Shown piece by piece: positions 1 to 35,719 of a stretch of DNA of 35,719 nucleotides. Under the pieces are notes generated by a model. That model did no database searches and was not told the DNA's origin. It was given only the letters and a program-made list of their open reading frames with translations. Source of the stretch: Candidatus Melainabacteria bacterium (GTDB taxonomy: Bacteria; Cyanobacteriota; Vampirovibrionia; Obscuribacterales; Obscuribacteraceae). Position numbers and translations under genes: made by a program. Position 1 is the stretch's first letter; every line of letters starts with the position of its first letter. The stretch covers positions 1-35,719 of the forward strand of contig RXJR01000044.1 of NCBI GenBank assembly GCA_003963305.1, given 5' to 3'.

Positions 1-18
1 CTTATTTTTCTTCGTCAT
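1..18 (-). CDS. 5' end of a leftward gene, truncated by the window edge
   Basis: Reading leftward, an ATG at 18-16 opens a frame beginning MTKKNK that runs off the window. It is supported by a strong Shine-Dalgarno AAGGAG (complement of 25-30) six bases upstream. Only six codons are visible, so no function can be given. The upstream 90 bases are A/T-rich and could hold its promoter. Confidence 0.5.
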
Positions 19-614
19 GCTGCGCTCCTTGGTTATTTTACCTAAGAAGCGGATCTCCATCAGACCGGACTGTCTACTTTTTGGGGGGACCCTCAACTTT
101 TGAAAAAACATAAAAACACTATAGCATACAGTATAAACAAATCTTCTCTTCCTACAGCTTCTGGATTCGAGCGTCTGCATCGCATCGTCAATGGCCGTCC
201 ACACTTTTTTCAAAATTCCATACCAGAATGAATGCCACGAACCGAGTTTCTTAGCAACTACAGTCGATTCACAAAATCTTCTACCTCTCAATCAGCAAGC
301 AGTTCGGGAGTAAGCCATGTTCCTGGATACATACCTGTGCATTTTGATCCTGTTGTAAACCATAAGGCAACCACTGCAAAATCAAGATGCATATTCAATC
401 TTCTAATGGCGGTGTTAAGTAACTCCACTTAAGTTGCAGCAATTTTCTTGACGGTCAGAACGATCATTTGAGATCGCGGAGAAAGCCACTTTCAAGCCGT
501 TGAGCCAACTGCCGAATTTGAACGCCACATTCCGTGCGCCAGTTAAGTGAAATTCGTTGAACAGCCTGACAGACCCACACGTTAATAAACGTCTGAAATA
601 GAAGGATAACCTGC
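19..614. other. intergenic region without a supported gene
   Basis: About 600 bases between the leftward gene at the left edge and the rightward gene at 615. The open frames here are short and lack ribosome sites. The left 430 bases are A/T-rich. Positions 248-269 carry a motif (TTCTTAGCAAC, then TA, then CAGTCGATT) that recurs almost exactly, and tandemly, upstream of the epimerase gene at 6370-6400. A small hairpin ACGTT-AATA-AACGT lies at 579-592, just before the ribosome site of the next gene. Confidence 0.5.
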
Positions 615-1127
615 ATGTGCATACAGACCCTCGAACAATTCGCTCTTCACTACTGGGTCTCTGTCGAGGAGCTTCGCTCGGTTGCCGCGAACCATTGCGG
701 ACTGGGCAATGAAGAGCAGTGGCTCGTCGATCAATGGCTCCTGGACTGTTTCAGTACGGCAGCCCCGCTGATGCGAAGGAACTTCAACCTCCACAACACC
801 GACGGAGTGCTCGGTGCATTAGAGAGAGCGCTGAACTGCACCGGCCCGAAATTCATGGAAAGCTGCGCGGAATCGTTCGGGAGGCTAAAAAAGAAGCCCA
901 ATGAGCAGCGCAAGATTTTTCTAATGACGGAGCCGGCTTTCGAACCTGTTGTTTCAGAAGGGGCGTTCCACGAAACTTTCAGCGACTTTATGGGGTTGAC
1001 GGTGGACACTGCCATCTGGTGCACCACCGACAATGCCGACACATCGAGTCCGCCCGAACCGGAGCAAATCCGGGCGCACCAAAACACGTTGGGCGCCCCC
1101 GCGAAAGTTGCGAGTTTCGCAGTGTAG
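615..1127 (+). CDS. hypothetical protein (170 aa)
   Basis: I do not recognise this protein. It has no signal peptide or membrane segment, is mainly helical in the first 100 residues (Trp/Leu-rich stretch near residues 33-45), and has a Pro/Glu-rich tail. The ATG at 615 is preceded by AAGGA with an 8-base spacer, which supports the start. It lies 90 bases before the secreted repeat protein at 1218 and in the same direction, so co-transcription is possible. A long antisense frame covers the same DNA but has no comparable ribosome site. Confidence 0.6.
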   Translation: MCIQTLEQFALHYWVSVEELRSVAANHCGLGNEEQWLVDQWLLDCFSTAAPLMRRNFNLHNTDGVLGALERALNCTGPKFMESCAESFGRLKKKPNEQRKIFLMTEPAFEPVVSEGAFHETFSDFMGLTVDTAIWCTTDNADTSSPPEPEQIRAHQNTLGAPAKVASFAV

Positions 1128-1217
1128 CGTTGCTTGACGCCTCCTTGCTGGATCTGATTGATTCGGATGCTGTCGGCATCTGCCACTCAACCACCCAAAA
1201 TCAGAAAGAGAGCGACC

Positions 1218-2309
1218 ATGAAAAACATCGTCAAATCCCTCATCTGCGGCGCTGCGCTTGCCGTCATGATCTGCCCGAGTGTGCAGGCGGCGGTAGTTCC
1301 ATACTCGATCAGCGAGCTCAACGCTCGTTACCCCGGCCTTGCCAACGGATTCAACGATGAGAGGCTCTACGATGCAGTCAGACTGGGCACGGCCGCGGAG
1401 TTCGAACAAGAGCTCCATCTTCCCCCAAACTGGACCGGTGACCAGTACGCCAGAGCGGAAGCCCTGCGGAAGCTCACCAAGATTCGCGCCAAATATGGGC
1501 TGCTGAACAATTTCACGCGCGATCTGATCGTGGAGAATCAAGCAGCGATCATTGTCAACGAATTTCTCAAAGAGTACAAGCTGTCGGCGCACTTCACGCA
1601 GGCAGACCTGGTCCGCGGCAATGGAGAACGGCGGGTCGCCAGGGAACAAGGTATGGAAGCGCCAGCGGGAGCAGCCGACTACGCTGCTTTCGCGGGGACG
1701 CAAAGGTCGAATCGCTTCATCAGAAATTGGCACCTCTCCGAGCACTGGAGCTTTGAAGAACTGCTCGCCGTCGTCGGTCCGGAAAAGGGGGCCAGCCTGA
1801 GCCGGCAATACAGCATACACGCGGGCATGTCGCACGACGAAATCGTTGCGGCGCTGGGTTGGCAGGAAGTTAAAGCGTACGCAGAGGAGAAGAAGCTTCC
1901 TGTGAACTTCACCGCCGACGAAGCCGTGCAGGCAGAGGGCGCGCTCTCGCTCAGAAATGTCAGAGAGGATTTCTGGGGCGCCGCTCCTCTCACAGGAGAG
2001 ATCAACGAGGAATGGCTGATCAGGAACGCCAGAATCAAGGCATCTTTCTACCTCACCAAAGACTACCCCGGGCTGCAAGGTAACTTCGACGAGAAGCAAC
2101 TCTTCGATTACCTGATCAAGGACGCCGACAAAGAGATGCGTGATTGCTACGGCTTCGTGGGTCCGTACGGCGAGGCAGACGTGGCCAAAGCTGCCGCCGA
2201 TTCCCTGCTGGCGGAAACGCGCCTCGAATACGACCTGCCGCTGCACTTCTCTCAGGAGCAGCTGGATACGGCGATGAAAGCGAGGAAGCGCTACGTCCCT
2301 ATCTACTGA
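1218..2309 (+). CDS. exported protein of 27-residue helical repeats (363 aa)
   Basis: The frame is open further upstream, but the ATG at 1218 gives a clean Sec signal peptide (MKN, basic, then a hydrophobic stretch ending SVQA about residue 24) and follows an AAAGAGAG ribosome site. The mature part is built from a degenerate repeat anchored on an aromatic or hydrophobic residue followed by a short polar turn and an acidic helix, for example NNFTRD, AHFTQAD, VNFTADE and LHFSQEQ. Anchors fall at residues 45, 72, 99 and 126, then 177, 204 and 231, then 262 and 290, then 317 and 344, which is 27-residue spacing almost throughout. I do not recognise the family; a periplasmic or surface binding scaffold is an inference. 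Confidence 0.75.
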   Translation: MKNIVKSLICGAALAVMICPSVQAAVVPYSISELNARYPGLANGFNDERLYDAVRLGTAAEFEQELHLPPNWTGDQYARAEALRKLTKIRAKYGLLNNFTRDLIVENQAAIIVNEFLKEYKLSAHFTQADLVRGNGERRVAREQGMEAPAGAADYAAFAGTQRSNRFIRNWHLSEHWSFEELLAVVGPEKGASLSRQYSIHAGMSHDEIVAALGWQEVKAYAEEKKLPVNFTADEAVQAEGALSLRNVREDFWGAAPLTGEINEEWLIRNARIKASFYLTKDYPGLQGNFDEKQLFDYLIKDADKEMRDCYGFVGPYGEADVAKAAADSLLAETRLEYDLPLHFSQEQLDTAMKARKRYVPIY

Positions 2310-2432
2310 GGTCGTGCGGTCGATCCATATTCAGTAAAGACACGAAAGAAAGCAACATAAGCGAGAGCGCTAAACTCGAGCGCTCCCGCCTCGCACCTCA
2401 AAGTAGTTCAGCAAGCCAAGCATGGAGAAAAC

Positions 2433-2774
2433 ATGATGAAGCTCAAAACTATCCTCATAACGACTACGTGTTCAGCGATCGGTCTGATGGTTCTGCTTCT
2501 GATCACCACCTATGGAACGCGCTACATGTACGATCCGTTCTTTGCGGTGATATCGGATATGGTGATGCAAGAAATCTGGCAAAAGCAGCTGCCGGAACTG
2601 GCAATCAGTGCGGCGATTCTGTCGCTCTGGGGCTGGCTCATCTCAGTAATGTCGGGCGGCGCTGGTCTGCGAGCCGCGTTTTACAGCGTGACGCTCTGCC
2701 TGCTCCTTGACTCAGTTCTGCTGTTCATCTACTACCAGGTCAGCATCAACTATCTCAGCGCGCACATGCACTGA
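2433..2774 (+). CDS. small integral membrane protein (113 aa)
   Basis: Three hydrophobic segments are visible at about residues 6-26, 55-73 and 80-102, with short polar loops, so this is an inner-membrane protein. GGAG lies 5 bases before the first of two adjacent ATGs (2433 and 2436). No family is recognised. It follows the exported repeat protein by 123 bases in the same direction and may be co-expressed with it. Nothing in the sequence indicates a specific role. Confidence 0.65.
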   Translation: MMKLKTILITTTCSAIGLMVLLLITTYGTRYMYDPFFAVISDMVMQEIWQKQLPELAISAAILSLWGWLISVMSGGAGLRAAFYSVTLCLLLDSVLLFIYYQVSINYLSAHMH

Positions 2775-2826
2775 CGATTAAGGCTCAGTGCCGTTGCCGC
2801 GAGCAACGTGACAAACGCACCAGGGT

Positions 2827-2845
2827 GGCGCTGCATTCCAGCGCC
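2827..2845 (+). terminator. GC-rich hairpin downstream of the small membrane protein
   Basis: A perfect 7-bp stem GGCGCTG/CAGCGCC with a 5-base loop lies 52 bases after the stop at 2774. It is followed by CCTTCG rather than a T-run, so it may be a weak or factor-assisted terminator or an RNA 3' end. The rest of 2775-3075 shows no supported gene. A 40-codon frame at 2985-3107 overlaps the next gene but has no ribosome site. Confidence 0.35.
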
Positions 2846-3075
2846 CCTTCGCGTCCAACAAATTTTAGCGATCAGACACTAAATACAATGTCAAAGGTAC
2901 CATCCCTCTCGATAAGCTACCTGCAAAATCTGCAGATTCAAAATTTTGAGACGTCCTACTACCGCTAATAGCAAGCATCACGAAATGCCTATTAAAATCG
3001 ACACAAATTTAGAGGCCCGAGTGCTTTCCATATGCGATACCATTGGCTTTGCGCAATTCTTCAACAGGAGCGATG

Positions 3076-3780
3076 ATGACTCAGCAAATCGACGAGAACC
3101 TAACTGAGCGAGAAATTCGGTTAAAGATGGTTGTCGACATCGCGCATGAGTTGCGTACGCCACTTGGCGGCATTGTCGGTATGAACGAACTGCTCCTCTC
3201 CTCGCAACTCGATCCGGAACAAAAACAGTTTTCAGAAACCATTCACGACTCGGCAAAATCAATGCTGCAACTACTCAATGACTTCGTTGAGCTTGCGAAG
3301 TTAGATGCTGAAAAGGTCGTTATCCGCTCCGCACCGACACACCTGCAAACGCTTCTGGATGAATGCTCTTATGCACTACGAAAACTGCTCAAGTCGCACA
3401 ACATAGAACTGAATATCGTTTTTAGCGAAGGTCTTCCAGATACAATAGGCACAGATGAAAATTGCCTTCGGCAGACAATCATCTCCATTGTCACGGGCGC
3501 GACGAAATACGTAGAGAGCGGCACTATTAGAATCGATATTGCTCCTGCCGCTCACAACGCGAAGAAGAGCGGAATTTCATTCAAGATCACTCTGCCACCG
3601 AATACGGTTAATCGAAATGGACAGCCATTGTTCACGGTTATAGCAAGCGAGAACTCACCTGTGCTGCGTTTCGATTCCACATGGTTGAGACTCAGCATCG
3701 CTCAGCATCTTTTGAATCTTTTACAGGCCACTGTTTCAATTCAGGACAACACAATGGAGTTCGTCATTCAATCTAATTGA
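3076..3780 (+). CDS. histidine-kinase-like protein with HisKA H-box but degenerate ATPase domain (234 aa)
   Basis: Residues 11-78 form a HisKA dimerisation and phosphoacceptor helix pair with the H-box DIAHELRTPLGG (His24). Residues 86-233 still follow the layout of a HATPase_c domain but have lost its motifs. In the N-box region 127-145 (DENCLRQTIISIVTGATKY) both conserved Asn are replaced by Ser137 and Gly141. The DxGxG G1 box is absent. The G2 box GTGLGL reads STWLRL at 201-206. There is no sensor or membrane part. It is therefore probably not an ATP-dependent kinase, and by analogy with Spo0B or ChpT could be a histidine phosphotransferase (inference). AGGAG at 3066-3070 fits the second ATG at 3076 (5 bases) better than the ATG at 3073. 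Confidence 0.75.
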   Translation: MTQQIDENLTEREIRLKMVVDIAHELRTPLGGIVGMNELLLSSQLDPEQKQFSETIHDSAKSMLQLLNDFVELAKLDAEKVVIRSAPTHLQTLLDECSYALRKLLKSHNIELNIVFSEGLPDTIGTDENCLRQTIISIVTGATKYVESGTIRIDIAPAAHNAKKSGISFKITLPPNTVNRNGQPLFTVIASENSPVLRFDSTWLRLSIAQHLLNLLQATVSIQDNTMEFVIQSN

Positions 3781-3815
3781 ACGATAGAGGAAGAAACCAG
3801 AAGCAAAGAAAGAGA

Positions 3816-3850
3816 AAAGGACCCCGACAGATCGGAGTCCTTTATATTTT
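3816..3850 (+). terminator. intrinsic terminator between convergent genes
   Basis: A 12-bp stem starting AAAGGA at 3816 and ending TCCTTT at 3843, with one mismatch and a 4-base loop, is followed by ATATTTT. It lies 35 bases after the pseudo-kinase stop. The complementary strand also runs into a pyrimidine-rich tract, so it may serve the convergent acyl-CoA dehydrogenase gene too. Confidence 0.65.
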
Positions 3851-3933
3851 CCGGGCACTCGGGACGAGTGCGTTCCATGCGATCAGACTCAGTAACTCCG
3901 ACCCGAAGCTGCTTCCAGCACCGGTGCGTTGAA

Positions 3934-5106
3934 CTACAGTCCCAACTGGCGGGCAATCAACAGACGTTGAATTTCAGACGTACCTTCGCCGATTTCGCAG
4001 AGCTTAGCATCGCGCAAGAAACGCTCGGCTGGGAAATCTTCGATGTAGCCGTAACCACCGTGAATCTGGATGCACAGATTGCAAACTTTGGATGCAATTT
4101 CAGATGCATACAATTTAGCCTGCGATCCTTCCAGCGTAACGCGCTTGTGATGGTCTTTCATCCAGGCAGCATGATAAAGCAAAAGTCTTGCCGCGCTGAT
4201 TTGAGTTGACATGTCAGCGAGGTAGCCCTGAATGAATTGGAATTTGCCTATTGGCTGACCGAAAGCTTCGCGCTGTTTGGCATAGTTCAAAGCTGAATCC
4301 AGAGCCGCCTGAGCAATACCGAGTGCCAGTGCGCCAATTGAGATTCTGCCGCCTTCCAGTGTCATTAAAGCTTGCTTGTAGCCTTCACCGACTTCACCGA
4401 TGATATTTTCCTTGGGAATACGGCAATCTTCAAAAGTAAGACTGGCTGTCGGGGAACCGCGCATGCCCATCTTCTTCTCTACTTTACTGACTGAATAGCC
4501 CTTTGTGCCTTTATCGACGATAAAGGAGGAGATACCCTTGCGTCCTTTGCTCTGGTCGGTCATCGCCATGATGATGGCAACGTCGGCATGAGTAGCATTT
4601 GTGATGAACTGCTTGGTGCCATTCAAAACCCAATGATCACCATCCAGTCTGGCAGTTGTTTTCTGAGCGGCAGCATCCGAGCCAGTACCTGGTTCAGTCA
4701 GAGCCCAGCAACCAAGCCATTCTCCTTTGGTGAGCTTGGGAAGATAATGTTTCTTCTGCTCATCAGTTCCGAACATATAGATGGGGTTGGTGCCCAGCGA
4801 AACATGTGCAGCATAGCTCAAACCGGTTGAACCGCAGGCGCGACCAATTTCTTCAACGGCGATTGCGTAGCTTCTGTAATCGGCACCGGCACCGCCATAC
4901 TCTTGAGCGATTGGCAATCCCAACAGATCCATCTGTCCAAGCTTTTTGAATGTTTCCTCCGGAAATCTTGCATTCCGGTCGACTTCAGCTGATTTTGGCG
5001 CAATCTCGTTAGTGGCAAAATCACGGACTAACTCGCGAATTGCCTGATGCTGATCATCTAGAAACTCGCCGTACGGCTGTACGTCATGGGTTACGGTGCT
5101 CGTCAA
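3934..5106 (-). CDS. acyl-CoA dehydrogenase
   Basis: Flavoenzyme of the acyl-CoA dehydrogenase family, which oxidises acyl-CoA to 2-enoyl-CoA with electrons passed to ETF. The whole fold is present: helical N-terminal domain (about 15-125), beta domain with the FAD/substrate motif CWALTEPGTGSDA (133-145), and C-terminal helical domain with the flavin motif QIHGGYGY (347-354). The catalytic-base motif GEGTSEIQ places the Glu at residue 374, as in short-chain and branched-chain enzymes. The frame is open to an ATG at 5169, but a TTG at 5106 has AGGAG eight bases upstream and gives the usual family length (390 aa). The chain length of the substrate cannot be read from the sequence; an isovaleryl/short-chain type is likely. 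Confidence 0.93.
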   Translation of the reverse strand: MTSTVTHDVQPYGEFLDDQHQAIRELVRDFATNEIAPKSAEVDRNARFPEETFKKLGQMDLLGLPIAQEYGGAGADYRSYAIAVEEIGRACGSTGLSYAAHVSLGTNPIYMFGTDEQKKHYLPKLTKGEWLGCWALTEPGTGSDAAAQKTTARLDGDHWVLNGTKQFITNATHADVAIIMAMTDQSKGRKGISSFIVDKGTKGYSVSKVEKKMGMRGSPTASLTFEDCRIPKENIIGEVGEGYKQALMTLEGGRISIGALALGIAQAALDSALNYAKQREAFGQPIGKFQFIQGYLADMSTQISAARLLLYHAAWMKDHHKRVTLEGSQAKLYASEIASKVCNLCIQIHGGYGYIEDFPAERFLRDAKLCEIGEGTSEIQRLLIARQLGL

Positions 5107-5204
5107 GGTGCTATCTCCTGCCGCGTGTGACAACAAGTAAAGGTTTGATGCGGAAGATGATAGCGCCAAACGCCCTCTAAAAAATGCGTCGAATGCCGCT
5201 ACAG

Positions 5205-6335
5205 CTATTTCTTAAGGCAAAAAAAAGCTTCGATAGCCTGGACGATTTTTTGAGATGCCTTGCCATCACCAAAAGGGTTTACAGATAGCGCCATCTTATT
5301 GTAAGCAGCGGGCGAGTCGAGCAAGCCTTTTGCGGCACTGACGATCCCCTTCTGCTCCGTGCCGATCAGCTTGGCAGCTCCAGCCGCTACGGCTTCAGGT
5401 CGTTCAGTGTTAGTGCGCAGCACGAGCACTGGCTTGCCGAGCGACGGCGCTTCTTCTTGAATACCACCCGAATCAGTCAGAACGAAGTGACAGCGCTGCA
5501 TAGCGTAGACGAAAGGCACGTAATCCAGCGGTTCCACACGGATCAAGCGAGGGTGGTTAGCGAACACCGGCTCAATCGACTCTCGCACTACCGGGTTCTT
5601 GTGGATCGGATAGAGGATTTGCGTATCGGGATGCTCGTCAGCGATTTGCTTGAGGGCAAGGGCGATGGAACTCATGTTGTCGCCCCAGTTTTCGCGCCGA
5701 TGCGCGGTAACCAGCAAGACTTTGTGCTTTTCAAAATCAGCGCCGCCAAAGAGCGACTTGTCAACCGCGGCTTCGTCGATTCGCGAGGCCGTGTCCATGA
5801 GCGCATCGATAACCGTGTTACCTGTTAGATATACATTGTCGACAATTCCTTCTTTGCGCAGATTCTCAACCGCCAACTCGGTCGGAGAAAAGTGCAAAGT
5901 GGCAATTCGACCGGTCTGACGACGCGACATCTCTTCGGGGAAAGGATTGTAGCGGTCGTTGGTGCGCAGTCCGGCCTCGACATGACCTACAGGCACTTTA
6001 TGGTAGAAAGCCGCCAGCGCCGTCGCCATGACGGTGACCGTGTCACCCTGAACCAGAACCAGGTCCGGCTTGACCTTATTGAGGAGCTCGTCCATTGAGG
6101 TAAGCACCCTGGCAGTCAATTCGGAGAGACTCTGACCGTGCTTCATCAAATCCAGGTCATAATCCGGCTTGATGTCAAACCAGACCAGCATCTGATCCAC
6201 CATCTCGCGATGCTGGGCGGTCAAAACAACGATGGGCTCGAGAACCTCTGATTTTGCGACTGCGTGAACTACCGGGGCAAGCTTGACAAGCTCCGGACGG
6301 GTCCCAAACACGCACATCACGCGCTTTTTCATCAT
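5205..6335 (-). CDS. wecB: UDP-N-acetylglucosamine 2-epimerase (non-hydrolysing)
   Basis: Interconverts UDP-GlcNAc and UDP-ManNAc for surface polysaccharide synthesis in the cytoplasm. The 376 residues match the family length, and its motifs appear in order: FGTRPELVKLAP near the N-terminus, GDTVTVMATA, GHVEAGLRT, PFPEEMSRR, TAHRRENWG, HKNP, DSGGIQEEAPSLGKPVLVLR, TERPEAV and NPFGDGKAS. The start is one of two adjacent ATGs (6335 and 6332), with only a weak TTGGA upstream. The acyl-CoA dehydrogenase follows in the same direction after about 100 bases; the pathways are unrelated, so co-transcription may be incidental. Confidence 0.95.
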   Translation of the reverse strand: MMKKRVMCVFGTRPELVKLAPVVHAVAKSEVLEPIVVLTAQHREMVDQMLVWFDIKPDYDLDLMKHGQSLSELTARVLTSMDELLNKVKPDLVLVQGDTVTVMATALAAFYHKVPVGHVEAGLRTNDRYNPFPEEMSRRQTGRIATLHFSPTELAVENLRKEGIVDNVYLTGNTVIDALMDTASRIDEAAVDKSLFGGADFEKHKVLLVTAHRRENWGDNMSSIALALKQIADEHPDTQILYPIHKNPVVRESIEPVFANHPRLIRVEPLDYVPFVYAMQRCHFVLTDSGGIQEEAPSLGKPVLVLRTNTERPEAVAAGAAKLIGTEQKGIVSAAKGLLDSPAAYNKMALSVNPFGDGKASQKIVQAIEAFFCLKK

Positions 6336-6372
6336 TCCAAAATTCTACAACAGTGACGGATCAACGTGCTTC

Positions 6373-6400
6373 TTAGCAACAGTCGATTAGCAACAGTCGA
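6373..6400. repeat. perfect tandem 14-bp repeat upstream of the epimerase gene
   Basis: TTAGCAACAGTCGA occurs twice head to tail (6373-6386 and 6387-6400), followed by TTG. It lies 38 bases upstream of the leftward epimerase start, within the divergent region 6336-6544. A near copy with a small insertion occurs at 248-269. It could be an operator or a small dispersed repeat. Confidence 0.7.
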
Positions 6401-6544
6401 TTGCTCCCAGACCCTAGCCGAAAGTGACCAATCTGGTAGACTAAAAACCGGAAATATAGCCGCTGCACGAACGGCTAGCCGCATGACATATTAAAACGGA
6501 ATCCGCAATCAAGCCCTCGCTCGACTCTCTGGAAGAGGTTATTA

Positions 6545-7231
6545 GTGGACATCATTATTGAAGGCAAGATTACGCCTGAAGAAGGGATGAGCGAAGTCAT
6601 CCAGACCGTTATCGATCTGAAGAATCTGCAAAATCCAATTTTGCGAATTTCCTCAGCTGATAGCGATCTGCAGGGTCGCGTGTCATTCTCGAGCGGACAT
6701 ATTTTGGGCGGCAGAATCAACAATTCGGACGAAACAGGATATCCGGCGATTCGCAAGTTGCTGTCTATAACTGATGGAAACTACGCCATTCTCGACCCGG
6801 GACGGCAACATATCACCGACGTCAATCAGACATTGTGGATAGAAGCGCATAAAGTCGTGCAGATGCTGCCGAATTTGCCGCAGACGCCGGAAGTCTTGAT
6901 GGACATAAACGCCGAGTACAACACTGAAGTTAAACCTCGCATCGCCAACATGGACCTGAAAGCAGGAAAAGTCGACGATGGCGAAAAACCCACTGTCACT
7001 GACGTTAAAAGCAAAACGCGCTCTTTCGACCAGGGCACCTGGTTTTTCTTCAAACTGTTTTTATGGGCGCTGGGCACCTTGATCGTCAGCGCCGTTGTAT
7101 TAACATACAGCGACCAGATCTACGCACTGTTCAAAGCCAAACAAAACAACCCTGCCGTCCAGGTCTCCACTCCAACACCAAATTCAAATGCACATCCAGG
7201 CAATCCGAAATCTAATCCAGGGCATCGCTGA
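6545..7231 (+). CDS. DUF4388/PATAN-like protein with one C-terminal membrane segment (228 aa)
   Basis: The first 90 residues fit the DUF4388/PATAN pattern: a sheet-rich domain with a GRVSFSSGHILGGRIN stretch, then GYPAIRKLLSITDGNYAILD, the family's G..A...LL....G.F ending. Such domains occur in bacterial signalling proteins. A hydrophobic segment at about 167-187 follows a linker, and the last 30 residues are Pro/Asn/Ser-rich, so the N-terminus is probably cytoplasmic with a short external tail. The GTG start at 6545 has GAAGAGG upstream with a 6-base spacer. The exact role is unknown; assignment to DUF4388 rests on pattern recognition only. Confidence 0.65.
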   Translation: MDIIIEGKITPEEGMSEVIQTVIDLKNLQNPILRISSADSDLQGRVSFSSGHILGGRINNSDETGYPAIRKLLSITDGNYAILDPGRQHITDVNQTLWIEAHKVVQMLPNLPQTPEVLMDINAEYNTEVKPRIANMDLKAGKVDDGEKPTVTDVKSKTRSFDQGTWFFFKLFLWALGTLIVSAVVLTYSDQIYALFKAKQNNPAVQVSTPTPNSNAHPGNPKSNPGHR

Positions 7232-7298
7232 TAAGCTGCGGTCCAGGCACTCACAAGTATCGATACCGCATTTAGTATCAAAACCGGACAGCTTAACC

Positions 7299-7337
7299 GA
7301 GCGTCATGGCACCTCGCGTCGCGGCGTCATGACGCTC
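7299..7337. repeat. inverted repeat in the 7232-7396 gap
   Basis: GAGCGTCATG (7299-7308) and CATGACGCTC (7328-7337) are perfect 10-bp complements around a 19-base GC-rich loop. No T-run follows, so this is not a typical intrinsic terminator. It sits between the PATAN-like gene and the esterase and may be a protein-binding palindrome or an RNA processing site. Confidence 0.5.
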
Positions 7338-7396
7338 AAGGCCCGTCGGATGTCCGTATTCAGACATCGCAGAATTTTGGAAGGCGAAACATCGCC

Positions 7397-8257
7397 ATGA
7401 CGGCGCGAGCCATTTTAAAACGTTGTCACCTCAACGTTGATGGCGTCAGCCGCACATATTACCTGCATCTACCAACTGATTACGATCAGTTGGCATCATT
7501 CCCGTTGCTTCTCGCCTTTCATGGGGGTGGCGGCAAAGCGACCATGATGCACCGGGTCAGCAAACTGACAAACACGGCCGATCGACACTCTTTCATCGTC
7601 GCCTATCCAGATGGACTGGAACGAAAATGGAGCGACCAGAGAGCGATGACCGGCTTCGATCGCAAAGGCGACTTAAGCTTCGTAAGCACCCTTCTGGATC
7701 AATTGGAGAAAGAGTACAAGGTTGACGCCAAACGCATTTACGCGACTGGAATCTCAAACGGTGGATTTTTCTCGCAAGACCTGGCCATCGCTTTTCCAGA
7801 GCGCATCGCTGCTGTCGCCTCAGTGGCAGCATCAGTCAGCCGAGCTGTCTTTGATCGGGTCGTGCCACCAAAACCGGTACCAATACTTTTTATGTTGGGC
7901 GATAGTGATCCAATCGTTCCCTACAACGGCGGTGACATTAAGCTCGGCTCAGAAGTGCGCGGTGCTGTTGTTTCAGCCGACGACTCGATTCGATTCTGGA
8001 TGAACGCAAACCAATGTTCCGACGAAGTAGAGGAGCTGACTGTCAAAAAAGCTTCTGATGACGACACGGTAGTAACTATCCGAAAATGGCGTGGACCGGG
8101 CCCGCGAAACCAGGTGGTTTTGTACGCCATTCAAAATGGAGGGCACACCTGGCCCTCTGGCTGGCAATACCTGGGCGAGTCTTTCATCGGCAAAACCAGC
8201 CGCCAGATTAATGCCAATGAAGAAATCTGGGACTTCTTTCAGCGCCACCACCTGTAA
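7397..8257 (+). CDS. PHB depolymerase/feruloyl esterase-type alpha/beta hydrolase (LpqC-like)
   Basis: A serine hydrolase of the COG3509 polyhydroxybutyrate depolymerase/LpqC type. The oxyanion strand motif AFHGGGG lies at 40-46, the nucleophile elbow GISNGG gives Ser120, GDSDPIVPY gives Asp171, and GGHTWP gives His250, so the triad is complete. Secreted relatives carry a signal peptide; this one starts directly with the catalytic domain and shows none, suggesting a cytoplasmic enzyme or a mis-set start. A small hairpin GGCGA-AACA-TCGCC (7383-7396) abuts the ATG, and the best ribosome site (GGAAGG) is 12 bases away. The natural substrate cannot be told: short polyesters or feruloyl and other esters are possible. 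Confidence 0.85.
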   Translation: MTARAILKRCHLNVDGVSRTYYLHLPTDYDQLASFPLLLAFHGGGGKATMMHRVSKLTNTADRHSFIVAYPDGLERKWSDQRAMTGFDRKGDLSFVSTLLDQLEKEYKVDAKRIYATGISNGGFFSQDLAIAFPERIAAVASVAASVSRAVFDRVVPPKPVPILFMLGDSDPIVPYNGGDIKLGSEVRGAVVSADDSIRFWMNANQCSDEVEELTVKKASDDDTVVTIRKWRGPGPRNQVVLYAIQNGGHTWPSGWQYLGESFIGKTSRQINANEEIWDFFQRHHL

Positions 8258-8573
8258 TGAGAGCAAGTGTAACGCGATAACGCAAGCTCGCCCAACGATG
8301 TAGATTTGCTAAGAAGAGATCTTCACAAGTCGAAACTTGAGGCTCTTATTCTCTTTAAGTACTCTGAGTGCATCTTCTCTCTCTTTACCTAAAAGAAACT
8401 ACAAAGACTTATAACTGCTGCAGCCACCGTTGCCGCCACTCCTCAGCACAAATCAGCGTGCACAGTCTTGAGCCGAGTACCGCACCCGCCTGCCATGTCT
8501 TCAGTCGGCGCACCCCGGGCCCACCATCCCGATGTCAGCGTCTACTTGAGCCATGCTGCACTGGTGCACCCCG
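8258..8573. other. intergenic region between convergent genes, nothing recognised
   Basis: 316 bases between the esterase stop and the stop of the leftward membrane protein. Some frames are open, but they are shadows continuing antisense into the next gene. No clear terminator with a T-run, no RNA gene and no repeat was seen. Confidence 0.5.
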
Positions 8574-10622
8574 TCAGTGAAATCCATGCCTCAGACTGCT
8601 CACCAGTGCGGCAAACATGTTGCTGTAGTCATCGGTCCACAGTCCTACGTCCTGCTGGTCAGCACAGGGCTCGATGCGCAGTCGAACGTATCTGGAAGCG
8701 TCAACCGGCAGTCGCTTCAGGGGCTGTCGCGTCACCGCCACGTAGCGACTCTTGTCCGTATCGAGCGACGTCGCAACCAGACCCAGAGACTTAGCGATGT
8801 TAGCGATTGGCGGAGCGAGGTCGAGGTACCGGTTCGATATGTGGAGCAAACAGACGCCATCAGGCTTCACATGCTCCATGTACAGACTGACAGCCTCGCG
8901 AGTGAGCAGATGCACAGGCACGGCATCGCCATTGAACGCATCAATGACCAACAGGTCGTATTTGCCGTTCTTCTCCGCCTCGAGAGCCTTACGCCCATCG
9001 CCGATGACGACATCAACAGCCGCTCTCGAATCGCTCAAGAACGTGAAGTACCGGCGTGCCACTTGCTCGACCTTAGGGTCGATTTCGTAGTAGCGAATTG
9101 TGTCGCCGCGCTGTCCGTATGCCGCGATAGTGCCTGCACCGAGACCGACGATGGCATAGCGCATCGGCTGCCCGGGCGTGTTCAAGCGAAGCATCTCGTC
9201 GACATAACTCAAACCGGTTCCATAGGCAAAATACTGCGTTGGCTCGCGTCTGCGACTTTCGCCGTAAAACTGCTGACCGTGCACGATGGTTCCATTGGCG
9301 AGCACTTTGCTGTCGGTGAGCTCGATTACCGAGATGCAACCGTAGAAGTTGCGCAGCCGGGCAATGACATTGTTGGTGAGCGAGTAGACGAGATAGCCGT
9401 CCAGAAGCATGACCGAATAAGTCAGAGCGCACACGTAAAGTGTGTTCATTCGCTTGTTGGGCAACAACCTGACGCCGTCCCTGGCATTAGCGTAATAGCA
9501 CAGCCCCAGCATAACAAACGGAAGCGCGTACTTCTCGGCATAGAAGTCGAGCACCATAGGCGCCAGCAGATTAATCGACACGCCGCCCAATACGCCACCA
9601 AATGCGATGGCGAGATAGAAGGCAGCGAGATGTCGCGGCGAAGGTTTGCGTCGAACAATTTCTCCGCAGCAGACCATGCAGAAACAGAAAATCATGGACA
9701 GCACGCACAGCACATTCAAGAACTTGTTGCTGCGCGAGAACCAGTCAAGAAGCCAGAAGACCGGACCGACGTAAAGATAGAAGCTGCGATGGTAAGAGTC
9801 TTTGTTGCCGAAACAGATGATGAAAGCCAGCAGGTAGACGCACAATGGCAAGATCCACAGAAACGGCACCGGCGCAATATCCTGCGTCAGATAAGTGGTG
9901 TAGACGATCAGGATCACAGTCGCCAGTGCGCTCAAACCCACCCACCAGACATAGTCAATGGGTGCCGGCTGTCTCTCATCCTCCAGCCCGTCTGAAGTGT
10001 TGGCTGGAGCACTCGTGTTTCTGAACATCAGGTAAGTCGAAAGAACAGCGCTGCACGCCAGCATGACGTAACCGCTGTTCCAGTAAGACAACGCCTTATC
10101 TACTCCGAAGAGTGGTTCAACCACCAGGGGATAGAGCAACAACGCCGCCATCGAGCCGATGTTTGACAATCCGTAGAGCGGATAGGGGTCGCCCAGCTTC
10201 TGCTGCTCGTAGAAACTCTGCATCAACCCACTTATCGTCGCCAGAAGCGTGCAAGGCACCGCCAGGTGCACAGTCAGAAGTGCAAGCAGACTCTGGACTG
10301 GATGCATGCCCGCGTTGGCAGCCCAGGCAGAAGCCGGCGGCACGTTCAATGAGAGCACTGAGGCGACCATAAGCAGGCAGTAGATCACACACTGCGTTTT
10401 CACCGGCAATTTCGTAATCGCGAAAGTGAGGAGATAGCCTGTCAGCAAAGCGACCTGGAAGAACATCAGACAGACGCACCAGATCGCCGCCACACCACCG
10501 AATTGGGCAGTGACAACCTTTCCAACCAGAGGTTGAATCTGAAACATCAAAAAAGCGCCGAGAAAGATCGTCACCCCGTAACAAAGACGGGACAGGGTAA
10601 CGCTCGAATTGTCGCTTTGCAT
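8574..10622 (-). CDS. membrane protein fused to a spermidine-synthase-like domain (682 aa)
   Basis: Residues 1 to about 430 hold roughly 10-12 hydrophobic helices in an MFS-like arrangement. The C-terminal 200 residues are a Rossmann-fold domain like spermidine synthase, with the AdoMet-type nucleotide site YAIVGLGAGTIAAYG, the acidic EIDPKVEQVA, GDGRKALE and YDLLVIDAF. The catalytic Asp pair of true aminopropyltransferases (DSSDP) reads DAFNGDAVP, as is usual in this fused orphan family, so polyamine synthesis should not be assumed. The natural substrate is unknown. The ATG at 10622 is followed by a Ser/Thr-rich stretch before the first helix. A divergent lipoprotein gene lies 105 bases away. 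Confidence 0.88.
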   Translation of the reverse strand: MQSDNSSVTLSRLCYGVTIFLGAFLMFQIQPLVGKVVTAQFGGVAAIWCVCLMFFQVALLTGYLLTFAITKLPVKTQCVIYCLLMVASVLSLNVPPASAWAANAGMHPVQSLLALLTVHLAVPCTLLATISGLMQSFYEQQKLGDPYPLYGLSNIGSMAALLLYPLVVEPLFGVDKALSYWNSGYVMLACSAVLSTYLMFRNTSAPANTSDGLEDERQPAPIDYVWWVGLSALATVILIVYTTYLTQDIAPVPFLWILPLCVYLLAFIICFGNKDSYHRSFYLYVGPVFWLLDWFSRSNKFLNVLCVLSMIFCFCMVCCGEIVRRKPSPRHLAAFYLAIAFGGVLGGVSINLLAPMVLDFYAEKYALPFVMLGLCYYANARDGVRLLPNKRMNTLYVCALTYSVMLLDGYLVYSLTNNVIARLRNFYGCISVIELTDSKVLANGTIVHGQQFYGESRRREPTQYFAYGTGLSYVDEMLRLNTPGQPMRYAIVGLGAGTIAAYGQRGDTIRYYEIDPKVEQVARRYFTFLSDSRAAVDVVIGDGRKALEAEKNGKYDLLVIDAFNGDAVPVHLLTREAVSLYMEHVKPDGVCLLHISNRYLDLAPPIANIAKSLGLVATSLDTDKSRYVAVTRQPLKRLPVDASRYVRLRIEPCADQQDVGLWTDDYSNMFAALVSSLRHGFH

Positions 10623-10673
10623 CTAAGACCTTCTTTCCAAACACAATAGTACTTCGTGAATGCTCGAAAAACA

Positions 10674-10710
10674 CTTGCATAGGCGGACTGGAAATCCGAG
10701 CGGATGCAAG
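10674..10710 (+). promoter_or_regulatory. hairpin in the leader of the lipoprotein gene
   Basis: CTTGCAT (10674-10680) pairs with ATGCAAG (10704-10710), and inside it CGGA (10684-10687) pairs with TCCG (10695-10698). The structure ends a few bases before the ribosome site AGAGG of the gene at 10728, in the divergent region 10623-10727. It may be an operator palindrome or a 5' UTR stem. Confidence 0.45.
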
Positions 10711-10727
10711 CAGAGAGGTAATCAACG

Positions 10728-11918
10728 ATGAGCAAATTCACTTTAGCGCGGGTGCTGTTCGCCTGCGTTGGCAGCTTGCTGATTCTGGCAGGCTGCGGTC
10801 CGGATGACGATCCGAAATCGGCGTTCCCGGACAAACTGCAGACACAAGTGCGACTGCGGGATGGTCCGGCTAAGGAAAAGACCCGCATCGTCCACTACGC
10901 AGAAGACAAGGAGACACCGCTGTGGGCTGAAGTCGTGCTGACCAACGACCACACGCGCAAGGTCTACTACGAGAACCACGTCATGGTGCGCAGCGAGGAG
11001 TTCTACAAGCCCGAAGACGGCGGTGGACTCTACCTGAAGCGGCTCTATATGCCCGACGGGCGCAACCTGAAAGCGGAGGAGCAAAGACTGCCTGACGGAA
11101 CGGTGACCATGCAAGGTGACCGCAACCCGGACGGGTCTTACAACCGCAGTTTCTACACCGACAAGAAGCTCGTGCGTCACCTGCTGCTCAACCAGAATGG
11201 TGACACGCTCGGCGAGGAAAACTATTACGCCAGCGGTGCCATGAAGCAGAAGACGACGCGCAACGGCGACATTCTCACTGTCGACTCTTTCGACGAAGCC
11301 GGCTACCCGACCCTGAGCGAAAGCTCGGATCGCTACGGCTACAACAAGTCGAAGACGCTCTACTTCTCAGGCAGCAAGCAGGCTCGCATCAAGTCCGAGC
11401 TTGCTTCAGGACGATCGACCGTGGTCATCTACCGCCCGGACGGCAGCATTGAGCAAGACTGGGTGCGCGCCAGCACTCAGACAATCGTCATCCAGCACTG
11501 GGATGCGCGGGGCAATGTCGTCTGGCGCCAGAATCTGCTTCTCTATCGCTACCGCCTCGGCGCGCCGGCGAAGATAACCGACTGGCGAGTCTTCTCGACG
11601 GAGGACGTGAACGCGAAAGGCGCCGTCATTCGTCGCGTGCTCTACGACAAGGATGGCGCACCGCGGGTGGTGTTCTATCCGACTGAGAACTCCAGCGAAG
11701 ACATCTTCGAAGGGGTGATCAAAGACCTGCGCGCCGACGGCACCGTCGAACGTGTCCGGTATCACGAACGAGACGGCAAAGAAGTTGTGAAAGAGCAACA
11801 CACTGCCGCAGAAAACATTCGCGATCCGATTGACCCGGCTTTCGCGAAGATGCCGACCGAAGACTACTCGTTTGCTCCCATGCAAATGGGCATCTTTGGC
11901 GGTAGAGGCGGTTACTGA
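10728..11918 (+). CDS. lipoprotein with MORN/YwqK-like repeats (396 aa)
   Basis: A lipoprotein signal peptide ends in the lipobox LILAGC (Cys about residue 23), so the mature protein is predicted to be membrane-anchored outside the cytoplasm. The rest contains repeated short strands of the type Y.P.DG.....E......G....., such as LYMPDGRNLKAEEQRLPDG, ENYYASGAMKQKT and VIYRPDGSIEQDW. These resemble the MORN_2/YwqK repeats of bacterial surface and antitoxin-like proteins. The C-terminus is Gly-rich (GIFGGRGGY). AGAGG lies 9 bases before the ATG. Its G+C-rich codons set it apart from the gene clusters at 3.0-3.8 and 17-20 kb. Specific function unknown. Confidence 0.75.
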   Translation: MSKFTLARVLFACVGSLLILAGCGPDDDPKSAFPDKLQTQVRLRDGPAKEKTRIVHYAEDKETPLWAEVVLTNDHTRKVYYENHVMVRSEEFYKPEDGGGLYLKRLYMPDGRNLKAEEQRLPDGTVTMQGDRNPDGSYNRSFYTDKKLVRHLLLNQNGDTLGEENYYASGAMKQKTTRNGDILTVDSFDEAGYPTLSESSDRYGYNKSKTLYFSGSKQARIKSELASGRSTVVIYRPDGSIEQDWVRASTQTIVIQHWDARGNVVWRQNLLLYRYRLGAPAKITDWRVFSTEDVNAKGAVIRRVLYDKDGAPRVVFYPTENSSEDIFEGVIKDLRADGTVERVRYHERDGKEVVKEQHTAAENIRDPIDPAFAKMPTEDYSFAPMQMGIFGGRGGY

Positions 11919-11933
11919 GCCGCCAGGCTATTA

Positions 11934-11960
11934 CCGAAGGGAAGCCTCGCTTTCCTTCGG
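11934..11960 (+). terminator. hairpin after the lipoprotein gene
   Basis: CCGAAGGGAAG pairs with CTTTCCTTCGG (11 bp including one G-T) around a 5-base loop, 15 bases after the stop. The tail CGTTGT is poor in T, so termination efficiency is uncertain. Confidence 0.5.
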
Positions 11961-12010
11961 CGTTGTATCAAAGATCAACAATCAACGCCACTTTGTGGCA
12001 GGAGTTTTCT

Positions 12011-12640
12011 ATGACTCACTCCGATCTGCAGACCCGCGCCGTTCAGAACCTTCTGCGCCGCGCCGAGGAATTCCGCTCGCACCTGCTCGCCCTGGGCGGC
12101 AGCACGGGCGGTGCATATCACTACAGCAGCTCGATCGCCTACGGTTCGTGGGACTTGATCAAGCTCTTCGCCGACACGCCCCGCATCGGCGCCGAAGTGC
12201 GCACGATGGAAGACGTGGCGCGCTACATGGCTTCGCATCGCGAGCACGAGTTCTACTGCCAGATGGAGCTGTGGGCCTCGCTCAACAGCGTGCTGGACGC
12301 GCTCGCCCGGCGCTTCACCGCCGTCGAGATCTTCGGCTCGACCGAGAAGCTGCTCGCTGCCACCATCAAGACCCTGGAGCTGTGCGACAAGACGCTCTCG
12401 TACAACCACGTCGACTTCCAGTTCGCGCGCTTCCTGCTCGTGCACACGGCGCGTCTGCTGCTCGAAGTCGGCGAGACCGTGGGCGACGCCAACGAGGAGC
12501 TGGGAAAGAAGGTCGAGCTGACCCGGGCGCCCCTGGCCGCGGCCATCGCCGCGCTCGAGAAGAACACGGACAACGCCGCCGTGACCGCGCGTGAAAACGC
12601 CAACGCCGTCCTGGCGACGATCAAAGCGATGGTCGCCTGA
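12011..12640 (+). CDS. hypothetical all-helical protein (209 aa)
   Basis: I do not recognise this protein. It begins MTHSDLQTRAVQNLL after AGGAG with a 6-base spacer; the frame is open 16 codons further up, but without a ribosome site. It is predicted to be almost entirely helical, rich in Ala, Leu and Glu, soluble, without a signal peptide. A stretch GGSTGGAYHYSSSIAYGSWD (residues 31-50) interrupts the helices. Codons are strongly biased to C/G third positions, more than in most of the window, which suggests high expression or a different origin. It is bracketed by two strong hairpins. Confidence 0.7.
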   Translation: MTHSDLQTRAVQNLLRRAEEFRSHLLALGGSTGGAYHYSSSIAYGSWDLIKLFADTPRIGAEVRTMEDVARYMASHREHEFYCQMELWASLNSVLDALARRFTAVEIFGSTEKLLAATIKTLELCDKTLSYNHVDFQFARFLLVHTARLLLEVGETVGDANEELGKKVELTRAPLAAAIAALEKNTDNAAVTARENANAVLATIKAMVA

Positions 12641-12653
12641 ACTGTCGATGATT

Positions 12654-12681
12654 GGGGTGTGCTTCTTGCCAAGCACACCCC
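12654..12681 (+). terminator. strong hairpin after the helical-protein gene
   Basis: GGGGTGTGCTT pairs perfectly with AAGCACACCCC (11 bp) around a 6-base loop, 13 bases past the stop. No T-run follows. Its placement makes a terminator or a stable mRNA 3' end likely. Confidence 0.6.
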
Positions 12682-12718
12682 GTCACCGAGCCTGCACACT
12701 TGAACCATGGGCGAAAAA

Positions 12719-12783
12719 CCGGCGGGATGCTACCGGTAACACGCCTGAGAAAACTGAGCCTGGACGCTCAGATACAAGCATCC
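12719..12783 (+). promoter_or_regulatory. structured leader of the four-helix membrane protein gene
   Basis: Several nested or competing stems precede the gene at 12801. GGATGC (12725-12730) can pair with GCATCC (12778-12783), enclosing a perfect CTGAGC/GCTCAG hairpin (12754-12771). CCGG (12719-12722) can alternatively pair with CCGG (12733-12736), and GGCG (12721-12724) with CGCC (12742-12745). The stems end just before the ribosome site AAGGAA. No known riboswitch is recognised. Confidence 0.4.
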
Positions 12784-12800
12784 GCACAAGGAATGACACC

Positions 12801-13202
12801 ATGTCGTTGAAAGCATTCGTCTCCCGTGCCTTCGCTGTTCAAAGCTGCATTGCGGCCGCTGTCGCCTTCAGCTTCGCCTGCAACGCAGCCTTCGGTCGCT
12901 ACATGATCGGCTACGACCTCGCTTCCACGCTTCTGGTCGGCGCTATCATCGGCGTTCTGATCGCGGCTGCCATCGGTCTCACCGACTTCATGACCTACTA
13001 TGCCGGTCGCACGAAAGACTACGCTGTCTGCAACTCGATGGGCGTCGTCGCAGCCATCACCATCTACAACTGGAACGTTCTTCTGCACATGAACACTGCC
13101 GGCTGGACGCTGCGTGGTTGCGCCATCTCGGTCGTGCTCGGTCTCGTCTGTGGCACCGCCTATGCGGCCTCGTGCGGTGCAGTGAAGAAGCTGGCGGAGT
13201 AA
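12801..13202 (+). CDS. four-helix membrane protein, possibly DUF2231-like (133 aa)
   Basis: Four hydrophobic segments are visible at about residues 10-30, 41-64, 73-94 and 100-122. The pattern of a helix ending IGLTDF, a polar loop, a helix starting AVCNSMGVV and ending near WNVLLHM, then a Gly-rich final helix resembles DUF2231-type membrane proteins, but only weakly. AAGGAA lies 8 bases before the ATG at 12801. The gene shares the G+C-rich codon style of the previous two genes and is followed by a strong hairpin. Its role is unknown. Confidence 0.6.
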   Translation: MSLKAFVSRAFAVQSCIAAAVAFSFACNAAFGRYMIGYDLASTLLVGAIIGVLIAAAIGLTDFMTYYAGRTKDYAVCNSMGVVAAITIYNWNVLLHMNTAGWTLRGCAISVVLGLVCGTAYAASCGAVKKLAE

Positions 13203-13244
13203 CGTCCGGTCAACAATTACGGCAATTTGCCGCACAAGCAAGCT

Positions 13245-13276
13245 TCGGGGCGCAGCGCAGTCAAGCAGCGCCCCGA
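13245..13276 (+). terminator. hairpin after the four-helix membrane protein gene
   Basis: TCGGGGCGC pairs perfectly with GCGCCCCGA (9 bp) around a 14-base loop, 43 bases after the stop. There is no T-run immediately after it; an A/T-rich spacer follows up to the convergent gene's own terminator. Confidence 0.55.
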
Positions 13277-13359
13277 TGGCTGGTTCACTAAAAAAGCCCG
13301 GTTATACTTAATAATATAGTAAAGACTTAATAGCGTAAAATAAACATTTCAAGCTACTA

Positions 13360-13406
13360 AACCAAAAGGAAAAAGGGTGGAAGAACTGTCGTTCACTCCA
13401 CCCTTT
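13360..13406 (-). terminator. intrinsic terminator of the GH2 gene
   Basis: On the minus strand AAAGGGTGGA pairs perfectly with TCCACCCTTT (10 bp, arms 13397-13406 and 13372-13381) and runs into TTTTCCTTTTGG. It starts 23 bases after the GH2 stop codon at 13429. Confidence 0.8.
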
Positions 13407-13428
13407 AAGTTCGCGAATGCGCTGCCGG

Positions 13429-15246
13429 TCAGCCCATTGTCACCTTACGCATCACTTCGAGCGAGAACTTGGGCGTGCGGTCCATCCAGAACAAGCCATT
13501 CGCCTCCTGATACACGTCGGTGAACTCGGTGTAGCAGAAACCTCCAAGAACAGGAAGAGCATGGACCACCGCCATCAGCTCGCCATAGCGACAAGCCAGC
13601 TCCTCAGGCGTTTTCGCTTCGGAATACCCCCAGCTCCCCGTCTCTTTGGATAGCTTGATGCCACCGAATTCGGTGAGCAAGATAGGCTTGCCTTGATAGG
13701 TCATGCCGTCAAGCAACAACACTCGACCACCCGGCTTTTCCTCCCTGAAGAGACGCTCGAGATTCTCCGGCGCGTACCTGCGCGAGATACGCGCCGTATC
13801 AGCATCGTAGTCATGAATAGCGACGATGTCGCTTTCCACCATCTCCCAGCCGTCGTTGCCCACCACCACAGCACCACCGGTGAGGCTCCTGGTGAGCCGA
13901 TACATCGACCGCTGATACTCGCGCTGCAGCGAAGAGTCGGGCAGTTGCAATACTCCCCATGACTCGTTGATAGGCACCCAGGCGATGATGCAGCCGTGGT
14001 TGCGATCACGCTCTATCGCCTCTGACCAGCAGCGAATCGAACGCACCATCGACTTGTCGGTGAAGTGATAAGCGCTCGGCAATTCCTCCCAGACAAAAAG
14101 ACCAAGCCTGTCTGCCCAGTAGAGGAAGCGGGGATCTTCGAGCTTGTTGTGCTTGCGCACCCCGTTGAAACCCGCCTCTTTGATGAGACGGATATCTTCC
14201 TGGACGGCCGCGTCATCAGGCGGGGTCATGCCCGAAGACGCCCAGTAGCCCTGGTCAAGCACGAGGCGCAGCCGATCGCTGCAGTTGTTGACGAAAATCC
14301 GATCGCCTCTGGTCTCAGCCTTTACCAGCTGCGTGTACGACCGCACCATGTCGATGACAGCACCGCTTTCGTCGCGCAACTCGAGGATGGCGTCTATCAA
14401 GTTGGGATGATTGGGGTGCCAGAAGTAGCGCTCACGGATACGATCGATTGACCCGTCAGGCAGGTCACTGAGCTCGCTCAGTTCGGTCAGTTGGATGGTG
14501 CGCTTCAGCTCACCGTTGCGCACATCACGTGTGGTGAGGGCATAGCTGACATCGGCGAGAACATCATCGCCCACGGCGAGCTTGATGACGACACGCATCC
14601 GCTCGTTGAGCGGACCGTCCAGACGCAGCGCCAGGTCGACAGTGAAGTGATCGATGGAGGGTCTCCAGGTGACCGACTGAAGAGAGGTGCTGGGAACGAC
14701 CTCCATCCAGACGGTCTGCCAGATGCCTGTCGTGCGCGGATACCAGATGCCGTGCGGCACCTCCTCCCAGTCTTGCTTGCCGCGGTTCTTCTCCAGATCG
14801 TGTGGATTGTCTTCGGCACGCACGCAGACGACGAACGGCTTGCCGGGTTCGACGTGATCAGTGATGTCGGCCGAAAACGGAGTGTACCCGCCCTCGTGTT
14901 CAACCACGAAATGATCGTTGATCCAGACACGAGCTGACCAGTCGACCGCACCGAAGTGCAGAATCAGGCGTTCGCCTGGTTTTAAGTCGGGCGCGTCCAC
15001 CGCGCGGCGGTACCAGACAGCTTTGTAGAACGACGTATCGCCGACACCGCTGGCAGGCGTTTCCGGCGCGAAGGGTACGACGATTGTGGTATCGCCGAAG
15101 GTGACATGTTTGGGGAAGCGAACGACCGCCTCATGGTCGATAACAAACTGCCACGAACCGTTGAGGCAGACCCAGTCGCTTCGAGCGAACTGCGGACGGG
15201 GATAGCCGTGGCCAGCTCCGTCAACTTTCGAGAGTTGTGGTTCCAT
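13429..15246 (-). CDS. glycoside hydrolase family 2 (beta-galactosidase/beta-glucuronidase type)
   Basis: GH2 retaining glycosidase with the standard domain order: sugar-binding jelly roll (about 20-185, with LILHFGAVDWSARVWIND), immunoglobulin-like domain (190-310), and TIM barrel (315-600). The acid/base motif VPINESWG gives Glu428, and the nucleophile motif LLTEFGG gives Glu526. HGIWYPRTTGIWQTVWME and the GYTPF.ADIT stretch are typical of the family. No signal peptide is seen from this start, so the enzyme is probably cytoplasmic. The ATG at 15246 has GGAG nine bases upstream; ATGs at 15261 and 15342 are in frame but less well placed. Substrate specificity (galactoside, glucuronide or mannoside) cannot be read from the motifs. 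Confidence 0.9.
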   Translation of the reverse strand: MEPQLSKVDGAGHGYPRPQFARSDWVCLNGSWQFVIDHEAVVRFPKHVTFGDTTIVVPFAPETPASGVGDTSFYKAVWYRRAVDAPDLKPGERLILHFGAVDWSARVWINDHFVVEHEGGYTPFSADITDHVEPGKPFVVCVRAEDNPHDLEKNRGKQDWEEVPHGIWYPRTTGIWQTVWMEVVPSTSLQSVTWRPSIDHFTVDLALRLDGPLNERMRVVIKLAVGDDVLADVSYALTTRDVRNGELKRTIQLTELSELSDLPDGSIDRIRERYFWHPNHPNLIDAILELRDESGAVIDMVRSYTQLVKAETRGDRIFVNNCSDRLRLVLDQGYWASSGMTPPDDAAVQEDIRLIKEAGFNGVRKHNKLEDPRFLYWADRLGLFVWEELPSAYHFTDKSMVRSIRCWSEAIERDRNHGCIIAWVPINESWGVLQLPDSSLQREYQRSMYRLTRSLTGGAVVVGNDGWEMVESDIVAIHDYDADTARISRRYAPENLERLFREEKPGGRVLLLDGMTYQGKPILLTEFGGIKLSKETGSWGYSEAKTPEELACRYGELMAVVHALPVLGGFCYTEFTDVYQEANGLFWMDRTPKFSLEVMRKVTMG

Positions 15247-15493
15247 GTGATAAGTCTCCATGCGGTCAACCCGCTTGAAATCAAAGCCCCTGGTACAAAA
15301 GCAAAAGATACACTTCAGCTTCACACACCGTTTCTGGTGCATGGAAATTCAAACCATAAGCGGGGCTTACTTCGGGCTGTTTACTGTTGAGCTGAAGAAA
15401 AGTACGTAGATACCAAAGACTAACCTGTCACAGGTACAAGACACAATGCCAGAGCCCGCCTGAAATTACGTTCTAACGCCTGCAGTATTAATA

Positions 15494-15523
15494 AACAAAA
15501 ACAAAAGCGCTTGCAATTAGCGC
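15494..15523 (-). terminator. intrinsic terminator of the Ser/Thr kinase gene
   Basis: On the minus strand GCGCT pairs with AGCGC around a 7-base loop (15507-15523) and runs directly into TTTTGTTTTTGTTT. It lies about 95 bases after the kinase stop at 15617. The rest of the 15247-15616 gap shows nothing else that I can support. Confidence 0.6.
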
Positions 15524-15616
15524 AGTCATCAAACGCCACTCCTCCAGTCCACGACGCTCAGACCGGCTCAGCTTCCGGCAGATTCGGTGGCTGTATGTTT
15601 TGCGCGGTCAGACACT

Positions 15617-17710
15617 TCAATCAGTGCTTTCAAATTGCACCTTCTCGTTTTTAGCAAATCGCCCGGATTGCTTTAACGTAGAATATAAGTTACCAACCAG
15701 GTGCAGTTCGCGCAGTTGCGAGCATTTATCAAGCAAGCCCTGCACCTGCTCAGCGCTTAAGGGAATGTTGCTCAACCTGAGAACGCGCATTGAACGAATC
15801 TCCTGCAGATCTTTTTGCCACGAGAGGTCAGCTCCGCCTCCCTGCAGAGAAACCAACTCGAGTTTCGGACAAGAGCCTAAACCAGCCAGATAATTCGGAA
15901 CCGGTTTAGACAAAATTATCAACAAGTGCGTCAAATGCCTGGAGCCATAAAGCTGACGGATTATCTCAGTCGGCTTGGGCACAGTTACGATTGCCACGTC
16001 AGCAAGCCTTTCAAATACCTCATGCTTGCGACCACTGAAATCAACAGTTGGCGGACTGAAGATAGAAAAACTCTTCAAACCCGACATTCGATCCATGGAA
16101 TCAAGCACATCTTTGCTGAGAGAAAGACCGCTCAATTCCAGCGTGGCTAGCCTGTCTGAACTAGCGAACGCCGCTAGAATGCTTGCGGTCTTACTGGCCT
16201 CTTCCTGGTAAGGAAGGGATGTATCGTCATTAACGTTTTGATCTGCCGGAGCCGTGATAGTGAGGTGCAAAAACTCGTTAGGAGCAATCTTTTGAAACAC
16301 CTCAGGATGATTGAAAGCCTCCAGGTTGTAACCTCCTACAGCAAGGGTAAGAGGTACGTCCGGACTGAAATATTGTGTATCTTGAGCCGGTCGCTTCTTC
16401 TTTGAATCATCAATCACAAATCCAATCGAAATTTTCGGAAAGACAAACTTTCGCATACCTTTGAATCGGCCTGTTGTCTCTATTTCAGAGGCAATTTTCC
16501 TTGCGGCAGAAAATTTGTCTTTTATGATCGCATCTCGATTGACAACGTTATCAACCTCATCAACCGGCAATTCGCCGGCCGAATCTGCGTTTACACTGGA
16601 AGAATTACCGGAGTCCGCATTTGGGTGTTGCGTCACCCCTGCATTTTGCGCATTGGCGCGCGTCGCCTTCTTTACTCCGACGCTGCGCGTGGAGAAGACA
16701 AAACCTGTAGTGGCAAGAGAAGAGACGACCGCTGCAAGACCAAGGCACAGACTCAGCCTTACCAGGCTAAATTGAATTTTCCGCCCTGACGTTGGAGCGA
16801 TTTCATCACTCTTTGCTCTGATTGGCTGTACCTTTTTTGGCTCAGAAGCAGGCTGAGCGTGCAAGCCCAGGGAGTAGAGATTGGTCAAATCCGCCGCCAC
16901 GTCGTCAAAATTCTGATACCGCTCAGACGGATCTTTCTTCAACAATTTGTCAACAATCCGCTCCAATTTCTCCGGAAAATCCGCGATCGACTTATCACTG
17001 AGCCTCGGCGCCTTCTCGTCCACATGCATGATCATCGTACTGAGCGCATTTGCCCCCACATGTGGTGGCATTCCCGTCAGAGACTCGAACATCGCACAAC
17101 CCAGTGAATAAAGATCCGTGCGCTGATCTATTTTGCCGCCCGCACACTGCTCAGGGCTCATATAGAGCGGGCTGCCGAAGATCTCACCGGTGCGTGTGAG
17201 CGATTGAATCTCACCATCTTCATCTCGTGTCAACTTGGCAATACCGAAGTCGACGATCTTCGCACTCCCCGGAGTGCCCGGCATGACACTTTCAACAAGC
17301 ATAATATTGCTTGGTTTGATATCGCGATGAATGACTGATTTGCGGTGGGCATGCGCCATTCCCGCACAGAGCTGGGCAAAGATCACGGCAGCCAGCTGCG
17401 GTTTAAGCGCACCATGCTCCTTCATAAACTGTGTCAGATTGACGCCTTGAATGTACTCCATCACCAGGTAGGGTTGGTCACTTTCAAGCACGCCATAATC
17501 TTGAACTTTTACCAGATTAGGATGATCCAGAGAGAAAGCCGCTTTCGCTTCTTGTTGAAATCGACGCACCTGGGCATCGTCCAGAACCTGCTTGCCATCG
17601 AGGACCTTGAGGGCAAGTTGCTGCTTCAAGAAAACATGTTCGACCAGATAAACACTCCCGACACCACCCCTTCCAAGAAGCGATAAGATTTTGTATTTTC
17701 CGCCAACCAT
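15617..17710 (-). CDS. membrane Ser/Thr protein kinase with LRR-like C-terminal region (697 aa)
   Basis: Residues 5-280 are a complete Hanks-type kinase: glycine loop GRGGVGSVY, Lys35 in ALKVL, VIHRDIKPSN with Asp130, DFG at 154-156, and SPLYMSPEQ. One transmembrane helix spans about 317-339. The region beyond about 340 is predicted to lie outside; its last 150 residues contain leucine-rich-repeat-like strands (LRLSNIPLSAEQVQGLLDKC, LRELHLVGNL) that could bind a ligand or partner. Kinases of this layout are common in Planctomycetes and Obscuribacter-like genomes. The ATG at 17710 has no ribosome site, and the frame continues upstream to a stop with no ATG/GTG/TTG. A CTG at 17785 (or ATT at 17788) behind GAGG may be the true start, giving about 722 residues. 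Confidence 0.9.
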   Translation of the reverse strand: MVGGKYKILSLLGRGGVGSVYLVEHVFLKQQLALKVLDGKQVLDDAQVRRFQQEAKAAFSLDHPNLVKVQDYGVLESDQPYLVMEYIQGVNLTQFMKEHGALKPQLAAVIFAQLCAGMAHAHRKSVIHRDIKPSNIMLVESVMPGTPGSAKIVDFGIAKLTRDEDGEIQSLTRTGEIFGSPLYMSPEQCAGGKIDQRTDLYSLGCAMFESLTGMPPHVGANALSTMIMHVDEKAPRLSDKSIADFPEKLERIVDKLLKKDPSERYQNFDDVAADLTNLYSLGLHAQPASEPKKVQPIRAKSDEIAPTSGRKIQFSLVRLSLCLGLAAVVSSLATTGFVFSTRSVGVKKATRANAQNAGVTQHPNADSGNSSSVNADSAGELPVDEVDNVVNRDAIIKDKFSAARKIASEIETTGRFKGMRKFVFPKISIGFVIDDSKKKRPAQDTQYFSPDVPLTLAVGGYNLEAFNHPEVFQKIAPNEFLHLTITAPADQNVNDDTSLPYQEEASKTASILAAFASSDRLATLELSGLSLSKDVLDSMDRMSGLKSFSIFSPPTVDFSGRKHEVFERLADVAIVTVPKPTEIIRQLYGSRHLTHLLIILSKPVPNYLAGLGSCPKLELVSLQGGGADLSWQKDLQEIRSMRVLRLSNIPLSAEQVQGLLDKCSQLRELHLVGNLYSTLKQSGRFAKNEKVQFESTD

Positions 17711-18065
17711 CTGACCGGGCGAAAAACTAGAGGCAGCTTGTTCCTGCTCAAATTGAGCGGGCGCGTCATATGAATCGTCTGTCAGAATCTATGCCTCAAA
17801 AATCTAAATCAATCCGGGAGAAAAGCATCCGTCCACTCAGAATAAATCGGGCGTCCACAGACTATCCTCTGACAGATCGCGCCAGAATGTCAAATAAACG
17901 GAAAAGAAAGAAGGGACAAAGAAAGAACGGGAAATAAAGCCCAGACCAAACAAGACAGGGAAAAACAAAGAGCAACTGGAACTGACCAAATGACTTTCTG
18001 TCATGCCAACGACACAAGACTTTTGATGTAACCACACAACTAGGAAATGGCTGCCAGTGGCAAAA
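17711..18065. other. gap upstream of the kinase, with probable N-terminal kinase codons at its left end
   Basis: Positions 17711-17785 continue the kinase reading frame (see the kinase entry). Beyond that, 17860-17970 is a purine-rich stretch on the plus strand. A weak stem (AAATG at 18045-18049 with CATTT at 18067-18071, and an inner TGCC/GGCA) overlaps the methyltransferase stop and could end that leftward transcript. No gene is supported. Confidence 0.4.
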
Positions 18066-19097
18066 TCATTTCGTTGCTATCAATGTACGGAACTGGTCTT
18101 TCGCCGCTGTGATAGCTAAAGGGTTTGTATTCCCGTTCAATAAAAACGGCTCCCACAACTTGGCTAAACCATCGTCCGCTTTTAAAATTTCAATCGTGCG
18201 AAATTGACGCCTGAATTCTTCCCAATCAGTCACTTCGTGTAAGCTCGAAAACCAACCCTCGGTTATAAATTTGCCACCCGGTTTAAGCACTCTAGCGACT
18301 TCGGACAAGTTTGCAATGCCACGTTGTCTCAGCTGCGAGGCTTCCATGGCGATGGAGCGCACTTTTTCGAGCGGAGAAGCTGCGGCAATATCCAAAATTG
18401 TTCTATCGTTAGTTATAGGAACTAAAAGCAATCCGGTGTTTGATGTGTACACATAGTCCTGTGAGTTTGAAGTGATCGGCAATTCTTTTGCGTCCGCGAC
18501 TTTGGTAGCAAATGTAGTACCACTCGGTCTAAATTTTGCTGTCAAACTTTTCAAACTTTCTGCATCAACATCAATGCCTGTGTATTTTATGTCTCGACGA
18601 AGAATACCTGGCAACGGCGTGCCATCAGAACAACCAATCTCCAAAATGGTTGCATCCTTTTCAGCAGGCAATTGTGAAAATAGCATTTTAGCGCGTTCAA
18701 ATTTAAAATCTGCGATCCACGCGCCAGTTAGATCGGCCCCGACATGAGATACAGGGCGGAATGGATTAGCAGTCATCATTTTTTCACTTAAAGCAAACCC
18801 CTGCAAATTGCGTTTGTCGGCAGCCATCACGCTTCCATCGGAACAAACTATTTCCAGCTTGGGAACGTCGGCATTGGGAGCGAAGACAGAGAGGCTTGGT
18901 TGCTCACCTTCACGCGCGAGGGGTACCAGCGAATTGCCGCCTTTGGACCAAATCTGGGCACTCTCTGCACCAAGCCCGACATTTTGTCCAGCTTGACTCA
19001 TTGTTTCTTCTATTGCGCGAGCGGCTCCGGGCATTATCCGCTCCAGACCAGCTAACCCAGCTTCACCAGCCGCCAAACACGCTTTTAAATTCGGCAA
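18066..19097 (-). CDS. class I SAM-dependent methyltransferase (343 aa)
   Basis: The C-terminal 220 residues form a Methyltransf_11/UbiE-type Rossmann domain: motif I ILEIGCSDGTPLPGIL, acidic end of strand 2 YTGIDVDAESL, the motif II region ADAKELPITSNSQDYVYTS, and EVARVLKPGGKFITEGWF. The substrate is not evident. The first 120 residues are Ala/Gly-rich, without a recognised domain, and may be a targeting or regulatory extension. The start is a TTG at 19097 with GAGG a few bases upstream; no nearby ATG has a comparable site. It stands alone on the minus strand, divergent from the threonine-pathway gene. Confidence 0.8.
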   Translation of the reverse strand: MPNLKACLAAGEAGLAGLERIMPGAARAIEETMSQAGQNVGLGAESAQIWSKGGNSLVPLAREGEQPSLSVFAPNADVPKLEIVCSDGSVMAADKRNLQGFALSEKMMTANPFRPVSHVGADLTGAWIADFKFERAKMLFSQLPAEKDATILEIGCSDGTPLPGILRRDIKYTGIDVDAESLKSLTAKFRPSGTTFATKVADAKELPITSNSQDYVYTSNTGLLLVPITNDRTILDIAAASPLEKVRSIAMEASQLRQRGIANLSEVARVLKPGGKFITEGWFSSLHEVTDWEEFRRQFRTIEILKADDGLAKLWEPFLLNGNTNPLAITAAKDQFRTLIATK

Positions 19098-19279
19098 TTT
19101 CTTTCCTCGTTATTGCGATTGCATGGAAGATTACTTCACTCAACTCAAAATCAGCATAAAATCACGATGCGGAAACTACGGACTGATCCGGGGAACACAC
19201 GACTCTCTATTTCAACTTGCAGACAAGCAACAACCGAGATCACCTGTTCTTGGCTCAAAACAGAGATTCTGCAACCCAT

Positions 19280-19350
19280 ACATTTGTCCGTGAGACATTT
19301 ATCTCTGTGGGACATTTATCGTTTCAAAAAAGGGAACATTTAGCGTTTCA
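19280..19350. repeat. four imperfect direct repeats of ACATTT(A/G)(T/G)C
   Basis: Copies begin at 19280 (ACATTTGTC), 19295 (ACATTTATC), 19312 (ACATTTATC then GTTTCA) and 19336 (ACATTTAGC then GTTTCA). Spacing is 15, 17 and 24 bases in an A/T-rich stretch with no gene. The arrangement recalls repeated transposase-binding sites at the end of an IS21/IS481-type element, or an operator array. No transposase gene is nearby, so only a relic could be present. Confidence 0.55.
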
Positions 19351-19413
19351 ATTCACAGTCATATTTCCGCAATTGCTGTCCAAATACTCGTTTGTTGTAA
19401 ATCAATCACTCTA

Positions 19414-19442
19414 TTGACAGAACAGACACTATCTACTCTTAT
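19414..19442 (+). promoter_or_regulatory. sigma70-type promoter upstream of homoserine kinase
   Basis: A consensus -35 box TTGACA (19414-19419), a 17-base spacer and a -10 box TCTTAT (19437-19442, four of six consensus bases) predict a start near 19449. It points at the Thr-rich mini-ORF and thrB. Confidence 0.55.
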
Positions 19443-19466
19443 CTGATCGGAATCCTGCTTGCCGGT

Positions 19467-19565
19467 ATGCATACGCCACTAAAAGCAGTGGCAGCGACAA
19501 CGCTGACGACAGTTAACGTGTTGGTGCCCCTTACGCCCCCAGTTGTGGCAAGGAGTGTCCTCTGA
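19467..19565 (+). CDS. candidate Thr-rich leader peptide upstream of thrB (32 aa)
   Basis: An ATG about 18 bases after the predicted transcription start opens 32 codons with six Thr, four of them packed as TTLTT (residues 11-15), then Val/Leu/Pro. A Thr-loaded short frame between a promoter and a threonine-biosynthesis gene is what an attenuation leader looks like. Against it, the ribosome site is weak (GGA 14 bases away) and the hairpin that follows (19578-19609) lacks a T-run. Treat as a hypothesis. Confidence 0.35.
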   Translation: MHTPLKAVAATTLTTVNVLVPLTPPVVARSVL

Positions 19566-19577
19566 CCTGATGGTCGG

Positions 19578-19609
19578 AGACGGTAATGTCTTGGTAATGA
19601 CAACCGTCT
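19578..19609 (+). promoter_or_regulatory. hairpin between the Thr-rich mini-ORF and thrB
   Basis: AGACGGT pairs with ACCGTCT and, after a 2-base bulge, TGTC pairs with GACA: 11 bp in total with an 8-base loop. It lies 12 bases past the mini-ORF stop and 97 bases before the preferred thrB start. The tail AAGTTTAAG is not a classical terminator tail. Confidence 0.45.
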
Positions 19610-19706
19610 AAGTTTAAGATGGCGCCCCTGCTATTTCAACAAAATGACCGCAAACCGGCCCAAGTTTGTTTCGAAATTCACCGCGGTATATGATTGGGAG
19701 CAAGTA

Positions 19707-20714
19707 ATGCGAAGATCGTACGTAGTCATGTCAGAGCCACAGATAACTCCCGCAACAGAATCTGAGCCGCCCGCGCAAGCAGGAAAGCGCTTAACTCTGC
19801 GCATTCCAGGCAGCACCGCTAATCTGGGACCCGGTTTCGATTGCTTCGGATTAGCTCTTTCGCTCTACTGCCGGCTTACCTTTACACTTCTGGAAACAAG
19901 AAACAACGACACGCCTCTGATCACGTTCGCAGGCGCCATCGCCCAGTCCAGCCTGCCACAAGATACAGGCAACCTGGTCTACAAAATCCTCAAACAACTG
20001 TGGAAAGATCAGTCAGACATGCTGGACCGAATCCGCATTCACGTTGATTCGGATATCCCGCTCGGATGCGGGCTGGGAAGCAGCGCAGCAGCTATTCTGG
20101 GAGCGCTGTGGGCTGATAATGTTTTCAAAGATCGTATTCCGACAACGGGCACATTGCTCGCTCAAGCATCCTTGCTGGAAGGGCACAGCGAGACTCTGGC
20201 AGCCAGCTTGATGGGGAAATTCGTGATCACGGCGCCTTCCGCCACTGCAAACAGCATTGTAGCCAGACAGCTAAATTGGCCTTCGGCCTGGCGCACGATT
20301 TTCGTAGTACCAAGCTATCGAATGAAGACTGAAAAGTCGCGCTCGGTACTGCCCAAGACAGTCAATCATGCCGATGCCGTCTGGAACATGCAGAGGTCGG
20401 CCTTGTTCATCTCGGCCATCTCCACATGCGATGAAAACACACTGCGAGAAGCGCTGCACGACAGACTGCACGAGCCCTATCGAGAGGCGCTGGTGCCGGA
20501 ACTCGGCTCCTTAAGACGGGCCCTGGTCAACCAACCAATCTTAGGCTGTGTTCTCAGCGCCGGCGGACCTTCTATGCTCGTCATCGTCAATGAGCGACAC
20601 CGAGCCGATGTGCTCGCTCATATCGAAGAGTGGGCGGCGGCTCAAAACGATCATCCTCGCGTGCTCGATTTACGCGTGGATGAGGACGGCATCAGGCAAA
20701 TCCGCGGGTTCTAG
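19707..20714 (+). CDS. thrB: homoserine kinase
   Basis: GHMP-family kinase that phosphorylates homoserine to O-phosphohomoserine, the step before threonine synthase. The N-terminal motif PGSTANLGPGFDCFGLALSL and the ATP-loop PLGCGLGSSAAAILGAL are diagnostic of ThrB, and a C-terminal glycine-rich motif (LSAGGPSML) is present. The frame is open from an ATG at 19644, but the ATG at 19707 has GGGAG six bases upstream and gives 335 residues, close to family size. It converges on the sensor kinase gene with only 15 bases between stops. Threonine-dependent attenuation is suggested but not proven by the leader. Confidence 0.92.
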   Translation: MRRSYVVMSEPQITPATESEPPAQAGKRLTLRIPGSTANLGPGFDCFGLALSLYCRLTFTLLETRNNDTPLITFAGAIAQSSLPQDTGNLVYKILKQLWKDQSDMLDRIRIHVDSDIPLGCGLGSSAAAILGALWADNVFKDRIPTTGTLLAQASLLEGHSETLAASLMGKFVITAPSATANSIVARQLNWPSAWRTIFVVPSYRMKTEKSRSVLPKTVNHADAVWNMQRSALFISAISTCDENTLREALHDRLHEPYREALVPELGSLRRALVNQPILGCVLSAGGPSMLVIVNERHRADVLAHIEEWAAAQNDHPRVLDLRVDEDGIRQIRGF

Positions 20715-20729
20715 AGAACAATCGCTCTC

Positions 20730-22187
20730 CTATTCCTCAACCAGGCTTACAGGCAGCGAGATAACAAATCTGCTTCCTTTACCTTCCTCGCTGCTCACCT
20801 CAATTTTGCCGTCATGCGCTTCAATAATTGCTTTGGTGATAGCCAGACCCAAACCTGAACCACCCAACTTGCGGGCATCATCAGCATTTACCTGCCGATA
20901 TCGTTCGAAAATTTCCTGCAGAAGTTTCGCCGGAATACCCCGGCCTTGATCTTGAACGCTTATCTCCAGCCAGGTTTTAGTCTTTTTGCAATCGACAGTA
21001 ATTGTGCTTCCCGGTGGTGAAAACTTCAGCGCGTTACCGAGCAAATTGACAAGCACACGAATCAATCTGTCTTCATCGCACTTCAAGTACACAGACAGCC
21101 TCGGTTCTACGATCGTGATCGATTGCCGTTCAGCAACAGCGCGCACCGAATTGACCGCTTTGCGAATCAAGTCAGACAGGCGCACATCTGAATATACAAG
21201 CTCAAGTCCACTACCTTCGATTCTCTCAATTTCAAGCAACTCGTTTATCAAACTCAAAACAGTATCGACATTTTCATAAGCCCGACTGAGCCACTCTTGC
21301 GTAGAATCGGAAAGCTTTTCCTGCCGTCCATCCAGAACAAACTCAAGCGACGCCTGAACATTGGCAAGGGGCGTTCTCATGTCGTGACTGATCATGGAAA
21401 GAAATTCTTGCTTGCGCTGTTGAGCAAGTTCAAGGGATTCGCTCATATTGTGAAAGGCGCGGTCCAGCTCCGTAATTTCATCGTTGCCTTTAACAAAAGG
21501 ATTCAACTTCTGCTTTGAGCGAAAACGATTCGCATTGTCGACAAGAATAGCCAAACGGCTGGTCAAACCGTGAGTGTAAACATAAAGCAAACCCGCCGCC
21601 GCAAAAATATCAATCAAAACCAGGATGAATACTGCGTTATCACGTTGCAATCGAGCTTTAGGTATCGATTCTATATTGATCTTGTACTGGGCAAAGTCTG
21701 CCGCCAGTATTTCATGCCTTAAGTTATACAGCTCGCTCCAGACAGGCATGAGACTGTCATTTGTAAGACGCTTCAATGCGTCACTGGAGGAAGACTTGCC
21801 ATCCTCCACTTTTGCTTTCTCTAAAATCGAATAGAGCTTGCTTATCAAAGACGAGCTGCGCTCAACCCGCTCTGACTGCCGGCGATCACCTTTCACTACC
21901 TCGTGCAGCCCTTCAAGCTCCGCAGGCATAGATTGTTTCGATGCATTGAAGATCTGCAAAGCCTTCGGATCATCCGAAATCAGATGAACGATACCAGCCA
22001 AATTATTGACGAAAAGCAAAGTTGAAACCCAGTTACTTCTGCCAACCACGCTCTTATTGTGAAACTCTTGTTCAGCCAGAAACTCTGCTTGCTTCAAAAG
22101 CCAACCATAGAAGACTAAAAAACCGATTTGCGTGGTCAGCACAAAGGCGATTACAAAGAGTCCCTTTTGAAAAAGTGATAGTTTCAA
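20730..22187 (-). CDS. membrane sensor histidine kinase (485 aa)
   Basis: Two transmembrane helices (about 10-31 and 185-205) flank an extracytoplasmic helical sensor region. A HAMP-like linker (208-258), a HisKA domain with SHDMRTPLANVQASLEF (His268) and a HATPase domain with intact N-box (NLLGNALKFSPPGS), DQGRGIP and GGSGLGLAITKAIIEAHDG follow. It is a complete kinase, unlike the protein at 3076. Its TTG start overlaps the stop of the TadG-like gene by four bases (TTGA), so translation is probably coupled. The likely partner is the OmpR-type regulator encoded divergently at 25054, on the other side of the pilus-like genes. The signal is unknown. Confidence 0.92.
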   Translation of the reverse strand: MKLSLFQKGLFVIAFVLTTQIGFLVFYGWLLKQAEFLAEQEFHNKSVVGRSNWVSTLLFVNNLAGIVHLISDDPKALQIFNASKQSMPAELEGLHEVVKGDRRQSERVERSSSLISKLYSILEKAKVEDGKSSSSDALKRLTNDSLMPVWSELYNLRHEILAADFAQYKINIESIPKARLQRDNAVFILVLIDIFAAAGLLYVYTHGLTSRLAILVDNANRFRSKQKLNPFVKGNDEITELDRAFHNMSESLELAQQRKQEFLSMISHDMRTPLANVQASLEFVLDGRQEKLSDSTQEWLSRAYENVDTVLSLINELLEIERIEGSGLELVYSDVRLSDLIRKAVNSVRAVAERQSITIVEPRLSVYLKCDEDRLIRVLVNLLGNALKFSPPGSTITVDCKKTKTWLEISVQDQGRGIPAKLLQEIFERYRQVNADDARKLGGSGLGLAITKAIIEAHDGKIEVSSEEGKGSRFVISLPVSLVEE

Positions 22188-23830
22188 GGGAACACTACCG
22201 ACGTGGCACGGGGATCGAAAAGTAAATTAAGCGCGACACCATCTTTGAAATAAGTTGGACGATTTGCTCCCCCCACCGGGCCCACCGAAAACGCCGATGT
22301 CTTATAGGTTTCATCGATCTGACGCTCCAGTCCCGGCGGCGGACCGGCAGCAGGTCCATTACCAAGCTCGACAGGCTGCCCGGCATGAATACCACCTGTT
22401 ATTCTTCCTGGTCTAAAGACGTAGTCTTTGACGTATACGTCTACCAGACCTTTAGGGATGCCACCTGGAATCAAAGCGATACCACTCCTCGAATAAAGCT
22501 GCTTATGACTGATCGGCTTGATCAATTCAGGCGGAATCAGAATCGATTTATGTTGCACCACACCTTGAGCATCTGCCTGAAACCACTCTTCATGTGCAAG
22601 GTTGCTTGTCAAAAACGGCACAGTCAAGGCATCAACAAGAGAGCCTACGTCCAGAGTGGATCCCTGAGCTCTGATCCAGTCATAAATCCCAATTGTAAGT
22701 ATCATCCCAAACGACGGGTGAGCGTCCGTCGCCGCAGGCGGTATGATCTCAACCAATGGCGATGGCGGCGAATCACCTTCATTGCAGGTATAAAGCAGGT
22801 CGGTCGGACTTTTCATGATCTGCGCACTGGACAAGATGTCGGTGAGATTGTTTAGCCCCTTCAAACTGCCGGTTGAAAAATCCACAAGAAAAGCACCAGG
22901 AGCCGGCCGATGATCACCCAGTGAAGAGCATTGAGCACAAGCGACGGCATGGACGATGCGTACATGCTGCTTTCCGTATTGATCTTTCGTGGTGAACTTC
23001 TGGTCCGCCTCACACTTAACCACGCTTGGAATGAGATAGGGAAGACCTTCCATTGCCCCCTGAAACAACTTGTAGTCAAGCAATCTGACCTGATTGTCAG
23101 TCGCGGCAAAGACAAAATCTCTGGACTTGTAGGGAATGTTGATGCAGGCTTTGTAGTAAGAATCATTGCGGGCACTGGACGGCACTGAGGCAATGTTCAA
23201 AGGCTGCGGCAGCTGCGTGACCGTAGACAAGCCGCTTTCGCCGCCTAAAGTCAACTTGAACGATGCAGGAATAACCTCTGCCACGCCGCCTGTCATGCGA
23301 ATCAGATTTGAATTGTAGGCCTTCAAGGCATCATCGTTGGGCATCACGACATTTCCATCCATATCTCGGCCCTGCCCACCGGGCTGAATGCACTTGTTCA
23401 ATTCTGCAACCAGCGAGTCTTTCGCCACCATACAGTGCTGATAATCCAAATCGGCGCACTTACGCATCACAGTGCTATTGAGCTGGTCGGCGATAATCAT
23501 ATCGAGGCGCGTCGTTGCCAGAAGAGTGTTGATACTGCGCACCGGCAAATAGTAGTTGTCACCAGCGATGGTGGCTTTACCAACTGGAGCCTGATCGGAA
23601 AGAGAGACAAATCCGAAATTAGGATCTTCGATGACAATCCGGCTCAAATCAGTCGCAGCAGCAGCGGCTCCTGCTTCTATGGCACTCCTCTCCTGCTGAT
23701 GAGCGCCCAGCATACGGCTGAACTCAAGCGAAAAATAAGCCAGTGGAAGAACAACAAAAACAATCACGGCTATTGTCAGCGTGAGCATACTGCCCCTGCG
23801 TCGATGTCTGAGATTGATTCGCTTCTTCAT
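22184..23830 (-). CDS. TadG-like pilus/surface protein (548 aa)
   Basis: A basic N-terminus (MKKRINLRHRRRGS) leads into one hydrophobic helix (LTLTIAVIVFVVLPLAYFSL), followed by an Ala/Glu-rich helix. That is the TadE/TadG pseudopilin pattern of Tad (Flp-type) secretion systems. The remaining about 480 residues are extracytoplasmic, with eight or more Cys that could form disulfides; no other domain is recognised. The ATG at 23830 has GAGGG about 6 bases upstream; an ATG at 23842 is in frame. It lies 25 bases after the TadE-like gene and overlaps the sensor kinase, so the three form an operon. Confidence 0.75.
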   Translation of the reverse strand: MKKRINLRHRRRGSMLTLTIAVIVFVVLPLAYFSLEFSRMLGAHQQERSAIEAGAAAAATDLSRIVIEDPNFGFVSLSDQAPVGKATIAGDNYYLPVRSINTLLATTRLDMIIADQLNSTVMRKCADLDYQHCMVAKDSLVAELNKCIQPGGQGRDMDGNVVMPNDDALKAYNSNLIRMTGGVAEVIPASFKLTLGGESGLSTVTQLPQPLNIASVPSSARNDSYYKACINIPYKSRDFVFAATDNQVRLLDYKLFQGAMEGLPYLIPSVVKCEADQKFTTKDQYGKQHVRIVHAVACAQCSSLGDHRPAPGAFLVDFSTGSLKGLNNLTDILSSAQIMKSPTDLLYTCNEGDSPPSPLVEIIPPAATDAHPSFGMILTIGIYDWIRAQGSTLDVGSLVDALTVPFLTSNLAHEEWFQADAQGVVQHKSILIPPELIKPISHKQLYSRSGIALIPGGIPKGLVDVYVKDYVFRPGRITGGIHAGQPVELGNGPAAGPPPGLERQIDETYKTSAFSVGPVGGANRPTYFKDGVALNLLFDPRATSVVFP

Positions 23831-23855
23831 CGCCGCCCTCATCTCAGGTTAAACA

Positions 23856-24959
23856 TCAACGAGCCGAGATAATACGCACGATCTGGGCGCCGGAACTTTT
23901 TGCATAGACATCGGCAGTATCAGGGTCAATTGGATCACTGGGAGAATTGGCAGGACCCTGACCGGCATTCATTGCCACGTAAAACGTGCCGTTACCACCG
24001 TTGGGAGGTGACAAGCCCTTTTGCAACGGCCCCAGAAAAAAAGGTTGTCCAGTTTCGCCGATTTTGCCAATCAGAGCACCAACAGGTAGTCCATTGCCGG
24101 CAGTTGTGGAAGAGTATCCACCGGCATCGACAATGGCACCATTATTGCCGCCAACAGACCAGGAGCCATCAGAGCGAAGATCAAGAAAAATCTTGCCCAT
24201 ACTCTTGAAGTGGGTCTTCGTCCAAACCGCAGAATCAGCCGGTACGACAACCACGTCATCGTCCTCACACTGCAGCCCCTGAGCCTCGGCGATCTGGTAA
24301 ATATCGGGATTGTTCCAGCTGCTTCCAGCAGGAGTCAAAGCTGCGTCCCAGGGTATCGTAGAGGCTGCTACCGGTTGTCCCTGACCGGTCGAGCTGTTGG
24401 CCAGATCTCCTGTTTTACTGAGACCAACGGGATATTCTGCCGCACGATTATCTTCGAAAGTGAGTGTGGCAGGTCGTCCGAGTGCCGGAATTTCATTGAT
24501 AAACGGAGCACCCGCCATTGAAATAACCGGTCCCACCTCATACTTGACACGAACATTGCACTCATACAAAAAAGTAGACGGATCAATCACCTCAGAGACA
24601 GGTTGATTGGGTCCAAAGGTTTTGATGCCACCACTGCGATAATTGGTGGCAAGAATGTACAGGTCTGCGCCGGAATCGGCAAAGCCACCCACAGGCTTCA
24701 AGTGTGCAAAAGCAGCAAAGCCTGTATTCAACAGATTATTTGCTTCGTTGCCCATTTCTTTCAAAGCGCGATCATAACGCTGATGACTGGCGGCTCTGGT
24801 AGCAGCTTGATGCGCTATAAGATACGCGACACTGGCGCCTGTAGCCAATCCAATTAGATTGATGAAAGGAAAGGCCAACAAAATCAGGAGCATAAATAGC
24901 GCAATCGGCAATTCACTCATGTTTCCACTTTGATTGCGCGTCAGATGCACTCTGCTCAT
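23856..24959 (-). CDS. TadE-like protein with a C-terminal PA-IL/LecA-like lectin domain (367 aa)
   Basis: After a short tail (RNQSGNMSELPIA), one long hydrophobic helix spans 16-48, followed by a helical stretch as in TadE-type pseudopilins. Residues about 236-366 match the pattern of the PA-IL (LecA) galactose-lectin fold: VVVVPADSAVWTKT, an FLDLRSDGSWSVGG strand pair, LPVGALIGKIG, PFFLG, NGTFYVAMNAG, then an acidic loop (DPIDPDTADVY) and a final IVRII strand. If right, the protein is a membrane- or pilus-anchored carbohydrate binder. LecA's calcium ligands are only partly recognisable. It is the first gene of the leftward pilus/sensor operon; GAGG lies 11 bases before the ATG. Confidence 0.7.
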   Translation of the reverse strand: MSRVHLTRNQSGNMSELPIALFMLLILLAFPFINLIGLATGASVAYLIAHQAATRAASHQRYDRALKEMGNEANNLLNTGFAAFAHLKPVGGFADSGADLYILATNYRSGGIKTFGPNQPVSEVIDPSTFLYECNVRVKYEVGPVISMAGAPFINEIPALGRPATLTFEDNRAAEYPVGLSKTGDLANSSTGQGQPVAASTIPWDAALTPAGSSWNNPDIYQIAEAQGLQCEDDDVVVVPADSAVWTKTHFKSMGKIFLDLRSDGSWSVGGNNGAIVDAGGYSSTTAGNGLPVGALIGKIGETGQPFFLGPLQKGLSPPNGGNGTFYVAMNAGQGPANSPSDPIDPDTADVYAKSSGAQIVRIISAR

Positions 24960-25053
24960 TGTTTCGACCGCCTCAAAACAAATTCCGATTCGGCTTCCTA
25001 CAACGTGTTGTAAACTGAATATTCCCAGTTATGTCACTATTTCCCTTCTTTTT
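24960..25053. promoter_or_regulatory. divergent promoter region between the pilus operon and the response regulator
   Basis: This 94-base gap must hold the promoters for both directions. On the plus strand TTGTAA and, 16 bases later, TATGTC form a weak candidate promoter. No clear operator repeat for the response regulator was found. Confidence 0.35.
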
Positions 25054-25737
25054 ATGCCTAAGATCCTTCTTGCCGACGACGATGTGCAGCTATGCAACAT
25101 AATTAGAGGCTGGCTGTTACAAGACAACCATAACGTCGAGATGGTACACACCGGTCTGGATGCCATAGAGCGCCTGAAAATCTCGGAGTACGACCTGGTT
25201 GTACTGGACATTACCATGCCCCTGATGGATGGGATGCAGGTACTGAGCGACTTCCGGGCAAGCGGCGGCACTACACCGATACTTATGCTGACGGGACAAG
25301 ACTCGATTCAAGATAAAGAACGCGGCTTCGATGCCGGTGCTGATGACTATCTGACTAAACCTTTTCATGGCAAAGAGCTGACCGCCCGAATTCGTGCTTT
25401 ACTTCGCAGACCTCCTGCCTATACAGGCAATGTACTGACCTTTGCCAATCTCAAGCTCGACAAAAACAATTATGCCGTCCTGGTAGACAGTAACAAAGTC
25501 TCTCTGCTGCCAAAAGAATTCGATCTGCTCGAGTTCTTTATGCGCAACCCAAATCGAGTATTTGCACCAGAAACTATACTAACCCGTGTCTGGGCCGCTG
25601 ATTCAGAAGCAACCGTCGAAGCCGTTACCACTTGCATCAAGCGCTTACGAAAGAAAATCGATGTTGAAGGGACACCGTCACTGATCAACACAATAAGAGG
25701 GGCAGGGTACAAACTGGAGTTTCTCGAAGATAGTTGA
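25054..25737 (+). CDS. OmpR/PhoB-family response regulator (227 aa)
   Basis: Receiver domain (1-115) with acidic pocket DDD at 8-10, phosphoacceptor Asp52 in VVLDITMPLMDG, Thr80 and Lys102 in YLTKPF. The C-terminal winged helix (about 128-225) is of the OmpR/Trans_reg_C type, with LLPKEFDLLEFF and the recognition region ATVEAVTTCIKRLRKKI, ending INTIRGAGYKL. The frame is open upstream to 24934, but the receiver fold begins at the ATG at 25054, which lacks a good ribosome site. It is divergent from the TadE/TadG/sensor-kinase operon and is the probable partner of that kinase. Confidence 0.93.
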   Translation: MPKILLADDDVQLCNIIRGWLLQDNHNVEMVHTGLDAIERLKISEYDLVVLDITMPLMDGMQVLSDFRASGGTTPILMLTGQDSIQDKERGFDAGADDYLTKPFHGKELTARIRALLRRPPAYTGNVLTFANLKLDKNNYAVLVDSNKVSLLPKEFDLLEFFMRNPNRVFAPETILTRVWAADSEATVEAVTTCIKRLRKKIDVEGTPSLINTIRGAGYKLEFLEDS

Positions 25738-25742
25738 GGGCG

Positions 25743-27236
25743 TCACACTGTTGCTGCATCAACCAAACCCAGAGCCTGTGCGATGTATGCCGTCAAAGCA
25801 GGATCATCTTGCACGGTCCGCGATAGGGTGCTTTGACCGTATGAATCGCGATTCAAACCTGGATGTGTGGCGAAGAAATCAGCTGTAAAGGCGTTGCTGA
25901 GATGATCTCCATCTCCTTTCAGTTCACCCACAGTATCGTTCAAATCGCCCTCATAGTAAACAGAATTACCAACTGCTCTCATGCCTGCATCGGCAAGAGC
26001 CACAGCCCTGTTGTCACTCCAACTGCCTGGACCGCCGTTGCTGAGCTGACCATACATTTCATAGAGCTCATGCACCTCGGCTTGATCCGACAATCCGCTG
26101 TCAGCATAGAATTCACCAGAGATGCCGTTGTTTTGACCCTGTGCTCCACCATCGAATCCGCTGCGAACCGACATGCTAATACCGTTTGCAAGCAGAGTCT
26201 GCTTCATTTCCTCAGGTAAAGCATTAGCAACGTCAACGGCATGTTGAAACTCGTCCTGTGTAACACCTGAATCGCCTCTGCGAAAGACGGTGGACAGGTC
26301 AGTTCCATCAACTGGATTCGGTTGAGGCTTGGGTTGCGGCTCTGGTGATGGTTCTGGAACGGGTGTGGGTCTGGGAACAGGTCTTGGCTCCGGTGCGGGA
26401 TCTGGAGTAGGCTTGGGCTCTGTCGGCGCGGGTTCCGGAGCAGGACAGGGTCCGGCAGGCGACTCTACTGGTGGTGGCAAGTCACCCGACCCGATAGCAG
26501 CCAGAGCTTGCCGCTCAATCGACAGCAGCTCAGTGAACAATTGCTCTCCACCTGGAAGTTGTGCCAACAAGCCGGCAAGCTGCTTGTTTAAAGCTAAAAT
26601 GCTGCGATCCAATTGTGCATGCTGCTTCAGATCAGGATCTTCCAACATCTGCTGCTGCAGTTCAAGAGCCGAGGCAAGGGCTGAAATGCCGCCATCGGCG
26701 GTGCCCGAAAAACTTGTTGCGATCGTCCTGTCGAGACCCTCCATCGCCTCGACAAGGCGCTGCACCCCTCTTCGTGAGCCCTGTGATTCAGTCTCATCGC
26801 CGCCCTTACCCGAAGACTCGCTGTGTTCACACCGATCGCCAGTTATTCTGCGCAGCGTTCCCCCTGACCCAGGCTCGGCGAAACGAGCATCGACAGCACG
26901 AACCTCAGCATGGTCGGCTAATTTACTGAACAGGGCGTCAACACTGGCTCTCTCGGACTCTTGGTTGACTTTTCCCGGTCCACCATCAACAAAAGAGCCA
27001 CGGTTGACTTCTCGAAAGAGACCCTCATTGATCACAGATGAAGCCAGACGATGATCAGAAAGAGGAGCAAAATCCAACTGCCCGTCAGAGCTCATCTGAA
27101 GGCTGCTGTCGAAACTGTGATTGCTTGGCAGATCATTAAAACCAGAAATTAGCTGCTCCCTTTTTCGAAAGGTGTCTCTTCCTTCTGAATCAGGCAAACT
27201 CCGCCCTTCTGAAATCCTCTGAAAATCATGTGTCAT
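25743..27236 (-). CDS. proline-rich linker protein with a metallopeptidase-like C-terminal domain (497 aa)
   Basis: Residues 1-250 are low-complexity to helical, without a signal peptide. Residues 254-309 are a linker of Pro-Glu/Pro-Lys pairs. Residues 315-497 form a globular domain containing EVHELYEMYG (388-396) and, 60 residues later, AFTADFFATHPG. This layout recalls the anthrax-lethal-factor-like (ATLF) peptidase fold, where HExxH is followed by an E/FFA helix. Here the second His is missing (HELYE), so an active enzyme is doubtful; this is a weak inference. It lies downstream of the S53 peptidase on the same strand. The stop is 5 bases from that of the convergent response regulator. Confidence 0.6.
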   Translation of the reverse strand: MTHDFQRISEGRSLPDSEGRDTFRKREQLISGFNDLPSNHSFDSSLQMSSDGQLDFAPLSDHRLASSVINEGLFREVNRGSFVDGGPGKVNQESERASVDALFSKLADHAEVRAVDARFAEPGSGGTLRRITGDRCEHSESSGKGGDETESQGSRRGVQRLVEAMEGLDRTIATSFSGTADGGISALASALELQQQMLEDPDLKQHAQLDRSILALNKQLAGLLAQLPGGEQLFTELLSIERQALAAIGSGDLPPPVESPAGPCPAPEPAPTEPKPTPDPAPEPRPVPRPTPVPEPSPEPQPKPQPNPVDGTDLSTVFRRGDSGVTQDEFQHAVDVANALPEEMKQTLLANGISMSVRSGFDGGAQGQNNGISGEFYADSGLSDQAEVHELYEMYGQLSNGGPGSWSDNRAVALADAGMRAVGNSVYYEGDLNDTVGELKGDGDHLSNAFTADFFATHPGLNRDSYGQSTLSRTVQDDPALTAYIAQALGLVDAATV

Positions 27237-27641
27237 ATAGCATCACCCGTTGTTAAAATGGCTCTGCCGGATTGCGCCGCTCGAAAGATCGGCGCAACCT
27301 CAGAGCTTGCCCAAAGCAAAAGTCAATCGAAACTTTAGAACGCTGAAGAAGAAAGGTTGGTAAGTATGCAAAAGAGGCAGTGTGTTAACCATAAGGCACC
27401 AAGTTGGCAAAACCCGGCCACCAACTTGGCATTTCGCCGACATGAACATTAAATTGAGAGTTCATGCTCCCGAAACCCTGCACACACAGTCCTCGGCAGC
27501 TTTCACTAGTAGAGCATGTCAAACGCATGGAAGGAATAGACGCCATAGATGATCCTCAGACCACCGACTACAGCCCGTTAATGACATTTGCATCACACAA
27601 CTGAGTAACCATCCAGAGACAGTTGGGCTGACACGATCAGC
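27237..27641. other. 405-base gap with a perfect inverted repeat
   Basis: Between the S53 peptidase stop and the start of the proline-rich protein, both leftward. CCAAGTTGG (27399-27407) and CCAACTTGG (27421-27429) form a perfect 9-bp stem with a 13-base loop, without a T-run on either strand. A smaller ATGAAC/GTTCAT pair lies near 27440-27465. No gene is supported. Confidence 0.5.
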
Positions 27642-29969
27642 TCAGCGTTTGCTGTGATCTTGACCTGGATTGGTTGAACTGACGCTGCCCATAAAGTCAG
27701 CCACCTTGATGCTGTTAGCGGCACTGCGATAATTTTTCATGCTTTCCAACATAGCCTGTCCATCCACCCAACCCAGCCCGGTCGTTGGATCCCAGCCCCT
27801 TCCAGCCTCATAGCCATTGTTATTTCCTGTTGTGACGTCATGGAACAAGTTCGACTGAGCCGGTGCATACAACCAGGGGTTAAGAGGCGTAATTGGATTA
27901 TGACCGGCTGCCGCCAGCTCGCTGTTGATATTCAACATCAAACCAGCATAAAGCGGCGCACCAGCACTGGTACCACCAATAACCAGGTCCTGACCACCTA
28001 CCCGCACCGGGAAGCCCGTTGATTTGGCTGCATTGGTAGAGATATCCGGCACACCCCGTCCTGGTTTTCCAGTATCAATATTATTGGGAACGTTTGCATC
28101 TCGCTGCCACCAGGGCAAGCGAAAGATTCTGCTGACGCCACCGCCCGTAGAACTACTTTCGCCTTCATTCCAGGTCGTCACACTCTGCATTTTGCCGTCA
28201 GGTCCAAGCACCATTTTAAGACCGCCGACGCCGGTTACATGCGGATCAGAGGCGGGAAATTCGGGCTGATGTATATTCGAGACTGAGCGAGCGCCATTGT
28301 CGCCGGCGCCAGCGAAGATTTGCACGCCGCGAATTGTTGCCTGCCTGAAGGCAATGCTCAATGTATTCAAAGCCTGGGGAGTTTGCTTACTTTCACCAAG
28401 CCCCCAACTGGCGCTCACCACAGATTTTTGGGCTTCGCCGTTCTTAGGAAAAATGCTGCGCTCGAAGACATCGGCAAACCCCTGGTCACTGTTTGGACCA
28501 AGCACCATATCGATGTTAGCCTTAGGCGCGAGCGACTGCATCTGCACAGCGTCCAGTGAGTTCTCTATATCTCCACCGTGCGGGCTCCCCGGGGAGTTCC
28601 TGGCACCGTCGACCTCGACCACACGCAACGGCTTTGGTTGCTCGAGACCGTGCTCGGCAAAAAACTTGTTATAGTCAGCCAGCTCGATGCCGCCGCTCAA
28701 ACTGATGAAAGCTCCACTTTGACCTTCCCCACCGGAGGAAAGCGGAAAGTTTTGCGCCCGGGCTATTTCTGTAGCCAGGTAACCACCCTGTTTGACGAAA
28801 CCGTCATCGGCCGCAGGTGCTTCCATCTTCTGAGCGCGGTAGTTTGTCGTCGCTACAGCACGCTCATCGGTGCCAAGAACGGCGCGAACATGTGGTGCCA
28901 GCTCCTTGGGCAGTGACACTGCTTGAGTGTGCCCGATGTGCACACCTTCATCGGTCGCGTAGTTGAGCAGGTCCAGATTGAAAGCATTCTGGAAATCACC
29001 GGTTCTTCCGACCAGTAAAACTTTACCGGAGCGCAAATCAGACTCTGCTACTTTCAGGTTGTACTGTCTGGCAAAATCAGTAACTGCATCAAGGGAAGCC
29101 TGCTCGGATCCAAACTTCTGCTCATAAGCCCCGGCTTCGTCGGTCAGCATCTGAGCCTTTCCAGTGGACATGCGGTTGATGTAACGATCCATCATCAAGA
29201 CGGACGCTTTGCTCTTGAGCATGACGGTAGCATTCATAGGTGCATCGAGGTCAGCGTGTCCGACGACTCGGGCGCCTTCCGGCGCGGACTGCAAACTATC
29301 CAACAGTTTGATTTTGTCACCGTCCCCAACAAAATTGGGACGCAGTTGAACAGTTGAGGCAGTTGGCACAGTCGTATCCAGCTTAAGAAGGCTGCGTGCC
29401 CTGTCGGTTGTGCTGTCCCAGAAATTCTGTTTGATATCGGCGAACTTGTCGAATGATTCACGCGCCAGAATGTTTCCTGATATGCCTGCGCCGACCTTGA
29501 AGCCGGCGTAACCAAGCGCTGCGTTCACACCGAGCGTGCCGGCAGCGTCTCCCCACTGCTGCCCCGACCGGCTCATCTCAGACCAGGTTTTAGCATTCAG
29601 ACCGGTCTTGTAAGCATCGTAAAAACCTGGCGCAGCGCTGCCAACGAACCATGCACCCATGGCCAGCCCCGCTATTTTGCCGACCGGACCGGCTTCAGGC
29701 AGCGCCACTTTTAAAGCCGCTGCAAACGCCGCCGAACTGGCCACAGTTTCAAGAGCATGGAGAGGGTGTTCAACCTCGTATGCGACAGCGTTTTTGAGGC
29801 CTTCGGGTGTATGGTAGATGCCATCAGCTGTGGTGATAGCGATGCGCGCCGCGCCACCAGCGAAGCCTGTCATGCCTATCTGATTCGACTCCTGGTTCAG
29901 CCTGGCAGAGGCATCCTGACCCTCACGGGTCGGCGCATGTTCTGAAGCGCTGAAGTCTAATCCTGGCAT
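27642..29969 (-). CDS. sedolisin/kumamolisin-type serine-carboxyl peptidase (family S53)
   Basis: Residues about 205-375 match the S53 activation propeptide (LVGRTGDFQNAFNLDL, then YATDEGVHIGHTQ and VRAVLGTDER). The catalytic domain (about 390-745) carries the full set: Glu469 and Asp473 in GDIENSLDAVQ, Asp557 in FAGAGDNGA, Ser668 in GGTSAGAPLYAG, and the calcium site FHDVTTGNNNGY...GWDPTTGLG. An extra 200-residue N-terminus precedes the propeptide, with Ala/Gly-rich hydrophobic stretches at 74-90 and 98-115 but no signal peptide. The frame is open to a TTG at 30065, but that stretch contains an attenuator-like hairpin, so the ATG at 29969 is preferred. Relatives are acid-active secreted peptidases. 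Confidence 0.88.
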   Translation of the reverse strand: MPGLDFSASEHAPTREGQDASARLNQESNQIGMTGFAGGAARIAITTADGIYHTPEGLKNAVAYEVEHPLHALETVASSAAFAAALKVALPEAGPVGKIAGLAMGAWFVGSAAPGFYDAYKTGLNAKTWSEMSRSGQQWGDAAGTLGVNAALGYAGFKVGAGISGNILARESFDKFADIKQNFWDSTTDRARSLLKLDTTVPTASTVQLRPNFVGDGDKIKLLDSLQSAPEGARVVGHADLDAPMNATVMLKSKASVLMMDRYINRMSTGKAQMLTDEAGAYEQKFGSEQASLDAVTDFARQYNLKVAESDLRSGKVLLVGRTGDFQNAFNLDLLNYATDEGVHIGHTQAVSLPKELAPHVRAVLGTDERAVATTNYRAQKMEAPAADDGFVKQGGYLATEIARAQNFPLSSGGEGQSGAFISLSGGIELADYNKFFAEHGLEQPKPLRVVEVDGARNSPGSPHGGDIENSLDAVQMQSLAPKANIDMVLGPNSDQGFADVFERSIFPKNGEAQKSVVSASWGLGESKQTPQALNTLSIAFRQATIRGVQIFAGAGDNGARSVSNIHQPEFPASDPHVTGVGGLKMVLGPDGKMQSVTTWNEGESSSTGGGVSRIFRLPWWQRDANVPNNIDTGKPGRGVPDISTNAAKSTGFPVRVGGQDLVIGGTSAGAPLYAGLMLNINSELAAAGHNPITPLNPWLYAPAQSNLFHDVTTGNNNGYEAGRGWDPTTGLGWVDGQAMLESMKNYRSAANSIKVADFMGSVSSTNPGQDHSKR

Positions 29970-30009
29970 ATTTTTAAAATCGCTGAACGAAGATGTTCTG
30001 AAAGAATAG

Positions 30010-30045
30010 AAAAAACCACCGTCGCTTGCAGTGGTGAAACTACGG
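30010..30045 (-). promoter_or_regulatory. attenuator-like hairpin in the leader of the S53 peptidase
   Basis: On the minus strand ACCAC (30031-30035) pairs with GTGGT (30015-30019) around an 11-base loop and runs into six Ts, 40 bases before the preferred ATG. An upstream ACCGT (30041-30045) can instead pair with ACGGT, which overlaps the 3' arm. The two foldings are mutually exclusive, as in attenuation. Confidence 0.4.
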
Positions 30046-30158
30046 TAACCAGAAATTTTCAGCAAACTTTATCCGAGCCGTGGAGCGTTCACAGGAGGTT
30101 CACCCCGGTGATTCATTCTAGCTAGCGTGAGAGGTGCTACTGTCGAGAGGAAATGCAC

Positions 30159-30818
30159 GTGACCAAGATAAATCCAGCCAGCCAACGCAAGCGAACCATC
30201 GCAACAACGCAGTCAAAGATTGTCACTGCGCTGGTTATGATGATTCCTCTTCTGGCAATCAGTGCAGCACCTGGCATCAGTATGAAAACGGAGAAAAAAA
30301 TGGATAAAGCCGCCAATGCAGCAGACACGGTATACAAGTTCGAAGCCACCGGGCTCGATGGCAAGAACGTCGACTTGAGCCAATATCGAGGCGAGGTGCT
30401 ACTGATCGTCAATACTGCCAGCCGGTGCGGTTTCACACCTCAATACAAGCAACTGGAACAGTTGCATGAGAAGTACGAAGGCAAGGGTCTTTCCATACTG
30501 GGCTTTCCATGCAACCAGTTCGGACAGCAGGAACCCGGTGACAACGAAGCAATTGGCAGTTTCTGCCAGAAAAATTACGGCGTCAAATTCAAGATGTTCA
30601 GCAAAATCGACGTCAACGGCAAAAGCGAGCATCCGCTCTACAAATTCCTGAAAGAGAAGGCTCCGGGTGTACTTGGCTCTGAAGCGATCAAGTGGAACTT
30701 CACCAAATTCCTCGTCGACCGATCCGGTCATGTGGTGAAGCGCTACGCACCAGACGTCAACCCGCTCGACATCAGTCCCGAGATAGAAAAATTGCTGGCA
30801 ACAGCACCAAACGGGTAA
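30159..30818 (+). CDS. glutathione peroxidase-type thiol peroxidase, membrane-anchored or exported
   Basis: The GPx fold is complete: NTASRCGFTPQY with the peroxidatic Cys (about residue 90; Cys, not selenocysteine), GFPCNQFGQQEPG with the catalytic Gln, FCQKNYGVKF with a further Cys, and IKWNFTKFLVD with the Trp-Asn pair. An N-terminal basic segment and hydrophobic helix (about 20-38) make it a signal-anchor or exported protein, unlike most cytoplasmic GPx. Such Cys enzymes usually take electrons from thioredoxin and reduce lipid or organic hydroperoxides. AGAGG is 8 bases before the GTG at 30159 but only 2 before the ATG at 30153, so GTG is chosen. The SDR gene follows after 6 bases. Confidence 0.9.
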   Translation: MTKINPASQRKRTIATTQSKIVTALVMMIPLLAISAAPGISMKTEKKMDKAANAADTVYKFEATGLDGKNVDLSQYRGEVLLIVNTASRCGFTPQYKQLEQLHEKYEGKGLSILGFPCNQFGQQEPGDNEAIGSFCQKNYGVKFKMFSKIDVNGKSEHPLYKFLKEKAPGVLGSEAIKWNFTKFLVDRSGHVVKRYAPDVNPLDISPEIEKLLATAPNG

Positions 30819-30824
30819 ATCGTC

Positions 30825-31577
30825 ATGAGCGAATCAACTGGTAAGCCTGTCTACCTCGTGGTCGGCGCTTGTGGAGGGCTTGGTACGGCCGTGGCGGATC
30901 GACTGCACGGACGAGGCGCCGACCTCGCTCTGGTCGGACGCGACGAGGTCGTTCTCGATACGCTGGCGCAGAGACTCGGCGCTGAGAAATTCGTTGCCGA
31001 CGCCTCCGACTTCAGTCAGGTCGACTCAGCCGTCCAGGCTACAGTTGAGCGATTCGGTCGGCTCGATGGCGCCGTTTGTACGACCGGGTCTCTTCTGCTC
31101 AAGCCGGCCCACATCACTACTGCCCTTGACTGGCAGGCTCTGATTGCAGCCAATCTGACAGCTGCATTCGCCGTGGTCAGGTCGGCGTCGAAAGTTATGG
31201 CAAAGTCAGGTGGCTCGATAGTTCTCGTCTCGTCTGTAGCGGCTAAAGTCGGCATGTCGAACCATGACGGTCTCTCAGCCGTTAAAGCAGGCGTGGAAGG
31301 CCTGGTGCGCTCTGCCGCTGCGAGCTACTCAAGACAGAACATCAGAGTCAACTGTGTCGCGCCTGGCATCATGGAGACGAACCTGACCCGCAAAGTGGTA
31401 ACGAACCCGACTCTGCTCAACGGCGTTCTGCAACTCTATCCCCTGGCTCGCGTTGGCCAGCCCACTGAAATAGCTCGCGTGATCGACTGGTTGCTGAGCG
31501 ACGAGAGCAGTTGGGTGACCGGGCAATCGCTTTCCGTTGACGGTGGTCTTTCATCTGTCCGCGCTATCGCACGTTAA
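30825..31577 (+). CDS. short-chain dehydrogenase/reductase with atypical active site (250 aa)
   Basis: Rossmann fold with the nucleotide loop VGACGGLG (13-20), Asn110 and a C-terminal WVTGQSLSVDGG typical of classical SDRs. In the active site Ser137 (VLVSSVA) and Lys154 are in place, but the Tyr of YxxxK is replaced by Leu150 (GLSAVK), and the NAG motif reads CTTG. A subset of SDRs has a non-Tyr residue here, so the chemistry may differ or be lost. It begins 6 bases after the peroxidase stop, with no strong ribosome site, suggesting translational coupling. Substrate unknown. Confidence 0.85.
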   Translation: MSESTGKPVYLVVGACGGLGTAVADRLHGRGADLALVGRDEVVLDTLAQRLGAEKFVADASDFSQVDSAVQATVERFGRLDGAVCTTGSLLLKPAHITTALDWQALIAANLTAAFAVVRSASKVMAKSGGSIVLVSSVAAKVGMSNHDGLSAVKAGVEGLVRSAAASYSRQNIRVNCVAPGIMETNLTRKVVTNPTLLNGVLQLYPLARVGQPTEIARVIDWLLSDESSWVTGQSLSVDGGLSSVRAIAR

Positions 31578-31593
31578 CATGTGCAATCCGTCT

Positions 31594-32052
31594 TCAAAGA
31601 ACTGCCTGAACAGCCTCTTTGATTGAACTGGTAGTTTCCTTCAAAATTGCATCTGCGCTTATTCTGCCGAAGGTCGCGTAGACGTTGAATAGAAGTCTCA
31701 CTGTGGTTGATTCAGCCTCGGGTGTGACGCTGACGGTCAAAACGATCTGTCGCTTCGCTGCCGCTGCCAGTGCTCCGAGATCCTCATCAAAAGCTAAAAT
31801 CGCCATGATCATGCCGTTTGGATTGTCTTCTTTGATCTGCCACTTGCGTGTGGAAAAATCCCTGTTCTTCAAAACAGCGCGAACCTGTCGCATAGCATCG
31901 GGCACCGAAAGTGCTGATTGAATTGGTGCTGGATTTTCGATGTTGGCTAAATAGGCACGCACTTTATTTCGTCGGGCAGCATAAGTTATTGCAAGCGCAA
32001 TTGCGCCAACTACCACAACGACAACACCAACAGTCAAAAAGTCCATAGACAC
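31594..32052 (-). CDS. hypothetical protein with N-terminal membrane anchor (152 aa)
   Basis: A single hydrophobic helix (residues 5-25, FLTVGVVVVVVGAIALAI) is followed by a basic patch (ARRNKVRAY) and a soluble alpha/beta domain of about 120 residues predicted to lie in the cytoplasm. The rest alternates strands and helices (QIVLTVSVTPEAESTTVRLL, then a final amphipathic helix). The family is not recognised. A GTG start at 32052 has GAGG seven bases upstream; an ATG at 32046 is the alternative. It converges on the SDR gene with 16 bases between stops. Confidence 0.6.
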   Translation of the reverse strand: MSMDFLTVGVVVVVVGAIALAITYAARRNKVRAYLANIENPAPIQSALSVPDAMRQVRAVLKNRDFSTRKWQIKEDNPNGMIMAILAFDEDLGALAAAAKRQIVLTVSVTPEAESTTVRLLFNVYATFGRISADAILKETTSSIKEAVQAVL

Positions 32053-32605
32053 TCTTGTACCTCAGCCCGAGAAAATTCAGCAAGCGGAAGGCTAGCGAAG
32101 CCACCTTAGTGCTAGCTCATATACAACGCGCAGCTCCGCTAGTCTCTAATCTTGGCGTTACACACTGAAAGTGGCTTGCCATGCCGACTTTAAGATACAA
32201 ACATTAAACGAAAAGCTGGCAGAAGCGCGCTAACCGTCGATCTTGAATATCACTAGTAATTCCACCATGCCGTCGCAGTTTCTGTCGGGGCGGCGGGGGT
32301 GCCCCATTAATACACCTTACTAATTAAGTATTTCGGGCGAGTACTCAGATCTCAGTAAATCAGTATCTATGGCTGTTGATCTCTTCGCGCGAGTAGATCT
32401 ATAGCGGCGCATATTGCTTGACATCCCCGTCTTCCTATAGGGTGAACACACATATAAACATCACACCCATCCACCAGAGCTACTCACCCGAACCCGAAAA
32501 CCCAATACTCAACGAACTTCCAGCCAAATCCCAGCGCCTCATCGATGCTGGGATTTTGACTACTTGCCAAGCGAATCGCCCTCTCTCGCTGCGCTAGCTC
32601 CACCC
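32053..32605. other. intergenic region preceding the G+C-rich cassette
   Basis: 550 bases without a supported gene, between the leftward anchor protein and the first structured RNA. It contains a GGGGC/GCCCC stem near 32287-32305 and the palindromic terminator at 32526-32557. A TTGACA at 32418 has no well-spaced -10 box. Base composition changes from mixed to G+C-rich across this stretch. Confidence 0.45.
32526..32557 (+). terminator. perfect terminator-like hairpin upstream of leader RNA copy A
   Basis: AAATCCCAGC pairs perfectly with GCTGGGATTT (10 bp) around an 11-base loop, with a further T. The A/T base pairs at the foot make it potentially bidirectional. No gene ends just upstream on the plus strand, so it may insulate the cassette or end a small untranslated transcript. 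Confidence 0.5.
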
Positions 32606-32715
32606 ACATCCCCTATCCACACCTTCCTGTGGTGGGGCCGGATACGGCAGACAACTTTGCCGGTGCCGGTGCTGGTTATGTCAGGTACAGGGACATGACT
32701 GGGGAAATTCTTCCC
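32606..32715 (+). ncRNA. structured leader RNA, copy A (upstream of the nuclease gene)
   Basis: Four consecutive helices are shared with copy B at 35531. HP1: CCCC/GGGG (32610-32613 with 32634-32637) around CCACA/TGTGG with loop CCTTCC. HP2: CCGG/CCGG (32638-32641 with 32666-32669), extended inside by CGGCA/TGCCG. Linker TGCTG (32670-32674). HP3: GTTATGTC/GACATGAC (32675-32682 with 32692-32699), loop AGGTACAGG. HP4: GGGAA-ATTC-TTCCC (32702-32715). Linkers are identical to copy B while stem bases change in compensating pairs. It ends 50 bases before the nuclease start. I recognise no known riboswitch class. The role is inferred to be cis-regulatory. Confidence 0.65.
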
Positions 32716-32740
32716 GTGGTCGCGCAAGTAGCGCGCCCAC
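32716..32740 (+). promoter_or_regulatory. extra hairpin between leader RNA copy A and the nuclease gene
   Basis: GTGG (32716-32719) pairs with CCAC (32737-32740), and inside CGCGC pairs with GCGCG around loop AAGTA. Copy B has no counterpart. It has no T-run and ends 14 bases before the ribosome site AAGGAA, so it may be an expression platform or merely a spacer. Confidence 0.45.
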
Positions 32741-32765
32741 ATCACTTCTAGAAAAGGAAATCGTT

Positions 32766-33671
32766 ATGCCAATGAACACACTTACGCATCAGAAGATGGA
32801 ACTCTTCCTGCGATGCCGGAAGAAGTTTCGTGAGACCGTCGCCAAAAACCGCGGTCAAGTTTCCCCCGAACAGCAGGTCGCTCAGATCGTCGGCAAGGCC
32901 GTCGAGCTCGCCACCGCCACGTCGGACCTCGAAAAGCGTCAGGTCATCATCGAAGCTGCCATGCAGCAGATTGCCGATGAGGACCAGACGGTCGAAGCGC
33001 TGCAGCGCGTCAAGAACTGCGTCAGCCGCTCCGACGAGCTTCGCTCCGACGAACGCGCCAGCGCGGTTCGCACGCAGCGCCAGTTCAAGTGGTTCGACGA
33101 AGTGACGCGCTGGACGCTCATGGCCAAGCCGGACTTCACGCGATTCGCTCGCGATGACCGTGGCCCCGTGCTCCAGATCATCGACGAGAAGACTGCCGGT
33201 CATGTCACGAGCTATCAGAAGCGCTTCCTGCACTTCCTCGGCTTCGTGATCGGCAAGCAACTCGACGAAGAGAAGCGCCAGCTCTTCGCAGAAGCGAAGC
33301 GTCTCGACATTCAGCCCACCTACGCCCTCAAGGAGAACTCCTTCCTGGCGGAGCTGGTCAACGAATTCGGGATCGACGTCATCTACCAGAACGTGTCGAT
33401 CGAGCTCGTCATCCGCCTGCTCGGCGACAGCGACAACCCCGAGGACAAGCCTCGCGAAGTCAGCATCGGCTTCAAGAAGCGTTCTCGCGACTGGCAACAG
33501 CTGGCGGAAATCCGCGAGGTGATTACCGGTATCGAAGCTGCCTTCGACGCAGCTGAGTTCCCCGGCAAGCCCGGCTGGTACTGCGAGAAGTGCCCGTTCA
33601 GGTCGACCTGCGCGGCCTACCAGGCACAACTCGCACAACATGCGGTGGACGAACTGAGCGCCACCGCCTAA
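32766..33671 (+). CDS. RecB/Cas4-like Fe-S cluster PD-(D/E)XK nuclease (301 aa)
   Basis: The nuclease core shows motif II KPDFTRF (Asp123), motif III IIDEKT (Asp140-Glu-Lys142) and a following helix with Gln151 (TSYQKRFLHF), matching the PDDEXK_1/RecB family. Cys17 in LFLRCRKKF and the C-terminal CEKCPFRSTC (Cys273, 276 and 282, C-x2-C-x5-C) are the four-cysteine iron-sulfur pattern of AddB, Cas4 and many phage exonucleases. There is no helicase part, so it is a stand-alone DNA end-processing enzyme, as in phage and mobile-element recombination modules. AAGGAA lies 8 bases before the ATG. Codons are strongly C/G-ending. A structured leader RNA lies upstream and a terminator follows. Confidence 0.82.
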   Translation: MPMNTLTHQKMELFLRCRKKFRETVAKNRGQVSPEQQVAQIVGKAVELATATSDLEKRQVIIEAAMQQIADEDQTVEALQRVKNCVSRSDELRSDERASAVRTQRQFKWFDEVTRWTLMAKPDFTRFARDDRGPVLQIIDEKTAGHVTSYQKRFLHFLGFVIGKQLDEEKRQLFAEAKRLDIQPTYALKENSFLAELVNEFGIDVIYQNVSIELVIRLLGDSDNPEDKPREVSIGFKKRSRDWQQLAEIREVITGIEAAFDAAEFPGKPGWYCEKCPFRSTCAAYQAQLAQHAVDELSATA

Positions 33672-33673
33672 AC

Positions 33674-33720
33674 ATGCTGAACGTGAACGCCGCTTCCACG
33701 CGGGTCCGTTGAGCATTTTC
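33674..33720 (+). terminator. intrinsic terminator after the nuclease gene
   Basis: ATGCTGAAC (33674-33682) pairs with GTTGAGCAT (33708-33716; one mismatch), with a small GC-rich stem inside, and is followed by TTTCTTTC. It begins 3 bases after the nuclease stop. Confidence 0.6.
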
Positions 33721-33729
33721 TTTCAAACC

Positions 33730-33748
33730 GCTGCCCTGAAACGGCAGC
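33730..33748 (+). promoter_or_regulatory. small hairpin before the His-rich protein gene
   Basis: GCTGCC pairs perfectly with GGCAGC around the 7-base loop CTGAAAC, ending 10 bases before the strong ribosome site AAGGAG of the gene at 33771. It could protect a processed 5' end after the terminator. Confidence 0.4.
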
Positions 33749-33770
33749 ACAAAACAAGAAGGAGAATCTT

Positions 33771-34814
33771 ATGGACCATGGTATTGGACACAACGACGGA
33801 GCACACGGCGGTCACGACGGTCACATCACCAAAGACGCGCTGTTCTTCTCCGGTCACGGCACTCACTCGGGCGGTCACGTCTCGTTCGCTTACCACGGTG
33901 GCGGGCACGGCGTCGACAACCATCACCAGCTGACGGTGCCCGAGGCGGTGTCGCCCCAGGGTAACGGCGCGTCCATCGACGTGCACGTGCCCACCACCAC
34001 CGCAGACGGCGACGCCATCCGCGGTTACATCAGCCACATCTCGCGGCACGGTCGCATCGACGTCCTCTCGACGTTCCGTCAGATCGCCGCTCGGTACGAC
34101 CTCATCCAGATCGATGGGCGTCGTCCCGGGCTCGACCTGAGCAACCGGCTGTTCTACCAGATCCTCGACTTCGACGCCTGGCAGCACGCCCAGGAGCTGA
34201 GCGAGGGTCGCCCCTACGACGCTGCCACACATGGTGAGCGGGCCAAGCCCAACGGCTGGTACCCGGGCGCCACCGGCAGCACCTCACTGATTCGCGAATA
34301 CTGGCAGGTGGGCAAGCGCAAGCGTTTGTTCGGTCAGCCCGAGTTCGACAATCAGGCTGGCACCTATCTCGAGGTGTCGGTGATCACCTGGCGCTACATC
34401 GAGAGCGGCGACTTCGAGACCAAGCTCGAGGTTCGCGTCATCTCGGCGCCGGAGTGGTCGGAGCGTGAGGGCAAGTGGGGCTATCGTGGCAAGCCGTTCG
34501 AGACCCACCAGCGGGTGGCGATCAAGGCTTACACCGCCATGATGGAGGTGCTGATCAAGACCAAGCCCGACGCGGCTGCCGTGGCTCTGCGCGCGGCTGT
34601 CGACAGGAAGTACCCGCCTCAGCCGTGGGCGCCGGAAGGCACCTACGCCATGACGGAAAGCGAGATCCTCGAGCGCGAGCTTGAGGCAATCGCTGATGAC
34701 GCACGCGCCGACCAGGTGGCCAGGGACAACCAGCCCGGTCTGCCGGGTGCCACCAAGGGCGATGGCGGTGACGATTCCGGGACGGCCGACGTCACGGTCG
34801 AACTGGAAGACTGA
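33771..34814 (+). CDS. hypothetical protein with a histidine-rich N-terminus (347 aa)
   Basis: The first 52 residues contain 12 His among Gly, Asp and Ser (GAHGGHDGH, SGHGTHSGGH, YHGGGHG), a likely flexible metal-binding tail. The middle (about 75-280) is a globular alpha/beta domain with many aromatic and charged residues (GYPGATG-like loop, TYLEVSVITWRYIESGDFE). The last 50 residues are acidic and disordered (ELEAIADDARADQ to VTVELED). I do not recognise the domain. Its position right after an exonuclease would suit a single-strand annealing or DNA-binding partner, but that is speculation. AAGGAG lies 8 bases before the ATG, and a terminator follows closely. Confidence 0.72.
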   Translation: MDHGIGHNDGAHGGHDGHITKDALFFSGHGTHSGGHVSFAYHGGGHGVDNHHQLTVPEAVSPQGNGASIDVHVPTTTADGDAIRGYISHISRHGRIDVLSTFRQIAARYDLIQIDGRRPGLDLSNRLFYQILDFDAWQHAQELSEGRPYDAATHGERAKPNGWYPGATGSTSLIREYWQVGKRKRLFGQPEFDNQAGTYLEVSVITWRYIESGDFETKLEVRVISAPEWSEREGKWGYRGKPFETHQRVAIKAYTAMMEVLIKTKPDAAAVALRAAVDRKYPPQPWAPEGTYAMTESEILERELEAIADDARADQVARDNQPGLPGATKGDGGDDSGTADVTVELED

Positions 34815-34819
34815 GAGCG

Positions 34820-34854
34820 AGGAGCAGCCCGGATAACCTTCGGGCTGCTCCTTT
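34820..34854 (+). terminator. intrinsic terminator after the His-rich protein gene
   Basis: AGGAGCAGCCCG pairs with CGGGCTGCTCCT (12 bp, 34820-34831 with 34841-34852) around a 9-base loop, followed by TTGCTC. It starts 6 bases after the stop codon. Confidence 0.7.
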
Positions 34855-34935
34855 GCTCATACAACAACAAACGCCCCGGCACCGACCGACCGGCAAGGCG
34901 ACAACAGGTCGATTAACTAACAAAAGCAATGCCTC

Positions 34936-35211
34936 ATGAAGAAGTTCAATCCCGCCACTGACAGCATCCCCGCCGAACTGAACAACAAGTCGTTCATCGG
35001 CGACATCCTCATCGCCCTCGGGTTCGCCACGCGCGCCCAGGTCGACAACGCGCTTGCCATCCAGCAAGCGGAACGGGCCGCTCTCACCGAGGCGGAAAAG
35101 CTCGCCAACAAGAAGACCCGCTTCACCGGCGAGATTCTGGTCGACGAGAAGGTCTGCACGCAAGAGCAGATCGACTACGGATTGGACGTGCAGAACCACC
35201 TGCGCAAGTAG
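34936..35211 (+). CDS. small protein with two MshEN-like repeats (91 aa)
   Basis: Residues 19-44 (FIGDILIALGFATRAQVDNA) and 62-88 (RFTGEILVDEKVCTQEQIDY) are two copies of a helix-turn-helix unit of the form xxGxIL....G.xT..Qx..AL..Q. This is the repeat that makes up the MshEN/GspE N-terminal domain, which in known cases binds cyclic di-GMP or a pilus ATPase partner. Here it stands alone, with no ATPase. The spacer between units is longer than usual, and the canonical Arg-Leu-Gly reads F-I-G in the first copy, so nucleotide binding is uncertain. The ATG lacks a clear ribosome site. A small membrane protein gene follows after 52 bases. Confidence 0.7.
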   Translation: MKKFNPATDSIPAELNNKSFIGDILIALGFATRAQVDNALAIQQAERAALTEAEKLANKKTRFTGEILVDEKVCTQEQIDYGLDVQNHLRK

Positions 35212-35263
35212 GAGACACGTTCTAAGCGTTCCCTGTTTCTCAACCAAGAAAAGAGAGAAGGTC

Positions 35264-35521
35264 ATGAACTACACAATCAATGTCCTGCCGACCCAGGCGA
35301 TGTCGTGCGCCACGCAGGTGCTCATCGGAGTCGTCCTCGCCGTCATCATCTACTGCTCGATGCGTCAGCACTCGCGCGGTTACATGGCGGCGGTGATGAT
35401 CGCAGCCGGCGCGTCGCTGTACATCCACAGCTTCCCGCTCATGGGTGCCGCCATCGCGCTCGCCTGCGTGGTCGCCGTGATCACGCGCTGCAACGAGAAG
35501 TCGAAGCCGTCGCTGTCGTGA
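35264..35521 (+). CDS. small membrane protein (85 aa)
   Basis: Two or three hydrophobic segments (about 17-34, 39-53 and 57-75) separated by very short basic/polar turns, ending in a short basic tail (RCNEKSKPSLS), suggest an inner-membrane hairpin protein. GAGAAGG lies 3-4 bases before the ATG at 35264. The frame is open further upstream only because the DNA is G+C-rich, overlapping the previous gene. The family is not recognised. The structured RNA copy B begins 9 bases after its stop. Confidence 0.65.
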   Translation: MNYTINVLPTQAMSCATQVLIGVVLAVIIYCSMRQHSRGYMAAVMIAAGASLYIHSFPLMGAAIALACVVAVITRCNEKSKPSLS

Positions 35522-35530
35522 CGAGCTGAG

Positions 35531-35624
35531 ACACATCCCCTATCCGCACCATCCTGCGGTGGGGCCGGTGAAATTCCGGTGCTGGTCAGACCAGGCATGG
35601 GGTCTGACTGGGGAAAACGTTCCC
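35531..35624 (+). ncRNA. structured leader RNA, copy B (upstream of the gene at the right edge)
   Basis: Same four-helix plan as copy A. HP1: CCCC/GGGG (35537-35540 with 35561-35564) around CCGCA/TGCGG with loop CCATCC. HP2: CCGG/CCGG (35565-35568 with 35576-35579) with a 7-base loop. Linker TGCTG (35580-35584). HP3: GTCAGACC/GGTCTGAC (35585-35592 with 35601-35608), loop AGGCATGG. HP4: GGGAA-AACG-TTCCC (35611-35624). Relative to copy A, HP1 has one and HP3 three compensatory base-pair exchanges. The element precedes a repeat-bearing 5' UTR and a start codon at 35717. Confidence 0.65.
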
Positions 35625-35633
35625 AAAACCAAG

Positions 35634-35703
35634 CGCCCGAAGGCAATCACGCCGTCGGGCAATCAACGCCGCAAGGCAACAAACCAAAACCGCCGCAAGG
35701 CAA
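35634..35703 (+). repeat. four 13-base units, each a GCC-tetraloop-GGC mini-hairpin
   Basis: Units start at 35634 (CGCCCGAAGGCAA), 35650 (CGCCGTCGGGCAA), 35667 and 35691 (both CGCCGCAAGGCAA). In each, GCC can pair with GGC across four bases (CGAA, GTCG, GCAA, GCAA); the last two are GNRA-type tetraloops. The final unit runs into the ribosome site AAGGAG. Confidence 0.65.
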
Positions 35704-35716
35704 AGGAGAAACAACT

Positions 35717-35719
35717 ATG
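35717..35719 (+). CDS. start codon of a gene that continues beyond the window
   Basis: An ATG at the very end follows a perfect AAGGAG (35703-35708) with an 8-base spacer. Its leader contains RNA copy B and the mini-hairpin repeats. Nothing of the protein is visible, but the leader predicts shared regulation with the nuclease gene at 32766. Confidence 0.6.

Follow-up and report, generated by a model that had tools for sequence, protein, structure and literature searches.

The antitermination RNAs put and EAR normally occur in one or two copies per operon, and the hairpin and twister-sister ribozymes are built on four-way junctions whose size and compactness are like those of the RNA described here. 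Riboswitches and candidate cis-regulatory RNAs are also well documented, and candidates with an unknown ligand are a known kind (PMC2864571). We report an RNA family that is new, in that it is not in Rfam 15, but of a known kind, a structured cis-acting RNA; its repeated intercistronic arrangement is unusual. Scans of the window and of eight related loci found no Rfam 15 family at or above its gathering threshold, four single copies run at permissive E values gave scattered subthreshold matches alone, and a limited search of the literature found no description of this RNA.

The window, a stretch of 35,719 nucleotides from Candidatus Melainabacteria bacterium (assembly GCA_003963305.1, contig RXJR01000044.1, here C44), carries two copies of the RNA on its plus strand. 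Counted as the whole motif with HP4, copy A occupies 32606 to 32715 and copy B 35533 to 35624; a preliminary description had placed them at 32606 to 32715 and 35531 to 35624, and direct reading and alignment found both there. The features which that description listed as common to both, namely the order of four hairpins, the TGCTG and TG linkers, the loop edges, and the CACAT flank, are exact. The paired exchange reported in HP1 (CCACA/TGTGG versus CCGCA/TGCGG) was confirmed by alignment, as were, in HP3, three double exchanges and one change of C-G to U-G (GTTATGTC/GACATGAC versus GTCAGACC/GGTCTGAC). The extra inner helix noted in HP2 of copy A, relative to copy B, also holds, and other copies vary in what is inserted there. 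HP4, presented as part of the motif, is present in most copies and missing from some.

In copy A, the 5′ strand of P1 is UCCCC (32609 to 32613), the partner of GGGGA (32701 to 32705); shifted by two, the 5′ stretch instead extends HP1, with CCCUA paired to UGGGG, and GGGGA can alternatively serve as the 5′ strand of HP4, the 3′ strand of which is UUCCC (32711 to 32715). P2, equivalent to HP1, spans 32617 to 32632 (CCACA, loop CCUUCC, UGUGG), and 100% of the cells of this helix are paired. The near-invariant UGGGG (32633 to 32637) either pairs with the 5′ strand in the alternative fold or forms the base of P3 in the junction fold. P3, equivalent to HP2, spans 32638 to 32669 and consists of CCGG/CCGG with an inner helix of 7 bp (32645 to 32651 with 32656 to 32662); it is followed by UGCUG (32670 to 32674), near-invariant in the alignments, and by P4, equivalent to HP3 (32675 to 32699; GUUAUGUC, loop AGGUACAGG, GACAUGAC), in which all 8 pairs are changed on both sides. 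The corresponding parts of copy B, likewise on the plus strand, are P1 (35536 to 35540 with 35610 to 35614), P2 (35544 to 35559), P3 (35565 to 35579), P4 (35585 to 35608), and the HP4 3′ strand (35620 to 35624). Folded as single sequences, copies A and B are mildly better than shuffles (z scores of −2.15 and −1.68); since the folding energy of a single copy barely beats shuffles, the case rests on comparison.

The preliminary description had proposed that further copies be sought with covariance models. By pattern search, the window's own genome yielded a third copy, and three relatives yielded another six. R1, a covariance model built from nine copies, scored copy A at 87.8 bits and copy B at 108.2 bits and, run on 50 genomes of the window's own family, gave 29 matches spread over 16 of them; one match (L278, 23.9 bits) is doubtful. 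R2, a second covariance model (79.4 and 99.8 bits for copies A and B), contributed one further clear copy (G008) and three weak ones (two in G009 and one in G002). The two copies first described thus become 30 clear copies in 17 of the 50 genomes, with three weaker copies that include an 18th genome. Five lie in the window's own genome: A, B, a near-copy at C10:121-207, which stands at the start of its contig, and two divergent copies on C20. In a sample of 289 genomes of the class, all 18 with matches were members of the family, and nothing credible was found outside it, either there or in phylum samples of 292 and 386 genomes; weak R1 matches in the phylum (G117, G124, and G066; 20 to 25 bits) were not confirmed by R2. 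A first, loose pattern gathered mostly chance matches, the best of which under R2 (L179, 28 bits) lies inside an open frame. Phage and plasmid records and viral contigs gave no match to copy A by blastn or pattern, and six pattern matches in viral contigs failed the covariance model.

The conserved core is about 86 nt long and forms a four-way junction of P1 (UCCCC/GGGGA), P2 (CCGCA/UGCGG), P3 (CCGG/CCGG), and an 8-bp P4, with UGGGG and UGCUG as its near-invariant segments. We measured covariation in an alignment of 29 clear copies extracted with more flank (A6). Sixteen of 22 pairs, P1 included, are changed on both sides; 97.6% of cells are paired, against 80% in shuffles and 33 to 51% when partners are slid; double-change cells number 96, against 18 in shuffles; and the covariation score is 0.491, against 0.163 for shuffled alignments and at most 0.098 for slid partners. 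That the base pairs change in this matched fashion indicates that the fold is under selection, and on these comparisons helices P2, P3, and P4 are supported beyond doubt. By the same comparisons, the RNA has the conserved, covarying, aptamer-like core of a riboswitch-type cis-regulatory RNA. Wobble intermediates in P1 to P4 are unequal, with about 22 cells of U-G or G-U on the sense strand and 4 of A-C or C-A, an asymmetry that favors an RNA of the sense strand. Divergent copies without GGGGA, and hence without P1, keep P2 to P4 (L294:9949-10031 and 13345-13439, L304:9898-9993, and L323:9664-9784); they come from G000 and G002, and two of them precede small, apparently membrane-type proteins. 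The further copies, the strong covariation, and the absence from Rfam together bear out the earlier suggestion of a conserved functional RNA, possibly of a new class.

Each copy that has an adjoining reading frame lies on the strand of that frame, and 22 of 27 judgeable copies begin 5 to 155 nt past an upstream stop codon on the same strand (the upstream frames, of at least 80 codons, were called mechanically, and a few may be spurious). Both copies in the window had been assigned to 5′ leaders. This is right for copy A, which heads its operon and precedes an ATG at 32766 with the Shine-Dalgarno sequence AGGAA, but not for copy B, which is intercistronic; because most copies stand between cistrons, "leader" was narrowed to "mostly intercistronic." The gene after copy A encodes a PD-(D/E)XK nuclease of 301 aa (32766 to 33671; Pfam PF12705, E = 2.5e-6, above the cut-off; weak Cas4 match). 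It is followed, also on the plus strand, by an uncharacterized 347-aa gene (33771 to 34814), with homologues in six other genomes, mostly beside the nuclease, the 350-aa family being present in seven genomes; by an uncharacterized 91-aa gene (34936 to 35211) with homologues in G002 and G054; and by an uncharacterized 85-aa reading frame (35264 to 35521), read from the sequence and without a Pfam match, which stops 11 nt ahead of copy B. Past copy B, the first start codon coincides with the final three nucleotides of the contig (35717 to 35719, plus strand); by synteny with G002:C34 it opens a 121-aa gene. The first bases of C10 fall within a homologue of this expected gene, and by the same synteny C44 and C10 are probably neighbors, broken at repeated RNA-plus-gene units. 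Such units occur in tandem at L251:2612-3899 of G002, where the RNA and the 121-aa gene are repeated and a further copy and an S1-domain gene follow.

In 14 genomes a copy is followed by a PD-(D/E)XK nuclease, whose protein identity across genomes falls to about 20% while the RNA core stays alike. In the nuclease alignment (A8), one N-terminal and two C-terminal cysteines are kept and a third is nearly invariant, a pattern that we take to resemble that of the Cas4/AddB iron-sulfur nucleases; for assignment of the cluster to a defense system, weak Cas4 and DruK nuclease matches alone were obtained. The association is not obligate: G018 and G059 to G062 have the nuclease without detectable RNA, and copies in G004, G005, G053, and G065 and on G000:C20 precede nonnuclease genes. 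Other copies precede S1-domain proteins or small uncharacterized proteins, and in nine genomes the RNA comes after a gene of a family of about 140 aa. S1-domain proteins occur in the clusters of G000, G002, G015, and others, isochorismatase-like hydrolases are also found in clusters, and a Fic/DOC family protein lies in one at L254:2549-3238. Directly after one copy, at L281:1439-1499 (minus strand), is an element of 61 nt that resembles a tRNA: its T-arm is perfect (CCGGGUUCGAUUCCCGG), and a short stem is acceptor-like. It gave weak Rfam matches to Deinococcus Y RNA and tRNA-Sec (E of about 0.5), and ARAGORN called no tRNA in it. The G+C content is 0.61 to 0.64 over the nuclease cluster (33000 to 35719), compared with mostly 0.47 to 0.59 elsewhere in the window, and the operon looks as if it had been acquired; in empty-site comparisons, contigs ended or the gene was absent.

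The strands of P1 are complementary not only to each other but also to UGGGG and to the downstream UUCCC, and because these partners are shared, the two resulting folds exclude each other. Matched U-A changes occur in P1 in two copies of G013 and one of G054, and in the G008 copy, found later, UCUCG faces GGAGA. Taken alone, P1 is modestly supported by the alignment: it has both-side changes in 3 cells, and its covariation score is no different from the one obtained after a one-column slide of the partners, so it is not decisive, because slid G runs score equally. For the alternative helix, formed by the 5′ strand and UGGGG, the cells changed on both sides also number three, and a single degenerate copy accounts for two of these. 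Most copies have, shortly after GGGGA, a sequence complementary to it, an enrichment over shuffles (10.4 versus 8.07 ± 0.54, with 0 of 500 as high). Under a nearest-neighbor model, most copies favor the HP1 extension with HP4, and without ligand the junction fold lies a median of 3.4 kcal/mol above the free ensemble, a predicted cost that a ligand, a protein, or tertiary contacts could meet. In the modeled junction fold, P3 can be lengthened by the UGGGG and UGCU segments, a role that might account for why they are conserved; they vary too little for covariation. Two exclusive arrangements, a junction closed by P1 and a pairing of the 5′ C-rich strand with UGGGG alongside HP4, are thus supported, less strongly than the core helices. 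With P1 formed, the Shine-Dalgarno sequence is as exposed as without it (0.43 versus 0.40), so masking is not supported, and no terminator U-run was seen by eye at HP4; neither kind of riboswitch expression platform was therefore found, although the competing HP4 is present. Kissing of the loops of P2 (CCAUCC) and P4 (AGG..GG) is not supported, as it scored 7.5, against 7.85 with loops swapped between copies.

Sense orientation, wobble asymmetry, and position together point to an RNA that acts in cis, and the cis-regulatory role first suggested is likely, given the constant orientation and the constant place upstream of genes. Our best reading, which we consider probable from the comparative data, is a cis-acting regulatory, mostly intercistronic RNA of an accessory operon. 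It would be transcribed with the adjoining genes and act on the downstream cistron or cistrons of an operon that encodes a PD-(D/E)XK nuclease and RNA-binding S1-domain proteins. It could adopt either the four-way junction closed by P1 (UCCCC/GGGGA) or the arrangement in which the 5′ C-rich strand pairs with UGGGG and GGGGA pairs with the downstream UUCCC of HP4. A small molecule or a protein, possibly one of the S1 proteins that the operon encodes, would favor one of these, and the favored arrangement would alter how stable the downstream cistron is or how it is translated or read through; in this way the operon's unrelated genes would come under common control. More tentatively, and with considerable doubt, the RNA might be a bistable intercistronic switch or ribozyme of a new class, in which the dosage of every cistron is set by one signal, by way of four strands complementary to one another and not through a terminator or a Shine-Dalgarno mask.

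A processing element, whether a self-cleaving ribozyme or a site of RNase entry, would split the polycistronic message between its genes and set their relative dosage. It would account for the mostly intercistronic position, the several copies per operon, the compact junction with its near-invariant segments, and the lack of a visible terminator or Shine-Dalgarno mask; we think it unlikely, however, as no Rfam ribozyme family matches, some copies without P1 persist, and copy A heads its operon. Improbable too is a protein-binding operator or a processive antitermination site like put or EAR, at which an RNA-binding protein encoded in the operon would bind the invariant segments with no need for refolding. 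The S1-domain proteins of the clusters are circumstantial evidence for it, and the four copies at the head of and inside one operon in G002 also speak for it, but an S1 gene was not seen in some clusters examined, there are more copies per operon than an antiterminator should need, and the complementary strands suggest more than passive binding. That the RNA is a mobile or repeat element (a DNA hairpin, a recombination site, or a trans-acting small RNA) spread through the cluster is very unlikely, for despite its patchy occurrence (18 of 50 genomes), the repeated units in G002, and the contigs that break at copies, it is always on the sense strand with asymmetric wobbles, shows neither target duplication nor transposase, and diverges in compensated fashion. 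An integron attC site or other DNA hairpin was rejected: inspection of the aligned copies found no paired GTTRRRY and RYYYAAC core sites, and the wobbles favor the sense strand.

The RNA is a well-supported structure without an Rfam match, found in uncultured bacteria and tied to an operon whose nucleases diverge rapidly, and the covariance model and alignment allow direct tests of it. Were it to sense a ligand or cleave itself, a new class would be added; if an S1-domain protein binds it, an accessory relative of ribosomal protein S1 would be shown to exert autogenous control. Intercistronic position and repetition within one operon are unusual for a riboswitch-like element.

The GGUGAAANUCC-type hairpin loop of P3 presumably gives a local resemblance to the cobalamin and FMN riboswitches. 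There was no match to the former and one weak match to the latter (12.6 bits, against a cut-off of 66.2), and in other copies this loop gives way to stems. From the hairpin and twister-sister ribozymes the RNA differs in its conserved segments, and neither family was matched in Rfam. Like put and EAR, it may be a structured RNA of long operons that acts on downstream cistrons; those families have no Rfam match in the window, and here up to four copies occur per operon. Compared with riboswitch candidates (PMC2864571), it is without an Rfam match or a recognized expression platform, is mostly intercistronic with several copies per operon, and is confined to one bacterial family, but it shares with them a compact, covarying core upstream of genes and mutually exclusive helices.
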